In this document: positions 1-64,000 of the stretch, one piece after another | Position numbering within the stretch: position 1 is the stretch's first letter | Layout of the letters: every line of letters begins with the position of its first letter | NCBI GenBank assembly: GCA_936941155.1 | Contig: CAKZJE010000109.1 | Span: forward strand, 1-64,000 | DNA length: 64,000 nucleotides | Source: an uncultured Methylomonas sp. | GTDB lineage: Bacteria; Pseudomonadota; Gammaproteobacteria; Methylococcales; Methylomonadaceae | Direction: 5' to 3' | Position numbers and translations under genes: made by a program | Notes under the pieces: generated by a model | The model's input: only the letters and a program-made list of their open reading frames with translations | The model's database searches: none | Told to the model about the DNA's origin: nothing

Positions 1-2514
1 AGTTCATGTGTGAGTGGTGCTTTCTACTTATGTTGTTATTATAACTTGTTGAAGAAGGATACTTTCACAGTCTCTAATCTGCAACTAGAAGCCTCTAAAA
101 CAACACCAAATACACCTTCTACGCCATCGCCTCAGCCGGTTGCCGTCAATGAGGTTGAGAGCAGCAAATCAAATAAAGACAAACAATCATCCACCATTAC
201 CAGTGCAGAAGGATTGGCATTACTTGCCAAGTTAGAACAGTTAGAGCAAAAACTGGACATGATACAAAGCAAATTTGCTGGAGCAAATACAGCGAATGCA
301 GCTATACAAAGTTCACCGCTTGCTGTCGAAACAGCAAAAACAGCCAATTCCACTAAGGAATCTAAACCGCCGGTTTCCAGCAGCGAAGGATTAGCACTGC
401 TTGCCAAGCAGAATGAAATTGAGCGAAAAATGGATTTCATCCAAAAAATGCCAGTTCCAACAGTTGCAAACGCGCCTGTCGCTGCTTTACCTGAAGAAAA
501 GACACCACCATCTGCTGTAAAAGTAAATCCTAATCTCAACTTATCAAGTATGACGGCAAGCATAAAACAGCCTAAATACCATCAACCGGTGATTAAAAAC
601 ACAGCTTCGCCAAAACCAGTTCCTGCAACATCAGAAAACAGTTCCATGTCACTTGCATTATATGGTGTGGCAGGTGGTCTTTTTTTTGGAGTATTAGGCT
701 GTTTTTGGTGGCTTAGAGCTCAGCGTAATAAAGCAATGGCAGAAATAGCTGAAATAGACGCTAAAGGCGAATATTCCACATTTAGTTTATCTATTCCGGG
801 AATTGATTCTTTTTTTGCTAAAAGCCCAATGGACTTAAATGTTGACACCGTGATGGTGAATAACTCAATAGCATTAGCTGATGAAGTCATGATTGAAAGA
901 GATACTGGATTTTTGAACGATGATAATCATGATGCTTTTGATTCCGCATCGGAGACGATACATCCTGATGTAGAAGCAGAAATGTATTTGACGTATGGAT
1001 ATTATGATAAAGCAGAATCTTTAATGCGTCAGGCAATTGAAAATCAGCCGCAAAATGACGATTTTAAATTAAAGCTGTTATCAATTTTTCATACCAGTAA
1101 AAACAAACCTGCTTTTGAGTTCTACATGCAAGAGCTTATCGAGATTGGCAAATATAACAACCCTGTTTTTTGGGATGCTGTTATTACAATGGCAATTGAA
1201 TTTGAAATTGAAAGTCCAAGTATCTCTCTCTCCCCTAGAATGGATGATACAACACAAGTTGTTAATAACACTGAAACAGCAGAAGATGACGAAAGCATTT
1301 TTGACTTATCTGTTTTTGAAATAGAATCTAGTGCAAATAAAAAAGCGAGAATTTCCAGAGAAACTAAACAAAAAGAAACTGCATCTCATTTTGTTGCTTT
1401 GGATAAAAATAATGCAGAACCTGTTGAAAATAAAAAAAATAAAATCAATAATAATCAAGAATTGGAGGTCGATGAATTAGAAAATCATGAAATTTCTTTT
1501 GAGTTACCAGCGTTTATTGATGATCCAGAAGAATTTTCAACTCAACAAGCCGAAACTATGGATAACTCAGAAAATGAAATTGCATTTGATTTATCCGATT
1601 TTGAGAATGGTGAATTAGAAAATATTGCAAACAATAATACTCAAGTTATTGATAACTCAGAAAATGAAATTGCATTTGACTTATCCGATTTTGAGAATAG
1701 TGAATTAGAAAATATTGCAAACAATAATGCTGAAGATATTGATAATACAGAAAATGAAATTGCATTTGATTTGTCTGATTTTGAGAATAGTGAATTAGAA
1801 GACATTGTAAATAGCAATGCTCAAGGCACTACTAATTCAGAAGATGAAATTGCATTTGATTTATCAGACTTCGATATTAATGAAATCGAAATGAATCATA
1901 ATAATATTTCTCGTAATAAAAGTTCTGAGATTGACTGGGCAGATGAAATTGAAGTGATTGACAATAGCGAAACTTCGGATGATTTAGCTCACTTTTATGA
2001 TAATGAAATAGAAAATACTGATAATGAAGAATCTGGTATTAACTGGTCTGATGAAATTGAAGTAGTTGCAGAAAATGAAGTGGGTTTTGATTTGTCTGCT
2101 TTTGACACAGAGTCATTAAATGCAGAAGTTGAAAGTATTGATGATAAAAATACTGAGCTTTATTGGTCACATGAAACCGCAACAGATAGCGATAAAGAGG
2201 ATGTTTTTGATTTTTCTGATTTAGATAATAACGATATAGAAGTGATAGAGACTACTCAGGTCACTGATAATAAAGAATCTGAACTTGATTGGACTGATGA
2301 AATTGAAACAGTCAATGATAATGAAGCTTTGATTGATTTATCAGCTTTCAATCAACACGAAGAGCCGATGATTGATAATAAACAATTAGCAGATAACTCA
2401 AAAAATCTCAGTAATAATATGCCGTTTGATTTATCAGATTTTGATATAGAAACTGTAGAAATGAGGGCAGAAAATGCAGGAAAAAAACAAACTAATTTTG
2501 AACTGGCGGAATGA
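1..2514 (+). CDS. fimV: FimV-like polar/peptidoglycan-associated protein, 5' end outside window
   Basis: The frame is open to the window edge, so this is probably the C-terminal part of a longer protein; the first possible start is GTG at 10. Seen, numbering from that GTG: two copies of a short helix with the core EGLALLAK (about residues 66 and 125), a Pro/Ala/Thr-rich linker, one membrane helix at about 214-235, a TPR-like helical pair at about 318-377 (EAEMYLTYGYYDKAE), then a very acidic tail. The tail contains the motif EIAFDLSDFE in 30-residue tandem copies, with degenerate copies onward. FimV/TspA proteins combine an N-terminal LysM, one TM segment, a cytoplasmic acidic region and C-terminal TPR. 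They organise polar machinery such as type IV pili and twitching regulators. No LysM is visible here. In many gammaproteobacteria fimV lies beside truA-trpF; trpF is 10 kb downstream here. The family call is good, exact orthology less sure. Confidence 0.65.
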   Translation, partial: SSCVSGAFYLCCYYNLLKKDTFTVSNLQLEASKTTPNTPSTPSPQPVAVNEVESSKSNKDKQSSTITSAEGLALLAKLEQLEQKLDMIQSKFAGANTANAAIQSSPLAVETAKTANSTKESKPPVSSSEGLALLAKQNEIERKMDFIQKMPVPTVANAPVAALPEEKTPPSAVKVNPNLNLSSMTASIKQPKYHQPVIKNTASPKPVPATSENSSMSLALYGVAGGLFFGVLGCFWWLRAQRNKAMAEIAEIDAKGEYSTFSLSIPGIDSFFAKSPMDLNVDTVMVNNSIALADEVMIERDTGFLNDDNHDAFDSASETIHPDVEAEMYLTYGYYDKAESLMRQAIENQPQNDDFKLKLLSIFHTSKNKPAFEFYMQELIEIGKYNNPVFWDAVITMAIEFEIESPSISLSPRMDDTTQVVNNTETAEDDESIFDLSVFEIESSANKKARISRETKQKETASHFVALDKNNAEPVENKKNKINNNQELEVDELENHEISFELPAFIDDPEEFSTQQAETMDNSENEIAFDLSDFENGELENIANNNTQVIDNSENEIAFDLSDFENSELENIANNNAEDIDNTENEIAFDLSDFENSELEDIVNSNAQGTTNSEDEIAFDLSDFDINEIEMNHNNISRNKSSEIDWADEIEVIDNSETSDDLAHFYDNEIENTDNEESGINWSDEIEVVAENEVGFDLSAFDTESLNAEVESIDDKNTELYWSHETATDSDKEDVFDFSDLDNNDIEVIETTQVTDNKESELDWTDEIETVNDNEALIDLSAFNQHEEPMIDNKQLADNSKNLSNNMPFDLSDFDIETVEMRAENAGKKQTNFELAE
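1561..1872 (+). repeat. 90-bp in-frame tandem repeat in the FimV-like gene
   Basis: Units start at 1561, 1651, 1741 and 1831 (partial), with an exact 90-bp period. The first two are nearly identical in DNA. Each encodes 30 residues with the core EIAFDLSDFE followed by a polar Asn-rich spacer. More diverged versions of the same peptide continue to the end of the gene, for example near 2080 and 2425. The near identity of the first copies suggests recent duplication, and copy number may vary between strains. Confidence 0.9.
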
Positions 2515-2523
2515 GAATATTTA

Positions 2524-2573
2524 AAGAGTGTGTAAAAGTTTTCTTGTAATAGAATTTATATTTACACACTCTT
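2524..2573. terminator. Inverted repeat between convergent genes
   Basis: Perfect 13-bp arms AAGAGTGTGTAAA at 2524-2536 and the complement at 2561-2573, with a 24-nt AT-rich loop. It lies between the converging FimV-like and cysN genes, so it may end transcription in both directions. The T-run is weak, so the function is inferred from position. Confidence 0.45.
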
Positions 2574-2583
2574 AAGTCATATT

Positions 2584-4206
2584 TTAATAAATAATTTTTT
2601 TAGCTTTTAACTCGGTATAAATCTCTTCAATACTGGTGTTATCACAATCAAAACTTAAATCAACACTGTTAGCATCTGCATTTACCGTTAAGCAAATCAA
2701 GCCTGCATGTTTAATCACCGGCACAAATTCTGCGTTAAAGGTTTCCAAAATTGTTGCTGCGTGACCGTTATCAAATAAATGTCTTTCTAATTGATAAACG
2801 ACTTCTTGTGCATTCGCACCATTCAATGAAATAGCCGTCGCAGTTTGGCTAAAACGCGCTGCACGTTCTTCTGCACTCACTGGTTTTAAATCGCTGTCAT
2901 CGGTCACACCTGTAATCATTCCCGCGCCCACTGTGACATTGCTTAAGCGATCAATCACGATAAATGAGCCTGTGCCTTTGCTTTTCTTATAAGCATCAAA
3001 CACCACAGGCGCGTTTACCGACAAGCTACAACTGCCAATTTCATTCAATTTCAACTCGTTAGCATCGTGATGTTCTAAGGTGTTGACATCAATGCGATGA
3101 TGAATGGTGGAAATTGAACCCGATACGCTGCGCGTTGCCAATTTAATAATGTATTGGCGACCGGGAGTCATGGCTTTTTCTGCCATCCACACGATGGAAG
3201 CTTTGAAAGAATCAGCAATCATCGGTTCGCTGCCATTGGCAACAATTACGTCACCGCGACTGATGTCGATTTCACTGGTTAAGGTGAAAGTAACTGCCAT
3301 CGGCGGGAAAGCTTTTTCTAATTCACCATCATAAGTGACGATAGACTTAATAAAACTGGTTTTGCCAGAAGGTAACGCGGTGATTTGGTCACCTTTGTGG
3401 AATACGCCTGACGCAATCGTGCCGCAAAATCCACGAAAATCCAGATTGGGTCGATTCACATATTGCACCGGAAAACGCGCATCGGTGAAATTATGATCGC
3501 TGGCAATTTCGATGGTTTCCAAAGTTTCCATCATGGTTTTGCCTGTGTACCAAGGCATAAACTCACTTTTATTCACCACGTTGTCGCCGTCTAACGCGGA
3601 CATAGGAATAAAGTGAATATCTTCAATGCCTAATGCCGTGACAAAATGCAAATAATCCTGTTTGATTTTTGAATAGGTTTCTTCGCTGTAGCCAACTAAA
3701 TCCATTTTGTTAATTGCGACAATGATATGTTTTAAACCCAATAGTGAAGCAATAAAACTGTGACGTTTGGTTTGGGTTTGTACGCCGTAACGCGCGTCAA
3801 TCAAAATCACCGCAAGATCGCAAGTGGACGCACCTGTTGCCATGTTGCGGGTGTATTGCTCATGTCCTGGGGTGTCAGCGATAATGAATTTGCGAGTTGA
3901 CGTGGAGAAATAGCGATAGGCAACGTCAATGGTGATGCCTTGTTCGCGTTCAGCTTGCAAGCCGTCCACTAATAATGCAAGGTCAATTTTACCTGCGCCT
4001 GTTGTGCCGGACTTCACGCTGTCGGCTTGCACTGCAGCAAGCTGGTCTTCGTAAATCATTTTGGAGTCGTGCAGCAGGCGACCAATTAAGGTACTTTTGC
4101 CGTCGTCAACGTTGCCGCAGGTTAAAAAACGTAACAGTTCTTTGCGCTCATGTTGGGCTAAGTAAGCGTCTATATCGGTGCTGATTAAATCGGATTGGTG
4201 TGACAT
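2584..4206 (-). CDS. cysN: Sulfate adenylyltransferase subunit 1 (GTPase)
   Basis: Large GTPase subunit of ATP sulfurylase. It couples GTP hydrolysis to adenylylation of sulfate by CysD in assimilation. Seen: P-loop GNVDDGKST, switch [17 protein letters not shown] and SAL near the G5 position, then EF-Tu-like beta-barrel domains (NRPNLDFRG). I start at ATG 4206 (protein MSHQSDLIS...). That gives the usual N-terminus and only a short gap after the upstream gene, whereas ATG 4257 would overlap it. At 540 residues it is about 65 longer than E. coli CysN. The extra C-terminus (after GAGMITGV) contains [20 protein letters not shown], which resembles an APS-kinase start with the Walker A GKST lost. 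See findings. The gene is separated from cysD by two foreign-looking genes. Confidence 0.95.
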
Positions 4207-4213
4207 AATTTTT

Positions 4214-4753
4214 TTAGGCTGTAGTAGTAAGTTGCTCTGTGAATGATAATTTTTCAATCATTTCTTTTAGAGTGAGATTTTTTTGGAATTGCTCAATAAT
4301 TTCAGGGGTTAATTTATAAAGCAGTGTCGTTATATCACCATTGCCTGTTAATTCTATTAATACCTTCTTAGGTTGCATTTTTCCTTCTTGCCACTTTTCG
4401 TCACTAATAGAACAACTAAATATTTTTTCGAGCAACTCCTTTTTATAAAAAAATAAAATTTCAATTTCAGGTTTGAACGAAAAAAAATGCAGCTCATTAT
4501 TAAATAAGGGCTTTAAATAATTACGAGCAAATAATTCTTTATCTTCAGATTCATCAGAAGATATTTCATCCGCATCAAAAAAGAAATAAATTGGGCAATT
4601 CGTGCGCGTAAATAAAGTTTGAATCCCCGACAAAGCCGCACTATATCCACCTGCAACAATGATTCGAGTATCTTTTAAGAGTTCTTTTGGCAATAATCTT
4701 AATAAAATAGATTCATCGTTGTTGCCCTCAACAACAAAATAACGTTTACTCAT
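4214..4753 (-). CDS. Small TOPRIM-like protein
   Basis: 179 residues. The N-terminus [10 protein letters not shown] places an acidic residue (E9) after a beta strand. It is followed by a glycine turn ([10 protein letters not shown]) and IYFFFDAD, giving D60xD62. This E...DxD pattern is that of TOPRIM nuclease/primase folds such as OLD nucleases. The C-terminal third is helical and unassigned. The start codon overlaps the stop of the upstream nuclease gene by 4 bp (4750-4753), a sign of translational coupling. The pair sits inside the cysD-cysN operon on the same strand. The specific biochemical role is unknown; a nuclease or defence function is inferred from the partner and the fold. Confidence 0.6.
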
Positions 4754-5313
4754 TTATCGTCTCCATTAGTATCAAATGAAACGTTGTAATTGTATCCACC
4801 GCCATACATAACTTCAAAACGGTATTTTGTAATGAGCGTAGTACAAAATGCTTTGTTCTTTAGACAATAATCTATTTCTTCGTCTTCCCATAACAAAATG
4901 GTTTGAGGTTGGATAGTTTTTAACAAATCAAGTGCAGGTGCGCTAAACCCTCTTCGGCTAAAAATGCTACCAATGACAGAAGACGGGCGGCGCATAAGTT
5001 GACTTCTTAACTTTGCAATTGGCTCGAAATTAAGTGGTTTTATTTTATCTGTTGTTTTATCTTTACATTCAATAATGCAAGCCATATTCTCGATATAAAT
5101 AACACCGTCAATTTGCTCAACATTACTGACAGAATAAGGATAGCGAACTTCTGCACCTTCTTTCTCAAAACAGCGCAAAATAAAATATTCTAAAGCTTTT
5201 CCAGCTTCCCAATCAGGTGTGCTTTTGTCTTGAATGCCTTGCCAGAATGTTTTCAATTTATCCCAATCATCATAAGCTCGAATTAAATTTTCATATTCCT
5301 TTGCACTTGCCAT
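4750..5313 (-). CDS. PD-(D/E)XK restriction-endonuclease-like protein
   Basis: 187 residues. Seen: a helix with LEYFILRCFEKEGAEV (E42), then QIDGVIYIE (D69), then ACIIECKDK (E82-C-K84). This is the E...D...ExK core of Mrr-like PD-(D/E)XK nucleases. The downstream part (KLRSQLMRRPSSVIGSIFSRRGFS) is reminiscent of the helix after the core in restriction-like folds. It starts only 2 bp after the cysD stop and overlaps the TOPRIM gene by 4 bp, so it is probably transcribed with cysD. No methylase is nearby, so it is not a classical restriction-modification system. The DNA target and biological role are unknown. Confidence 0.65.
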   Translation of the reverse strand: MASAKEYENLIRAYDDWDKLKTFWQGIQDKSTPDWEAGKALEYFILRCFEKEGAEVRYPYSVSNVEQIDGVIYIENMACIIECKDKTTDKIKPLNFEPIAKLRSQLMRRPSSVIGSIFSRRGFSAPALDLLKTIQPQTILLWEDEEIDYCLKNKAFCTTLITKYRFEVMYGGGYNYNVSFDTNGDDK

Positions 5314-5315
5314 TG

Positions 5316-6224
5316 TTAAAAATACCCTTCACGCTTTTTCTGTTCCATAGAACCTGCTTGGTCATGGTCAATTAAACGCCCTTGCCGCTCAGAAGTGGTG
5401 GTCAATAACATTTCCTGAATAATTTCCTGCAACGTGGTTGCGGTTGATTCGACTGCACCCGTCAACGGATAACAGCCCAAAGTACGGAAACGCACCATTT
5501 TCATTTCCACTTTTTCGTTTTCGCCAATCGGCATTCTGTCATCATCCACCATGATTAACATACCATCTCGTTCAACAACCGGACGCTCTTTTGCAAAATA
5601 CAACGGCACAATCGGAATATGTTCCAGATGGATGTATTGCCAAATATCTAATTCTGTCCAATTTGACAAAGGAAACACTCGAATGCTTTCACCTTTGTCC
5701 ACTTTGCCGTTGTAAATATTCCACAATTCAGGACGTTGGTTTTTCGGATCCCAACGGTGATTTTTATCGCGGAACGAATAAACCCGCTCTTTCGCGCGTG
5801 ACTTTTCCTCATCACGCCGTGCGCCACCGAAAGCCGCATCAAATTGATATTTATCCAAACCTTGTTTCAAACCATCGGTTTTCATCACTTCGGTATGTTT
5901 TTTACTGCCATGCGTAAAAGGACCAATACCTTGTTCCACGCCGTCTTGATTGATGTGTACAATCAAATCCAAGCCTAATTCCTTTGCCAGTTTGTCGCGA
6001 AACTGAATCATTTCCTTGAATTTCCAAGTCGTATCAATGTGCATCAGCTTGAAAGGCGGCTTGCCTGGGAAAAACGCTTTCATTGTTAAATGCAGCATCA
6101 CCGCAGAATCTTTACCGATGGAATACAACATCACAGGGTTTTCAAATTCAGCCGCAACTTCGCGAATAATATGGATACTTTCAGCTTCAAGCTGCTTAAG
6201 ATGAGTTAGTTTATAATCGGTCAT
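5316..6224 (-). CDS. cysD: Sulfate adenylyltransferase subunit 2
   Basis: Catalytic subunit of ATP sulfurylase, making adenylyl sulfate from ATP and sulfate in the cytoplasm. The 302-residue length matches E. coli CysD. The PP-loop [12 protein letters not shown] lies at about residue 35. [27 protein letters not shown] and the C-terminal tail QKKREGYF are characteristic. It is the first gene of a minus-strand unit cysD - nuclease - TOPRIM - cysN. The upstream 360 bp is non-coding and should hold the promoter. I see no clear CysB site. Confidence 0.97.
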
Positions 6225-6583
6225 TAAGGAGTCCGTTTAGTTTTAAAGGTCACAAAGGATATTGAGAAAGATCAATATTAAAAAATGCAGCTATTTTAAG
6301 TTGAACGCGCGGTTTATGCTAGATTTGCTTTCATTTAAATAACAAATTTAAGCGAAAGCATTTATCGACATAAATTCAGCTTATCAAGATTCATTCGTAG
6401 GTCTGTGGCTAAAAGCGATATATTCCATTAAACTTATCAGCAACATGCGAAAAATAGCGGGTTGCGAGAGATTCATACTTTATTAAAGCTAACAATAGAA
6501 GATTGATTTTGCTATTGTTGTCTATAACGGTTCATAACAGTGCAAATATTGAGGTAAACATAATGGAAGTAAGGGAGAAAAAA
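6225..6583. other. Intergenic region between cysD and a divergent membrane protein gene
   Basis: About 360 bp without a convincing gene. It must carry the divergent promoters for cysD (minus) and the membrane protein (plus). I see no RNA gene, riboswitch-like pattern or strong palindrome. A longer in-frame start at 6503 exists for the membrane protein but lacks a ribosome binding site. Confidence 0.5.
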
Positions 6584-7486
6584 ATGAATGAATTTGATGT
6601 ACTTTCGATAAAAGAGAAACCCACAAAAGTTGTTGCGAAGAGTAACAACGTAGTGAATATGCAAAAATCGTCTTTTGATGCTAACCCAATTGATGCAAGC
6701 TCTAGCACGCAAATTCGAGATTTGTTTTTAAAAGAAGTCAAATCAATGACTCGCTATGCGATGTCTGCTGGAATGTCGCAGCTTCCAGACCATATTTATC
6801 CGATTATTGAAGCATTTAGTGCTGAATACGAAAATCGCGAAAAAGAAAAACAACGTTTAAAAGAAAATTATGTTTTTAACGAAACCGAATCATTGGATAT
6901 TGTTAAACTGGTAGAAGTGCATGATTTGCTAAGTCAGGCAATTGCACCTGCTACACCGCGTGCTGTGCTGTTACTTGATCCTGTTTTTGCACAAAAAACT
7001 TCTTTATCTTGGATTAGCCCCGTACCGTTATTGCGTCGTTTAATGCTGGTCGCATTTTTTTCGTTAGTCGGTTTTATTGGTATCGCCATATCGCCTTATG
7101 TATCAAGTGATGGCGGCGATATTTTTCATTCTGACGGCGTGAGATTACTCACTAATTTGATGTTTTTTGTGTTTTCTGCCAGTTTAGGAGCTTGTTTTGC
7201 CGCGTTGTTTCAGGCAAATGAATATATTGTCGCAGGTATTTTCGATCCTAAATTTGAACCTTCGTATTGGATACGGCTATTAGTTGGAATTATGGCAGGT
7301 TTGATTTTAGCCAGCTTAATTCCGCTTGATCCTGCTGCTTTAAATGGCTTAGGAAAACCAACTTTGTCGTTACTTGGTGGTTTTTCGGCTTCGTTGGTTT
7401 ATCGGATTTTGAATTTATTAGTTGGCATGGTTGAAGATATAGTGAAACGTATGTCATCAGCAATGCTAGGAAATTCTGGTAAATAA
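6584..7486 (+). CDS. Uncharacterised multi-pass membrane protein
   Basis: 300 residues from ATG 6584, chosen because AGGGAG lies 6 nt upstream; ATG 6563 with GAGG 8 nt upstream is an alternative. The first half is soluble and charged, with a helical segment (IEAFSAEYENREKEKQRLKE) that could form a coiled coil. The second half has about four hydrophobic helices: RLMLVAFFSLVGFIGIAIS, NLMFFVFSASLGACFAALF, WIRLLVGIMAGLILASLIP and LSLLGGFSASLVYRILNLL. I do not recognise the family. It stands alone between cysD and the Hsp70-like gene and is followed by a hairpin terminator. Confidence 0.8.
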   Translation: MNEFDVLSIKEKPTKVVAKSNNVVNMQKSSFDANPIDASSSTQIRDLFLKEVKSMTRYAMSAGMSQLPDHIYPIIEAFSAEYENREKEKQRLKENYVFNETESLDIVKLVEVHDLLSQAIAPATPRAVLLLDPVFAQKTSLSWISPVPLLRRLMLVAFFSLVGFIGIAISPYVSSDGGDIFHSDGVRLLTNLMFFVFSASLGACFAALFQANEYIVAGIFDPKFEPSYWIRLLVGIMAGLILASLIPLDPAALNGLGKPTLSLLGGFSASLVYRILNLLVGMVEDIVKRMSSAMLGNSGK

Positions 7487-7564
7487 ACATAATTAAGTTA
7501 TCGACATATTATTTTGGCAGATATATCACTAGAAGTTGTAAAACCTCAGTTTTTAAGCCCCGTA

Positions 7565-7603
7565 TGGAGTACAAGCTTTAAAGTTTGTACTCCAGTTTCT
7601 TTT
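7565..7603 (+). terminator. Rho-independent terminator
   Basis: Arms TGGAGTACAA (7565-7574) and TTGTACTCCA (7585-7594) extend inward through CTTT/AAAG pairing, followed by the T-rich run TTTCTTTTT. It is about 80 bp after the membrane protein gene. The stem belongs to a repeat family with GGAGTACAA arms that recurs at 33261 and 60421. Confidence 0.7.
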
Positions 7604-7628
7604 TAGAGGCTGAAAAACTTTAGAGGTT

Positions 7629-7734
7629 GTGAAAGTATTTAAAAAACAGCAAAGCGTTATTTTTTAACGCATTGGTTTATATATCGCCGGAGTCAAAAGT
7701 CGCGACTTTTGACTCCAAAATTGAATACTTTCAC
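7629..7734. mobile_element. MITE-like element, copy 1
   Basis: 106 bp bounded by GTGAAAGTAT and its complement ATACTTTCAC. Inside is the palindrome GTCAAAAGTCGCGACTTTTG at about 7693-7712. A second copy lies inverted at 31050-31152 and shares the ends, the inner palindrome and the AACGCATTGGTTTATAT-type middle. There is no coding capacity, so it would need a transposase elsewhere. It fills much of the 315-bp gap before the Hsp70-like gene. Confidence 0.75.
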
Positions 7735-7801
7735 AGCTGCTTAAGTATAACAACTTGCCACAGATTCCTCGCTTTACTTCATAAAAATTAAAAAAATCAT
7801 C

Positions 7802-10549
7802 GTGCAAAACAAAAAACCTCGCTATTTAGTCGGTATCGACTTAGGCACGACTCACACCGTCGTTGCGTATACGTCAGCGGATAAATCTTCCGCAGATATT
7901 CAAATTTTTGCAGTAGAACAACTGGTTGCGCCCGGACAAGTGGCGGCAAGACCTCTATTGCCTTCGGTGCGTTATCATCCGGCCGCAGGAGAGCTTTCAG
8001 AAGCGGATACCATTTTTTCTACTGCGGGTGAAACAGCAATTATCGGTGAGGCGGCACGAGTTTTGGGTGCAAAAAGTCAAGGTCGCTTTGTCAGCAGTGC
8101 GAAAAGTTGGTTGTCACATCCGTCCGTTGACCACACCGCAGAAATTTTACCTTGGGGCAGCAGCGACGAAGTGAGTAAAGTTTCGCCACTCGATGCCAGT
8201 GCTAGTTATTTAGCGCATATTCGCACAGTGTGGCTGTATCAATTTCCAGACGCGCCGTTGGAAGAACAAACGCTGGTGATTACTGTCCCCGCTTCGTTTG
8301 ATGAAGCAGCACGGTCATTGACTTTGGAAGCGGCACGAATTGCTGGATTAAACGATATTCGCCTGTTAGAAGAGCCGCAAGCCGTTTGTTATGACTGGTT
8401 ACGCCGCAATCAACATCAGATTAAAGAAAAACTCGCGGATGTGAAGTTGCTGTTAATTTGCGATGTCGGCGGTGGCACAACAGATTTAACGTTAATCAAA
8501 GTAGAGCAGGGCGAAACTGAACCGAAATTGACCCGAATCGGGGTTGGCGATCATTTGATGTTGGGGGGCGATAATATTGACTTAGCGTTGGCGCATTTAG
8601 CGGAAAGTCGTTTAGCAACCGATAAAAAACTTTCCCCAGCGGATTTATCGCAATTATTAGAACAATGTCGAATTGCGAAAGAACGCTTATTAGCTGATGA
8701 CGCGCCCGAAGCTGTGAATGTGACTTTATTAGGGGGCGGCTCGCGATTAATTGGCGGTTCGCGTTCTGCACAATTAAGTCGTGAAGAAGTGCGAAAAATT
8801 GCGCTGGATGGCTTTTTTCCGCTGTCCGGTTTAAACGATTTGCCCGATAGAAAGCGCAGCGGCATTGTTGAATTCGGATTGCCTTATGCAGCAGAACCTG
8901 CGGTGAGTAAGCATATTGCCGGCTTTTTAAAATTGCATCAGCAGGCAGCGAGTGAGGCGTTGAACGGCGCAGGTTATGTGCCCGACGCGCTGTTGTTAAA
9001 CGGTGGTGTGTTTCGTAGTCAACCGATTACGCAACGCACTTTAGATGTTTTGCGTTCTTGGAGCGAAAAACCACCGTTATTGCTGGAAAACCAACATCCT
9101 GAATTATCTGTCGCGTTAGGTGCAGTCAGTTATGCGATTGCGCGGCGGGATAAAAAAATCAAAATTGGCGGCGGCGCGGCACGGAGTTATTTCTTATTAG
9201 TCGATACCGATGTTGCGGATAAACAGCAAGGCGTTTGTCTATTACCCAGAGGCAGTGAAGAAGGCAATGAAATTATTCTCGAAAAACAACAATTTGCATT
9301 GCGATTAGGACAGCCGGTGCGGTTTCATTTAGTCTCTAGCACTGGGGATAATCCTCATAAAGCGGGCGATTTAGCAGAAATCACCGAAGATTTTCATTCC
9401 TTGCCGCCGTTAGCGGTTGCGTTTGGCAGTGGCGAAAGCACTAGCGCGGAAATCATTGTGCGCTTAGCAGTGACGCAAACGGAAGTCGGCACGTTAAAAA
9501 TTCAATGTGTATCGGTTGCCGATAACAGCAAACGTTGGGATGTTGAATTTCAAATTCGCAAAAAAGGCAAAATCAGCAGTTATTTAGATGCAAAATTACC
9601 GGCACACAAGATGCAGGCAATAGATAAAATCACTGCGGTATTCGGTTCAAAATCGAAACAAGTTGATCCAAAAGCGGTAAAAAGTTTGCGGGTGGATTTA
9701 GAAAAACAACTGAATTCGCCACGCAGTGACTGGGAAACGCCTTTGCTACGCGCATTTTTTACGATTTTATTGGATGGGATGAAATATCGTCGCCGCTCTG
9801 AAAATCACGAGCGGGTTTGGCTGAGTTTAACCGGATTTTGTTTGCGTCCGGGCTTTGGTTATCCGGTGGATGATTGGCGCGTGGAGCAATTGTGGAAAAC
9901 CTACACGCATGGCATTCAATTTGTAAATGAAACCCAAAACTGGACGGAATGGTGGACACTCTGGCGGCGCATTGCCGGTGGTTTGGATAATGTTGCGCAA
10001 GAACAGATTTTTGCCGATTTGGAAAAATACTTGAATCCTGCTGCGGCGCGAATGCCAAACATTGCCAAGCAAATCAAATCGCGCGGTTATGATGATATGG
10101 TGCGCCTCGCGGCTGTTTTGGAGCGATTGCCGATTGAGAAAAAAATTAAATTGGGTGAATGGCTGTTAAAACGTTTGGAAAAAAGCAGCGAACCCAATCA
10201 AACGTGGTGGGCTGTGGGGCGCGTGGGTTCGCGTGTGCCGTTTCATGGCAGCAATCATAATGTGATTCCCGCGCCTGTGGTTGCAGATTGGTTAAGGGAA
10301 ATTATGCGTTTAGATTGGAAAAAAAATCCACAAGCAGGATTTGCCGCCGCGTTAATCAGCCGAAATAGTGGTGATAGAGCGCGTGATATTGACGAAAGTT
10401 TGCGGTCTGAAATTATTGAGTTGTTAAAACTCTACAAAGCCCCCGTATCATGGATTGCAATGGTGGAAGAGTTTAGAGAATTGGATGAAAAAGAAGAGCA
10501 GCAAATGTTTGGTGAGGCGTTGCCCCCCGGACTCAAATTGTTGGGTTAG
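7802..10549 (+). CDS. Large Hsp70-family protein (DnaK-like ATPase with DUF3731-type C-terminus)
   Basis: 915 residues, with GTG start at 7802. The N-terminal actin-like ATPase domain shows phosphate 1 GIDLGTTHTVVAY, phosphate 2 CDVGGGTTDLTLIKV at about 220-234, LLEEPQAVCYDW, and the adenosine motif LLLNGGVFRSQPI at about 398. It is followed by a reduced substrate-binding-like beta region (LRLGQPVRFHLVSS) and a long Trp/Arg-rich C-terminal region (about 620-915). That region matches my memory of Hsp70 proteins carrying DUF3731. No J-domain or GrpE partner is adjacent. A secreted DUF3999 gene follows after 2 bp in the frame as called, or about 30 bp with the preferred start, so they are likely co-transcribed. 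The client is unknown. Confidence 0.88.
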   Translation: MQNKKPRYLVGIDLGTTHTVVAYTSADKSSADIQIFAVEQLVAPGQVAARPLLPSVRYHPAAGELSEADTIFSTAGETAIIGEAARVLGAKSQGRFVSSAKSWLSHPSVDHTAEILPWGSSDEVSKVSPLDASASYLAHIRTVWLYQFPDAPLEEQTLVITVPASFDEAARSLTLEAARIAGLNDIRLLEEPQAVCYDWLRRNQHQIKEKLADVKLLLICDVGGGTTDLTLIKVEQGETEPKLTRIGVGDHLMLGGDNIDLALAHLAESRLATDKKLSPADLSQLLEQCRIAKERLLADDAPEAVNVTLLGGGSRLIGGSRSAQLSREEVRKIALDGFFPLSGLNDLPDRKRSGIVEFGLPYAAEPAVSKHIAGFLKLHQQAASEALNGAGYVPDALLLNGGVFRSQPITQRTLDVLRSWSEKPPLLLENQHPELSVALGAVSYAIARRDKKIKIGGGAARSYFLLVDTDVADKQQGVCLLPRGSEEGNEIILEKQQFALRLGQPVRFHLVSSTGDNPHKAGDLAEITEDFHSLPPLAVAFGSGESTSAEIIVRLAVTQTEVGTLKIQCVSVADNSKRWDVEFQIRKKGKISSYLDAKLPAHKMQAIDKITAVFGSKSKQVDPKAVKSLRVDLEKQLNSPRSDWETPLLRAFFTILLDGMKYRRRSENHERVWLSLTGFCLRPGFGYPVDDWRVEQLWKTYTHGIQFVNETQNWTEWWTLWRRIAGGLDNVAQEQIFADLEKYLNPAAARMPNIAKQIKSRGYDDMVRLAAVLERLPIEKKIKLGEWLLKRLEKSSEPNQTWWAVGRVGSRVPFHGSNHNVIPAPVVADWLREIMRLDWKKNPQAGFAAALISRNSGDRARDIDESLRSEIIELLKLYKAPVSWIAMVEEFRELDEKEEQQMFGEALPPGLKLLG

Positions 10550-10581
10550 TTTTGATCATCAACCCTATCAGGAGCGAGAAA

Positions 10582-12066
10582 ATGCGAAAAAGTTTTAAAG
10601 TTAAGTTGTTGGTTTTAAACCTGTTTTTAGCACAAACAGCTCTCGCAGAAACAACGCCGCGTCCTGACGATTTTGCCTTTGTTGCAACGCTCAGCGAAGG
10701 CAAACAATCCTTGCGGCAATTTGAATTGCCTTATCAAGTTTTAGCCAAATTAGAACGGCAAGATTATGGTGATCTGCGAATTTTTAACAGCCAAAATCAA
10801 TCTGTGCCGTTTAAAATCAATGTGTTTGAACCAACAACACTTAATAATACCAATACTTATGAATTAAATTTTTTCAGATTAGCCGATCACATCGCACAGC
10901 AAAGTGGAATGCAGATAGAGTTTGGCGAGCAAGGTACGCGTTTGAGTTTTCGTTCCTATTCGACAGAATTTAAAGACGGCGCGGATTCGCAGTTGCCAAA
11001 TTATTTGATTTTTGAAAATCAACATCAAAATGACGAATTACATGCAATTAAACTCGATTGGCAACAAGCGGGCGAAGCTTTTAGCATTAAAGTGAGGTTG
11101 GAAGGCAGTGAGGATTTGCAAAGTTGGCAGGTTTTAAACGAAAGCACGACTTTGTATGATTTAAAACATGCGCAGATGGCATTGACACAAAACACGATTA
11201 ATCTGCCTTCTGCTAGTCATGCGAAATATTTGCGTTTATCTTTTTTGCCGACTAACGACTTTACTTTGCAAGTTGCTAAAATCAGTGGCGAATATCATCA
11301 CGCCAGCTCAGTTGAGCGCGAAAATTGGGAAAGTTTTCCTTTAACCGCTGGCAAACAGCCTAATGAATGGTTGTTCAATACCGGCAGTTTTGTACCGGTG
11401 TCTAAAATTGCCGTTGAAATTCCTGCGGCTGGCTTGTTTTATCAAGGAAGTTTGTATTCAAAAAACGGGCAGACACTGCAAAATTTTACACAGGTAGAGC
11501 AGGATGCTCCGCATTTTCGCCATGAAATTAAACGCGCTTTACATCATTCTCCTGAATATGCGCAATCGGCACAATCAGAGCAAGAAACGTGGAATTCTCA
11601 AGGCACAGTGATGCAATATCGTTTGGTGACTGCCGCCGGTGAAATTACTAGTGAGCCTATTGACGTTGCAACGGTTAAAGATAGGGAATGGAAATTAGTA
11701 TTACACCAACCTGCAACCTTGTTGCCAGAACAAGTGCCAACCATCAAAGTCGCTTGGCATCCTGTGATAGTGAGTTTTTTGGCACAAGGCAATCCGCCGT
11801 ATAAATTATTTTTTGGGAATGCGAAAATTGCGCCGTTTGATGTGGCTTTGCCAATTCCTGTAACGGATAGTGCGGTTGAATCTGTCAATATTGATAATAT
11901 TCAAGCGATGACAAAAAACGCAGCGGCGATTGCTGTTCAACCAACTTTGATGGAACGCAGCAATTGGCGAGAAATTTTGTTGTGGGTGTTATTGTCGGGC
12001 GGCGTTTTGGTGATGGGCGCAATGGTTTATCAGCTATATGTGCGCATGAACCAAAACAAACAGTAA
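10582..12066 (+). CDS. DUF3999-family exported membrane-anchored protein
   Basis: I start at ATG 10582 because a signal peptide follows directly (MRKSFKVKLLVLNLFLAQTALAE) and AGGAGCGAG lies just upstream. 494 residues. The body is rich in beta strands, and a single C-terminal membrane helix (REILLWVLLSGGVLVMGAMVYQLYV) ends in a short basic tail. This architecture fits DUF3999, usually found with the membrane protein family DUF2339. Here the neighbour is instead an Hsp70-like ATPase. The predicted location is the periplasm, anchored to the inner membrane. Its biochemical role is unknown. Confidence 0.75.
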   Translation: MRKSFKVKLLVLNLFLAQTALAETTPRPDDFAFVATLSEGKQSLRQFELPYQVLAKLERQDYGDLRIFNSQNQSVPFKINVFEPTTLNNTNTYELNFFRLADHIAQQSGMQIEFGEQGTRLSFRSYSTEFKDGADSQLPNYLIFENQHQNDELHAIKLDWQQAGEAFSIKVRLEGSEDLQSWQVLNESTTLYDLKHAQMALTQNTINLPSASHAKYLRLSFLPTNDFTLQVAKISGEYHHASSVERENWESFPLTAGKQPNEWLFNTGSFVPVSKIAVEIPAAGLFYQGSLYSKNGQTLQNFTQVEQDAPHFRHEIKRALHHSPEYAQSAQSEQETWNSQGTVMQYRLVTAAGEITSEPIDVATVKDREWKLVLHQPATLLPEQVPTIKVAWHPVIVSFLAQGNPPYKLFFGNAKIAPFDVALPIPVTDSAVESVNIDNIQAMTKNAAAIAVQPTLMERSNWREILLWVLLSGGVLVMGAMVYQLYVRMNQNKQ

Positions 12067-12476
12067 AACTTTACGGATATTACGCATAATGCGAATGAAT
12101 TCGCACCTACAGTTTGCGAAAATTTTTAAAACGACCGGTCGTCTTAAAAATTTTTCGTAATTGGATATTTATGCGTAACGTCCGTTATTAAGTTTGCAAT
12201 TCTTCAAAATTTTAATAATCCTATTATTAACCAGCGTGTGCTTTTGCCTTTGCAAATTTTCAGATTTTCTTTGCTTGAAAAGATCTGTTACTTTTCAAGT
12301 TTTCCCTTGATGCAAAGTGGGTTGGGAAATGCTTTAGCGTTTATATTTACGTTTGCAACCATAAAAATAACCTTCTGAGAGTGCTTTATTCAACTAAATC
12401 GAATTCGCGGTATTTGGTCTTTGATTTATGTTATTCTACGCAACTTAAGTTTTTTCAATGAATTCTAGTGTCACAA
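12067..12476. other. Intergenic region upstream of trpF
   Basis: About 410 bp with no gene. The first part holds the nested palindromic element at 12073-12185. The rest is AT-rich and should contain the trpF promoter. No leader peptide with a Trp run and no attenuator-like hairpin series was seen. Confidence 0.5.
12073..12185. mobile_element. Nested palindromic MITE-like element
   Basis: Terminal inverted repeats ACGGATATTACGCATAA (12073-12089) and TTATGCGTAACGTCCGT (12169-12185) match at 15 of 17 positions. Inside lie the palindrome GCGAATGAATTCGC and a copy of the ACGACCGGTCGTC hairpin family at about 12122-12151. This is typical of small non-autonomous elements; no coding capacity. Confidence 0.6.
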
Positions 12477-13103
12477 ATGAGAACTCGCGTTAAAATATGC
12501 GGCTTTACGCAGGTTGAGCAAGCTGTACAAGCGGCTAAATTAGGTGTGGATGCGATAGGATTGGTATTTTATCCACCGAGTCCGCGCAATATCGACATAG
12601 AACAAGCGCAAAAAATTGTTCGTGCGTTACCTGCTTTTACCACCGTAGTGGCGTTATTTGTGAATGAGCAGGAAGCCAAAATTCGCGAAGTTTTAGCCAA
12701 TGTAGCAATTGATTGCATTCAATTTCACGGTGAAGAAAACGCCGAGAATTGCCGGATTTATGGCAAGCCATATATAAAGGCTTTGCAAGTTCATGCTGGC
12801 GTGAACATTCCAGAATTGGCAAAGCAATATTATGATGCAGCAGGATTATTACTGGATGCGTATCATCCTGATGCAAAAGGTGGAACAGGACAAGGATTTG
12901 ATTGGGATTTAATCCCACAGCAATGCGATTTGCCAATTATTTTGGCAGGTGGACTTAGCGTTGAAAATGCCAAACAAGCGGTACAAACGGTGCGACCTTA
13001 CGCGCTGGATGTCAGCAGTGGCGTAGAAATAAAAAAAGGGTTTAAGGATGCTGCCAAAATGGCGGCGTTTATCACACAGGTCAATGAGGGTGACAGAAGT
13101 TAA
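12477..13103 (+). CDS. trpF: Phosphoribosylanthranilate isomerase
   Basis: Third-from-last enzyme of tryptophan synthesis, isomerising N-(5-phosphoribosyl)anthranilate to CdRP. 208 residues from ATG 12477; GTG 12468 is an alternative and neither has a clear ribosome binding site. Seen: the catalytic Cys in [25 protein letters not shown], the catalytic Asp in LLLDAYHP, and the phosphate site [11 protein letters not shown] then DVSSGVE. The stop is 1 bp before the trpB start, so trpFBA form one unit. Confidence 0.95.
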
Positions 13104-13104
13104 G

Positions 13105-14307
13105 ATGACAGATAAGTATAATATGCCGGATGCGCGTGGACATTTTGGCCCTTACGGGGGAATGTTTGTAGCCGAAACTTTAATGGAGCCCATTCGCGAG
13201 TTGAATGCGGCTTATCAACGTTATATCGACGACCCTGATTTTATCGCCGAATTAGATGCGGATTTTCAGCATTATGTCGGTCGTCCGTCACCTTTGTATC
13301 ACGCAGAACGCTGGAGTAAAACGCTCGGCGGCGCACAGATTTATTTAAAACGCGAAGACCTCAATCATACGGGTGCACATAAAATCAACAATACCATCGG
13401 TCAAGCTTTATTAGCGAAACGGATGGGCAAAACCCGCATTATTGCCGAAACTGGCGCAGGTCAACATGGCGTAGCGACAGCGACAGTCGCAGCGCGTTTA
13501 GGTTTGGAATGCGTCGTTTATATGGGCGCGGTGGATGTACAACGGCAAGCCTTAAATGTTTATCGAATGAAATTATTAGGCGCAACGGTTGTGCCTGTGG
13601 AATCAGGCTCTAAAACCCTCAAAGACGCATTGAACGAAGCTTTGCGCGATTGGGTAACTAACGTTGATAACACTTTTTATATTATCGGCACAGTGGCAGG
13701 GCCACACCCTTATCCGGCAATGGTGCGTGATTTTCAAACTATCATTGGTCGTGAAGCCAAACAGCAATGTTTAGCACAAGCAGGAAAACTACCTGATGCT
13801 CTTGTTGCTTGTGTAGGCGGTGGCTCGAATGCGATTGGTTTGTTTTATCCCTTTATTGATGATGCCAGCGTAAAAATGATTGGCGTGGAAGCCGCAGGTG
13901 ATGGTATAGAAACAGGCAGACATTCTGCTGTTTTGTGTGCGGGTCGTCCAGGTGTATTGCACGGCAATCGCACTTATTTAATGGCGGATGATGACGGCGA
14001 AATTATCGAAACCCATTCGATTTCCGCAGGTTTAGATTATCCAGGCGTTGGCCCTGAACATGCGTGGCTAAAAGATAGCGGACGCGCTCAATATGTCAGC
14101 ATTACCGATGACGAAGCGTTGGGCGGCTTTCATGCGTTGACCAGCATGGAAGGCATTATTCCCGCTTTGGAATCCAGTCACGCCATGGCTTACACCATGA
14201 AATTAGCCCCAACGATGGCAAAAGATGAGATTATTATTGTTAATTTATCCGGTCGTGGAGATAAGGATATGCACACCATCGCACAACGCGAGGGGATTAA
14301 ACTATGA
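13105..14307 (+). CDS. trpB: Tryptophan synthase beta chain
   Basis: PLP enzyme joining indole and serine. 400 residues from ATG 13105 ([19 protein letters not shown]); the longer open frame from 13048 overlaps trpF and is rejected. Seen: the PLP lysine motif [21 protein letters not shown], the phosphate-binding GGGSNAIG, and C-terminal LSGRGDKD. It overlaps trpA by 4 bp (ATGA), which fits stoichiometric coupling of the alpha/beta complex. Confidence 0.97.
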
Positions 14308-15107
14308 GCCGTTTAGCCGCGAAATTTGCCGAATTAAAACAAAATAATCGTAAAGCCTTGATTCCATTTGTGACTGTAGGTGATCCAAATCCTGAATTCA
14401 CCGTGCCGATGCTTCATGCGATGGTTGCAGCAGGAGCTGATATTCTGGAATTAGGCGTACCTTTTTCTGACCCAATGGCTGATGGGCCTGTAATTCAACG
14501 TGCCAGCGAACGCGCTTTGGCGCATAAAATGAGTTTGCGCAAAGTGTTAGCGTTAGCCGCAGAGTTTCGTGAAACTGATAAAACCACGCCTCTAGTATTG
14601 ATGGGTTATTTGAATCCAGTTGAAATGATGGGTTATCAAGCGTTTGCTGATGCTGCGCACAAAGCCGATATTGATGGCGTATTAACCGTTGATTTACCAC
14701 CGGAAGAATCAGTGGAATGTGTTGCGATGTTAAAAGAAAAAGGCATCGACCAGATTTTCTTGCTTGCGCCGAATAGCACGGATGAACGGATTCAAAAAAT
14801 GGATGCCGTCGGCAGTGGTTATCTGTATTACGTTTCCTTAAAAGGCGTAACCGGCGCAGGACATTTGAACACTGCGGATGTGGAAGAAAAATTAGCGCAA
14901 ATCCGCAAAAATACGGCTTTACCTGTCGGAGTCGGCTTTGGGGTAAAAGATGCGCAAACTGCTAAAACAGTGGCTGCAATTGCAGACGGCGTAGTCGTTG
15001 GTAGTGCCTTGATTAGCAAGATTGAAGCAAATCTCGACAATCCGCAAAAAGCCAAAGAAGAAATTGTTGAATTATTAACATCCATGCGCACAGCAATGGA
15101 TAGCTAG
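14304..15107 (+). CDS. trpA: Tryptophan synthase alpha chain
   Basis: Cleaves indole-3-glycerol phosphate and channels indole to TrpB. The length of 267 residues is normal. Seen: [18 protein letters not shown] with the catalytic Glu, [11 protein letters not shown] with the catalytic Asp, and phosphate-binding GVGFGVKD and DGVVVGSAL. The start overlaps the trpB stop by 4 bp. accD follows 13 bp after the stop behind a good AGGAG, so transcription probably continues. Confidence 0.97.
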
Positions 15108-15120
15108 GAGCCGTTACACC

Positions 15121-16101
15121 ATGAGTTGGTTTGAAAAATTAGTCCCTTCCACCATTAGAACTAATTCGTCTAATAAAAAGAACACTGTACCGGAAGGACT
15201 GTGGAATAAATGCCCTAGCTGCAATGCCATTTTGTATAACACAGAATTGGAAAGAAATTTCAGCGTTTGCCCAAAATGCGACCATCACATTCGCATCAAT
15301 GCCAGAACCCGTTTAGCTCTGTTTTTGGACGAAGAAGGGCGGGAAGAAATTGGTAAAGGTTTAAAACCTGTTGATCCGTTGAAGTTTAAAGACAGCAAAC
15401 GTTACAAAGACCGCGTTTCGCAAGCGCAAAAAGAAACCAAAGAAAACGATGCGTTAGTGGTAATGCAAGGTTTTCTGAAAGGTCAACCGATTGTCGCAGC
15501 AGCATTTGATTTTAGCTTTATGGGCGGCTCAATGGGTTCTGTGGTGGGCGAACGTTTTGTGCGTGGTGTCAACAGAAGTTTAGAAATCGGCGCACCTTTC
15601 ATTGTGTTTACTGCCAGTGGTGGCGCACGGATGCAAGAATCCTTGTTTTCTTTGTTTCAAATGACTAAAACCAGCGCGGTTTTAACTAAACTGTCAGAAG
15701 CTGGCTTGCCGTATATTTCTTTTATGACTGACCCAACCATGGGCGGGGTATCTGCAAGTTTAGCGATGTTAGGCGATATTAATGTTGCCGAGCCGAATGC
15801 GTTGATTGGTTTTGCAGGGCCGCGCGTCATTGAACAAACTGTACGCGAAAAACTCCCTGAAGGTTTTCAGCGCAGTGAATTCTTACAAGAACACGGCGCA
15901 ATTGACATGATTATTGATCGCCGCGAAATGCGTGAAAAAATCAGCGATATTTTGTCGATGTTAATGTCTGGGCGTATTAAACCAGCGGTTGACACAGTAG
16001 TAGAAACAATCGTTGAAACAGAAATCGTCGTTGGGCAAGAAATGCCTGTGGATGTTGTTGTGGTCGAAATCATAGAACAGCCAGAAAACGATACACCCTA
16101 A
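15121..16101 (+). CDS. accD: Acetyl-CoA carboxylase carboxyltransferase subunit beta
   Basis: Carboxyltransferase beta subunit for malonyl-CoA formation, working with AccA. 326 residues. The N-terminal zinc ribbon is CPSC...CPKC (about residues 31-53), and the crotonase-like core includes [15 protein letters not shown] and GGARMQES. The C-terminal 30 residues ([16 protein letters not shown]...) are Val/Glu-rich and low-complexity, beyond the usual end. It has TAGGAG upstream and folC begins 9 bp downstream. Confidence 0.96.
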
Positions 16102-16110
16102 ATTACTGAT

Positions 16111-17409
16111 ATGAGCCGTTTTGATTCTCTAAATGCTTGGCTACATTGGCAAGAAGGATTCCATCCTCGTGCCATTGATTTAGGTTTAAAGCGTGCAGCA
16201 CTAGTTTTTCAAAAGTTAAACCCAAACTGTATAAAGCCTGTGACGATTACAGTTGCAGGCACAAATGGCAAAGGTTCTTGTGTAGCTTTTTTGGAAGCCA
16301 TTTACAAAGCACAAGGCTATAAAGTAGGCACTTACACCTCGCCACATATTCTAAAATATAACGAACGCATTAAAATCAACGGTGTTCCTGTTACTGATGA
16401 AATAATTTGCGCAGCGTTTGAACGCATAGATGTCGCCCGCGCAGACACCTCATTAAGTTATTTTGAATTTGGTACATTAGCCGCATTAGATATTTTTACC
16501 TCAGCGGCACTTGATCTGCAAATACTGGAAGTGGGATTAGGTGGCAGATTAGATGCTGTTAATATTGTTGATCCTGATGCTGCCATTATCACCAGTATTG
16601 ATATAGACCATGTTGATTGGCTTGGCGAAACCCGTGATGCAATCGGGCGAGAGAAAGCAGGTATTTTCCGCAAAAATATTCCTGCGATTGTGGGGGATTT
16701 AGAACCGCCGCAATCGTTGTTAGAAACAGCAAAGGAAAAGCAAGCGTTACTTTTTTGCCTTAACGAAGATTTTAGCTATAAAAAATCACCTAATGCTTGG
16801 AGTTGGTGCAGCTCTGAAGAAAGTTATGCTGATTTGCCTCTTCCAGTTTTGAAAGGCGAACATCAATTTCGTAATGCCTCTGCGGCGATTCTGGCAGTGG
16901 CAACCTTGCAAAAAAAACTTCCTATCACTGAAAAGGCAATTTGTAATGGCTTAAAAAACGCCCAGTTAATGGGACGGTTTCAATTATGTGAAGAGGAAGG
17001 AATTCCTGTGCTGCTTGATGTTGCGCATAATCCGCAAGCAGTGAAAACTTTAGTTGAACATTTAGATGAAAACTTTGCAGATAAACAAATCTATGCTGTA
17101 TTTGCAATGATGAAAGACAAGGATATAAACAGTGTTATTGAATTGATAAAAGATAAAATTAACAATTGGTTTATTGCGCCGTTGACTAATCCTCGTGCAG
17201 CAACTGAAGAAATACTACTCAGTTGTTTTCATCAGCAAGGCATTAGTCAAGTATCAATAGGCTTTGAAAACTTTACAGAGACTTTGAAAGCGGCAAAACA
17301 AAAAGCTAAGAAAGACGATTTAATTTTAATTTTTGGCTCTTTCTTTTTAGTGTCAGAATATTTAGCTGACAAAGAAATATTTAAGGGGGCGAACCATGGA
17401 AATAGATGA
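16111..17409 (+). CDS. folC: Bifunctional dihydrofolate/folylpolyglutamate synthase
   Basis: Mur-ligase-type enzyme adding glutamate to dihydropteroate and folates. 432 residues. Seen: the ATP P-loop VAGTNGKGSCVAF at about residues 48-60, YTSPHILKYNERI, EVGLGGRLDAVN, SIDIDHVDWLG and VLLDVAHNPQA. It overlaps the next gene (dedD-like) by 14 bp. The accD-folC-dedD order is the standard gammaproteobacterial arrangement. Confidence 0.96.
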   Translation: MSRFDSLNAWLHWQEGFHPRAIDLGLKRAALVFQKLNPNCIKPVTITVAGTNGKGSCVAFLEAIYKAQGYKVGTYTSPHILKYNERIKINGVPVTDEIICAAFERIDVARADTSLSYFEFGTLAALDIFTSAALDLQILEVGLGGRLDAVNIVDPDAAIITSIDIDHVDWLGETRDAIGREKAGIFRKNIPAIVGDLEPPQSLLETAKEKQALLFCLNEDFSYKKSPNAWSWCSSEESYADLPLPVLKGEHQFRNASAAILAVATLQKKLPITEKAICNGLKNAQLMGRFQLCEEEGIPVLLDVAHNPQAVKTLVEHLDENFADKQIYAVFAMMKDKDINSVIELIKDKINNWFIAPLTNPRAATEEILLSCFHQQGISQVSIGFENFTETLKAAKQKAKKDDLILIFGSFFLVSEYLADKEIFKGANHGNR

Positions 17410-18172
17410 CACATTAAAAAATAGATTGGCAGGAGCGGCTGTCGTAACTGTTCTAGCAGTTATTTTTTTACCGATGCTGTTTGATGATCCTGTAGAAAAA
17501 AAGGGTCAAATAGTGAGTGAACTGGATATTCCGCGCAAACCTGAAGTTTCACCATTGCTGACGACAGCTATTGTTCCTGAAAAAACCAGCGAAGCGACTG
17601 AGACTAAACCCGCAGAAGAGAACTTAAACTCGGATACTGAAAGATCAGATACTAGCTTAAATGCTGAAGAGCTTGCGGTAGATTCTGAAGATGTATCGCC
17701 AGCAATAGCAGAAGAGCCGCCTAAGAAAAAAGTCTCTAAAGATGAGAGTGCAGACGAAGAAAAACAGGATAAAACTAAAGAAGCGAAAAAAGCACATTCT
17801 TTAGAAGATGAAGATAAAAAAGTAGATGAGTCAAAAGTTGCAGACAAAAAGACAGACAAGGCTAAATCGCAACTACCGAGTTTAGATGATAATGCGTTAG
17901 ATAAAGCGGATTCTCACTCTGCGCCTGCTACAGATAAGCATCGTTGGATTATACAAGTGGCTAGTTTAAGCGATAAAGCGAAAGCTGAAGCTTTTAGAGA
18001 TAAACTGCGCACGCAAGGCTTTCCTGCAACAGTCGACTCCGCTTGGCTGAATGGTAAAGGGCGCGTTTATAGACTTAAAGTTGGCCCTGAAGTAGATGCA
18101 GAACGTGCACAATCTATGAAAAACAAAATTAATCAGCTCAATGGTGTGCACAGCATTGCCATTCCTGAATAA
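17396..18172 (+). CDS. dedD: SPOR-domain membrane protein (DedD-like)
   Basis: 258 residues: a short cytoplasmic N-terminus, one membrane helix (LAGAAVVTVLAVIFLPMLF, about 10-28), a long Lys/Glu/Asp-rich periplasmic linker, then a C-terminal SPOR domain at about 180-258 (RWIIQVASLSDKAKAEAFRD and GRVYRLKVGPE). SPOR domains bind denuded peptidoglycan at the septum, and DedD assists cell division. The start lies inside folC (14-bp overlap). The usual next gene cvpA is absent and purF follows. Confidence 0.88.
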   Translation: MEIDDTLKNRLAGAAVVTVLAVIFLPMLFDDPVEKKGQIVSELDIPRKPEVSPLLTTAIVPEKTSEATETKPAEENLNSDTERSDTSLNAEELAVDSEDVSPAIAEEPPKKKVSKDESADEEKQDKTKEAKKAHSLEDEDKKVDESKVADKKTDKAKSQLPSLDDNALDKADSHSAPATDKHRWIIQVASLSDKAKAEAFRDKLRTQGFPATVDSAWLNGKGRVYRLKVGPEVDAERAQSMKNKINQLNGVHSIAIPE

Positions 18173-18384
18173 CAGTAACCTACGTTACGGAGATTTTGAA
18201 AAATTTAAGCTCAAACAAGTAATATGACAGGAAGCAAATTCATTTATTTTTTATAAATCACTCGCTGTGGTTGCGAGGGCAAAGTTGGCTGAAAAAAGCC
18301 TATGCTATAAATTATAACGTTAACACAATTTGTTCAGGCTTTATGGCTCGCGATAAATTGTGAAACTAAAAACAGGGTAAAAAA

Positions 18385-19881
18385 ATGTGTGGTATTGCAG
18401 GTATTGTTTCGCATCGATATGTTAATCAAGAACTTTATGATGCACTGACGGTATTACAGCATCGGGGGCAAGATGCTGCGGGTATAGTCACTTGTGAAAA
18501 TGGACGCTTGCATTTGCGTAAAGAAATTGGTCTTACCCGTGATGTATTTACTAACAGTCAAATGCTAAAGCTGAAGGGGAATATGGGCATTGCACATGTT
18601 CGTTATCCCACCGCAGGCTGTACAAGTTCTGCTGAAGCCCAACCTTTTTATGTGAACTCTCCCTTTGGTTTAACGCTGGCTCATAATGGTAATTTAACCA
18701 ATACCGAAGAGTTAAAGCAGGCGTTATTTGTAGAAGACCAAAGACATTTAAACACGGATTCAGACTCAGAAATATTACTCAATGTTTTTGCGCACGAATT
18801 ACAGCAATTACATAAGCTTTCTCTGACACCAGAAGATATATTTAATGCCGTCTCTGCTGTACACAAACGTTGTCGCGGCGCGTATGCTGTGGTGATTATG
18901 ATTGCAGGGTTTGGGATTTTAGGATTTAGAGACCCACACGGCATTCGCCCGATTGTATTTGGTGAGCGCAAAAGTGAAGAAGGCTCTGATTTTATGATTG
19001 CTTCTGAAAGCGTTGCCTTAGACGTGCTGGATTTTAATTTAATTCGCGACATCGAACCCGGCGAAGCGGTATTTATTGAAACAGACGGCACTTTGCATAT
19101 CAAACAATGTGCTGAAACAGTTGATCACTGTCCGTGTATTTTTGAATATGTCTATTTTGCCAGACCCGATTCAATCATTGATGATATTTCTGTGTATAAA
19201 GCGCGGTTGCGGATGGGCGATAAATTAGCAGCCAAAGTCTTGCGCGAATGGCCAGATCACGATATTGATGTGATTATTCCGATTCCTGATACCAGCCGCA
19301 CTTCAGCGTTGCAAATGGCGCATAAATTAGGCGTAAAGTTCAGCGAAGGTTTTATTAAAAATCGCTATATCGGACGCACGTTTATTATGCCCGGACAACA
19401 AATGCGTAAAAAATCCGTGCGGCAAAAACTCAATGCCATTGATTTAGAATTTGATGGCAAAAATGTATTGTTAGTGGATGATTCTGTGGTGCGTGGCACA
19501 ACGTCTGAACAAATTATTCAAATGGCACGCGATGCCGGTGCGAAAAAAGTTTACTTTGCCTCCGCCGCGCCGCCAGTACGCTATCCAAATGTGTATGGTA
19601 TTGATATGCCCGCCGCGCATGAACTGATTGCGCATGGTCGAACTGAAGATGAAGTCTGCGCAGCAATTGGTGCAGATAAATTAATTTATCAAGACTTGCA
19701 AGATTTAATTGATGCTGTGCAAAAAGGTAATCCAGAAATAAAACATTTTGATACTTCCTGTTTTGATCATCACTACATAACAGGTGACATTGATGATGCT
19801 TATTTGGAAAGAGTTGAAGCCTTACGCAATGACAGCGTAAAGGTAGAGCAAAATGCAAGCGATTGCATTATTGAAATTTAG
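18385..19881 (+). CDS. purF: Amidophosphoribosyltransferase
   Basis: First committed step of purine synthesis, making phosphoribosylamine from PRPP and glutamine. 498 residues. The processed N-terminus MCGIAGIV exposes the nucleophilic Cys2. RGQDAAGI and LAHNGNLTN belong to the glutaminase domain. The PRPP loop [14 protein letters not shown] is at about residue 355, and YGIDMP is typical. A GGGT motif precedes ATG 18385. The 212-bp upstream gap holds a small GGCT...AGCC hairpin near 18285 and an AT-rich promoter-like stretch. A direct purine-repressor site was not recognised. Confidence 0.97.
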
Positions 19882-19889
19882 AGAAATTA

Positions 19890-19920
19890 CCACTGGTAGT
19901 CCTTAAAAGATTGCCAGTGG
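19890..19920. terminator. Stem-loop between purF and metZ
   Basis: CCACTGGTA (19890-19898) pairs with TGCCAGTGG (19912-19920) around a 13-nt loop. No T-run follows, so it may be a processing or attenuating hairpin rather than a strong terminator. Confidence 0.4.
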
Positions 19921-19943
19921 TGAGAACATCAGGTCAAGATTAA

Positions 19944-21125
19944 ATGAACGAAATCGATTGGAATAATTACGCCCCAGAGACGCAGGCAATCAGAGCCGGA
20001 CATCGGCGCACCCACGAAGATGAACACAGTATGCCGCTATTTGCCACTTCTAGCTATGTGTTTGAATCAGCAGAGCAAGCGGCTTTACGCTTTACGGGCA
20101 AACAAGCGGGCAACATTTATTCTCGTTTTACCAATCCTACCGTCGATGTATTTCAGCAACGCTTAGCGTTAATGGAAAAAGGTGAGCGTTGTTTGGCTTT
20201 TGCATCAGGCATGGCTGCGATTATGGCTGTGGGTATGGGCTTATTAAAAGCAGGCGATCATATCGTTTCCTCGCGCAGTGTGTTTGGCAATACGATTTTG
20301 ATGTTTGAAAATTATTTTGGCAAATTTGGTGTGAGCACTGATTTTGTCACTTTAACGGATTTAACCGCATGGGAAGCGGCGATTAAGCCGAATACGCGTT
20401 TTTTATACCTTGAAACGCCTTCAAACCCGTTGATTGAAATTGCAGATATTCAAGCACTGGCAGAAATCGCCCATAAACACGGCTGTTTATTAGTGGTCGA
20501 TAACGTATTTTGTACGCCTATTTTGCAACAACCTTTAACGTTAGGCGCGGATATTGTGGTGCATTCCGCCACTAAATATATTGATGGACAAGGACGCTGT
20601 GTGGGCGGTGCTGTGATTGCCAGCAACGAAATCATCGACAAATATATTTATCCTTATTTACGCACAGGTGGCGCAACCATGAGCGCGTTTAATGCGTGGG
20701 TGTTTGCCGGTGGTTTAGAAACGCTTGCCGTGCGAATTAAAGCTCATTGTGATAACGCTTTTGAGCTGGCAAAATGGTTGGAACAACAACCCGCCGTAAC
20801 AAAAGTCCACTATCCTGGTCTTATCTCCCATGCTCAACATGAATTAGCCAAACGACAACAACGTCATTTTGGTGGTGTAGTCAGTTTTGAATTAGCGGGT
20901 GGCAAAGAACACGCATGGCGAGTTATTGATGCGACACAAATGTTATCAATTACTGCGAATTTGGGTGATGTAAAAACGACAATTACACACCCTGCTAGTA
21001 CCACACATGGTCGCTTAACACCCGAAGTTCGTGCCGCAGCTGGAATTAAAGACGGCTTGGTGCGTGTTTCCGTCGGTTTAGAAAATATTGAAGATATTAA
21101 AAATGACCTATTAAGAGGCTTGTGA
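19944..21125 (+). CDS. metZ: O-succinylhomoserine sulfhydrylase
   Basis: PLP enzyme of the Cys/Met metabolism family that makes homocysteine directly from sulfide and O-succinylhomoserine. 393 residues. Seen: IYSRFTNPTVDVFQQRLALME, the PLP stacking region FASGMAAI, VVDNVFCTP, and the Schiff-base lysine HSATKYIDGQGRCVGG. These favour MetZ over MetB/MetC. Direct sulfhydrylation fits a sulfur-handling organism that also has cysDN nearby, and the purF-metZ order is common in gammaproteobacteria. Confidence 0.93.
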   Translation: MNEIDWNNYAPETQAIRAGHRRTHEDEHSMPLFATSSYVFESAEQAALRFTGKQAGNIYSRFTNPTVDVFQQRLALMEKGERCLAFASGMAAIMAVGMGLLKAGDHIVSSRSVFGNTILMFENYFGKFGVSTDFVTLTDLTAWEAAIKPNTRFLYLETPSNPLIEIADIQALAEIAHKHGCLLVVDNVFCTPILQQPLTLGADIVVHSATKYIDGQGRCVGGAVIASNEIIDKYIYPYLRTGGATMSAFNAWVFAGGLETLAVRIKAHCDNAFELAKWLEQQPAVTKVHYPGLISHAQHELAKRQQRHFGGVVSFELAGGKEHAWRVIDATQMLSITANLGDVKTTITHPASTTHGRLTPEVRAAAGIKDGLVRVSVGLENIEDIKNDLLRGL

Positions 21126-21216
21126 TTTCAACATTTTCATCGTTACTACTCCTCCACGTCTTACGTTTGGCATTAAAACTGCCTTGTTTCAACACTATAA
21201 AGCAAAGAGAATTTCC

Positions 21217-21831
21217 ATGAAAAAACTATTGTGTGCTGCCATTTGCCTCGCAGTTAGCTCGATTTCAGTACAGGCAAAACAATTAACAAAACAAGAATTG
21301 CCAAAAAAACTGCTGATTCATTTTAGTAAATATCACCCTAAAACCTCTAATTTAGTCATCACAGAACAAAAACATTATGGGCAAAACCTTTTTGAGTTGA
21401 GCTTTACGGAAGAACTCACCATAAAAGTGCCTGATGAGAAAGATGTGAAAGGCGAAAAACTGAAACCAAAAACAGTCAGTGAAGAAGTCTCTATTTTTTA
21501 TAGAACCGGCGGACAGTTTTTTATCAATTCAGAAAAAATTTATGCGTTTAATATTATCCCCGGCGTTGTTATCAATGGCTTAAAAGCGGCTTTTCCTGAT
21601 TACAAAATCACTGCGGCACAACTAATTCCAAATCCAAATGGCCCAGGTGAAGAATATGAAATTGTGATTACTTCATTAGGAAGTTCTTGGTCTGTTTCTC
21701 TGGACAGCAAAGGCACAATTATTACCAAAGAAAATATTGCTGCATTAGCTTCGCCAGCGGCTGCACCTGCTGTTGCAGCACAACCCGCAGCTGCACCTGT
21801 TGCACCTGCTCCAGCTCCTGCAAAAAAATAG
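21217..21831 (+). CDS. Small secreted protein, PepSY-like fold possible
   Basis: I start at ATG 21217 because a signal peptide begins there (MKKLLCAAICLAVSSISVQA). 204 residues. The mature part looks like two short alpha/beta units (YHPKTSNLVITEQKHYGQNLFELSF and FPDYKITAAQLIPNPN...YEIVITSLGSSWSVSLDSKG). This pattern resembles PepSY-like periplasmic proteins, though the match is by eye only. The end is an Ala/Pro-only tail of about 30 residues. It is a single gene, probably periplasmic, of unknown function. Confidence 0.7.
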   Translation: MKKLLCAAICLAVSSISVQAKQLTKQELPKKLLIHFSKYHPKTSNLVITEQKHYGQNLFELSFTEELTIKVPDEKDVKGEKLKPKTVSEEVSIFYRTGGQFFINSEKIYAFNIIPGVVINGLKAAFPDYKITAAQLIPNPNGPGEEYEIVITSLGSSWSVSLDSKGTIITKENIAALASPAAAPAVAAQPAAAPVAPAPAPAKK

Positions 21832-21840
21832 TTCTGCCAC

Positions 21841-21873
21841 AAACCTTTCAGGTTTTTAAAACCTGAAAGGTTT
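21841..21873. terminator. Palindromic terminator-like hairpin
   Basis: 16-bp perfect arms AAACCTTTCAGGTTTT (21841-21856) and the complement (21858-21873) around one base, 10 bp after the stop of the secreted protein gene. A closely related hairpin (AAACCTTCCAGGTCT arms) occurs at 49837-49869, so this is also a small repeat family. Confidence 0.6.
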
Positions 21874-21895
21874 AAGTATCATCTCAGATTAAATA

Positions 21896-22612
21896 ATGAC
21901 AGAAAAATACAGCCGCCAAATTGTTTTAGATACGGAAACGACTGGCTTAAGCCCAAAAGAAGGGCATCGGATTATCGAAATTGGCTGTATTGAGTTAATT
22001 AATCGTCGTTTTACCCGCAATCAATTTCACGTTTATATCAATCCGCAACGCCTTGTTGACCCCGGCGCAATGGAAGTTCATGGCATTACCAATGAATTTT
22101 TAGCCGACAAACCTCTATTTGCTGAAATTGCCCGCGATTTCATTGAATTTACGCGCGGCGCACAACTTCTGATTCATAACGCGCCGTTTGACGTAGGTTT
22201 TTTGAATTATGAATATTCGTTATTAGGCAATATTGGCACGCTGGAAAATTATTGTGCCATTTTTGACACGCTGGCTCTTGCGCGTAGCAAACACCCCGGA
22301 CAACGCAACAGCTTAGACGCACTGTGCAAACGCTATAACATTGATAATAGCCATAGAGAATTACACGGCGCGTTATTAGACGCAGAAATTTTGGCAGATG
22401 TTTATCTGCAAATGACAGGCGGACAAGATTCTTTGCTGGGAGAGGAAAATACTCATGCGAGCAACAGTGCCAATCAAGTTGTGCAACGACTTGCCAGCAA
22501 TCGCCCGCCGTTAAAAGTGATTTATAGCAATGAAACCGAACAAGCCGAACATCTGCAACGCTTAGAAGCCATTGACAAAGCGAGCAAAGGTTTGTGTTTA
22601 TGGAAGTTGTGA
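21896..22612 (+). CDS. dnaQ: DNA polymerase III epsilon subunit (3'-5' proofreading exonuclease)
   Basis: DEDDh exonuclease proofreading the replicative polymerase. 238 residues. Exo I is IVLDTETTGLSP (D, E), Exo II is LLIHNAPFDVGFL (D), and Exo III epsilon is HGALLDAEILADVY (H, D). The C-terminal about 45 residues correspond to the alpha-subunit binding tail. rnhA, the usual neighbour, is not present in the window. Confidence 0.95.
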   Translation: MTEKYSRQIVLDTETTGLSPKEGHRIIEIGCIELINRRFTRNQFHVYINPQRLVDPGAMEVHGITNEFLADKPLFAEIARDFIEFTRGAQLLIHNAPFDVGFLNYEYSLLGNIGTLENYCAIFDTLALARSKHPGQRNSLDALCKRYNIDNSHRELHGALLDAEILADVYLQMTGGQDSLLGEENTHASNSANQVVQRLASNRPPLKVIYSNETEQAEHLQRLEAIDKASKGLCLWKL

Positions 22613-22916
22613 ACCAATACTGAGCCTGTTTTTCCGCGCTAAATTCATAATATCGATTTAACTATTCACTACGCACATCTTCTGTATGTGCTTTCAATCT
22701 GCTCAAATTTTTTCAAGACGACCAGTCGTCTTGAAAATGTTTGCTACAACTTATCTGTAAATTTCTCACTACACAGGTGCGATTATTGTGGCGTTTGTCC
22801 CGCATTCCATTCCATTTCATGTGGGCTACCTTGCTAAATTTACCGCAAATTGCATTTATTTCTCTTTCACACAATCGTGTATCATTAAATCTCTTTTATT
22901 TTGAGAGCAAAATGCA
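22613..22916. other. Intergenic region upstream of ppc with palindromic repeat
   Basis: 304 bp without a gene. It contains the AAGACGACCAGTCGTCTT palindrome at 22710-22737, then a stretch shared with the copy at 28168 (TTGCTACA...AAATTTCTCACTAC). The segment CATTTCATGTGGGCTACC near 22815 recurs imperfectly near 36923. The remainder is the presumed ppc promoter. Confidence 0.6.
22710..22737. repeat. GACGACCAGTCGTC palindrome, copy 2
   Basis: Perfect palindrome with core AAGACGACCAGTCGTCTT and flanking TTTTC/GAAAA arms. Related copies are at 12122, 28168, 40423 and 49919, all intergenic. Confidence 0.9.
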
Positions 22917-25493
22917 ATGAATAGAAATAAATACCGTCAAATTGTTTTTACACGTTACCACATTTATAACAGTTTGTTTTTAAACCTGCCCTTTAAAGAA
23001 GTCTATCAAACAGGCACTTTATTACCATTATTGGGACAAACGTGTATTGATGGTTTTAACCAAGATAAAACGCCGTTAGAGATTATTAACGGTTTCTTTG
23101 ATAACTATACCCCTCATGCGCCACAAGAAGAACGATTTAAGATGTTGTTTCAGTTCATTCAGTATGTTGAACGGCAAGTAGTGTTGTTTGACGCGTTAGA
23201 AGAAGCCGCATTTGAACAAATCCATGATTTAAACGGCGACGGAACGCTGACCGCGCTGATCAATCAAGCTCATGCGGATCATGCAACCGATCGTTTAAAA
23301 GAAAAACTCAAAACATTTAGCGTCTCTTTAGTGCTAACAGCACACCCAACGCAGTTTTATCCCGGAGCTGTGCTTGCCATCATTAAAGACTTGGAAGAAG
23401 CCGCGCATGATAACGATGTAGATCAAATCAATTTGTTGTTGCAACAATTGGCAAAAACGCCTTTTTATAAACGCGAAAAACCCACGCCACTGGATGAGGC
23501 GGTTAGTTTATGCTGGTATTTGGAGTTTGTATTTTATCCAGCCGTTGGTAGCATCATTGAACAACTGGCAAAAGGTTTAAAAATTCCGGTTGCGGAATGG
23601 ATTAACCCGCATTTAATTCGCATTGGTTTTTGGCCAGGTGGCGATAGAGACGGCAATCCATTTGTCACCCATGATGTCAGCTTGCAGGTTGCACAAAAGC
23701 TCAGAGAAACCGTATTGCGTTGTTATTATCGTGAATTGCGTGAATTAAAACGCCGTTTAAGTTTTAAAGGCGTGGATGTGTTAATTGCCGAAGCAGAGCA
23801 AAAACTGTATCAAAGTTTGTACGGCGGTCAAAACAGTTATAACAGTGTGCTTGAATTTGAACAATTGTTATGGGAAGCGAGAAATTGTTTGATTAATGAC
23901 CATGACAGCTTGTTTTTGGACAAACTGGATAAGTTATTGCTCAATGTTCGTATTTTTGGTTTTCATTTTGCCAGCATGGACATTCGCCAAGAAAGCAGTC
24001 AACACCACAAACTTTGGCAACGCATTATTCAAAAGTTACACCAACAAAACCTTGCTGTGTCGTTGGCTGAGTTTGATGCGATGACGGAACACGAACAAAT
24101 TGTGTATGTGTTAAGTCTGGATGTGGATTTACATCAACTTAACCTTGATGATGCGTTTATGATTGAAATGGTTCACACGTTTTCAGCCATTAAAACCATT
24201 CAACACAACAATGGCGAAGAAGGTTGTCACCGTTACATCATCAGTCATTGTGGCAGTGCTTTACAAGTGATTGAAGTGTTTAAACTGGCACAACTGTTAA
24301 CGGCTAATGATGAAAATAAATTAGCATTAGACATCATCCCGTTATTTGAAAGTATTGAAGATTTGGAAGTTGCGCATCAAGTGATTCATGATTTGTATGA
24401 AATTCCGTTATATCGTCAACACCTTGCCGCACGCGCCAACAAACAAACGATGATGTTAGGTTTTTCAGACGGCACAAAAGATGGCGGCTATCTTTGCGCC
24501 AACTGGTCTATTTTTCGTGCAAAAGAAGAACTCACTCGCGTTTCACGGCAATATGACATCACGGCAATCTTTTTTGATGGACGCGGCGGGCCTCCTGCGC
24601 GTGGTGGCGGTAATACGCATGATTTTTATGCGTCTTTGGGTGAAACCATTGAAAATGAAGAGGTACAAGTCACCATACAAGGGCAAACCATTAGCTCTAA
24701 TTATGGCAAAGTTGCCTCATGTCGTTACAACTTAGAACAGTTGATTTCCGCCGGCGTGATGGCTTATGTGTTTCCGCAAAATGTCCCCTCGTTTACCGCC
24801 GAAGAAAAACAACTAATGTCTAAATTAGCACAACGTAGCTACACCGCTTATTTAGCACTCAAACACGATGAGCAATTTGTGCCGTATTTGCAAAAAATGA
24901 CTCCGTTACCGTATTTTGGTGGCTCTAACATCGGCTCACGTCCGATGAAACGTAACACCGACGCAACATTGCGCTTAGATGATCTGAGAGCTATCCCCTT
25001 TGTCAGCGCGTGGGCGCAAATGAAACAAAACTTGCCTGGCTTTTATGGTGTTGGCACAGCGATTGCGGATTTAGTTGAGCAAGATGAATTGACCAAGTTG
25101 CAAGCCATGTATAAAAACTCTTTGTTTTTCCGTACATTGCTCGGTAATAGCATGATGTCGTTGACTAAATCCTTTTACTCTGCCACCGCTTACATCAGTG
25201 ACGATCCTGATTTTGGTGATTTGTGGCGTAAAATGTATGCTGAATTGCAGTTAGCGCAAAAACAAATTTTAAATGTGAGTAATCTTGGCAGTTTGATGGA
25301 AGACAATATAGACATTCGCCAGTCAATTCGGTTACGCGAACAAATTGTGTTGCCTATTATTGCTATTCAACAGTATGCCTTGCAGCAACTTCGCGCTGAT
25401 GAATTAGCAGGTAAAGAATCGGAAAAAGAATACCGAACTTTAGTCCTTCGTTCGATGTTTGGCATTATTAACGCAGCGAGAAATTCTGCTTAA
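22917..25493 (+). CDS. ppc: Phosphoenolpyruvate carboxylase
   Basis: Anaplerotic enzyme carboxylating PEP to oxaloacetate. 858 residues. Conserved: the catalytic His motif LTAHPTQF (canonical motif TAHPTE has Glu instead of Gln), GFWPGGDRDGNPFVT, SDGTKDGGYLCANW, FFDGRGGPPARGGG, GSRPMKR and the C-terminus RNSA (usually RNTG). The TAHPTQ variant and the C-terminus mark a diverged subgroup, but the core catalytic residues are present. Its start is ATG 22917 after GAGAGC. Confidence 0.95.
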   Translation: MNRNKYRQIVFTRYHIYNSLFLNLPFKEVYQTGTLLPLLGQTCIDGFNQDKTPLEIINGFFDNYTPHAPQEERFKMLFQFIQYVERQVVLFDALEEAAFEQIHDLNGDGTLTALINQAHADHATDRLKEKLKTFSVSLVLTAHPTQFYPGAVLAIIKDLEEAAHDNDVDQINLLLQQLAKTPFYKREKPTPLDEAVSLCWYLEFVFYPAVGSIIEQLAKGLKIPVAEWINPHLIRIGFWPGGDRDGNPFVTHDVSLQVAQKLRETVLRCYYRELRELKRRLSFKGVDVLIAEAEQKLYQSLYGGQNSYNSVLEFEQLLWEARNCLINDHDSLFLDKLDKLLLNVRIFGFHFASMDIRQESSQHHKLWQRIIQKLHQQNLAVSLAEFDAMTEHEQIVYVLSLDVDLHQLNLDDAFMIEMVHTFSAIKTIQHNNGEEGCHRYIISHCGSALQVIEVFKLAQLLTANDENKLALDIIPLFESIEDLEVAHQVIHDLYEIPLYRQHLAARANKQTMMLGFSDGTKDGGYLCANWSIFRAKEELTRVSRQYDITAIFFDGRGGPPARGGGNTHDFYASLGETIENEEVQVTIQGQTISSNYGKVASCRYNLEQLISAGVMAYVFPQNVPSFTAEEKQLMSKLAQRSYTAYLALKHDEQFVPYLQKMTPLPYFGGSNIGSRPMKRNTDATLRLDDLRAIPFVSAWAQMKQNLPGFYGVGTAIADLVEQDELTKLQAMYKNSLFFRTLLGNSMMSLTKSFYSATAYISDDPDFGDLWRKMYAELQLAQKQILNVSNLGSLMEDNIDIRQSIRLREQIVLPIIAIQQYALQQLRADELAGKESEKEYRTLVLRSMFGIINAARNSA

Positions 25494-25778
25494 TCTAAAT
25501 TAGCAAAACGTAGTTACACTGATTCAATCAAGAAATTTCGTTGGGTGGGCACGCTTTTTTGCCCACCAATTTTAATGGTGCGGTGCGAATTTTTGTTTAT
25601 GTAGGGCGGATTAGCGATAGCGTAATCCGCCGAATGGTGTGGCTCATATTCCGGTGCAATACGCTATCGCTATTGCACCCTACGGAATGTTACGGATTGC
25701 GCCGTACGAGGTACGGAATCTTACGGATTGCGCCGTACGGTGTCAGCAGTAAATATGTTAGGAAAAGGTCAAAAAAAT
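25494..25778. repeat. Cluster of short hairpin repeats
   Basis: No gene. Seen in order: a GGTGGGCACG/GCCCACC hairpin at about 25544-25566; GTAGGGCGGATTAGCGATAG with its complement GCGTAATCCGCC near 25600-25632; a matching AATACGCTATCGCTATTGC/CACCCTAC half to 25684; and two near-identical copies of ACGGATTGCGCCGTACG at 25691 and 25724. These resemble REP/MITE remnants stacked in one gap. The open frame through it is a by-product of the repeats. Confidence 0.6.
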
Positions 25779-25795
25779 TTCCCGCGTTGCGGGAA
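25772..25795 (-). terminator. Terminator of the DUF1566 gene
   Basis: On the minus strand TTCCCGC - AAC - GCGGGAA is followed by A and seven Ts. It is about 20 bp after the DUF1566 stop. In diversity-generating retroelements a GC-rich hairpin just after the variable region also helps retrohoming, so this hairpin could have that second role. Confidence 0.75.
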
Positions 25796-25815
25796 TAAGT
25801 TAAATAGTTGAATTG

Positions 25816-26574
25816 TTAAAAAGCCCGCACAGCCCTAACATAGAGAGGGGCGTTCTTATTGTAGCTGAACTGATAACCACTGTAGAAGTACTGATTCCAG
25901 GCGAGGCCGTAGGCGTACTCGGAGGAACTCCAATAGTAGTCGGACGCAAAACCCCCACGATTTTTTAACGACCCACTCGCCCCCTGACCAATCGTGTTAT
26001 ACATTAAATTCAATTCATCTTTTGAAGGCAAATACCAATCATCGTAGCCATTAAGCTCCAAATCATCACACAGTTTTGCCGCATATTTACCCGCGCCTTG
26101 ACTGCTAATAATAGCTGCGGTGTTTGCCCTTCCTGAACCAGCGGCTGTACTGGTCGCGATTGTGGAATAAGAGCCGTTGTACCATTGAATACCTTTGGAA
26201 TCAGTTTGGTCAGTCGGCGCAGCAATCAAACCATGTTTACCGCTGTCATCAACATAAAAAACAATCCCACCTTGATAATTTTTGCCAATAGCAATGTCTT
26301 CATTAACTGGAGATACAGCTTCTGGTGCAGGAATAACTTCCGCCGCAGGTTCTGCATAAGCTTCTGGCTCAACTTCTACTTTTTTAGAATGATGATGTTT
26401 TTTAACCGCTTTTTGATGATGCTTAGAACTTGTTTTTTGTGCTGGCTTAACTGTCGGTTTAGGAACACTATCCAGCTTATCAAACAACTTTTGATCAAAC
26501 GCATACGCCGTTGTGCTCAAACACAAAACCAGCCCCGCTAAAACACTTTTTTCAACAACATAGGCATAACTCAT
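25816..26574 (-). CDS. Secreted DUF1566/Lcl-domain protein, candidate DGR target
   Basis: 252 residues from ATG 26574 (GGAG 5 nt upstream; ATG 26577 is too close). A signal peptide ends at about AYA. A Lys/His- then Pro/Ala/Glu-rich linker follows (about 27-92), then a DUF1566/Lcl C-type-lectin-like domain: GGIVFYVDDSGKHGLIAA, YDDWYLPSKDELNLMY, YYWSSSEY and YVRAVRAF. DUF1566 domains occur as variable proteins of diversity-generating retroelements. Here the last 40 codons fit that: 20 of 34 codons before the conserved end are NNC, in a genome that prefers A/T in third position, as expected where template AAC codons were randomised. No reverse transcriptase is in the window. It is the last gene of a three-gene unit. 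Confidence 0.8.
   Translation of the reverse strand: MSYAYVVEKSVLAGLVLCLSTTAYAFDQKLFDKLDSVPKPTVKPAQKTSSKHHQKAVKKHHHSKKVEVEPEAYAEPAAEVIPAPEAVSPVNEDIAIGKNYQGGIVFYVDDSGKHGLIAAPTDQTDSKGIQWYNGSYSTIATSTAAGSGRANTAAIISSQGAGKYAAKLCDDLELNGYDDWYLPSKDELNLMYNTIGQGASGSLKNRGGFASDYYWSSSEYAYGLAWNQYFYSGYQFSYNKNAPLYVRAVRAF
25819..25944 (-). other. Putative DGR variable region (VR)
   Basis: Codons read TAC GCC TAC GGC CTC GCC, TAC TTC TAC, TTC AGC TAC and AAC GCC CCT CTC at exposed ligand-site positions, separated by constant TGG, CAG, AGT GGT and AAG codons. The 3' constant segment (GTTAGGGCTGTGCGGGC) could act as the initiation site, followed by a hairpin. This is inference: no template copy is visible within the 64 kb. 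Confidence 0.6.
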
Positions 26575-26594
26575 CATTACTCCTTAACTTTTGT

Positions 26595-27047
26595 TTAATT
26601 AACGTTGTCATCTGGAAACCAAGTTTGCTCTAAAATCTGCTCCGCCGTCCAAGGGCATTGCTGCGGAAACTGATCAAATGCAATATGAGTCTCTTTTTCT
26701 GCATCTGTTTTAGCATCCGACCAAGCATCTGCCCACCATTCGTCATCTTGCAAACAAGTTTTTAAACTCGGCATTTTTTTCAAACGCCGCGTAATTCGTT
26801 CGCGCTGTTCTTTGATGGTCAATTGCCAACTTGTCCCTTGCCGCTCCGGTTGATATTGCCATTTCAACAAATGCTGTAACAACACCGCCATGCGATGCGC
26901 TAACTCACGCTGTTCGCTTTTGCTCACGTCTTCAATCTCCTCTGCAATATTTTCCAAATCCAACAAATCAAACTTTTTATTGCGGATTAACCATGCTTGT
27001 TGATTTGCCCATGCCACTACATCGCCGTTATAACTCGCTAAATTCAT
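26595..27047 (-). CDS. DUF29-family protein
   Basis: 150 residues. The pattern YNGDVVAWANQQAWLIRN, LDLENIAEEIEDVSKSEQRELAHRMAVLLQHLLKW, and the Trp-rich end match DUF29, a family of small helical proteins common in cyanobacteria and large sulfur bacteria. Function unknown. GGGGG lies just upstream of ATG 27047. The preceding gene ends 8 bp before, and the DUF1566 gene begins 20 bp after, so the three are likely one transcript. Confidence 0.85.
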   Translation of the reverse strand: MNLASYNGDVVAWANQQAWLIRNKKFDLLDLENIAEEIEDVSKSEQRELAHRMAVLLQHLLKWQYQPERQGTSWQLTIKEQRERITRRLKKMPSLKTCLQDDEWWADAWSDAKTDAEKETHIAFDQFPQQCPWTAEQILEQTWFPDDNVN

Positions 27048-27055
27048 GTTTCCCC

Positions 27056-27814
27056 CTAAAATTTACATTGCTTTGCTGTCATATATACTTTTGCATCAGC
27101 ATTGTGTGCCGCTGCTTTTTTAAAAAGCGCACAAGCTGTTTTATATTTGCCTCGCTTAACATACGATTCGCCTTGTTTGACCATTTTCCTCGCGTTCTCT
27201 TCCTGATGTTGCAACGCATTTTGCCGCTCAGTTTCGGCTTTTTTATCCAAAACCGTCTGTTTTGCTAATTCTGCTTGCTGCTGCATAGCATCATTTTTTT
27301 GCTGTTCAGCTTGTGCAAGTTGAAGTTCTTGTTGATGTTTTAATCTTTTATTTTCCAACGCAATTTTTGCAGCTTTAGCTTCGGCAGCTTGTTTTTCCGC
27401 TTGCGCCTTAGCAATCGCTTTTTGCGCTTGCTGTTGTTCTGATTCCCGCTGTTTTTGTTTAAACAACTTATCATCATGTGATTCTAACTTAGTCAATTCA
27501 TCCTTGACCAAACCATTCATTTTGCTTTCAGGAAACAGTGTTAAATACTCACGACACGAATCCGCATTATGGTCTTTCACGCAATAATCCAAAAACGTCT
27601 TTTCCACATCACTCACCTTATCGCTAGGACTGACAATTTCCACTAAGTCTTTCCAGACTGGAATCACCAGCAACAACGAAAAAGCAAAAATCAACGAACT
27701 GGCAACTTTAGCCGCCGTCGTCGTATGATTAGTCTCGACAAATGAGCGAAACGCAAAACCGCCCGATACTACCGAAAATATAAACTTGAAAACTGCAAGC
27801 ACCGAAGCTGACAT
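27056..27814 (-). CDS. Membrane-anchored coiled-coil protein with TPR-like end
   Basis: 252 residues. Two N-terminal hydrophobic helices (VLAVFKFIFSVVSGGFAF and VASSLIFAFSLLLVIPVW), then a Cys-containing segment (DYCVKDHNADSCREYL), a long Gln/Ala/Lys-rich coiled coil at about 115-215, and a C-terminal helical hairpin (GESYVKRGKYKTACALFKKA) like one TPR. I do not recognise the family. It heads the operon with the DUF29 and DUF1566 genes. Confidence 0.75.
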   Translation of the reverse strand: MSASVLAVFKFIFSVVSGGFAFRSFVETNHTTTAAKVASSLIFAFSLLLVIPVWKDLVEIVSPSDKVSDVEKTFLDYCVKDHNADSCREYLTLFPESKMNGLVKDELTKLESHDDKLFKQKQRESEQQQAQKAIAKAQAEKQAAEAKAAKIALENKRLKHQQELQLAQAEQQKNDAMQQQAELAKQTVLDKKAETERQNALQHQEENARKMVKQGESYVKRGKYKTACALFKKAAAHNADAKVYMTAKQCKF

Positions 27815-28444
27815 AAACGCACCAAAAAATGAAAAAAACCTTAAAAATTATAAACTAAGAGGAAAGACATGCTTAGTCTAACATGCAAGAAACGCTCGTC
27901 TAAAATTGTTGTAGGATGTTAGATTTTTCAACAACTTCGCTGCCACTTTCAACATTGCATACTCATCACTTACCTGATGAACAACTCTAACGCCGATAAA
28001 ATCTCAAAAACTGTCATCATATTTTTTATTCGCTATGTTGTTATTGGTATTTTGAAAGAGTAAAAAACAAATCCGAATTTTACGCTAAAACACGAAAACC
28101 ATATCGCTAATTGAATTCTTTTTTTATCAACATTGCTTACCAGTTTTTATAAAAAAACGCGAAAAAATTTCAAGACGACCAGTCGTCTTGAAAATTTTTG
28201 CTACAGTTTATTTCTAAATTTCTCACTACGCCGTTTCTTGTGTAACTATTCCATTCCGCAACATATCCGCCGCGTTTAAATGAGTTTATGATGTATTCCA
28301 TAGACTGCTAAACTCAAAATATTCGCTATAAATCGCATCTAATTTATACAGCTAAAAACGTTTTCTAACGGTTTAGAGAAACGACATGCTTTAAAATAGA
28401 TATGATTTATCAAAAACTTAAACTATTCGCTTGGGGAAAAAATC
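27815..28444. other. 630-bp intergenic region between divergent units
   Basis: No gene seen on either strand. It contains the GACGACCAGTCGTC palindrome (28163-28199) followed by the shared TTGCTACA...AAATTTCTCACTAC tail. It must hold promoters for the minus-strand coiled-coil/DUF29/DUF1566 unit and the SPFH gene. The rest is AT-rich without clear structure. Confidence 0.55.
28168..28193. repeat. GACGACCAGTCGTC palindrome, copy 3
   Basis: Core AAGACGACCAGTCGTCTT with AT-rich arms extending the pairing to 28163-28199. Together with the 22710 copy it shares about 35 bp on the right, so the repeat unit is longer than the palindrome. Confidence 0.9.
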
Positions 28445-29431
28445 ATGGGTATCTTAAAAGAGACAATGCTTTCAGCACCAAAAGACAACGAACCGCATTC
28501 AAAAATGGGCTTACTAAAAATCGCAGGTTACGTTTTTGCAGCTTTTATCGTGCTTTCTAACTTGGTATATGTGGTTGACCCCTCAGAAATGGCAAATATT
28601 CGCCGGATGGGAAATGTCGTTTATAACCAACCGGTTGGTGCAGGCCCGCATTTTAAAATTCCATTTATCGACACGGTGGACATTGTACAAGTGAGTTTAA
28701 CCACGCTGCACATTCCACCTTTTGATGTAAATACCGTTGATAATCAAAAGATTACCCTCGATATGAATTTTAATTTCACCGTGCCGCGCAATAAAGTCAA
28801 TCATCTGCTGTATGAAGTGGGAAAAACCGGCAATATGGATATTGCAGATAGCATTGTTCCGGTCGTAAAAGACAGGGCAGGGCGAGTATTTAACAAACAA
28901 AACACCACGATCATTTCGCAAAATCGAGAAATTATTCAAGAACAAGTCACTCGCGCTGTTTTTAGTGCGGTGTCAGAGCAATTTGGCTTGCAACCGCACA
29001 GTTTGCAAATTGCACAAATTATTTATTCACCGACTTTTGTGCAATCAAATGAAAATGCGGTGAGGGCGAAAAATGATGCGGTTGCTGAACAAAACAAACA
29101 AGTGGTAGAAACCGCAAAAGCGCAGCAAAAAGTGATTGCGGCAAAAGGTTTAGCGGATTCTGCGATTGAATCAGCGACAGGCGCGGCAAAGTCGGCTGTG
29201 ATTCGTGCAGAGGCGGATAAAACGAAACAAGTTTTAGATGGGGAAGGGCAGGCGGCACGTTTGAAACTGGAAATTTCAGCGTTTAATAATAGTCCTGAAT
29301 TGTATATTCGCTATTTGCAGGCGCGGGCGCAATTGCAATGGAATGGACAATCGCCACAAGTGGTGAGTGGTGCAGGTGGGCAGCAAGCGATTGTTGTGCC
29401 TATCACAACTCCGGGATTTTCTGGTAAATAA
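28445..29431 (+). CDS. SPFH/prohibitin-family membrane protein
   Basis: 328 residues. One N-terminal membrane helix (LLKIAGYVFAAFIVLSNLVYVV, about 23-44), then an SPFH (stomatin/prohibitin/HflC) domain (VDPSEMANIRRMGNV, GPHFKIPFIDTVDIVQVSL), and an Ala/Glu/Lys-rich helical flotillin-like tail. These proteins form ring assemblies at membranes and control proteases or microdomains. No NfeD or protease gene is adjacent, so the partner is unknown. GGGGA precedes the ATG. Confidence 0.88.
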   Translation: MGILKETMLSAPKDNEPHSKMGLLKIAGYVFAAFIVLSNLVYVVDPSEMANIRRMGNVVYNQPVGAGPHFKIPFIDTVDIVQVSLTTLHIPPFDVNTVDNQKITLDMNFNFTVPRNKVNHLLYEVGKTGNMDIADSIVPVVKDRAGRVFNKQNTTIISQNREIIQEQVTRAVFSAVSEQFGLQPHSLQIAQIIYSPTFVQSNENAVRAKNDAVAEQNKQVVETAKAQQKVIAAKGLADSAIESATGAAKSAVIRAEADKTKQVLDGEGQAARLKLEISAFNNSPELYIRYLQARAQLQWNGQSPQVVSGAGGQQAIVVPITTPGFSGK

Positions 29432-29441
29432 GGTTTAGACA

Positions 29442-31007
29442 ATGAAAAATATCTTTTTGAAATCAAAAGCTTTTTTAACGCGATTAGGATTTGCAGTAGC
29501 TGTCAATTTTCTCGTTTTGCAAATTGCTGAAGCCGCTGGCATCGTGGGAAACGGCACAGCAGCAAGTTGCACAGAAACCGCATTAAATACCGCGTTAAAT
29601 AGTGGCGGTGTGGTGACATTTAATTGCGGCTCTGCGCCTGTCACAATCACATTCAGCACTGAAAAAGTGATTGCAACAAACACCACGATTGATGGCGGCA
29701 ATTTAATTTCCTTTAGCGGAGCAGCAATGCAGAGATTATTTAATCTTGCCGCCTATATTCCATTTACTGTGAAAAACCTAAGCTTTATCAATGGCAAAAC
29801 TGTCGATCAGGGCGCGGCGATTAACAGCCCTTTTGAAAATAATCTGACGATAACACATTGTATTTTCAAGAATAATAACGCGACCAAATTAGGCGAATAT
29901 GGTGGCGGCGCGGTTTACAGTGGTGCAGGAACTTTAACCGTTAGCAACAGTGTATTTAGCGCAAATAAAGCCAGCATTGGCGGAGCGATTCGAGTTTTAA
30001 ACAGTAATTTGGTGGTCAGCAATAGCACATTTACTGGCAATCAAGCCAATAACTTAGGCTCAGGCGGTGCAATTTATATTGATGGCGCAAAAAAAGATAA
30101 TGGTTTTATTACTATCAGCAATAGCACATTCAAAACAAATTTTGCCGCAAATTATGGTGGTGCGATTTTTAATAGTTTGTATAACAACAATAAAGCGATT
30201 ATCAAAAACAGTGTTTTTTCCGGCAATAAAGTGGGCGGCGCAAGCACTGGGCAAGGCGCGGCGATTTGGAGTACGGGCGATTCGGCTTTAGGCGGTGGTT
30301 GGGTGAGCAACAGCAATAAAACCACGTTGACGATTAGCAATACCACCGTTGCGAATAATAGTGCGGGCAGTCAAGCGGGCGGAATTTGGCTAGGCAGACA
30401 TCCTGCTGGCACGGGAGCAACAATTAGCAATAGCACGGTGTCAGGAAATATTGCCGCCAGCAGTGGCGGTGGAGGAATTGTGTTAGGTGATGTCGGGAAA
30501 TTGACCATTACCAACAGCACGATTGCAGGCAATAGTGCAAACGGCGCAACGAATTTAGGTGGCGGTTTATGGATTAGCAATAGCGGCACGGCTGTTATTA
30601 GCAATACGACGATTGCAAATAATGTGGCTTATTGGCAAGCAGGCGGGATTTATGGCGGATTGAATGTCACGCTTAAAAACACAATTTTGGCGAATAATGT
30701 GGCTAAAAATGGCGGGAACTCTTGGAATGTGTATCACAACTGCATCACCACAATGACAAATGGCGGTAATAATCTGCAATTTTCCTCAGTGGCTAACGCG
30801 CCTTGTGCCAATGGGATTGTGATTGTTGACCCGAAATTGGATGTTTTGAAAAATAATGGCGGAGTGCGGCAAACAATGGCGTTATTGCCTGGTAGTCCAG
30901 CAAGTAGGGCAGGGGCGAATTGTCCTAAAACAGACCAACGCGGCGTGGCGCGTCCTTTGCCTGTTGGAACAGCCTGTGATATTGGCGCGTTTGAAGCGGC
31001 TTTTTAG
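29442..31007 (+). CDS. Secreted right-handed beta-helix protein with C-terminal Q-type anchor
   Basis: 521 residues with an N-terminal signal-like segment (LGFAVAVNFLVLQIAEA). The body is repeated I-S-N-S/T turns (LTVSNSVFSANKA, LVVSNSTFTGNQA, LTITNSTIAGNSA) with Gly-rich loops, i.e. a parallel beta-helix as in polymorphic outer membrane proteins. The end (DQRGVARPLPVGTACDIGAFE) matches the choice-of-anchor Q motif. Probably surface-exposed or secreted; ligand unknown. It starts 10 bp after the SPFH gene. Confidence 0.85.
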   Translation: MKNIFLKSKAFLTRLGFAVAVNFLVLQIAEAAGIVGNGTAASCTETALNTALNSGGVVTFNCGSAPVTITFSTEKVIATNTTIDGGNLISFSGAAMQRLFNLAAYIPFTVKNLSFINGKTVDQGAAINSPFENNLTITHCIFKNNNATKLGEYGGGAVYSGAGTLTVSNSVFSANKASIGGAIRVLNSNLVVSNSTFTGNQANNLGSGGAIYIDGAKKDNGFITISNSTFKTNFAANYGGAIFNSLYNNNKAIIKNSVFSGNKVGGASTGQGAAIWSTGDSALGGGWVSNSNKTTLTISNTTVANNSAGSQAGGIWLGRHPAGTGATISNSTVSGNIAASSGGGGIVLGDVGKLTITNSTIAGNSANGATNLGGGLWISNSGTAVISNTTIANNVAYWQAGGIYGGLNVTLKNTILANNVAKNGGNSWNVYHNCITTMTNGGNNLQFSSVANAPCANGIVIVDPKLDVLKNNGGVRQTMALLPGSPASRAGANCPKTDQRGVARPLPVGTACDIGAFEAAF

Positions 31008-31028
31008 GTGATTGTGGCTATTTTAAGT

Positions 31029-31171
31029 AGAAACGCAACTATTGAGATTGTGAAAGTATTAGATTCTGGAGTCAAAAGTCACGACTTTTGATTCCGGTGA
31101 TATAAATCAATGAGTTAAAAATAGAGACTGGGTGTTTTTTAAATATGTTCACAGTCTCTATTGCGTTTCTA
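31029..31171. mobile_element. MITE-like element, copy 2 (inverted relative to copy 1)
   Basis: The core at 31050-31152 begins GTGAAAGTAT and ends ATATGTTCAC, matching copy 1 at 7629-7734 in reverse orientation, including the AAAAGTCACGACTTTTG palindrome and the TGATATAAATCAATGAGTTAA middle. Outer ends AGAAACGCAA (31029 onward) and TTGCGTTTCT (to 31170) extend the inverted repeat. Non-coding. Confidence 0.75.
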
Positions 31172-31190
31172 GCTTTTAAAAAGATGAGAT

Positions 31191-32465
31191 TTAAAAGGTG
31201 ATACTGACTGCAAACCAAAATTTTTGCGTATCGTACAAACTAATCGGCGTTGTGCTGTTGACAATTTTCATACCATTGCTATCGGCACTAAAGTAAGCAT
31301 ATTTAGCCAGAAAATTATAGTGTTTAAAAAACTGCCGAGTTACCTGAAAATTCCATTCATCACCGTAATGTTGCTTGGTGGTGTCGTCGGTAAAGTCGTG
31401 ATAAATCCCTGATAATTTAAACCCATCTAAATCCGTTTCTAAACTGGCATAAACATCACGCAAGCCTTTATCGGGCGTGGTGAGAAATAAATCCGCCCAA
31501 CCATCAAACTTGTGCAATAAGCCAAACGGCGTATCAAAAGTTTCATTCAAGCCTTTGCCGTCTAACTCTTCCATGCCTGCTTTAGCAGTGATGCCAAATG
31601 TAGAAAAGCCACCGACAAAATGATAATAATCGACTTTGTAAACGGTGGGATTGCCTGCGTAATTGCGTTGAAAAGCATATTCGGCGTTGTAATGCAGACG
31701 TAAATCATCACTGACTTTATAACTCCCATCAAGGCGCACCCCATAAGTTTGATTGGAATCTTGCGGTCGTTGATCGTGGTCATCAATCCAATAGCCGTAG
31801 CTGGCTAAAGTGCCAAACTCTTCAAAGTTATAGGCAATATTCACCACAGGAAGCTGCATTCGATGCACGGTGCTATCGGTATTTTGTTGTTTTAACAGAT
31901 AGCCCAGTTTGATAATGGTATTGGGGATTGACGTATTGGTAATGTATAAACCATCAAAAGTGCGCTCCAATTGTCGCCAGGCTGCCGCACCGATAAAGCG
32001 TTCATTATCAAATTGAATCCGCTGCCTTCCAATTTTGATTTCCGTCTCAGGAAAACCTTTATAACTTAGCCAAAGTTGATTTAATTCTTTTTGTTGTGGC
32101 TCAGCAATAGTTTCGTACTTGGTTTTGCCATTGCGACCACTGTTGTAAGTGCTGGCGAGAATATCTTGATTTGCCTCAAACTCGGCATAGCCTTGTAGAT
32201 TTTCAAACACAGGTGATAAATAACCTAAACGTAAGCGTCCTGTGAAACCGTTAGCGGTTTTTCTGGTCGGATTTACGCTATCTGCATTTTCATAACGAAA
32301 ACGTAAATCAAATTTAAGTTGTCCATATTTGCCATCTTCTTGCCCAAACTTTACTGCTTTTTCAAAGGTTTTATTAAAATCATCTGCCATTGCGGTTGAA
32401 AAAAAGCTTAACGCCAACGGTACGAACAATAAACAAGGTTGCTTTAGTTTTTTGGGAACGTACAT
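31191..32465 (-). CDS. Outer-membrane porin, alginate-export/AlgE-like family
   Basis: I start at ATG 32465, where a signal peptide begins (MYVPKKLKQPCLLFVPLALS...AMA). 424 residues. The mature protein starts with a short helix, then has alternating beta strands typical of 16-18 stranded barrels: KFDLRFRYENAD, LRLGYLSPVF, EIKIGRQRIQFDNERFIGA, and a terminal strand ending in aromatic F (FWFAVSITF). The motif GRQRI..DNERFIG with RTFDG is characteristic of alginate-export-type porins. The solute is unknown. Single gene. Confidence 0.82.
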   Translation of the reverse strand: MYVPKKLKQPCLLFVPLALSFFSTAMADDFNKTFEKAVKFGQEDGKYGQLKFDLRFRYENADSVNPTRKTANGFTGRLRLGYLSPVFENLQGYAEFEANQDILASTYNSGRNGKTKYETIAEPQQKELNQLWLSYKGFPETEIKIGRQRIQFDNERFIGAAAWRQLERTFDGLYITNTSIPNTIIKLGYLLKQQNTDSTVHRMQLPVVNIAYNFEEFGTLASYGYWIDDHDQRPQDSNQTYGVRLDGSYKVSDDLRLHYNAEYAFQRNYAGNPTVYKVDYYHFVGGFSTFGITAKAGMEELDGKGLNETFDTPFGLLHKFDGWADLFLTTPDKGLRDVYASLETDLDGFKLSGIYHDFTDDTTKQHYGDEWNFQVTRQFFKHYNFLAKYAYFSADSNGMKIVNSTTPISLYDTQKFWFAVSITF

Positions 32466-32647
32466 GAAGATGCCAAACGTTAAAGTGGAAAACACGCAAA
32501 ATAATAAAAAAATTGACACGTTTTTACACAGATTAGATAGCTAAGTAAAGATTATTTCTTAGTTATTGCTCTATCAGCATGACACTCCAGTACAGAGGAT
32601 AAGAGGCGGAGTTTTTTTCTGCAAAGTAAAATGATAAAAAGAAATCT

Positions 32648-33178
32648 TTACCACTTTTCTTTTTTGCCACCATCGTATTTTTTGGCTAATTTTTGTTCTA
32701 ATAAAATTTTTGCCAAATCGCGACGGTCACAAAAAACACTGGCTAAAATCCTGCCATATTTGTCATTCAAATTCACATTATATAAATGAATGGTTCGGGC
32801 ATTTCTAATTTCTTCAGTCACTAAATCTTTGGCTTGCTGGGCTTTTTGATGCAATTTTCCTTCTGTGCCTTTCATTTCTGGCGTATCTATGCCGCGTATT
32901 CTGATGCCGACCGGTTTATTGTCGATGGGATTATGCCCTTTGATAGTGCAATAAAACGTATCGCCGTCATAAACTCTGTCCACTTTTTTCACGGTGGTAT
33001 GCCAAATGCAATTCGGCAGTTTTTCGGGCAATGGATCGCGGCGTTCAAATAGCCTTTTTAATAGAAAAATCAAACAGATAAAGAAAATAAAAAGGGATGC
33101 GGCAATATAAACGCCGTTCATGGGGTCTTGTTTTACCAAATCGGTAAGCAGTGCGAGTAGTTTGTCCGTGTTGTCCAT
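32648..33178 (-). CDS. Membrane-anchored thermonuclease (SNase-like)
   Basis: I start at ATG 33178 (MDNTDKLLALL); a longer frame from 33274 lacks support. 176 residues. One membrane helix (GVYIAASLFIFFICLIFLL), then an SNase OB-fold: VDRVYDGDTFYC, IRIRGIDTPEMKGTEG with the Arg/Asp/Glu catalytic set, and YGRILASVF with the second catalytic Arg. Predicted as a Ca-dependent nuclease tethered to the inner membrane, facing the periplasm or cytoplasm. Single gene. Confidence 0.88.
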   Translation of the reverse strand: MDNTDKLLALLTDLVKQDPMNGVYIAASLFIFFICLIFLLKRLFERRDPLPEKLPNCIWHTTVKKVDRVYDGDTFYCTIKGHNPIDNKPVGIRIRGIDTPEMKGTEGKLHQKAQQAKDLVTEEIRNARTIHLYNVNLNDKYGRILASVFCDRRDLAKILLEQKLAKKYDGGKKEKW

Positions 33179-33260
33179 GTGTGCAAAAAAAGTGTGAAAT
33201 GATGCAAATAAATGAAGTTGGCAAATGCGTTTGCCGAATAGATTCTTGTTGATTTTATTT

Positions 33261-33296
33261 TCGCTGGAATACAAAACATGTTTTGTACTCCAGCGA
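33261..33296. repeat. Palindromic repeat / terminator with GGAGTACAAAA arms
   Basis: TCGCTGGAATACAAAA (33261-33276) pairs with TTTTGTACTCCAGCGA (33281-33296) around CATG. About 45 bp here, including the flanking TTGATTTTATT, recur inverted at 60421-60470. Shorter relatives occur at 7565. Confidence 0.8.
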
Positions 33297-33332
33297 AGGT
33301 TTTAGCGGGTAAAAACGCTACCCGCCTGTGAA

Positions 33333-35042
33333 TTAAAGGCACAAATCGGATAATTTAAAGCTGCCAATTCGGGTATGCCAATGCAACGCTTGTCCTTCGA
33401 TGTTGTCGTTATAGTATTGATTAGTATACCAAAAAGTACAATCATCAACCGGGTCAACCGACATCATGGTGTAATCGCCCCAACGTTGCGGTGGTGCATT
33501 CAGTTGTGCACCGTTGCCATTTTGCAGCACGCCTGTGATTGATAAGATATTTTTCGGGTCAGTGACCAAACGTCCTGCGTAATGAATGGAAGGATAGACC
33601 GTTTTGCTGGAAATGCTATAACCTATCGCTAACTCACCGCGTTTATTTAGCGCCGCACTTCCTACCCAACGCGAATTGTTGTCGGGCGCAAATGTGCCTT
33701 GTTGCGCCATGCCGATTGCTTTTGTGGCTAAGTTTTGTTTCAACATATACCACCGCACTGCACTTTCTCCAGCATTCGCGCCTCTGACAGTGTGATTAAA
33801 CACCAATGAACCACAGCCTGCCAGCGTTCCTGTTAATGGGCATTTATTTTTAAAATAGCGATATTGCAAACGATTCATCGGGCGATCGGCTAATGCGTCT
33901 AGTTTTTTTAAGGTGTTCGGTTGCGGAATGCAATAGCCCGCAGGATTGCTGCAATTCATCGGATTAAATGCTGCAACAGTCAGAGATGGTTTTTCGAGGA
34001 TAGAACCAGTTGCATTTGCAGTGGAAAAATCCGCTTTCACTTCAAAAATGCGCATTTTTCGGGTTAAATCTAAAGAGGCAGAATTTGGATGATTAAATCC
34101 AATCACATAGTTAGGTGTGCCAACCGGCGGCGGCGTGCCGTCTAAATCCGCAGGTAATAAAACACTCAGGTTGGTGAGCGCAGATAAGTCGTGATAATTA
34201 GTTGCAGCAGGCAGACCGGCTAGCATTTTAGCACGATCAAATACCAAAACAGCCTCACCCACAAAGCCCGTTAGGTCAGAATATTGCTCTGCGGTCATGT
34301 AATAACCATCTTGCCATACGCCAAATTTAGGGTAATCACCCATATTGTTATTGGGAATCAGAAAGTCATAAACGTAATAGCCGCCGGTTGGGTCTTCGGT
34401 TTTAGAAATGGCAATACATTCATGGTAAGGGGCTGAGCTAAATTTAAAATTAAACTGACTTAATAACCAACGATGTGCAATAGCGTCATACAACACAATA
34501 GGGTCGCCTTCATCGTTGGTTGCACAAACGCCTGTGTTTCCTGCGGCAGCAAACACTTTACTTAATTTACTGGGTGGTGTTAAAGCAAGTCCGGTTTTTT
34601 TATCAAACACTTGATAGAGAGAATTCACCATTTGCACATAGTGATTCATGCCCACATCGCCGTTTACATCTGTGGGTGTGTAAACTTGACCAAAAACGGC
34701 TTTATCATCAAGACCGCTTAAACCGTCAAAACTGGATAAAGGACTGCTGATAATTAGTTGTGTGCTTTTTTGTAGGGCAATCAGTGGGTCAGTAACACTC
34801 AAAGCTTTAGGTAGTCTAACTTGTGGAGAAAGTTTACGCCGCTGCAACGGCACAATATGCGATGCGGTTTGGTTTTGCTCGGTAAACGTTTGTGGAATAT
34901 CGCGCAATGGCGGTGATTCTCCTGCCACAACCGCTGGCAGAGCTTGGGATTTGATTAACGAATTCAGATTCGATTTTGCGTAACACCATTGCGAAAAGGC
35001 TAGTAAACAGGAAACTGCGAAAAATGTTGTTTTTAGGTTCAT
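33333..35042 (-). CDS. Large secreted protein of unknown function
   Basis: I start at ATG 35042, where a signal peptide begins (MNLKTTFFAVSCLLAFSQWCYA). 569 residues. No family recognised with certainty. It is rich in beta strands with Gly/Trp/Tyr (GDVGMNHYVQMVNSLYQVFD, VGSAALNKRGELAIGYSIS, PPQRWGDYTMMSVDPVDDCTFWYT). This suggests a beta-propeller-like secreted protein, with about eight Cys likely in disulfides. Single gene flanked by non-coding sequence. Confidence 0.75.
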   Translation of the reverse strand: MNLKTTFFAVSCLLAFSQWCYAKSNLNSLIKSQALPAVVAGESPPLRDIPQTFTEQNQTASHIVPLQRRKLSPQVRLPKALSVTDPLIALQKSTQLIISSPLSSFDGLSGLDDKAVFGQVYTPTDVNGDVGMNHYVQMVNSLYQVFDKKTGLALTPPSKLSKVFAAAGNTGVCATNDEGDPIVLYDAIAHRWLLSQFNFKFSSAPYHECIAISKTEDPTGGYYVYDFLIPNNNMGDYPKFGVWQDGYYMTAEQYSDLTGFVGEAVLVFDRAKMLAGLPAATNYHDLSALTNLSVLLPADLDGTPPPVGTPNYVIGFNHPNSASLDLTRKMRIFEVKADFSTANATGSILEKPSLTVAAFNPMNCSNPAGYCIPQPNTLKKLDALADRPMNRLQYRYFKNKCPLTGTLAGCGSLVFNHTVRGANAGESAVRWYMLKQNLATKAIGMAQQGTFAPDNNSRWVGSAALNKRGELAIGYSISSKTVYPSIHYAGRLVTDPKNILSITGVLQNGNGAQLNAPPQRWGDYTMMSVDPVDDCTFWYTNQYYNDNIEGQALHWHTRIGSFKLSDLCL

Positions 35043-35171
35043 TTTGAATTCTCTATGGTTTTTAGTTTTGTCGTTTCCATGCTTTGCGTCACTGCCCAGA
35101 GTTAAAAAATCCTTAATAATCAAAATAATACATTATATGGCAGGGGCTTATTGAATGTAGCGAGATATTTG

Positions 35172-35257
35172 GTAGGATGGCTAGAATGCAGTGAAAGCAA
35201 CGTGTGCGGTTGTTGCGTGGTGTGATGGGTTCGTTATCACCCTAACCATCTTATGAG
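35172..35257. repeat. Hairpin repeat GGATGGCTAGAA family, copy R1
   Basis: Starts GTAGGATGGCTAGAATGCAG and ends near ACCATCTTATGAGTTA, folding into a long imperfect hairpin. It directly abuts the stop codon of the PIN-like toxin gene. Related copies: R2 36041, R3 36996 and, inverted, R4 40139. Confidence 0.8.
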
Positions 35258-35749
35258 TTAAAGCTCTCCCACATCCAGCAAAACGGCATCAATCAGACTC
35301 TGACGTATATAAATTCCGTTTTGTTGCAATTGCAGGGTATAAGGTTTAATTGCATCAATCAAGCCCGCCTTTTTTGCCCGTCGTAAAACTCCCAATGTAC
35401 CAATCCGGTTAACGCCAAAACGTTCAGCAACGCGCCGCGCCTGTGCATCATCAAGAAGCACAATGCAATCAGGGAGATTGATGGCTAACGCGATGGCTTC
35501 TGCTTCGCCTGGGTCAAGCAAAATAGCTAAAGGTTTTAAGATTTCAGGTGCAGGCTTTTCAATGATGAGCCAATCAAGCTGTTTGATTGCCGTTGCGCCC
35601 GGCAAGCCAATACCGTGAACGGTGATTTCTTCCCATACTTTCTGTGGAATCACAACGCGACTGTACAGTTTTGGCAACAATTCAAGTTGCCCAATAATAG
35701 AAAGAGCAATCAAAGGGCTGCTATCGCCAATAATGGTGCTGTTAGTCAT
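35258..35749 (-). CDS. DUF3368 PIN-like toxin
   Basis: 163 residues from ATG 35749, which overlaps the antitoxin stop by 8 bp. PIN-like pattern: STIIGDSSPLIALSIIG (first Asp), LLDPGEAEAIALA (Glu), IVLLDDAQARRVA (Asp pair), and GTLGVLRRAKKAG, the diagnostic DUF3368 end. Likely a ribonuclease toxin counteracted by the upstream UPF0175 protein. Followed directly by hairpin repeat R1. Confidence 0.88.
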   Translation of the reverse strand: MTNSTIIGDSSPLIALSIIGQLELLPKLYSRVVIPQKVWEEITVHGIGLPGATAIKQLDWLIIEKPAPEILKPLAILLDPGEAEAIALAINLPDCIVLLDDAQARRVAERFGVNRIGTLGVLRRAKKAGLIDAIKPYTLQLQQNGIYIRQSLIDAVLLDVGEL

Positions 35750-35993
35750 CCTTAAGCTCATCTGCGATTTGGTCATCATCCAGATTGATAACGGGGATTT
35801 CTAAACGCCCCAGTTCAAACATGAATTGTAATTTTGTCATTTTGCAAAACTGGGCGGCTTTGCCTAATGAAAATCGGTGTAGCTCAAAGAGTTTAACCGC
35901 GAGTAGAAACGTGAGTTCTTTTTCAAGAGCTTGGGGAGATTTTCCTGATGTAATTAACAGGTCATCAGGATAGGGTAAAGTGAGTGTGTGCAT
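35742..35993 (-). CDS. UPF0175-family antitoxin
   Basis: 83 residues with the UPF0175 pattern: LPYPDDLLITSGKSPQALEKELTFLLAVKLFELHRFSLGKAAQF, then a small helix-turn-helix-like region and an acidic tail. UPF0175 genes precede DUF3368 toxins in many cyanobacteria and proteobacteria. It probably also represses the pair. Confidence 0.88.
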   Translation of the reverse strand: MHTLTLPYPDDLLITSGKSPQALEKELTFLLAVKLFELHRFSLGKAAQFCKMTKLQFMFELGRLEIPVINLDDDQIADELKDD

Positions 35994-36040
35994 GGTGTGA
36001 GTCCTGTTTTGCGGTAAGACATAATTAAATCAGTGTGTTT

Positions 36041-36108
36041 GCAGGATGGCTAGAACGCAGTGAAAACCATGTGTGTGGTTATTGTGTGGCGCGATGGTTT
36101 TCCCTGTT
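36041..36108. repeat. Hairpin repeat family, copy R2
   Basis: Starts GCAGGATGGCTAGAACGCAG and shares about 65 bp with R1 and R3. It ends one base before the stop codon of the VapC-like gene. Confidence 0.8.
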
Positions 36109-36109
36109 A

Positions 36110-36469
36110 TCAAACTGTCAGTTTCAATTGCGGTAAAAATTGAAAGTCTTTACGATTCAACGTCATCAATTCTAAATCATACACCATTGCAGTTGCGGCG
36201 ATTAAAGCGTCCATAATTTTCATGTTGTGTGATAAGCCGTATTTTTCAACAATTTGTTTCGCCAGCGTGAGAATTTCTTGATGTGTATTCAGAATTTGAA
36301 AAATAGCGATTTCTTTTTTGATAAATGATAAATCGCTTTTATTTCTTGCGCCTTGATAAAGTTCCATGACCACTATATCGTTGATAAATAAAATTTCAAA
36401 ATCATAGCATTCAAGAAAGCTTTTGTTTTTTAGATATTCGATGACAATATTAGTGTCTATAAAAATCAT
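36110..36469 (-). CDS. VapC-like PIN-domain toxin
   Basis: 119 residues. Catalytic acids: MIFIDTNIVIEYLK (D5), INDIVVMELYQGA (E), MKIMDALIAATA (D) and LMTLNRKDF (N/D). Typical VapC endoribonuclease length. The start overlaps the upstream putative antitoxin by 4 bp (36466-36469). Confidence 0.9.
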   Translation of the reverse strand: MIFIDTNIVIEYLKNKSFLECYDFEILFINDIVVMELYQGARNKSDLSFIKKEIAIFQILNTHQEILTLAKQIVEKYGLSHNMKIMDALIAATAMVYDLELMTLNRKDFQFLPQLKLTV

Positions 36470-36741
36470 CTGTACGCCTTTTCTCTAAGCGATTGTGAAA
36501 ATAATAAAACCTCTTCTATGTTTTCAAACGGATTTGAGAGCTTTTCATTTTCAGCAACGCTCGTTATGCGATAGGCGTTTTGTTTAGGATTGAGTTGTTT
36601 AAATTGAAACTCATCGTTATTGGTATTTTCCAAGTTTTTTAAGCTGTCTTGAATGAAGTTTATAAACTTATTTTTATTGCCATTAAATTTGGTTTTAAAG
36701 ATGAGTTCTATTTCAGGATTATCAATTTCTAAAGCTAACAT
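36466..36741 (-). CDS. Putative antitoxin partner of VapC-like toxin
   Basis: 91 residues. The N-terminal part (MLALEIDNPEIELIFKTKFNGNKNKFINFIQDSLKN) fits a short beta strand plus helix DNA-binding start, and a disordered toxin-neutralising tail follows. The role is inferred from the overlap with the PIN toxin; I do not recognise a named family. Confidence 0.75.
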   Translation of the reverse strand: MLALEIDNPEIELIFKTKFNGNKNKFINFIQDSLKNLENTNNDEFQFKQLNPKQNAYRITSVAENEKLSNPFENIEEVLLFSQSLREKAYR

Positions 36742-37090
36742 TTTTTTACCTGTATTTTTATTTGCTTAGGTTCAATGCGTTAAAGCGTTTAATGTTGTTT
36801 AAGTTTGGCGATGGGTTTTATTGTCACTCTATCTTGGGTAAATTTGTAGCCTGTGTGAAGCGTTTAGCGGAACACAGGAAAAGTGTCGAAATTGTCAGTG
36901 GTTTTCCCTGATTTCATTTCATTTCATCCGGGCTACCTTGCTGATATTGAATGTTGATTTGATTTAGCATGAGTTGTATTTCAATAAGTGTGTTGGCAGG
37001 ATGGCTAGAACGCAGTGAAAACTATGTGTGCGGTTGTTGTATCGCGTAATGGGTTTCGTTGTCATTCTATCCATCTTACGGGTTAAGAGT
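36742..37090. other. Intergenic region between toxin-antitoxin module and NACHT/Rel module
   Basis: 349 bp without a gene. It holds a CCTGTGT...ACACAGG hairpin at about 36852-36879, a CATTTCATCCGGGCTACCTTG segment shared with 22815, and hairpin repeat R3 (36996-37086). Confidence 0.6.
36996..37086. repeat. Hairpin repeat family, copy R3
   Basis: Starts GCAGGATGGCTAGAACGCAG and ends CTATCCATCTTACGGGTTAA, 4 bp before the stop of the RelA/SpoT-type gene. Its right end is the inverted partner of R4 on the other side of the module. Confidence 0.8.
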
Positions 37091-37954
37091 TTATGAACTC
37101 ATATCTTCAATCATTATTGAAGGAGTTAGTTCTAATATATTGTCATTTTTTATCTTCGTAAGATTTGCAAAGTATATTAAATTATCAAAAGTAATGGGGT
37201 AATAAAAACCTTTTGAACTCATATCCATAATTAATTCTGAACGATCTAGTCTAAAAAATTTTTTTGCTAAATTATTATCCTTAAATAACTCTAGGATAGA
37301 TTCATTTATTAATAATGGCGGAATGAATCTTAATCTAAATTTTTGTCTTAACATTGCAGACCAATCAGCATTTTTATAGTGGTTATAAGCAAGATCATCG
37401 AAAATTTTAATCATTGTCCATTCACTTGTTTCTAGTGAAGCATAGACTCCATTTAATCTTCTGCTATAACAATCAAAGCCATTCCAATCAAGTTGACATT
37501 TATATCTTAAATCATGCTCGACTTCATGCCACCCTTCAGAAAAAACAGTCCTAATCTGAAGTTCAAAAGTAGTATCAATAATACTTTTATCTCTGTTGTT
37601 TAAATTTAATATTCTTTCTTGTTTATCGCTTATAGAATAGACAATATTATAGCGTGATGCTTTAAACTCATCATTTTTACAATCATCTATACTTACATCT
37701 GTAGGGCGTTCTGAGTATTCAGATGATACAACCTTTCTAACGATATCAATATCATCATTAAAATAAAGTACAACTCTTATACCAATAATATCTTGTAATT
37801 TCTTTTCTGAACCATATTTAGGGTTAGAAGCTAGTTTTTTACGAATTGAATCCTGAGATTTCGTTCTAAAAAATATCCTAAACATCAAGCCAATATCATT
37901 TAACTTTGACTCAATATGTCCAACAATTTCCTTCATCACTCCCTCTGGATTCAT
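37091..37954 (-). CDS. RelA/SpoT-type nucleotide synthetase domain protein
   Basis: 287 residues. Synthetase-domain signs: an Arg/Lys-rich start RTKSQDSIRKKL, QDIIGIRVVLYFNDDI (D55, R60), FELQIRTVFSEGWHEVEHD (E131, Q133, R135, H147), then RYK. This matches the (p)ppGpp/(p)ppApp synthetase fold. There is no HD hydrolase, TGS or ACT domain, so it is a small alarmone-synthetase-like enzyme with an extra C-terminal helical region (about 190-287). It begins 3 bp after the NACHT gene with TAGGAG upstream, so the two are coupled. Role inferred: toxic effector controlled by the NTPase. Confidence 0.8.
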   Translation of the reverse strand: MNPEGVMKEIVGHIESKLNDIGLMFRIFFRTKSQDSIRKKLASNPKYGSEKKLQDIIGIRVVLYFNDDIDIVRKVVSSEYSERPTDVSIDDCKNDEFKASRYNIVYSISDKQERILNLNNRDKSIIDTTFELQIRTVFSEGWHEVEHDLRYKCQLDWNGFDCYSRRLNGVYASLETSEWTMIKIFDDLAYNHYKNADWSAMLRQKFRLRFIPPLLINESILELFKDNNLAKKFFRLDRSELIMDMSSKGFYYPITFDNLIYFANLTKIKNDNILELTPSIMIEDMSS

Positions 37955-37957
37955 TTC

Positions 37958-40102
37958 TTAACTCCTATCTAAAATGTTTTTTATTTCGTTTATTTTTGTT
38001 TTATTTATGGCAATAAAATTACTGTTATGAGCATCAATTAGTATGCCTTCTTTTTTTAGCAATTTAATCTCTTTGATAATGTCTTTTCTCGAAAAACTAT
38101 TTGTTTTAAATAAATTTGCTGTAAAATATTGAAGCCTTTCTAATGAAAGGCTTCCAATAGGCCATATTTTAGATAGAATATAATAAGAAATCTCTCTTTT
38201 ATCATTACTAAGATCGGAAATATTTTCTTCATTGTCAATTTTAGAAATAAAATTATTATTATCTTCACAATTATAAAAATCAACTTCTATATTGATATTA
38301 TGATTTTCCTTAAAATTACAATCCCAAAATTTACAATTCAAAAAAGTAATATCATGAAAATTTTCAAAATAGAAATCAATATTTTTGAATATACATTCAT
38401 TAAAAATGCTGCGTTTAATTTTCCCTGTTTTAAAAAAATCAAATGATTTAAAAATTATTGAAGATATTTCAGTATCGTCATATTTTGATTCTTGAATATG
38501 ATCTGTCAAAGCTGCTTCAAACTTCATCTTAGAAGATGCGTCTAAAAAATCATTCATTGGACTAAGTTTTATCCAAAGTGAATTTCTTTCCCTAATATCC
38601 CTTGCCACATAAGCAAGCACAGCAGGTTCCACAAATCTTTCATCACTTGCTATCCAATCATCTGATGACTTGAGAATACTCTCTGCAATGTAATTTCCAA
38701 AAACAAATTCATTTACAAATTCAATGTGATTATCTCCTTGATTACTGCGGTCAAAAAATGCGTGATTAGACAAAGTTGTAGCTAACTTATCTATTGTAGG
38801 CTTGTCTTTTGGTGAATACATCGATCTAACTGCATTTAGCAAATGGCTGGCCTTATCTTTTATAACGTTGATTATTTTTTCTTTTGCATCAGAAGTGTAA
38901 TTTTTCTCACACATATCAGCTGCAATAAGTCTAAGCAACTCTGTTTGTTGCTCAGGATTCATGATTAATTGTTGTCTATCCATCTCACGTTCAAGCATAG
39001 ATAAAAAATATTTATCAACTATTAATGATGGTTTCTCGCATAACTGAATAAAATAGTCATCATTAACAAATCTTAAGAAACTTAGTAGAACTGGGTTAGC
39101 TAGCTTATCTACGGCTATATCTGTATCATCTAGTTTTTCCAATCGTTCAGCTGTAATCCAATCTTTTATTTCTGGTTTATCAAGTCTATAACGATTTATA
39201 GTAAATTGACTATCATATCTTTTAACCCATTCGTTAAACATTTCTCCATCAAAAATTGCCGATCTTCTTGATGTCAGGATTACCTTTGCATTTTGTGTTA
39301 AAAGTTCACTAATTGTTTCAAGCATAGGTTCTGCATTATCAAAGTTTTTTTCTATATCCTTATCAGAACTATTGTCATGAAGAAGCTCATCAAATCCGTC
39401 TAAAACTACTACAATTCTCCCTTCCTTAACTTCCTCAATAACCACATCTGAATTCACGGAACTAAAAGACTTATCGACTTCTCTAATAAAAATATGATTG
39501 AAAATCCTTGCTTGTCTATCCCTAGAAAATTCTGTAAAAAATGGGATTGGCGCATCTACATAATCATCAATAAGAGATTTAATTATTTCGTAAGAAGTAC
39601 AGGTTTTTCCAAATCCAGCAGGAGCCTCAATAATTGATAATTGCGGACCATCAATAAATAAATCATCACATATACTTTTTATAATATTTTTTTCGGATTG
39701 GTTATTGTTCTTTAAATATGGCACTTGAATATAAGTATAAGTAGCAGCTTCTTTTGGCAATACACTTAAAATACGATCACAATGTTTTGTATATTCATCT
39801 TTAATTTTTATTTTCCATTGCTTAACATGAAAAAAACCATCAAATAATTTTTTTTCAATATCATCAATTGAGCTGTAAAAAGATTTCTTTGTTGAAAAAT
39901 TCAGTTGTTCAAGTTCACGAACAACAACATCCATTTCTTTTTCAATACGTTCTTTTTCTGTAATACCTAATGAGACTAACTCTGCATTGTAAAAAAATCC
40001 TGATTTAAATGTAAATGCTAAGAAATCACCATTTGAAGCTGATTTTCTATATTCAAATCCGTATTTTCTAAATAACTCGATTATTTTTTCTTTCATTTCC
40101 AT
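37958..40102 (-). CDS. NACHT-type STAND NTPase with pentapeptide-like region
   Basis: 714 residues. Helical N-terminal region (1-120); Walker A IEAPAGFGKTCTS (K166, T167); Walker B IVVVLDGFDELL (D235 to E239) with the NACHT-type DGFDE acidic pair; sensor VILTSRRS at about 274-281; then helical WHD-like and superhelical parts. About 565-620 has alternating F/C/N residues (IFNECIFKNIDFYFENFHDITFL) like pentapeptide repeats, and the end is a winged-helix-like segment. NACHT proteins in bacteria are phage sensors, and the adjacent RelA/SpoT-type gene would be the effector. Base composition is markedly more AT-rich than the flanks, which suggests transfer. Confidence 0.82.
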   Translation of the reverse strand: MEMKEKIIELFRKYGFEYRKSASNGDFLAFTFKSGFFYNAELVSLGITEKERIEKEMDVVVRELEQLNFSTKKSFYSSIDDIEKKLFDGFFHVKQWKIKIKDEYTKHCDRILSVLPKEAATYTYIQVPYLKNNNQSEKNIIKSICDDLFIDGPQLSIIEAPAGFGKTCTSYEIIKSLIDDYVDAPIPFFTEFSRDRQARIFNHIFIREVDKSFSSVNSDVVIEEVKEGRIVVVLDGFDELLHDNSSDKDIEKNFDNAEPMLETISELLTQNAKVILTSRRSAIFDGEMFNEWVKRYDSQFTINRYRLDKPEIKDWITAERLEKLDDTDIAVDKLANPVLLSFLRFVNDDYFIQLCEKPSLIVDKYFLSMLEREMDRQQLIMNPEQQTELLRLIAADMCEKNYTSDAKEKIINVIKDKASHLLNAVRSMYSPKDKPTIDKLATTLSNHAFFDRSNQGDNHIEFVNEFVFGNYIAESILKSSDDWIASDERFVEPAVLAYVARDIRERNSLWIKLSPMNDFLDASSKMKFEAALTDHIQESKYDDTEISSIIFKSFDFFKTGKIKRSIFNECIFKNIDFYFENFHDITFLNCKFWDCNFKENHNINIEVDFYNCEDNNNFISKIDNEENISDLSNDKREISYYILSKIWPIGSLSLERLQYFTANLFKTNSFSRKDIIKEIKLLKKEGILIDAHNSNFIAINKTKINEIKNILDRS

Positions 40103-40138
40103 AATTTATCAACAACCTTTAAAAATATATTGAATCAA

Positions 40139-40183
40139 TAAGTTAACTCGTAAGATTGGTAGAGTGATAACGCCCCCATCACA
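40139..40183. repeat. Hairpin repeat family, copy R4 (inverted half)
   Basis: AAGTTAACTCGTAAGATTGG continuing to CGCCCCCATCACA is the reverse complement of the right half of R1/R3 (GATGGGTTCGTTATCACCCTAACC...). With R3 it brackets the NACHT/Rel module in inverted orientation. Confidence 0.7.
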
Positions 40184-40241
40184 TACTAAAACAACCGCTG
40201 CTATCGCTTTCAAAAATCCACATCAAACCACAACCAACTTA

Positions 40242-40337
40242 TCACAACTCATCGCGCACAACCGGCTCAGGATTTGCCGCAGCATCGAACACCGCCAAAA
40301 ACTGCCTCGTTTTCACCCGCTCTGCGTGGAAACTCAT
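40242..40337 (-). pseudogene. 31-codon ORF or gene remnant
   Basis: ATG at 40337 to TGA at 40242 encodes a 31-residue peptide starting MSFHAERVKTRQFLAVF and ending PEPVVRDEL. Its composition is more GC-rich and gene-like than its surroundings. There is no ribosome binding site. It may be a remnant of a larger gene; I do not recognise it. Confidence 0.25.
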
Positions 40338-40422
40338 AACTAAGATACGCTAGTTTATAGAATGCTGTTAAGGTAAGAAAGCACGTCCTTTGTTTTCTCG
40401 CTTAGCCAATTACAGAGAAAAA

Positions 40423-40450
40423 TTTTCAAGACGACCAGTCGTCTTGAAAA
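40423..40450. repeat. GACGACCAGTCGTC palindrome, copy 4
   Basis: Identical 28-bp palindrome core to copy 2 (AAGACGACCAGTCGTCTT with TTTTC/GAAAA arms), pairing extended by AATT flanks. Confidence 0.9.
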
Positions 40451-40483
40451 AATTAACTAAAACTTACTTAAGTAAACGAGCAG

Positions 40484-40532
40484 ATGTAGGTGCGAATTCA
40501 TTCGCACTGTGCGGATAAATCCGCACCTACAT
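40484..40532. repeat. GTAGGTGCG hairpin
   Basis: ATGTAGGTGCG (40484-40494) pairs with CGCACCTACAT (40522-40532). Inside are GCGAATTCATTCGC and a smaller GTGCGGAT/ATCCGCAC hairpin. The GCGAAT..ATTCGC piece also occurs in the element at 12073. Confidence 0.7.
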
Positions 40533-40593
40533 TAAATACCTGCATAAAATATTTTAGCAACGAAAACAAAAGGTTAATAAATTATTTATGCCT

Positions 40594-41322
40594 TTAATGC
40601 TGCTTATCTTTTTGACTCAAACTAATAAAAATATCTTCCAACGAGCGTTTATCTAAATCCAACTCCGCCATAGACTGACTCAACACCAACTTCCCCTGAT
40701 GAATAATCTGCACATCGGTACACGTTTCTTGCACTTCCGACAAAATATGCGTGGACAAAATCACGCCATGATTCACGCCTAACTCTTTAATTAAACTACG
40801 AATTTCTTTAATCTGAATCGGATCTAAACCCACCGTCGGTTCATCCAACACAATTACTGGCGGATTATGCAAAATTGCCTGCGCAATTCCCACGCGCTGC
40901 TGATAACCCTTTGATAAATTACCACATAATCTATCTGCAACTTCCACCAAACCACAACGCTGCTGCGCAACGGCAACCGCATTGCTGATTTCTGCACTCG
41001 GCACACGATGCAATTGCGCGACATAACGCAAAAACTCCGTCACCGTTAAGTCTTTATACAACGGCGGCTGGTCGGGTAAATAGCCGATAAATTGCTTTGC
41101 AGCGACTGGATTATCCAATAAATCAATGCCATTAATGCTAATTTCGCCACTGCTGGGCGCAAGATTTCCGCATAACATGGACATGGTGGTGGTTTTGCCC
41201 GCGCCATTTGTGCCTAAAAAACCTAACACCTGCCCTTTTCTTAACGAAAAACTGACATTATCGACCGCACAATGTTCACCGTAATAGCGATAAAGCTGCT
41301 TTGCTTCGATTAATAGCGACAT
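40594..41322 (-). CDS. ABC transporter ATP-binding protein (ABC-2/GldA-like)
   Basis: 242 residues. Walker A GFLGTNGAGKTTT, signature NLSKGYQQRVGIAQA, Walker B VIVLDEPTVGLDP and H-loop LSTHI are all intact. The drug/copper/gliding exporter subgroup is suggested by GYLPDQPPLYKDLTV. The expected downstream permease gene is missing: a repeat-filled 491-bp gap follows. The permease partner must be encoded elsewhere or has been lost. It begins 3 bp after hflD. Confidence 0.9.
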   Translation of the reverse strand: MSLLIEAKQLYRYYGEHCAVDNVSFSLRKGQVLGFLGTNGAGKTTTMSMLCGNLAPSSGEISINGIDLLDNPVAAKQFIGYLPDQPPLYKDLTVTEFLRYVAQLHRVPSAEISNAVAVAQQRCGLVEVADRLCGNLSKGYQQRVGIAQAILHNPPVIVLDEPTVGLDPIQIKEIRSLIKELGVNHGVILSTHILSEVQETCTDVQIIHQGKLVLSQSMAELDLDKRSLEDIFISLSQKDKQH

Positions 41323-41325
41323 GCG

Positions 41326-41946
41326 TTATACCTGAGTTAGCAAAAACTTAGCTTCAGTTTGCAATTTTTTACGGTAAAACAAGAACTTCCAACGCGCTCC
41401 GCCGCATTGCCGCCATAAAAGCGTGGCGCGAATGCCTGCCAGTAATAAAGCACGAATTTTGTTTACCGTATCCGAACGCGATAAATACAATTCATCACCA
41501 TTCACCATAATGCGCGGTTGCAAAGTGCTGATGGTTTGAAAATACAAATCACCTAAATTTGCCAACACGTTTTCGTGCATCACATCAAAATATTCGGCTT
41601 GCGCTTGGGCTTTTTGCACACCAATTTGAATGGTTTTTAACATTTTTGGCTGTTCTGACAATTGCCGTTCTAAAAAAACAAGCGAGGCGGCATAGCGAGC
41701 AGATTCCGAATGCGTGACTGCGCCGCTGATTTGTTCATGAAAATGTTCTAGCCCTAGTTTAAGTCCTGAAAGCCCTCCGAACACATCCGTGACGCTGGCT
41801 GAGTCGATTTTTAATAAACTGCCAATGCTGGCTTTTAATGCAACAGGGTCTGCCGTTCCGGTGGTGGCAAGTTGGTTGACTAATGCGGTAGCTTGAGCAA
41901 TACCTGCTAAGGCAATGGTTTGATTGGTAAAGGTATTAAGCGACAT
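41326..41946 (-). CDS. hflD: HflD family protein
   Basis: 206 residues matching HflD/YcfC: an all-helical peripheral membrane protein best known for modulating lambda CII. Seen: NQTIALAGIAQATALVNQLA, LKIDSASVTDVFGGL and a basic C-terminal region. In other gammaproteobacteria it sits between mnmA and purB, which are not here. Overlaps none; the ABC ATPase gene follows after 3 bp. Confidence 0.9.
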   Translation of the reverse strand: MSLNTFTNQTIALAGIAQATALVNQLATTGTADPVALKASIGSLLKIDSASVTDVFGGLSGLKLGLEHFHEQISGAVTHSESARYAASLVFLERQLSEQPKMLKTIQIGVQKAQAQAEYFDVMHENVLANLGDLYFQTISTLQPRIMVNGDELYLSRSDTVNKIRALLLAGIRATLLWRQCGGARWKFLFYRKKLQTEAKFLLTQV

Positions 41947-41969
41947 AATGAGTGATATTCAAAGTAATT

Positions 41970-42389
41970 TTAAGGTTTTTTTTCAATCGCTTTATCAGCT
42001 TTAATCCAGGCGGTCATGCCGTTGGATAAATGATAAATATTTTTCATGCCGAGTTGACGTGTCAGCATATTACCTAGCTTTCCAGAGCGATTTCCCGATC
42101 GACAAACCAATATAATCGGTTGTTCAGGTGTTTTTTGCAGTTTCTTAGCTTCAGCAAGCCAGTGGTCTAAATTATATTGACCTTGTTCATCAAAAAACTG
42201 TAAAGGATGACTTTGTGGAATTAAGCCGGTTTCTCGCCATTCTTTGGCGGTACGAATATCGAATACGACTGCTTGCTGTTCGTTTTTTAGGGTTTCAAGT
42301 TGTGCAGGGGTAAGTTGCCCTAATTCAGTGGCAGATAAATGAAAACTGGAAAAAGCAAGCAGAAAAAAAGAGAGGATTTTTTTAATCAT
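41970..42389 (-). CDS. Periplasmic rhodanese-like protein
   Basis: 139 residues: signal peptide (MIKKILSFFLLAFSSFHLSA), then one rhodanese domain with VVFDIRTAKEWRETGLI and the active-site loop VCRSGNRSGKLG, the Cys carrying sulfane sulfur. It ends LSNGMTAWIK, the usual rhodanese C-terminus. Exported single-domain rhodaneses handle sulfur or act as small redox partners; the exact role is unknown. Confidence 0.88.
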   Translation of the reverse strand: MIKKILSFFLLAFSSFHLSATELGQLTPAQLETLKNEQQAVVFDIRTAKEWRETGLIPQSHPLQFFDEQGQYNLDHWLAEAKKLQKTPEQPIILVCRSGNRSGKLGNMLTRQLGMKNIYHLSNGMTAWIKADKAIEKKP

Positions 42390-42535
42390 GGAAGATAAGA
42401 AAATGATAAGGGGAAGTTTTATTTTACGCGATTGCCAGCATTGAATTATGATACCAGCATCTTTAAATTTATAACATGAGCATCGGCTTTGGTCGACTCA
42501 CATCAGCTTAATATAACTTAAATCAGGAGAAAATC

Positions 42536-42745
42536 ATGGCAGAGTTTTTATCATTATCAGTTACAGGAATGAAATGCGGCGGTTGCGAAACCAATGTCAG
42601 AACCAAATTGGAAGCGTTAGACGGCGTGTCATCTGTGGTGGCTAATTACAAGGAAAAAACAGTTGAGCTTGAGTTTGAACCCGAAAAAATCGACGAAGAC
42701 GCTATTATAGATGTTATTACGGATGCAGGTTTTAATGTCGCGTAA
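42536..42745 (+). CDS. copZ: Copper chaperone (HMA domain)
   Basis: 69 residues, one heavy-metal-associated domain with GMKCGGCE (MxCxxC site) and the typical beta-alpha-beta-beta-alpha-beta length. AGGAG precedes ATG 42536. It lies 71 bp before copA and likely delivers Cu(I) to it. A hairpin at 42758-42783 (GGAGTCGA/TCGGCTCC) lies between them and could lower copA expression. Confidence 0.88.
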
Positions 42746-42816
42746 GAATTGTATGTGCCGGAGTCGAAGACAGTTTTTTCGGCTCCAAAAATCCGCTTAA
42801 CAACAAGGCAACCATC

Positions 42817-45063
42817 ATGAGTGATTCAGAAAATACCCAACCAGAAACCAACGAAGTGCGTTTATCTATTTTAGGAATGAGTTGCGCAGGATGCGTAGGC
42901 GCGGTTGAAGGGGCGTTAGCCACAGTAACGGGCGTGGAGTCTTTCAACGTTAATTTTGCTGACCATTCTGCAACGGTGAAAGGTGATGTGAATCCTGAGT
43001 TGTTAACGCAAGCTTTAAAATCAGCAGGTTACGATGCAGCAGTGATGGAAGGTTTTGAAGACCCCGCTGAGCAAGAAGCCTTGGAAATGCAGCGTTATCG
43101 CGACAAAATGAAAAAAGCCCTTATCGCTGCGGCATTTGGTGTGCCTTTGATGATTGCAGGACATTTAGACTGGTTGCCTGCGGTAAATTCTAGCAACGGG
43201 CAATCATTTTGGTCGCAAGTGGCAATAATGACGCTAGGGATTATGATTTATTGCGGCGGACATTTTTATACAGGCGCAATCAAAGCCTTGCAGTTAAAAC
43301 AAGCTAATATGGATACCCTGATTGCGTTAGGCACAGGCGCGGCGTGGCTGTATTCCTGCATTGTGATTGATTATTACACCGTGTTGCCGTCATTATCCGC
43401 TCATGCGTATTTTGAAGCGGCAATTATGATTCTTGCCTTTATTAATTTAGGCTCTGGTTTAGAAACCTTGGCGCGTGGCAAAACGTCTAGCGCGATTCGA
43501 CAATTAATAGGTTTGCAACCGCGTACTGCACGAGTTGTTAGAAATGGCGTGGAAGTAGATATTGATATTGCCGAAGTCGGTTTAGGCGAAACCTTGCGCG
43601 TGCGTCCGGGTGAAAAAATTGCTGTCGATGGGCAAGTTTTAGAAGGTTATTCCACGATTGATGAGTCCATGTTGACGGGCGAGCCGATTCCAGTGGAAAA
43701 AACCGCAGGCTCTAAAGTCGCGGCGGGTACGATGAATCAAAAAGGCAGTTTTTTATTCACAGCAACGCGGATTGGACGCGATACCGCTTTAGCGCAAATT
43801 ATTAAAAGTGTACGACAAGCACAAAACAGCAAACCGGAAATTGCCAAATTAGCGGATAGAATTTCAGCGGTGTTTGTGCCAGTGGTGGTCGCAATTTCCG
43901 TGTTTACCTTTTTTATGTGGTGGATTTTTGCCGGAGAACTCGCGCTCGGTTACGCTTTTGTCACTTCGATGACTGTTTTAGTGATTGCCTGCCCTTGTGC
44001 GTTGGGATTAGCAACACCCATTTCTGTGATGGTGGCGGTTGGTCGTGCCGCGCAAATGGGCATTTTGATTCGCAAAGGTGAAGCGTTACAAACCGCAGGT
44101 AAATTAAATTGTGTGATTTTGGATAAAACTGGCACAGTCACCGAAGGAAAACCGACTGTTGCAGCCATTGAAGTGCTAAGCGATTTGAATGAAGAGATTA
44201 TTTTAAGTTATGCCGCCAGCATTGAATCAGCTTCTGAGCATCCACTCGCCGCAGCAATTTTGGCAAAAGCGACTGAAAAACAAATTAAACTTGAAAGAGT
44301 GCGCGGATTTGCCGCGATTGCTGGACAAGGAATTGGCGGAAAAATTAACGGCAAAGAAGTGTTATTTGGTAATTCAATGTTAATGACAAGCAAAGGTGTT
44401 GAGTATGCGCAACATACTGAAAAGTTAGCAGAATTTGCCGTATTAGGACAAACACCGATGTTATTAGCGGTTGAAAATCACATTGTGGCGATTATTGCAG
44501 TGGCAGATCCGATTAAAAAAGATTCCGCGCAAGCCATTGCGCAGTTGCAAGCCAAAGGTGTGCGGGTGCTGATGGTCACAGGCGATAATGAAATCACCGC
44601 GCAAGCCATTGCAAAACAAGCGGGCATCACTGAAATTCGTGCGCAAGTGTTGCCACAAGATAAAGCCAGCGTGGTGAAAGAATTGCAAGCGCAAGGTTTA
44701 TGCGTTGGGATGGTGGGCGATGGGATTAATGATGCGCCAGCATTAGCGCAAGCGGATGTGGGAATTGCGATAGGTTCAGGCACAGATGTGGCGATTGAAA
44801 GTGCGGATATTGTGATTTTACAAGGCTCATTGCTGAAAGTTTCGCAAGTGATGGCGTTGTCAAAAGTGACCGTTGCCAATATCAAACAAAATTTAATCGG
44901 CGCATTCTTTTATAACACGTTGAGTATTCCAGTTGCCGCTGGCTTGTTTTATCCGCTGTTTGGTTTGCTATTGAATCCAATGGTGGCTGGGGCTGCAATG
45001 GCGATGTCTTCTGTGACGGTGGTGAGTAATGCCAATCGCTTGCGCTGGATTAAATTGGATTAA
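42817..45063 (+). CDS. copA: Copper-exporting P1B-type ATPase
   Basis: 748 residues. One N-terminal HMA domain (GMSCAGCVG), CPC metal site ([12 protein letters not shown]), phosphorylation loop [11 protein letters not shown] motif SEHPLAA, and hinge [16 protein letters not shown] plus the SEHPL motif indicate Cu(I)/Ag(I) export from the cytoplasm. A CueR-type regulator is not adjacent. Confidence 0.95.
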
Positions 45064-45155
45064 AGTTAAGTCATTCAGAAAAATTTTAATACCTTTGTGG
45101 GAGAAGCTTTAGCGCGTTTTTTGCGTTGCTAGAATAGCTTCCACTCAGCAAAGCA

Positions 45156-45446
45156 CGACTGCTAGTCCTTTGAAGCATAGGTATCTACACAGGTTTTTAA
45201 CATCAATGTTATTAAAACTTATTGATAATAAAGAATTATTTGTAGGCTGGGTTAGATTATTGAGCGACAGCGAAATAATCGTAACCCAGCATTCAGCGTT
45301 TTAAAACACCCGCTGCTGGGTTACGCTCTTTTTTCTATCGAAAAAAGCAGCTAACCCAGCCTACATATCAATGTATAATATTGATATAAAAGAACTTTAT
45401 ATTTTCAAGATGTGTAGATACTTATGCCTTTGAAGACTGGCAGTCG
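45156..45446. mobile_element. Nested inverted-repeat element (MITE-like)
   Basis: Outer ends: CGACTGCTAGTCCTTTGAAG...TCTACACA (45156-45191) and its imperfect complement TGTGTAGATACTTATGCC... to CAGTCG (45411-45446), about 29 of 36 matching. Inner element 45241-45365 has ends TGTAGGCTGGGTTAG and CTAACCCAGCCTACA with two more internal hairpins (GTAACCCAGC/GCTGGGTTAC). It looks like one small element inserted in another. It fills most of the 420-bp gap; no gene. Confidence 0.75.
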
Positions 45447-45483
45447 TTTTTTACACTCAACATTAAATTAGGAACAAAACAAA

Positions 45484-45714
45484 ATGCCAACCGGAATATG
45501 TCCAAAGTGCGAAACAATTATTCAAAATGTCATCATAGAACCGATTGAAGTTCACGAAAAAATTAATCAGCTGAACCGAGGCGGCGTATCGTATTTATGC
45601 CCGACCTGCAATGCTATTTTAAGTGTGAGTATTGACCCCATTTTGTTAAGCAACGAACTGTTGAATATTCTCAGAACCGAACTGCCAAACATGCTTAAAA
45701 AAGCCGACTCCTAA
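45484..45714 (+). CDS. Small zinc-ribbon protein
   Basis: 76 residues with CPKC near the start and CPTC in the middle (CxxC pairs about 30 residues apart), followed by a helical tail. AGGAAC lies upstream. It overlaps the aldolase-like gene by 1 bp, so it is likely translated with it. Function unknown. Confidence 0.75.
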   Translation: MPTGICPKCETIIQNVIIEPIEVHEKINQLNRGGVSYLCPTCNAILSVSIDPILLSNELLNILRTELPNMLKKADS

Positions 45715-46346
45715 TGTCCGAAACCGAAGGTGTTATCAAATACCAATTACATCATACGCACAGCCCACTGCCTGCACAGATTGCACTAGCAGAATTAAAT
45801 GCGTGGCGCAGCATGATGTTTAAGCTCAACCTGATTGGACAAAATCCGCAACGTTATCAAGGTTATGGTTTTGGTAACATCAGCCAACGACTCAACACTG
45901 AAAACCTACAGTTTATTATCAGTGGCACACAAACAGGACATCTTAGCGTTTTGAGTCGCCACGATTACAGCCTCGTAACGCAAGCAATCCCGCAACACAA
46001 TACGCTTTTTTCTTCCGGTGAAACGCAACCGTCATCGGAAGCCTTAACTCATGCCAGTGTTTATCTGCAAAAACCAGACATACAAGCGGTGATTCATGTG
46101 CATTGCCCAGAAATTTGGCAAAAAACTCAGGCACTTAATCTTGCACATACCGCTGCTGACGTGGCTTATGGCACACCTGAAATGGCGGCGGCAGTCACGC
46201 AATTATTCAAAAGCGAAAACTGGCAACAATCAGCCGTGTTTACTTTGCTAGGGCATGAAGACGGCGTAATCGCGTTTGGAATATCGCTCAGCCAAGCCGC
46301 TTGCGCTTTAATCACAGAATTGGCGAAAGCGATTGCTGAAATCTAA
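45714..46346 (+). CDS. Class II aldolase/adducin-like protein
   Basis: 210 residues. Pattern of class II aldolases: YGFGNISQRL, IISGTQTGHL, PSSEALTHASVYLQKPDIQAVIHVHCPEIW with the HxH zinc ligands, and GHEDGVIAFG supplying the third His. The substrate (fuculose-, ribulose- or methylthioribulose-phosphate-like) cannot be read from sequence. It follows the zinc-ribbon gene with a 1-bp overlap. Confidence 0.85.
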   Translation: MSETEGVIKYQLHHTHSPLPAQIALAELNAWRSMMFKLNLIGQNPQRYQGYGFGNISQRLNTENLQFIISGTQTGHLSVLSRHDYSLVTQAIPQHNTLFSSGETQPSSEALTHASVYLQKPDIQAVIHVHCPEIWQKTQALNLAHTAADVAYGTPEMAAAVTQLFKSENWQQSAVFTLLGHEDGVIAFGISLSQAACALITELAKAIAEI

Positions 46347-46429
46347 ACGTTGTTTAAAGACTCTGGCGTGTATTCAAACGCAATTCACACTACAATAGCT
46401 CACGTTTTCAGCCATTTTCATTCCCTATT

Positions 46430-47224
46430 ATGATTAACCAGTTGTTGCAATTTATTGATCGCATTGGTTATAGCACTCGTCAAACAATTACCACCGAACT
46501 TGAGCTGATTTTATTTCTCAGCACCACTTTGCGGCGCGGCACAAAATTTTTCTTTCAAAACAAACACAACGGCGTTATCAAAAACTCCATCGTCACACAA
46601 ATTATTTTCAGCGGCATTGATTCGCTGATTCCCACGATGTTGTTGGTCAGCATTGCGGTAGGTTTTAGTGCCTCGCAATTTATTTTAACCCTGCAAGGTT
46701 ATGGCTCTGAACAAGAAGTGGTGAATTTGCTGATTCGCTTTGTCGCGTTAGTCTTAAGCCCGTTGCTCACTGGCATTATTATTATTTGTCGCTCAGGCTC
46801 GGCGGTGGCGGTTGATATTGGCAATATGTCCATCAACAAAGAAATTGAAGGGCTGGAATTATTAGGGATTGATGTGCTGATTTATATCGCCTTTCCACGC
46901 ATTGTGGGGATTGCGATTTCACAACTAACGCTGGCAGTGTATTTTTCTTGCCTGTCGATTATTTTAGGCATCTTTTTTTCAGTGCTTTTAGAATCCTCAT
47001 CCAATTTTAAATATTTTTTTATTTTAATCGCCTCCTTATCGCCTCTAGAACTGCTGGCTTTTTTATTCAAAAATATATTATTTGGCTTTATTATCGGTGC
47101 AAATTCCTGTTTTCATGGTTTTAGAGTCAAATATTCCGTCACCGAAGTGCCGCAAGAAACCCAACAAGCGATTATTCATAGCTTAGTCGCCATTTTTTTT
47201 ATTAACGCTTTGTTCGCGCTATGA
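46430..47224 (+). CDS. mlaE: MlaE-family ABC transporter permease
   Basis: 264 residues, MlaE/PqiA-type permease of an MCE phospholipid transport system. An amphipathic N-terminal helix, five hydrophobic segments, and the conserved SGSAVAVDIGNMSINKEIEGLELLGID. It overlaps the next gene by 4 bp (ATGA). The operon is permease, ATPase-like, MCE protein, lipoprotein. Confidence 0.9.
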   Translation: MINQLLQFIDRIGYSTRQTITTELELILFLSTTLRRGTKFFFQNKHNGVIKNSIVTQIIFSGIDSLIPTMLLVSIAVGFSASQFILTLQGYGSEQEVVNLLIRFVALVLSPLLTGIIIICRSGSAVAVDIGNMSINKEIEGLELLGIDVLIYIAFPRIVGIAISQLTLAVYFSCLSIILGIFFSVLLESSSNFKYFFILIASLSPLELLAFLFKNILFGFIIGANSCFHGFRVKYSVTEVPQETQQAIIHSLVAIFFINALFAL

Positions 47225-47937
47225 CAGACACACAACCTTTGATTCGCACGGTTGCTGCTATTCCATCGGATAAGGAAAAAACTGCTTTAATTCCATTAAC
47301 TTGCGAAATAAACTCGGCAAGCTTGGTGTGTTTTTTAGGGCAACGTTTCAGTATTCTAAATATTTATCTGCGCATGTTAGCGGGCTTAACAGATCCGCAA
47401 GCCGGTGAAATTGAACATTTTGTATCAGAACAAACCACGCCTGCGCACAGTCATTTTCCTAGCATTGCCTATTTAAACTACAACAGCACCTTGTTATCCA
47501 TTTTAAACGGCTTTGAAAATGTACTTGTTCCGGCGTTGTATCATCAGTTAGGCACACGCCAGGAAATTGAACAGCAAGCGCAAACATTGCTGAGCGAGTT
47601 AAACTACAATGCCAATCACAAGCTGTTGCCCACCTTTATGAGCATGTTGCAGCGCAAACATTTGCTGATTGTGAGAGCTTTGATGCTAAAACCACAAATT
47701 TTGTTTATTGAAAATCCCTTTGCAGGTTTGGAATTGGAAGAAACCGCGATTTTAGGTCACTATTTGAGTGAATTAGTGAAAAATAAAAACATCACTATTG
47801 TCACTAGCAATGCAAATTTAGATTTTGTGGAATATTACGCACACCATATTATTTACGCCACCGAACACGAGTTTCAGTTTTTCAAGCAATGGCAAGACTT
47901 TTTAGCTTACAAACAACTGCACCGACTCAAATTTTAA
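47221..47937 (+). CDS. Degenerate MlaF-like ATPase subunit
   Basis: 238 residues aligning along its length with an MlaF-type ABC ATPase, but every catalytic motif is altered. P-loop position reads LGQRFSILNIYLRMLAGL (no GxGKST). The signature region reads TFMSMLQRKH instead of SGGM. Walker B/Glu reads LFIENPFAGLE (D to E, E to N). The H-loop position reads TSNA. The frame is intact and within a tight operon, so it is unlikely to be a pseudogene. It may be a structural, non-hydrolysing subunit, or the ATPase may be supplied in trans. Confidence 0.8.
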   Translation: MTDTQPLIRTVAAIPSDKEKTALIPLTCEINSASLVCFLGQRFSILNIYLRMLAGLTDPQAGEIEHFVSEQTTPAHSHFPSIAYLNYNSTLLSILNGFENVLVPALYHQLGTRQEIEQQAQTLLSELNYNANHKLLPTFMSMLQRKHLLIVRALMLKPQILFIENPFAGLELEETAILGHYLSELVKNKNITIVTSNANLDFVEYYAHHIIYATEHEFQFFKQWQDFLAYKQLHRLKF

Positions 47938-47949
47938 GTTTTAAGATTT

Positions 47950-48948
47950 ATGAAACCAGCGAAAGTTCATTACACCCATAGTTTAAGCTATAGCGCGAAA
48001 GATCGGCTTGTGGGCATTTTTATGACATTGGCGATTGCAGCCATGATTGGGCTGTTTGTTGCCAAAATTAAGTCCTCAAAAATATTTGCGGATGTGGTGC
48101 ATTATCATGCCTATATGAAAACTGCGCAGGGCATTTCCACCGACACGATTGTGAATATTTCTGGGATTGATGTGGGCAAAGTTTCTGCATTAGATATTGA
48201 TGATCACAATCGGATTCATATCAAATTTTTTGTGTATAAAGATTTTCAAAAATTGCTGCGCACCGATTCTAAAGGCGAATTGAATAAACTTTCCTTAGTT
48301 GGCAATGCGGTGATTATTATTAAAGCCGGCTCGCCCACTAAACCCATGTTGCCGGATGGCGCAATTGTTAATTTGGAAGAGCCTGTGACCACAGATGATT
48401 TGATTGCTGGCGTGACTCCGGTGATTAAAGATTTGGAATCGCTGATTGATAATTTATCGAAAATTGCCAGCGCGATAAATCCTGAAGCGGTGAAAGGTTC
48501 AACGCAAGATTTACGCGCGGTGTTTGGCAATGTGCGCAATTTAAGCGACCACGTTGCGCAAGGTCAAGGCTCGCTGGGGCGCATTCTGTATGATAAAAAT
48601 CAAGCAGATAGCGTGAATAACTCGTTGTTATTAATTGAAAAATCCTTGGCAGGGATTTCGCAGCGCGTGAATGAAACCCAACCGATTTTAGAAAATGCCA
48701 ATAAGGTGACGCTGCAATCGCAAAAAATGATAGGCGATCTGCGTCATTCTCTGCAAAAAGTCGATAAACAATTGGATCAAGTGCCTAGTTTGTTGAATAA
48801 CGGGCAAGCGGTGTTAAAAGATACGCAAGCAGTTTTAGATACGTCTGAGCAAACCATGAAAGGCGTGCAAAAAATTTGGCCGCTGTCTTCGGCTCTGAAA
48901 CCGCCTGCGAATGAGTTGCTGATTGAAGAGCGAGGTTTGGATGAATAG
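47950..48948 (+). CDS. mlaD: MlaD/MCE-domain substrate-binding protein
   Basis: 332 residues: an N-terminal membrane helix (LVGIFMTLAIAAMIGLFVAKI), one MCE beta-barrel domain at about 40-120 (YMKTAQGISTDTIVNISGIDVGKV), then a long helical C-terminal region (SLLLIEKSLAGISQRV) as in MCE proteins that form periplasmic tunnels. Partner of the MlaE-like permease. It overlaps the next gene by 8 bp. Confidence 0.88.
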   Translation: MKPAKVHYTHSLSYSAKDRLVGIFMTLAIAAMIGLFVAKIKSSKIFADVVHYHAYMKTAQGISTDTIVNISGIDVGKVSALDIDDHNRIHIKFFVYKDFQKLLRTDSKGELNKLSLVGNAVIIIKAGSPTKPMLPDGAIVNLEEPVTTDDLIAGVTPVIKDLESLIDNLSKIASAINPEAVKGSTQDLRAVFGNVRNLSDHVAQGQGSLGRILYDKNQADSVNNSLLLIEKSLAGISQRVNETQPILENANKVTLQSQKMIGDLRHSLQKVDKQLDQVPSLLNNGQAVLKDTQAVLDTSEQTMKGVQKIWPLSSALKPPANELLIEERGLDE

Positions 48949-49810
48949 TTTTGGCAAACAGAACTGCCATTCCTTTAAAGGACTGGCAGTCCTACTCATC
49001 ACGCTGAGCTTAATTTTATCCGCTTGCGTCACCACGCCTGATTTGCGCCCTGATTCTTATTTGAAAAGTGAAACTTTGCTGCAAGAAGGACTCACCGCTT
49101 ATCGCAACGATAATTTTACTGAAGCGCAACAAAAATTTAGCCGCGCGTTGCAGCTCTATCAAAGTTTTGATAATTACAAAGGAATTGCTTTAGCGCGAAT
49201 GAATTTAGTGGAAACCGCGTTAGCTAACAGTGATTTTACAATCGCGCAAAGTTATTTAACACAACTGAAACAAACCGATTTAGAACCCGCATTACAACGC
49301 AAGCGCATTGTTTTAGCAGCAAAATTTCACTTTGAGCAACAACACTATGCTGCGGCACTCAACAGTTTAAAACCGTTATTGAGTGAATTGGATGGCTTGC
49401 AAAAACTTGATGAAGAACACTTGAGTTTGTTGGCAATGCAGGCGCGATTGGAAGTATTAATTTCACCTGCCACAGAATCAAAAGCGTTAGCTAAATTCAG
49501 CGCGGCATTAGCTGAAAATCCATCGCCGCATTATCAGGCTTTATTAAATCGCACCTTAGCGGTTGTGGCAGTGCAGCGTAAAGATTATCAAACCGCGACA
49601 AATTTACTCACGACAGCATTGGCTTATTATAAAGAACAAGCGAATCGTCGCTCGATTGCCGCTTGTTTAGAAGAATTAGCGGATGTGGAAATTGCGCAGC
49701 AGCATCTGCAACCGGCAAAAAATTATTTAGAGAGGGCTTTGGTGATTCGGCAATGGTTAAAAAATAATTTAAAAATCGCTAAGTTGAAAGAAAAACTCAA
49801 GCTTAAATAA
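48941..49810 (+). CDS. TPR lipoprotein of the Mla-like operon
   Basis: I start at ATG 48941 (GAGG upstream). 289 residues. N-terminal lipobox LSLILSAC gives an outer- or inner-membrane lipoprotein. Then TPR-like pairs: LLQEGLTAYRNDNFTEAQQKFSRALQLY, YAAALNSLKPLL, YQTATNLLTTALAYY and LQPAKNYLERAL. It occupies the place of MlaB/MlaC or PqiC-like genes. The role in lipid transport is inferred from the operon. Confidence 0.82.
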   Translation: MNSFGKQNCHSFKGLAVLLITLSLILSACVTTPDLRPDSYLKSETLLQEGLTAYRNDNFTEAQQKFSRALQLYQSFDNYKGIALARMNLVETALANSDFTIAQSYLTQLKQTDLEPALQRKRIVLAAKFHFEQQHYAAALNSLKPLLSELDGLQKLDEEHLSLLAMQARLEVLISPATESKALAKFSAALAENPSPHYQALLNRTLAVVAVQRKDYQTATNLLTTALAYYKEQANRRSIAACLEELADVEIAQQHLQPAKNYLERALVIRQWLKNNLKIAKLKEKLKLK

Positions 49811-49836
49811 GTAGTTAAACAAAAAATTTATCACCT

Positions 49837-49874
49837 AAACCTTCCAGGTCTCAAAGACCTGGAAGGTTTTTTTT
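49837..49874. terminator. Strong rho-independent terminator of the Mla-like operon
   Basis: 15-bp perfect stem AAACCTTCCAGGTCT (49837-49851) with complement at 49855-49869, a CAA loop and a run of eight Ts. Related to the hairpin at 21841. Confidence 0.85.
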
Positions 49875-49918
49875 AAACAAATTAATGGTTGTTTGCAAAT
49901 CGTTTCAATCTGCTGAAA

Positions 49919-49946
49919 TTTTCAAGACGACTGGTCGTCTTAAAAA
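49919..49946. repeat. GACGACTGGTCGTC palindrome, copy 5
   Basis: TTTTCAAGACGACTGGTCGT followed by CTTAAAAAA. It shares its left flank TTTCAATCTGCT with the copy at 22710. Lies between the convergent Mla-like and cmoB genes. Confidence 0.85.
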
Positions 49947-50039
49947 ATTTCACGCTTAAATGAGCTTTTTTTCGATGCGTAAAAACGCGATTAATCGCGC
50001 CTCTACCGTGCAAAAATGTTCAATTCATAAATCAAACCG

Positions 50040-51017
50040 TTAATCAGCATTCGCAATCACAATCGCCCGCATTGGCGCGGGTAAACCTTCACAGGTTAAA
50101 TCTGGATTATGCGGGTCTAAAAAATTCGGCAAAGAATAAAACGTCATCCATTCGGTGGTACGCTGTTCTTCAATCGTGGTTTTGCACACATTCACCAAAC
50201 GAATATTTTTAAAGCCACAACGCTCTAACCAACTGATTAGCGTTTCGCAACTGGGCAAAAACCACACGTTGCGCATTTTGGCATAACGATCTTTTGGCAA
50301 TAACGTATCGCCCAAACCGCCTTCAATCACTAAGGTTTCCAAAACCAACTCGCCACCGCTTTTTAAAGCTTCGCGCAATTCCAACAAATGATCTATCGGT
50401 GAACGGCGGTGATATAAAACCCCCATCGAAAACACCGTATCAAAAGCTTTCATGCCAAAGGGAAGTTGTTCAATGCCGACTGGCAACACGTCAATCGGCG
50501 CGGTTTCACCGTACATTTTTTTGATTAAATGAAACTGCATCACGCTGATTAACGTCGGGTCAATGCCAATCACTCTTTTCGCCCCCGCGCCCAACATCCG
50601 CCAGCAGTGATAGCCATTGCCGCAGCCCACGTCCAGCACAGTGCGATATTTCAACGGGCTGATATGGTCTTTTAAACGCTCCCATTTCCAATCGGAACGC
50701 CATTCGGTATCAATATGAATGCCAAACAAATCGTAAGGGCCTTTGCGCCAAGGATGAAACATCATCAAATCGGCTTTTAATTGCGCTTGTTGTTCTGCAC
50801 TCAAATCAGAAGCCAATCCAATCTGCACTTTATCCGCATCCAAATTGCGCACGGAAATCGGCGGCACAGTTAAGTTTTCAATAATATTTTGCCATTTTGC
50901 CGACGTGCCATGCGTACTAATATCAAACCCTTCGGCAAGTTGTTGCGGCAATAAATCCACCCACGCCTGAGCTTTTATGTCAGTTAAGGCTTGGTATAAA
51001 AGTTCATAATCCATCAT
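50040..51017 (-). CDS. cmoB: tRNA U34 carboxymethyltransferase
   Basis: Transfers the carboxymethyl group of carboxy-SAM to 5-hydroxyuridine-34 of tRNA, making cmo5U. 325 residues. Seen: FHPWRKGPYDLFGIHIDTEWRSDWKW, Rossmann motif VLDVGCGNGYHCWRM, and FSMGVLYHRRSP. The start overlaps the cmoA stop by about 4 bp. Confidence 0.96.
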   Translation of the reverse strand: MMDYELLYQALTDIKAQAWVDLLPQQLAEGFDISTHGTSAKWQNIIENLTVPPISVRNLDADKVQIGLASDLSAEQQAQLKADLMMFHPWRKGPYDLFGIHIDTEWRSDWKWERLKDHISPLKYRTVLDVGCGNGYHCWRMLGAGAKRVIGIDPTLISVMQFHLIKKMYGETAPIDVLPVGIEQLPFGMKAFDTVFSMGVLYHRRSPIDHLLELREALKSGGELVLETLVIEGGLGDTLLPKDRYAKMRNVWFLPSCETLISWLERCGFKNIRLVNVCKTTIEEQRTTEWMTFYSLPNFLDPHNPDLTCEGLPAPMRAIVIANAD

Positions 51018-51745
51018 TTTAGGGCAATCATTGAGGCAAAATTAAAATATTGAAACCAGACTTCGCAGCTACTAAAACCGGCTTGTTGCAAACGTTGTTG
51101 ATGTTGCACAAACGTTTCTGGAATCAGCACATTTTCCAATGCGGAACGTTTTTGGCTAACTTCCAACGCGCTGTAACCTTGCGCTTGTTTAAAAATATGG
51201 TGCATATCTGTTTGTAATTGCTGTTGTTTTTTATCAGAGAAATTTAATTTTTCCGACAAAATCAACATTCCGCCGGGTAATAAACCTTGATAAATTTTGC
51301 TTAAAAACGCCAATCTATCCGCCACTGGAATAAATTGCAGAGTGAAATTCAGCACCACCACCGAGGCCTGTTTGATTTCGATGTCGCGAATATCGGCATG
51401 AACAATTTCAATTTCGGCTTTGTTTTCGTCTGGTTTTAAATGGTGTTTGAACTGCTCAATCATCGCTTGCGAATTGTCCACTGCAATAATTTTGCAATTG
51501 GGCGCGGTGATTTGTTCTCGCATGGACAAACTTGCCGCGCCTAGTGAACAGCCTAAGTCGTAACAAATACTATTTTCGTGGGTGAAACGGCTGGCGAGTA
51601 AGCCAATCGCAGAAATAATCACTTGATAACCGGGCACGGAGCGTTGAATCATGTCGGGAAACACATTGACGACCGATTCATCAAATTTAAACGCGCTGAT
51701 TTGTTCGACGGGTGCAGCGTAGAGGGAATCTTTTTTAACTATCAT
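51014..51745 (-). CDS. cmoA: Carboxy-S-adenosyl-L-methionine synthase
   Basis: Converts SAM and prephenate to carboxy-SAM for CmoB. 243 residues. Seen: FDESVVNVFPDMIQRSVPGYQ, the SAM site CYDLGCSLGAASLSM, and VVLNFTLQFI. Typical length; cmoA-cmoB coupling is standard. Confidence 0.96.
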   Translation of the reverse strand: MIVKKDSLYAAPVEQISAFKFDESVVNVFPDMIQRSVPGYQVIISAIGLLASRFTHENSICYDLGCSLGAASLSMREQITAPNCKIIAVDNSQAMIEQFKHHLKPDENKAEIEIVHADIRDIEIKQASVVVLNFTLQFIPVADRLAFLSKIYQGLLPGGMLILSEKLNFSDKKQQQLQTDMHHIFKQAQGYSALEVSQKRSALENVLIPETFVQHQQRLQQAGFSSCEVWFQYFNFASMIALK

Positions 51746-51799
51746 TACTACTGTAAAAAATTATAGAAAAAATGGCGTGACATTATTTGCCAAGCTATT

Positions 51800-52429
51800 T
51801 CAAACGGAACTGGTTTTTAGCCAATCTGCAATGGAATCAAAGGTTAATTGTGCGGCATTGACCATTTCTGCGGCTTCCGGCTGTGAGGCATCAGGAAAAC
51901 GAGTGTTGATTAATTCGGCAAATTGTTGCCAATGCCCGCGCGTTTGCTCGCCATGACCTTGATAAAAATGCAATTTATCTGTCACCGCCTCGCCAAAATG
52001 CTGGCTTAAATGTTTGCAAATCACTTGCCCGCCTAAACTTGAGCCTTCCAGCACATAATACGCGCCTAAACTGTGTGGCAAACTGTTGATGTAAGCGGGT
52101 GCAGAACAGACAGGCAAGGCTGAAATTTGTTCATCAGTTAAGCCAAAATTTACTAAATCCTGCTTTAACCAAGCGCGTCTGCTGCGAGCCTGCATCACAG
52201 TGCGTAATTCATCATCTAAGGCTTGCTGCAATGCTGACTCAACTCCCGTGAGATAACCGTACATTTTTTCTAAATGCTGTTGATATTCTGCCAAAGAATA
52301 ATCAGTGGCAAACAAGCGTTTCATATTGCTGACTTGTTCGGTTTGCGTATGATTGGCTTTGGTTTCAAGCTTTAATTTTTCCATTACTGATAATACGGAA
52401 GTATTTGTGGCTAAAGGTTTTTTTTCCAT
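51800..52429 (-). CDS. Biliverdin-producing heme oxygenase
   Basis: 209 residues, HO-1/BphO-type. The proximal heme ligand is in LKLETKANHTQTEQ (H near residue 24). YVLEGSSLGGQVICKHL holds the Gly-rich distal helix. It opens heme to biliverdin IX-alpha, CO and Fe using ferredoxin electrons. It diverges from the ferredoxin-led bilin gene run across a 198-bp intergenic region. This links it with the phycobiliprotein-like and bilin reductase genes rather than with iron uptake; no hemin transporter is near. Confidence 0.92.
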   Translation of the reverse strand: MEKKPLATNTSVLSVMEKLKLETKANHTQTEQVSNMKRLFATDYSLAEYQQHLEKMYGYLTGVESALQQALDDELRTVMQARSRRAWLKQDLVNFGLTDEQISALPVCSAPAYINSLPHSLGAYYVLEGSSLGGQVICKHLSQHFGEAVTDKLHFYQGHGEQTRGHWQQFAELINTRFPDASQPEAAEMVNAAQLTFDSIADWLKTSSV

Positions 52430-52627
52430 GTGCGTAAATTTTAAGATGATTGGCGGAGTTAAATTGACTTTAAACTAGCTGAAAATTCGACAGGAATTCG
52501 CAAAATTAAGATATAGTCTTAGTTTTATATTTTAACTTATTTAACAAATCGAGCAGCGATAAAAACTGATTTGTTAAATAATGTATTTTGCAATTTGTTG
52601 TTATAACGCGATGAGATAATAAACATC

Positions 52628-53104
52628 ATGACCAAAGTCCATTTTAAGCAAGACTCCGTAGAAACAGTCACCGTAATGACACAAGCAAGGCTGCTAGATG
52701 CTTTGCTGGCAAGAGAAGTTCCGGTAAAAATGTTCTGTGGCGGCAAAGGGTTGTGCGCAACCTGTCATTGTTATGTGGTTAAACACCCTGAAAATTTAAC
52801 GCCAATTACCAATCAAGAAGCTTTAACTTTATCTATTTTAACAGGCGCAAAGCCTAATAGCCGCTTGGCATGTCAGGCGCAATTATTAGGCGGTGATGTT
52901 GAGGTTGAGCTACCCAAAGGTTTGTATATCGAGTCGGTTTCAGAGTTAGAGTCGTTGGTTGGAAAACGCACAGATGTGCCAATATTGCACCCTGTCTCAG
53001 GTGATGTTTTAATTCTGGAAGGGAAAATAATTACCCGCACTTTAATTATGCAATTAGCTGATGTAAACTTTGACATCTCTTCAGTCAACTCTTCAAAAGC
53101 ATAA
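52628..53104 (+). CDS. 2Fe-2S ferredoxin
   Basis: 158 residues. A plant-type [2Fe-2S] loop CGGKGLCATCHC followed by a distal Cys (SRLACQA), as in beta-grasp ferredoxins, plus about 50 extra C-terminal residues (VSELESLVGKRTDVPILHP...) that look like an additional small domain. It is a natural electron donor for the heme oxygenase and the bilin reductase in this cluster. It is the first gene after the divergent promoter region. Confidence 0.9.
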   Translation: MTKVHFKQDSVETVTVMTQARLLDALLAREVPVKMFCGGKGLCATCHCYVVKHPENLTPITNQEALTLSILTGAKPNSRLACQAQLLGGDVEVELPKGLYIESVSELESLVGKRTDVPILHPVSGDVLILEGKIITRTLIMQLADVNFDISSVNSSKA

Positions 53105-53122
53105 ATACAGGACGGATCAACT

Positions 53123-53794
53123 ATGACAATTCAAGTTCAAGACGGTGGTTATGTTAAAAACAATCACCACAACTATTATCACCCTGATGAGTTTTTTCGC
53201 ACCAATCACTTGCAAGGGACTTTACATTTATACGATGGACAACGGGCTGCAAAAGTTAATGAGTCGTTTATCAATGGTTTGCATTTAGGGATTGAAGAAG
53301 AAGTTGGCGAAAATGCCAGTAGTTTAATGATGTATCGTTGCGGGCAAAAATGGGCTGAACAAGACATGAAACGCTTCAACGATAGAATGCGCCATGAGTT
53401 TGGCGGCGGCAAACAAGACATTTGGCACATGAATATGCGCTTTGTGTTTGAAACGTGGTGGTGGCCATTAACCATTGAAGGCTACGGCGGCTGGAAACTG
53501 GACTTAAGCTTTCGCAATAAAAACTTAACTGTCGTAGAACTCACCAATTCTGCTGTTGCGCAATCTATGGCATTAGCAGGAAAACCAGTCTGTCATTTAT
53601 ATGCAGGTTTATTTGCTGGCGCGTTTTCTTTTTATGATAAAACCGAGCGCGAATGTATTGAAGTGCAATGCTATTCAATGGGCAATGATCGGTGTAAGTT
53701 TTTGATTGGCGATAAAAAACAAGTCAATGCGGCAGATTTTTGGCGCAGAGAAGGGGCTAACGCCGCTGATATTTTGCGCAATTTCGAGGGTTAA
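53123..53794 (+). CDS. V4R-domain protein 1
   Basis: 223 residues. The N-terminus is His/Asn-rich (NNHHNYYHPDEFF). The V4R (4-vinyl reductase) domain lies at about 55-205: YRCGQKWAEQDMKRF, GKPVCHLYAGLFAGAFSFYDKTERECIEVQCYSMGNDRCKF. The last segment contains the conserved Cys/Gly/Asp/Cys pattern. V4R domains bind small ligands such as tetrapyrroles, phenols or iron-sulfur-like partners (BchJ, regulators). Here a bilin or heme ligand is plausible. Followed after 2 bp by the repeat-peptide gene. Confidence 0.85.
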   Translation: MTIQVQDGGYVKNNHHNYYHPDEFFRTNHLQGTLHLYDGQRAAKVNESFINGLHLGIEEEVGENASSLMMYRCGQKWAEQDMKRFNDRMRHEFGGGKQDIWHMNMRFVFETWWWPLTIEGYGGWKLDLSFRNKNLTVVELTNSAVAQSMALAGKPVCHLYAGLFAGAFSFYDKTERECIEVQCYSMGNDRCKFLIGDKKQVNAADFWRREGANAADILRNFEG

Positions 53795-53796
53795 TA

Positions 53797-55056
53797 ATGC
53801 AAACGTTCAGTGCAGTTCATTTGCAACATATTCGTAATGCTTTTGCGGTTTTATCCGAAAGCATCGGAAAAGACAGATCTATTGAAGAAAATGGAAAGTC
53901 GTTGGAACTGCCTTTTCAGTTTGAAATTGACCACAACAGTGCGCAATCTGCCTTAGTTGCAGAGGTTAATCTGCCAGCAGAAGATGTGAGTGCGCAGCAA
54001 TTAGCGCATCTAGTCAAAACGCAAGATAAAACCACACACGGCTTGCAATCCATAGCGGCACAATTGACGCAATTAACACAAGTTACCAAACAGTTAAAGC
54101 TCGATAGTGATTTCTTTGCCTCGCTATTTTCGCAAAAAACTCAGACAGAAAATTTAACTACTGCCGCTGTTGAAACGCCACTTGCAGAGATGACGGTGAG
54201 TTCTGAACTTGCCATAGAGCAAGAAGAAGCAGTGCAAACTTGTCGGAGCTATTTTGCTAATCTGCCTTGGAGTAGTGAACCCTTTGCAGCTGCTTCTACA
54301 CAAATGCGTGAAGCAACACAGACTTCAGAAATTCCAAAAATCATGCAGTTGGCAACCGAATCTGCATTAAAAACCGCTGCGCAAGCGGCTTTGTCGTCTG
54401 ATGTGGTAGCAGAAAACCTGCAAAGTTTTTCAGAAGTGGATTCTGAGATACAACTCGACTCACAACAGCAAACCTGCGGTGATTATTTTCAAGAGTTACC
54501 TTGGGCGAGTAAGGCAAAACTGGTATCACCAGCTGCATCTGCGAGTTCAGAACAAACGACTGCGCTTGATAGATTGTTTGCTGAAGAACCCGCGCCAGCT
54601 GATGAAGATTTGATTGCCGCTCTTGAGCCTGAAATTTTACTCGATTCGCAAACGCAAACTTGTGGTGATTATTTTCAAGCGTTGCCTTGGGTGACAGAAA
54701 CAGCGATTGAATTATCCGCAGAAAATATTTTGCCTAATGAAGATTCTGTGCAATCGGAAGACGATTTTTTCCAAACCCTTGTGCACGAAATTGAAGTCGC
54801 CACACCAGAAACGCAAGATTCCGGCTGTTATTTTCAGTCTTTGCCTTGGCTTGCCAAAACATCCGCTCCAACTAATCAAACAAATCCTGACGAAGAAGAC
54901 GTGCAAAAACGCAAAGCCATGTTAGGCGCTATTTTTGCGAAAAAAGCACCGATTAGCGATCAAGATTTTTTGCAAATGCTGGAGGAAACTCCCCAAAAAA
55001 CCAGTCAACCCAATCCAGAAAGTAAAAATTTTTTTCAAACCTTTCCTTGGGGTTAA
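53797..55056 (+). CDS. Disordered scaffold-like protein with YFQxLPW repeat peptides
   Basis: 419 residues with no recognised domain. A short N-terminal folded part (about 1-110) is followed by a long Ala/Gln/Glu/Ser-rich, probably disordered region. It carries CRSYFANLPW (149), CGDYFQELPW (227), CGDYFQALPW (289), CYFQSLPW (344) and NFFQTFPWG at the very C-terminus, spaced 55-80 residues apart. Regularly spaced aromatic linear motifs of this kind usually dock several copies of one partner. It sits between a V4R gene and the phycobiliprotein-like gene, so that partner is probably encoded here. Function unknown. Confidence 0.8.
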   Translation: MQTFSAVHLQHIRNAFAVLSESIGKDRSIEENGKSLELPFQFEIDHNSAQSALVAEVNLPAEDVSAQQLAHLVKTQDKTTHGLQSIAAQLTQLTQVTKQLKLDSDFFASLFSQKTQTENLTTAAVETPLAEMTVSSELAIEQEEAVQTCRSYFANLPWSSEPFAAASTQMREATQTSEIPKIMQLATESALKTAAQAALSSDVVAENLQSFSEVDSEIQLDSQQQTCGDYFQELPWASKAKLVSPAASASSEQTTALDRLFAEEPAPADEDLIAALEPEILLDSQTQTCGDYFQALPWVTETAIELSAENILPNEDSVQSEDDFFQTLVHEIEVATPETQDSGCYFQSLPWLAKTSAPTNQTNPDEEDVQKRKAMLGAIFAKKAPISDQDFLQMLEETPQKTSQPNPESKNFFQTFPWG

Positions 55057-55117
55057 CGACATAAACCAAGATTGTCACTACTTTGAATCCATTTAATCTT
55101 AAAGAGACAACAAAACC

Positions 55118-55690
55118 ATGAATATCAATGCCAGTGTTAGAAATCATCCCCAGTTAAAGAAAATGTTTATTGAGGCAGAAAGTCGACATTTAAGCAACGA
55201 CGAGCTGAAACTGTATTGCATCACTTTACCCGACCATCTTAATCGCGCTAAAGCCGCGCATGAAATGAAATTAGTGCAAGCGGAAGTGGTTGATTTAACA
55301 GTAAAAGAAATTTTTGCGATGTATCCATTTTTGGCAAAACACGAATTGGCAGATGAAAAAGCCCATCGTGACATCAATTATGTCAGCACTTATGCCGCAA
55401 CAGCGATGCTTATGGATGATCCTGAGTGGTTGCGTGATAAGTTTTTGATTTGGTTAAAAACTATTCTGCAAGCCTTTTCTTTTCCTGAAAGAAACAAAGA
55501 AGTGAATATTCCTACGCATCGTTTGGTGACGATTGAAGCGGATAAAATGCCGCAAGCCTTGGGGCGTAGCGCAATTTATGAAACTTACGCGCGTCTTAAA
55601 CGTAACTTTCAACAGAAACTAAGTCCTGAAACCTACGCTTTAATTGAGCCGCTATTGCAAATGTCGTGCGATATATTAGCTTCTGAATGA
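55118..55690 (+). CDS. Phycobiliprotein-like globin (BBAG type)
   Basis: 190 residues, all helical, recognisable as a phycocyanin/allophycocyanin-fold protein. The N-terminal EAESRHLSNDELKLY resembles the allophycocyanin start (DAEARYLSPGEL). HEMKLVQAEVVDLTVKEIF is the B/E-like region. KAHRDINYVSTYAATAMLMD aligns with the chromophore helix CLRDMDYYLRLVTYGVV. The chromophore Cys84 position is Ala82, but the following Arg and Asp (R84, D85) are kept. The family fits what has been called bilin biosynthesis-associated globins. It may bind bilin non-covalently or another ligand. It sits inside the heme oxygenase/FDBR cluster. Confidence 0.8.
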   Translation: MNINASVRNHPQLKKMFIEAESRHLSNDELKLYCITLPDHLNRAKAAHEMKLVQAEVVDLTVKEIFAMYPFLAKHELADEKAHRDINYVSTYAATAMLMDDPEWLRDKFLIWLKTILQAFSFPERNKEVNIPTHRLVTIEADKMPQALGRSAIYETYARLKRNFQQKLSPETYALIEPLLQMSCDILASE

Positions 55691-55704
55691 CACACGGAGT
55701 TTTG

Positions 55705-56370
55705 ATGATGATAGATGATACAAAATTAACCTTGCAGGTTTTAAACCTGATGTTTACCGCAGACTCCTGCGAATATGACTTGGTTGGCGGCAAAGTGACA
55801 GCCACCACCGAGCGCGTGATTTATTTAAGTTCTGATTTAATTATTGGAATTTATGAAGCGTTAAATTATGAAGCTGGCGAAGCATGGGCATTGATTTTTA
55901 ACAATTGCGGCTATCTTTGGGGCAGACGCGAAATAGACAGACTGAAAAAAGAATTAAAAATCCGCATTCAGCAAGAAATAGAACAACTGTCGGTGAAAGA
56001 TTTTTCATCGTTAATTGAAGGCTATTTTTCCAAACAAGGCTGGGGAAAAGTAAAAATTCATCTGGATGATGCTGAACAATATGGCATTATTCGTGTGAAT
56101 TTGAAAAACGGCTTGTTCGATGCGAATTTAAGCCCGTTAGTCAATGGCTCAACGAATTATATGGTTGCAGGCTTACTGCGAGCTTTTTTTGAAAACATCA
56201 GTCAAGCATCATTAGGCTGCGTTGAAACGAGCTGGCAACGCAACGGCGATCAACACAGTTGTGATTTGTTGATTTCAGGCAGTGCTCGCATCACCGCTTT
56301 ACAAGCACAGCTGACTCCTTCCAAATCTGTTGATGTTGAAGACGCTTTAGGTCGCTTACGCGTCTTATAA
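55705..56370 (+). CDS. V4R-like domain protein 2
   Basis: 221 residues from ATG 55705 (CGGAG 6 nt upstream); ATG 55687 overlapping the previous stop is an alternative. The C-terminal half (GSTNYMVAGLLRAFFENISQ, GCVETSWQRNGDQHSCDLLISG) matches the end of a V4R domain, with Glu/Gly/Cys at expected positions. The N-terminal half is helical. It is diverged from the first V4R protein in the cluster (53123). Followed after 4 bp by the kinase gene. Confidence 0.7.
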   Translation: MMIDDTKLTLQVLNLMFTADSCEYDLVGGKVTATTERVIYLSSDLIIGIYEALNYEAGEAWALIFNNCGYLWGRREIDRLKKELKIRIQQEIEQLSVKDFSSLIEGYFSKQGWGKVKIHLDDAEQYGIIRVNLKNGLFDANLSPLVNGSTNYMVAGLLRAFFENISQASLGCVETSWQRNGDQHSCDLLISGSARITALQAQLTPSKSVDVEDALGRLRVL

Positions 56371-56374
56371 ACAG

Positions 56375-58078
56375 ATGATGTATTATTGTTTTGATGAAAT
56401 TATCTACGAAAGCCCACACAGTACGCTGTATCGGGCATTTGCGAAAGACCAAACCCGACAAGTCGTTTTAAAATGTTTTGAAACCGATGCACAAGGCGCG
56501 TATTTACGCGAAATGTCGGGATTTGGTGTAGATCATCCTAATCTTGTGACCTGTTTAGATACGTTTTACTTAGGTGATAATCGCCCTTGCATGGTACATG
56601 AGTTTTTTCACGATGGAACGTTAGGACAGTGGTTATCAGCGCATGGCAAAGCTGATGCTGATTTTTGCTATCGCTGTTTAGAAGATGTTTTACAGGCATT
56701 GCAGTATCTGAATGAAAACAAACGTATTCACTGCGATATTAAACCCGGCAATATTTTTTTACGCTTAAGCCCAGCACAGCCGCCGCGTTTTGTATTAGGT
56801 GATTTAGGTGCAACGTGTTCGCTGCGAGAGGCGCAAGAATCACGTTATGGCGTAGGCACTCCGGCTTACATTGCCCCTGAACGCTTGTACGACCGTTTTT
56901 TTTATAACAGCGATTTGTACAGCTTAGGAATTGTGGCGTTTGAATTGCTAACGGGAGAACGCCCGTTTTTAGGAATGCCCGATGAAATCAAACGAGCGCA
57001 TTTAAGCAAATTACCTGATTTAGAAAAAATAACTGATTTGCCGCTGCGCGATTTTATTGAACGGCTGCTAGAAAAAGACCCAGAATTACGCATTGCGGAC
57101 GCTAAAACCGCGTTAGTTATTCTCAGTGCGATTCGGCAAGGTGAAAGAATTGCTGAACCTGTGAAAATCAGCAATCGGCAAGTCATCCAAAATACGCAAC
57201 AGATTGTCCCGACCGGATTTGCGCAGCAGTATCAACTCAATAGCAATGGACAGCCGAATAAATTGTTGCTGTTTGAAGTCAACAATCAAGTTATCGTCGG
57301 TTTGGAACACGACAGCCACATTGATTTGATTAATCCAGACAACAATAAACAGGACGTTGTATTAAAAAATGGCGTAACGCAGCAACAATCTGACAGTTTT
57401 TTTTATACCAGTTCGGTGAAAGTGTTTCAGTTTGATTTGCGCAGCTATCAGCGGCAATTGATTTATAGCTTTAATAAAAATATTAGCTATTTTCAAATCA
57501 GTGGCGATTATTTATTACTGCGTAGCAAATATGACACCGTGTATTGTCATTTGCACAGCAAACAAATTTATAAATTTTCTCAGCCGCATTATTTTTCCAA
57601 TCCAATCGCTTGTATTTTAGCAAACGGCAATTTCTGCTTAAGCGGCGGAACGACCAATCAAGAATTAATTTTGCGTGATGAAAAAACTGCGGTACTGGCA
57701 CAATGGCAATTGCAAGGGCCTATTCTGGCGATGGCTTCCGCCGAACAGAGTTTGTTAGCACTCACCTTAGATATAGAAAACAGTGCGCGTTATTGGTTAA
57801 GTTGTTTGCGTTTAGAGCACGAACCGCGTTATCTGAGTTTTTCCAATGAAGAAATTGTGCAGTATTGCCAAACACAAAACACCGTATTTTGGCTCAATAG
57901 CCACCATCAGTTGTATATGTGCAGCATTGATTTAACCCCTAAACTGATTGCGCAACTGCCCACTAACTTAGTTATTGAAGCTTTTCAACTGAGTGAAAAT
58001 CATCGCTGGCTGGTTATTTTCATTCGCTGCGCCAATCAAAAACACCAAATAATTTGCTTTAAAGCAGACGGAGAATAA
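56375..58078 (+). CDS. Ser/Thr protein kinase with C-terminal propeller-like region
   Basis: 567 residues. Hanks-type kinase at about 1-255: VVLKCFE (Lys33), catalytic loop HCDIKPGNIFL (HRD-like with Cys for Arg), LGDLGA (DLG instead of DFG), GTPAYIAPERL (APE), and SDLYSLGIVAFELLTGERPF. The rest (about 290-567) shows repeating strands with Trp/Leu (VFQFDLRSYQRQLIYSF, QGPILAMASAEQSLLALTLD), a WD/beta-propeller-like sensor. No transmembrane segment, so cytoplasmic. The residues needed for catalysis are present. It is the kinase of the bilin cluster, with the phosphatase two genes on. Confidence 0.88.
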   Translation: MMYYCFDEIIYESPHSTLYRAFAKDQTRQVVLKCFETDAQGAYLREMSGFGVDHPNLVTCLDTFYLGDNRPCMVHEFFHDGTLGQWLSAHGKADADFCYRCLEDVLQALQYLNENKRIHCDIKPGNIFLRLSPAQPPRFVLGDLGATCSLREAQESRYGVGTPAYIAPERLYDRFFYNSDLYSLGIVAFELLTGERPFLGMPDEIKRAHLSKLPDLEKITDLPLRDFIERLLEKDPELRIADAKTALVILSAIRQGERIAEPVKISNRQVIQNTQQIVPTGFAQQYQLNSNGQPNKLLLFEVNNQVIVGLEHDSHIDLINPDNNKQDVVLKNGVTQQQSDSFFYTSSVKVFQFDLRSYQRQLIYSFNKNISYFQISGDYLLLRSKYDTVYCHLHSKQIYKFSQPHYFSNPIACILANGNFCLSGGTTNQELILRDEKTAVLAQWQLQGPILAMASAEQSLLALTLDIENSARYWLSCLRLEHEPRYLSFSNEEIVQYCQTQNTVFWLNSHHQLYMCSIDLTPKLIAQLPTNLVIEAFQLSENHRWLVIFIRCANQKHQIICFKADGE

Positions 58079-58082
58079 TTGC

Positions 58083-58739
58083 ATGTCTCATCTTAATGCG
58101 AAACCTTTACAGTGTATTTTTTACTCACACCCTTGGACGGCGTTATTGTTAAAACAGATAAAAAATCTTGATTTTGCTGACAGCGTTTTGGTTGAATTTT
58201 CTAGCAATGGTGTGTTGTCGCAGGTTCTGCCAAACAAACAAGATAAAAATCTGTGTTTAACGCAAATATTAGCTGCACCTAAACCGGAAAAAACAGGCTT
58301 AATGAAGCTTTTTTCATCGAAACAAAAAGATATTTTTCAACTGCTGGCGCAAAAAAGTTCGCATTTGCCAGCTCCTATCGTATTTGCTTCCAAACCTGCG
58401 ATTTCAAGTTTAAATCAAATCACAGCGTTAATCACTGCATTGAGTCAGCCCAGCACTTGCCAGCAAGTTATTGTTTTAATTCATTATGCAGAAGCGCAAA
58501 ACTTTAGCGATTTGTATGATTATGTCGATACCTTTCATGTTTTATGGGATATAGCAGACTTGCCCGGCGTTGCTTTGACTCAGCTCACCGAGCTATTGAG
58601 CAAAAATCAGCAGCTCAATTCACAACGCTGGGGCGGTTTTCATTTATGCAATCACAGCAGCCGCCAAGTTACCGACAGCGAAGAGCGATACGCTTATTTT
58701 GACTCGGTAATCGTTGATGCGCGGTTATGGGTTGAATAA
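58083..58739 (+). CDS. Unknown protein of the bilin cluster
   Basis: 218 residues, not recognised. Alpha/beta composition (LQCIFYSHPWTALLLKQI, QVIVLIHYAEAQNFSDLYDYVDTFHVLW), ending YAYFDSVIVDARLWVE. No signal peptide or membrane helix. It lies between the kinase and phosphatase and overlaps the phosphatase by 1 bp, so it is likely part of their regulatory unit. Confidence 0.75.
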   Translation: MSHLNAKPLQCIFYSHPWTALLLKQIKNLDFADSVLVEFSSNGVLSQVLPNKQDKNLCLTQILAAPKPEKTGLMKLFSSKQKDIFQLLAQKSSHLPAPIVFASKPAISSLNQITALITALSQPSTCQQVIVLIHYAEAQNFSDLYDYVDTFHVLWDIADLPGVALTQLTELLSKNQQLNSQRWGGFHLCNHSSRQVTDSEERYAYFDSVIVDARLWVE

Positions 58740-59269
58740 TGGTTTATAAAGTCATTCAGTTTTTAGCGCAAGGTGAATTTCCTTCCCCTGAAAAACTGAT
58801 AGAGTTGAAAAAACAAGGAGTTACTCATCTGCTGAATGTCAGTGGAATTGATTTATTTCAGCTGTATAGTGCTGAAAAATTAGCCGATTTCACAATTGTT
58901 CAATTTACCTTTAAAGATGTATTTTCCACCGCAGTTGCTATTTCTAAAGAACAGATTAGCAGTGTTGATAGCAATCTCTATTGTGAACAAACCAGCGATA
59001 TAGAAAGAGCGCAATTTTTTAGCGCGGTTCAACAATTGATAGATTGGCTAAAAATTGAAACGCCGTGTTATGTTTTTTGCCATCAGGGTATTGGACGCTC
59101 AGCTTGCGTTGTTCTTAGCGCACTCATTCATTATTATCAGCCGGAACAAGATTGTTTGTTAAAAACAATGAAGTTTCTAAATCCACATGCAATCTTAAGC
59201 ACCACAAGTTATGCCGCTGCAAAATGGTTTGAACAAGAAATCGGCTTTGATAACACTCAAAGCACATAA
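58739..59269 (+). CDS. Dual-specificity/tyrosine phosphatase-like protein
   Basis: 176 residues. The Cx5R catalytic loop FCHQGIGRSACVV has the nucleophilic Cys and Arg, but Phe replaces the usual preceding His. The start (VIQFLAQGEFPSPEKLIELKKQGVTHLLNVSG) is typical of DSP-fold proteins, and the Asp general acid is probably in FTFKDVFS. It could oppose the kinase encoded two genes upstream. Confidence 0.85.
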   Translation: MVYKVIQFLAQGEFPSPEKLIELKKQGVTHLLNVSGIDLFQLYSAEKLADFTIVQFTFKDVFSTAVAISKEQISSVDSNLYCEQTSDIERAQFFSAVQQLIDWLKIETPCYVFCHQGIGRSACVVLSALIHYYQPEQDCLLKTMKFLNPHAILSTTSYAAAKWFEQEIGFDNTQST

Positions 59270-59284
59270 TTCAAAACTCACAAT

Positions 59285-59536
59285 ATGCTAAAACAGCTAA
59301 AATCAATTGCCTTCAAGTTAATCACCGGAATAGTTTGTATTACCGCTCTGATATTCACTGCGCAAGGTTATAAAGAGTATGAGACTTTAAAATTAAAACG
59401 CGAAAAATTTGAAATAGAAAAAGCAGAACGCATAGAACGGATTGAAAGTCGAAAAGAAAGATTAGCGTTAGAAAAAACAGAGCGTGTGATTCGGATGGAA
59501 GAAAAGAAAACAGAACTAGCGAAAAAAAATGAATAA
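59285..59536 (+). CDS. Small membrane-anchored coiled-coil protein
   Basis: 83 residues: one membrane helix (FKLITGIVCITALIFTAQG), then a charged Glu/Lys/Arg coiled coil with heptad-like spacing (LKLKREKFEIEKAERIERI). It overlaps the bilin reductase gene by 8 bp. A tether or assembly factor is plausible; no family recognised. Confidence 0.75.
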   Translation: MLKQLKSIAFKLITGIVCITALIFTAQGYKEYETLKLKREKFEIEKAERIERIESRKERLALEKTERVIRMEEKKTELAKKNE

Positions 59537-60218
59537 ATTTTCAGATGTCATTACTCAAACCCTCGCGCTATTGCAGCCGTTATCACCAGAGTTGCAACAG
59601 CTACCGCCTGAAATTGCACAAATCAGTCGCGCAGAACAGCAAGGCGAGTTATGTTTGAAAAATCAGTTTTTAAAAGTGGCTGGTATTGGTGAATTACGCT
59701 CCGCTTCAGTCAGTTCTGCAAAAATTGAAATTGCAAACTTCCTATTTTTTCCTGAGATAAAAACTTACACACCTGTTTATGCAGCTGAGTTTGTCTGTTT
59801 ATCTGAAAAGCCGATTGTGGCGGTGATTGATGCTAAATGTTTATTAGCAAATGAAGGTGATAAAGAAGTCACAGAATTATTGCAACAGGCAAGAGGAAAA
59901 ATTGGCTATTTATCACCAGAAACGGATATGTCAGCATGGTATTTGGAATCGCGTTCTGGCAATGATATTTTTGTCCGCTCACCTTCTGTAGCGCAATTAG
60001 AGGAATTGATGCAGCTGCATCTGCAAATTTGGCAAGGCTTAATTCATTTATTTGCTACGCCAAAAACCTGCACAGAAGATTTAGCTTTGATTCATGCGCA
60101 AAAACTACAACATTACAAAGATTTACATCGTTTAAATTATCCCGGTGTTCCGCTACTCAATCGCAGTTTTGGAGAAGAGTGGACAGACAATTATTTGAAA
60201 AATTATTTGTTTGCTTGA
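59529..60218 (+). CDS. Divergent ferredoxin-dependent bilin reductase (FDBR)
   Basis: 229 residues. FDBR pattern (PcyA/PebA/PcyX family): IEIANFLFFPEIKTYTPVYAAEFV aligns with the [20 protein letters not shown] region of PcyA, then SEKPIVAVIDAKCL. The C-terminus NRSFGEEWTDNYLKNYLF matches the conserved RAFGxxWxxxxxxxxLF. Relative to PcyA, the His88 position is Asn and the Asp105 position is Glu, and a clear Glu76 partner is lacking. Regiospecificity may therefore differ. Last gene of the ferredoxin-led run; expected to reduce the biliverdin made by the divergent heme oxygenase. Confidence 0.78.
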   Translation: MNKFSDVITQTLALLQPLSPELQQLPPEIAQISRAEQQGELCLKNQFLKVAGIGELRSASVSSAKIEIANFLFFPEIKTYTPVYAAEFVCLSEKPIVAVIDAKCLLANEGDKEVTELLQQARGKIGYLSPETDMSAWYLESRSGNDIFVRSPSVAQLEELMQLHLQIWQGLIHLFATPKTCTEDLALIHAQKLQHYKDLHRLNYPGVPLLNRSFGEEWTDNYLKNYLFA

Positions 60219-60251
60219 GGTGGATTCAACTCATCACTGCAATTCTAACTA

Positions 60252-60366
60252 TTATGCGGCTTGATGCTCAAATTGCTCAAATTGCTCAAAAACACTGCAT
60301 GAGGTGTTTGGTAATTAAACCCTTTTCGATGGCAGTCGTTGAGACTATACACAACGGTCTTAATCA
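60252..60366 (-). pseudogene. IS30-family-like transposase C-terminal fragment
   Basis: The minus strand encodes VYSLNDCHRKGFNYQTPHAVF, like the C-terminal LNxRPRKxLxYxTPxEVF of IS30-type transposases. A one-base shift then leads into FEQFEQFEHQAA and a stop at 60252. No start, no rest of the transposase and no terminal repeats, so it is a decayed remnant. Confidence 0.4.
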
Positions 60367-60420
60367 TTAGACTTGTTTTAGTAAAATATTCTTATATATC
60401 AAATTGTTATAGATCAAAAA

Positions 60421-60450
60421 CTGGAGTGCAAAACATGTTTTGTACTCCAG
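60421..60450. repeat. GGAGTACAAAACATG palindromic repeat
   Basis: CTGGAGTGCAAAACATG and its complement ending CTCCAG. With its right flank (GCGGATAATAAAATCAACAG) it is the inverted counterpart of the repeat at 33245-33296, about 45 bp shared. Confidence 0.8.
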
Positions 60451-60566
60451 CGGATAATAAAATCAACAGTTTAAAAGAATACTTTTCAAATTGATTTTTT
60501 TATAACTGATTGATTAGTAAAGTTAAAAAAAGTCTATTTTATTATGTGTTAGCTATATTCCCACTT

Positions 60567-60605
60567 AAAACCGCTTTTGGTAATCACTAAAAGCGGTTTT
60601 TTTTT
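60567..60605 (+). terminator. Rho-independent terminator
   Basis: 12-bp stem AAAACCGCTTTT (60567-60578) with its complement (60589-60600), 10-nt loop, then a T-run to 60605. It ends transcription before the giant surface-protein gene, probably for the bilin operon. Confidence 0.85.
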
Positions 60606-60777
60606 GTGGAAATTTAACAGCTAAAGCGATGATTTTGCAGTAAACTAAACGCTCTAACGGATTTTACGCACCCTTACTGACTTGTCCACGAAAGGCACAA
60701 AAACTATCGTAGATAAAAAACTGATTGCGTAACATCAGCACGCTAATAAATATTTTTACACGACTGAGGATAAGATT

Positions 60778-63700
60778 ATGGCAGACGATTACACAGCAGA
60801 CACCAGCACCACCGGCAAAGTTACCGTCGGCGGCTCCGTCACAGGCAACATTGAAGTGGCTGCCGACCGAGATTGGTTTAAAGTGAGCTTAGTGGCAGGA
60901 ATGGGTTATATTATTAACTTGGAAGGTTTTGACACCAACAAAGGAACATTAAGCGATCCTGTTTTTTCGGGGATTTACGACAGTGCCGGAGCACTTATAC
61001 TAAACACTCTCAATGATGATTCAGGTACTGGTCGTAACTCACAACTTTTTTTTACTGCACCAAGCACGGGGCTTTATTATCTTTCAGCAGGGGCGTTTAG
61101 TTCCGGAATAGGTACTTACACCTTGTCTGTCACTCAAGACAGCTTCCCCACATTCACCGCTTTTGCCGCCCCCGTTGCAGCAGGTAAGGAAGACACAGAA
61201 ATTCCGATTGCCTTTGCCAATTTGCAAACACAAGGCAATGAAGCCGATGCCGACGGCACAGTCACTGCATTTGTGGTGAAAACGGTTAGTTCAGGCACAC
61301 TTAAAATTGGCACATCGGCTGCGACCGCAATTCTTTTAGATAAGTACTACAGCAGCTTTATTGATGCAACGCATCAAGCCTACTGGACACCTGCGGCGGA
61401 TGCTAATGGCACATTCAACGCTTTTACCGCAGTAGCAATGGATAATCTAGGTTTTAAATCCGCCACAGCCGTGCAAGCCACCGTTGCTGTCACCCCTGTG
61501 ATTAATGTGGTAGTGAGTGCCAGTAGTAATACCACAGAAGGTGCAGCGGGTAGTTTTACCATCAGTTTAGACCAAGCCGCCCCTGTGGGTGGTTTATCGG
61601 TAAATTACACACTTTCAGGTTCTGCGATACCTAACACAGATTACACGGTCTCAGCAGGGACAAATACCAGCTTAGTGACAAGTAGTAGTTTTGTCATTGC
61701 TGAAGGGCAAACTTCAGCAACGTTAAATGTTAATGCGCTCACTGATACCCTCTTTTCAGAGCCTAACGAAAGTGTTGCTTTAATGATTGGCACAGGCGCG
61801 GGCTATGATGTAACTAAATCATTTCTACCCAAAGTGGATTATGCTACAAATAACAACCCTGCTTCAGTAAACCTAAGGGATTTTAATGGCGATGGTAAAC
61901 TCGATTTAGCAACTATCAATTCCTATTCTGCGACTGTTTCAGTGTTATTGCGCAATGCTGAGAATACGGGGTTTGATGCAAAAACAGATTATTTTCTAGG
62001 AATAGCAGCTTACAATGCTACGTTGGGCGTGGGGGACTTTAATGGTGATGGCAAAGCTGATTTAGCGGTCACCGATCACAATAATGCAATAGTTTCGGTA
62101 TTATTGGGCAATGCAGCGAATACGGGGTTTGGTGCAAAAGTGAATTATGCCGCAGGAACAGCCGGCAGCAATAAGTCAGTGAGTGTTGGGGATTTTAATG
62201 GCGATGGTAAACTCGATTTAGCAGTGACCGATTACACTACAGCAACCGTTTCCGTGTTATTGCGCAATGCCGCCAATACTGGATTTAATACCAAAGTGGA
62301 TTATGCTGTAGGCACAACCTATAGCTCTAAGTCAGTGAGCGTGGGGGATTTTAATGGCGATGGTAAACTGGATTTAGCAGTGACCAATCAGAATACAGCA
62401 GCCGTTGCAATATTATTGCGCAATGCGGCAAATACTGGATTTGACGCTGCTGTAGCTGCTGCAACAGGCGCAAGTCCTAATTCTGTGAGTGCGGGTGATT
62501 TTAATGAAGATGGTAAACTTGATTTAGCCGTTGCGAATTATGGTGACAGCACCGTTTCTGTGTTATTGAATAACGACCATTCCAGCTTAACCATTGTTGA
62601 TACCGTTGGCGTGAGCAATCACACTCCCACTGGGACAGTCACCTTGAATGATATTACCCCTGAAACCGATCAAACCTTAACCGTTAGCAACACCTTAGCC
62701 GATGCCGACGGCTTAAATGCCATCACCTACACTTGGCAAGTGGCAGGACAAACCGTCGGCTTGGGTGATAGCTACACGGTAGATAGCAGTGATGCAGGCA
62801 AAACCATTCAGGTGCTTGCCAGTTATGTGGATGGCTTGGGCAAAACAGAAACCGTCACTAGCGCACTCAGCAGTGCCGTAACGCTTGCCGTCAATGCCGC
62901 GCCCACAGGTTCTGCCACTGCGGTATTTGCCAATGGGACAGAAGACACGCTTTATAACATTGCACCTGCGGATTTATTAACCGGCTTTAGCGATACAGAC
63001 AGCGCGTTATCTGTCATCAATCTGAAGGCCTCACACGGCAAATTAAGCACAACCGCCAGCGGCTATGTCTTTAAACCCGCTGTTAATTACAACGGCGTTG
63101 TCACATTAAGCTATCAAGTTACCGATGGCGTGAATACAGCTCTTTCCACCACCCGCACTTTAACACTGAATGCTGTGAATGATGCTCCCAAAGGCTCAGC
63201 AACCGCAGTGTTAGCTAATGGCTCAGAAAATATTGCTTACCCCTTAAAAAACAGTGATTTATTAACGGGCTTTACGGATGCAGATGGCAATGCCTTATCC
63301 GTGATTAATTTAACCAGCAATCATGGCACAGTCGCCGCGACAAGCACAGGCTGGACACTGACTCCAACTAGCAATTATTACGGTGCAGTCGCATTAACGT
63401 ATCAAGTGAGTGATGGATCGCTCAATGTTGCCGCAACACAATCTTTGACGTTAGCGAATGTAAATACTGCACCAACCGGATCACCCACCACTGTGTTAGC
63501 CAATGGCACTGAAGATGTCGCTTACACACTGGCAAATACTATTTTATTACAAGGATTTAGTGATGCTGAAGGTGATACCTTAAGTGTGACAAACTTAACT
63601 GCGACTAATGGCACTGTCGCTGCCACAACCACAGGCTGGACATTGACTCCCAATGCTAACTATAACGGTTTAGTGACTTTAAATTACAGCGTGACCGATG

Positions 63701-64000
63701 GCACAGCCAGCATTGTCGCCACAAAAACGCTAACTTTAAATGCTGTGAATGATGCACCAACCGGATCACCCACCGCTGTGTTAGCCAATGGCACTGAAGA
63801 TGTCGCTTACACACTGGCAAATACTACTTTATTACAAGGCTTTAGTGATGTAGAAGGCAATACCTTAAGCGTGACAGGCTTAACCGCGACTAATAGCACA
63901 ATCACTGCCACAACCACAGGCTGGACATTCACTCCAAATGCTAACTATAACGGTTTAGTGACTTTGAGTTATAGAGTAACAGATGGTGCAGCCAGCCTTG
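60778..64000 (+). CDS. Giant repetitive surface/secreted protein, 3' end outside window
   Basis: Open from ATG 60778 (GAGGA upstream) to the window end, 1074 codons and no stop. Modules in order: PPC-like beta domain (about 1-121, SVTGNIEVAADRDWFKV), a cadherin-like segment (122-240), Calx-beta (about 242-350, TTEGAAGSFTISLDQAAP), five FG-GAP/VCBS-type repeats with DFNGDGKLDLAV (355-600) like calcium-binding integrin propellers, an Ig-like unit (ISYTWQVAGQ-like, 612-705), then at least four 95-residue cadherin-like repeats starting NDAPTGS. No signal peptide at the N-terminus, so a type I secretion signal, expected at the missing C-terminus, is likely. Probable adhesin or RTX-type exoprotein. 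Confidence 0.88.
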   Translation, partial: MADDYTADTSTTGKVTVGGSVTGNIEVAADRDWFKVSLVAGMGYIINLEGFDTNKGTLSDPVFSGIYDSAGALILNTLNDDSGTGRNSQLFFTAPSTGLYYLSAGAFSSGIGTYTLSVTQDSFPTFTAFAAPVAAGKEDTEIPIAFANLQTQGNEADADGTVTAFVVKTVSSGTLKIGTSAATAILLDKYYSSFIDATHQAYWTPAADANGTFNAFTAVAMDNLGFKSATAVQATVAVTPVINVVVSASSNTTEGAAGSFTISLDQAAPVGGLSVNYTLSGSAIPNTDYTVSAGTNTSLVTSSSFVIAEGQTSATLNVNALTDTLFSEPNESVALMIGTGAGYDVTKSFLPKVDYATNNNPASVNLRDFNGDGKLDLATINSYSATVSVLLRNAENTGFDAKTDYFLGIAAYNATLGVGDFNGDGKADLAVTDHNNAIVSVLLGNAANTGFGAKVNYAAGTAGSNKSVSVGDFNGDGKLDLAVTDYTTATVSVLLRNAANTGFNTKVDYAVGTTYSSKSVSVGDFNGDGKLDLAVTNQNTAAVAILLRNAANTGFDAAVAAATGASPNSVSAGDFNEDGKLDLAVANYGDSTVSVLLNNDHSSLTIVDTVGVSNHTPTGTVTLNDITPETDQTLTVSNTLADADGLNAITYTWQVAGQTVGLGDSYTVDSSDAGKTIQVLASYVDGLGKTETVTSALSSAVTLAVNAAPTGSATAVFANGTEDTLYNIAPADLLTGFSDTDSALSVINLKASHGKLSTTASGYVFKPAVNYNGVVTLSYQVTDGVNTALSTTRTLTLNAVNDAPKGSATAVLANGSENIAYPLKNSDLLTGFTDADGNALSVINLTSNHGTVAATSTGWTLTPTSNYYGAVALTYQVSDGSLNVAATQSLTLANVNTAPTGSPTTVLANGTEDVAYTLANTILLQGFSDAEGDTLSVTNLTATNGTVAATTTGWTLTPNANYNGLVTLNYSVTDGTASIVATKTLTLNAVNDAPTGSPTAVLANGTEDVAYTLANTTLLQGFSDVEGNTLSVTGLTATNSTITATTTGWTFTPNANYNGLVTLSYRVTDGAASL
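62902..64000 (+). repeat. 285-bp tandem repeats in the surface protein gene
   Basis: The Pro codon of the NDAPTGS motif recurs at 62902, 63187, 63472 and 63757, exactly 285 bp (95 codons) apart. Units 3 and 4 are nearly identical in DNA over most of their length, pointing to recent duplication and possible length variation. Confidence 0.9.

Follow-up and report, generated by a model that had tools for sequence, protein, structure and literature searches.

Likely relics of lost diversity-generating retroelements (DGRs) have been described in Treponema denticola. According to the accessible part of that report (PMC4891356), target genes with variable regions (VRs) remain in isolates for which neither a reverse transcriptase (RT) nor a template repeat (TR) was identified. 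These genes differ from the templates of DGR-bearing isolates mostly at adenines, and the authors regard them as likely leftovers of lost DGRs. Targets can also lie at a distance from an existing cassette: the available portion of a cyanobacterial study (PMC7517822) describes remote variable proteins, encoded by C-type-lectin VR genes away from the cassette in genomes with a DGR RT, as well as a degraded cassette. In phage DGRs, a hairpin or cruciform with a GC-rich stem of 7–10 bp and a 4-nt GRNA loop is found 4–34 bp behind the VR, and the function of the loop is sequence-dependent (Guo et al., PMC3240598, in the sections available). DUF1566 is the most common Pfam domain among DGR targets, as cited in the accessible part of PMC6642488.

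The window analyzed here is a stretch of 64,000 nucleotides from the draft assembly (124 contigs, 99.98% complete) of an uncultured Methylomonas sp. (GCA_936941155.1, contig CAKZJE010000109.1, positions 1–64,000). An orphaned DGR target has already been described in another bacterium, and a DUF1566 gene in this window would be a further example; we consider it probable, though well short of certain, that the gene is a target orphaned by the loss of its cassette. The draft assembly contains a DGR-type VR, and neither a DGR RT nor a TR was found in it, a situation like that of the T. denticola isolates as far as the accessible text of PMC4891356 describes them. The T. denticola template is known from isolates of the same species, whereas the templates related to the window VR come only from the family or beyond, and its exact template is an inferred one. 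The cyanobacterial remote targets (PMC7517822, available portion) likewise are C-type-lectin VR genes away from a cassette; however, their genomes contain a DGR RT, whereas none was found in the present assembly. Among the papers listed in a literature search, no title or abstract opening concerned the DGRs of methanotrophs. The features of the locus are as follows.

25816–26577, minus strand: gene of the DUF1566/Lcl_C protein, 253 aa (open reading frame and Pfam Lcl_C)
25819–25956, minus strand: DGR-type VR, 46 codons, from GGG GGT TTT to the last sense codon, with an approximate 5′ border at 25956 (alignment with the templates of L100, L174 and L075, described below, and paralog differences at template-adenine sites)
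25825–25839, minus strand: constant 3′ end of the VR, GTTAGGGCTGTGCGG (where the IMH lies in known DGRs)
25766–25815, minus strand: noncoding 3′ flank like the flanks of DGR-type targets (local alignment)
25779–25795, minus strand: GC hairpin with a 7-bp stem and a 3-nt AAC loop, 20 nt past the stop codon and followed by A and T7 (terminator scan; DNA folding, z −4.8; flank alignment with 12 relatives)

The gene is flanked by genes for a phosphoenolpyruvate carboxylase and a DUF29 protein. Its product consists of an N-terminus that looks leader-like by eye (no predictor tool was used), a His/Lys-rich linker, and an Lcl_C domain from about residue 95 (Pfam Lcl_C, E 4.7e-12, residues 128–251). 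The protein is probably secreted, judging from this layout, and would bind an external ligand. The AlphaFold model has block-mean pLDDT values of 91–99 from residue 101 on. Its best match among solved structures is the C-terminal domain of Legionella Lcl (8q4e; Z 16.5, rmsd 3.9 for 126 aligned residues), which has the same fold at 33% identity, and many C-type-lectin folds follow below it in the list. The match to the DGR protein Mtd (1yu3) has a Z of 7.3, which alone is within the range of common chance matches. The protein is thus modeled as a C-type-lectin fold with the variable stretch at its C-terminus, as a DGR target requires.

The first-pass annotation had proposed a DGR-type variable region at 25819–25944, based on 20 NNC codons. 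That count was confirmed, but the interval consists of exactly 42 codons at the C-terminus of the gene, instead of the 34 stated. For comparison, the share of NNC is 17.4% among the 15,401 codons of the other long open reading frames of the window (binomial p = 6e-6), and the remaining 210 codons of the gene include 22. When the last 42 codons of the match were compared for all 26 Lcl_C matches of the genome, the window gene (20 NNC codons, p 6e-6) ranked among the top three, together with genes on contigs C121 (21 codons, p 1e-6) and C73 (18 codons, p 1e-4). Counts are slightly elevated in three others (15, 16 and 15 of 42; p 0.001–0.004), and the remaining 20 have p values of ~0.1 or more. 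The mildly raised trio (L017 and L018 on C116, and L029 on C55) belongs to another Lcl_C subgroup ending in RLVR, and their ends are possible older variable regions.

The genes on C73 and C121 end like the window gene. A 17-base pattern around GTTAGGGCTGTGCGG matches both at one mismatch each; with up to two mismatches allowed, it was found nowhere in the genome but in these three genes, compared to one match for the backwards control pattern. From its position, the GTTAGGGCTGTGCGG segment would act as the IMH. This constant segment and the GC hairpin, both reported in the first-pass annotation, are present at 25825–25839 and 25795–25779 on the minus strand.

A domain scan of named genomes gave the best matches in MAGs of Methylovulum and Methylococcaceae, plus Methylocucumis oryzae. 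The top match, L075 from the MAG Methylovulum sp. FW215_bin.51 (G101), is 66% identical in the domain and has, in order, a target VR, avd (Pfam bAvd, E 6e-22) and a template repeat. Its VR differs from its own TR at 20 of 43 adenines and at none of 103 other sites. L174, from a genome of the same family as the window genome (G003), consists of target, avd, TR and an RT with the motif IGNLTSQ, which we take to be DGR-typical; here, VR and TR differ at 19 of 51 adenines and 4 of 102 other sites. In L100, from a Crocinitomicaceae MAG (Bacteroidota), target, avd and TR are accompanied by an RT that is split over two frames, and VR and TR differ at 22 of 52 adenines and 5 of 89 other sites. The templates of all three contain the core CAGAACAACAACAATAAGAACAAC. 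The L174 and L100 cassettes resemble the window in their Lcl_C target and VR layout, and share with each other the TR core and the placement of avd between target and TR; they possess avd, TR and RT, whereas only the target was found at the window locus. The core also occurs exactly in 16 IMG/VR stretches (L222–L237). The RT of L100 is ~65% identical to that of G003, and its Avd is 70% identical to that of L075, across the divide between Bacteroidota and methanotrophs; these sequence identities hint at transfer of cassettes between phyla.

The window VR aligns codon by codon with the template repeats of these relatives, such that AAC or AAT in the L100 template corresponds to NNC or NNT in the window. 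The window VR retains the residues Trp-Ser-Ser, Trp..Gln, Gly..Gln, Lys and Val-Arg-Ala-Val-Arg. No cognate template was found; relative to the templates from other genomes, the window VR is changed at 28 of 54 adenines and 16 of 89 other sites for L100, at 23 of 51 and 28 of 101 for L174, and at 21 of 43 and 28 of 100 for L075. Other VRs of FW215_bin.51 differ from the template of that genome at 7 (L079) and 23 (L078) of 103 non-adenine sites. As these changes occur beside an existing template, non-adenine change of the extent seen between the paralogs (below) is no proof that activity has ceased.

The paralogs within the genome provide a second comparison, for which template-A sites were defined as those with adenine in at least two of the three foreign templates. 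Between the VRs of the window gene and C73, 22 of 48 template-A sites are changed, compared to 7 of 90 other sites (p 4e-7); the corresponding figures are 18 of 48 and 12 of 90 for the window gene and C121 (p 0.002), and 23 of 48 and 15 of 90 for C121 and C73 (p 2e-4). For a fourth paralog, on C31, such a bias is absent in the comparisons with the window gene (p 0.28) and C121 (p 0.29), and weak in that with C73 (p 0.012). The first-pass annotation had suggested looking in related strains for differences at template-A sites only. Applied to paralogs instead of strains, that comparison reveals differences that are biased toward adenine sites without being confined to them, i.e. the adenine bias is strong, yet not absolute. 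Together with the alignment to the templates of relatives, these differences leave the proposed DGR-type variable region well supported.

Synonymous sites, counted over codons with identical residues and leaving out Met and Trp columns, differ sharply between the two parts of the gene. The window gene and C73 differ at 2 of 28 synonymous codons in the VR, compared to 36 of 70 upstream (Fisher p 2.5e-5); the NG86 dS is 0.15 in the VR and 2.25 upstream, with a dN of 0.27 in both. This contrast indicates that the two genes shared a template, or underwent conversion, much more recently than their domains diverged. The drop is weaker between the window gene and C121 (7 of 30 versus 30 of 66; p 0.044), which suggests that C121 took part earlier or from another template, and is non-significant between C121 and C73 (8 of 26 versus 30 of 73; p 0.48). 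For C31 and the window gene, the VR is more diverged, not less (21 of 26 versus 29 of 68). The drop between the window gene and C73, taken with the clustering of their differences at template-A sites, is a retrohoming signature, and retrohoming would be its cause.

The noncoding flank behind the gene was compared with 48 correctly oriented flanks, among which L085 (Methylovulum miyakonense) and L158 represent one gene and three come from paralogs within this genome (L155 was left out). The resemblance reached a z of at least 5 against shuffles for 12 of these 48, from 9 genomes or bins including two of Bacteroidota. Alignment with the 12 relatives gives a common pattern of TAAC.ATTTAAC, a GC hairpin and then (CG)ATTTTTTT. 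The hairpin loop is GAA in 9 of the 12, compared to AAC at the window, and in L098 and L108 the stem is ACCGC/GCGGT, with its outer pair altered. Set against the phage DGR hairpins (PMC3240598, available sections), the stem is retained at the window site, whereas the loop is not. The likeness to the L075 flank stops near the start of the L075 avd gene, which would fit a cassette deletion at this very locus.

The flank is not universal, as illustrated by L100, which has a cassette beside its target and a flank z of only 2.7. No GC hairpin of this kind lies right behind the L100 target, although avd, TR and RT are all present there; the lack or alteration of a hairpin is therefore no proof of an inactive target. 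The C73 flank resembles that of the window in its first part only (z 3.4), the C121 flank not at all (z −0.1), and no GC hairpin of this kind was found behind either gene. The window hairpin also scores as a terminator, in a scan that found two terminator-like sites where 1.4 were expected. We rejected a role as terminator alone, since the hairpin sits in a flank common to DGR-type targets; both roles are possible. Further behind the gene, the intergenic stretch at 25601–25739 contains a 32-nt inverted repeat (81% complementary) and a 28-nt direct repeat with a 31-nt spacing.

The first-pass annotation had noted the lack of an RT in the window and proposed a remote DGR acting in trans. The genome-wide search indeed placed no RT within the 64-kb window, the nearest being at C109:90140, ~26 kb past its end. 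Across the whole assembly, the RVT_1 profile identified only two RTs, with Drt3a and UG36 as their best PADLOC models, and phrog_1423 returned the same two. The latter model was judged not to be DGR-specific, since two of its matches, L052 and L054, carry QG...SP and are not of the GN.TSQ type. With the DGR RT of G003 as query and E values up to 10, the same Drt3a and UG36 RTs were the only matches in this genome (best E 3.8e-4); among the 20 genomes searched, strong matches were obtained in three, G003, G023 and G109, which served as positive control at E 7e-94 or better. Neither RT of this genome was retained as a DGR RT, the one at C109:90140 being best matched by UG36 (E 8e-139) and the one on C18 by Drt3a (E 3e-101). 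The former (L002, C109:90140–90556) is a UG36-type defence RT of 576 aa that directly follows a 295-aa gene weakly matching UG35 (E 3.6e-8), and the region is a candidate DRT locus. The latter (L001, C18:89205–91808), likewise of a defence type, is located ~0.4 kb from the contig end and adjoins an open reading frame that reads by eye as a helicase fragment.

Some DGRs lack Avd. The best Avd match in this genome has an E of 0.22 and falls inside a 1152-residue open frame, compared to E 1e-51 or better for the same query in G101, G023, G003 and G109. The TR core, with up to three mismatches, was not found in this genome; it matches 5 of 101 genomes, of which only the exact match in G003 and the cassette-linked one in G023 carry weight, as the backwards control matches three. 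A 48-base degenerate template gave no match in this genome, and a 75-base VR/TR pattern with the constant 3′ end, searched in 61 genomes, matched only the three VRs of this genome. A 145-base inferred template retrieved these three VRs, any further match in this genome having an E of 0.02 or worse, whereas in relatives it found the TRs of G109, G003 and G101 and the presumed TR of G023 (assigned from its place between avd and RT) at E 1e-43 to 2e-16. It also matches G075 and G026 on Lcl_C domains, taken as VRs, and further sites at G109:C158 and G003:C42. For a phage-borne template with the constant end, TAYGTYAGGGCTGTGCGGG had no exact match in IMG/VR. A domain-alignment scan of IMG/VR gave two loci at 40%, and relatives are present in 11 phage records, all under 60% identity. 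Thus, no complete DGR (RT, TR and Avd) was found in this genome: the draft assembly yielded neither the trans-acting system that had been proposed nor a matching template repeat next to a DGR RT, and the proposal that a remote DGR now acts on this locus is not supported. The machinery appears to have been lost rather than missed.

Among the relatives, judged by sequence, the loci line up as apparent stages of cassette decay, from a complete cassette to a target alone; several of these relatives are MAGs, for which absences are weaker evidence. In G023, target and avd are accompanied by an RT that is broken up and contains stops. G101 has kept target, avd and TR, and an RT fragment (49% identical, with stops) is located on another contig; no RT was found next to its TR. 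An avd remnant corresponding to Avd residues 88–111 lies behind the VR of G104, and the first 17–21 Avd residues are weakly detectable behind the VR of Methylocucumis oryzae (G103; E 0.01–0.5). In G108, the first 25–34 Avd residues are found on a separate contig.

The orphaned-target explanation accounts for these observations as follows. In the past, mutagenic retrohoming from a template repeat containing AAC codons would have rewritten the 3′ end of the window gene, and the sister genes on C73 and C121 would have received ends of this type. The genome would since have lost its cassette (avd, template repeat and RT), and the three genes would persist as ordinary, individually fixed ligand-binding proteins. 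An active DGR that acts in trans on the three loci, with a cassette absent from the draft (on an unbinned plasmid, in a prophage or in an assembly gap), seems unlikely to us. It would explain why three loci share one VR type, two of them with nearly matching synonymous sites, and why the window locus retains the conserved flank and hairpin. A 2–3 kb cassette could be missing from a draft of 124 contigs, FW215_bin.51 shows that VRs may carry non-adenine changes despite a template in the genome, and remote targets are known in cyanobacteria (PMC7517822, available portion). However, at 99.98% completeness RT, avd and TR would all need to be missing, the copies differ at non-adenine sites (7 of 90 between window and C73; 12 and 15 of 90 for C121), the GC hairpin was not found behind C73 or C121, and TAYGTYAGGGCTGTGCGGG was without exact match in IMG/VR.

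The gene or its 3′ end may have been acquired already diversified from a DGR-bearing donor by a lineage that never had the cassette, a scenario that we regard as rather unlikely. The likeness of cassette parts across phyla (the L100 RT and Avd) speaks for it, as do two genomes of the same genus (90% and 93% complete) without a match to the domain at E 1e-15, and for one of their genes, the T. denticola authors offer the alternative that only the target was acquired (PMC4891356, accessible part). Three paralogs are present on different contigs, however, with upstream regions near synonymous saturation and two closely alike VRs, which speaks for retrohoming or conversion within a single genome; acquisition of genes already homogenised in one donor would leave the same picture. 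That no retroelement was ever involved, and that gene conversion of the 3′ end combined with diversifying selection on the lectin face produced the pattern, we consider highly improbable. Conversion too lowers local synonymous divergence, and lectin faces can evolve quickly; yet this explanation predicts neither NNC codons aligned with the AAC codons of real template repeats, nor the bias toward adenine sites, nor a noncoding flank common to DGR-type targets. We favor the orphaned target, the simplest of these explanations.

On that favored explanation, the locus is an example from a methanotroph lineage in which DGR target genes seem to outlive their mutator. The decay series among relatives allows one to ask whether a hypermutated lectin is retained after its sequence has been frozen, and the common noncoding flank offers a simple handle for finding remote or orphaned targets without an RT. 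A broader proposal, which we regard as unlikely, holds that DUF1566 genes with this VR, the constant end and the conserved flank hairpin are standing docking sites. Cassettes would move in and out of lineages, crossing even from methanotrophs to Bacteroidota or back, and would re-capture orphaned targets whose cis signals had been retained; the window gene would then be a dormant target, open to re-capture by a cassette. Within this genome, pairs of Lcl_C domains located close together in open frames of the same size occur on contigs C116, C75, C46, C32 and C106.
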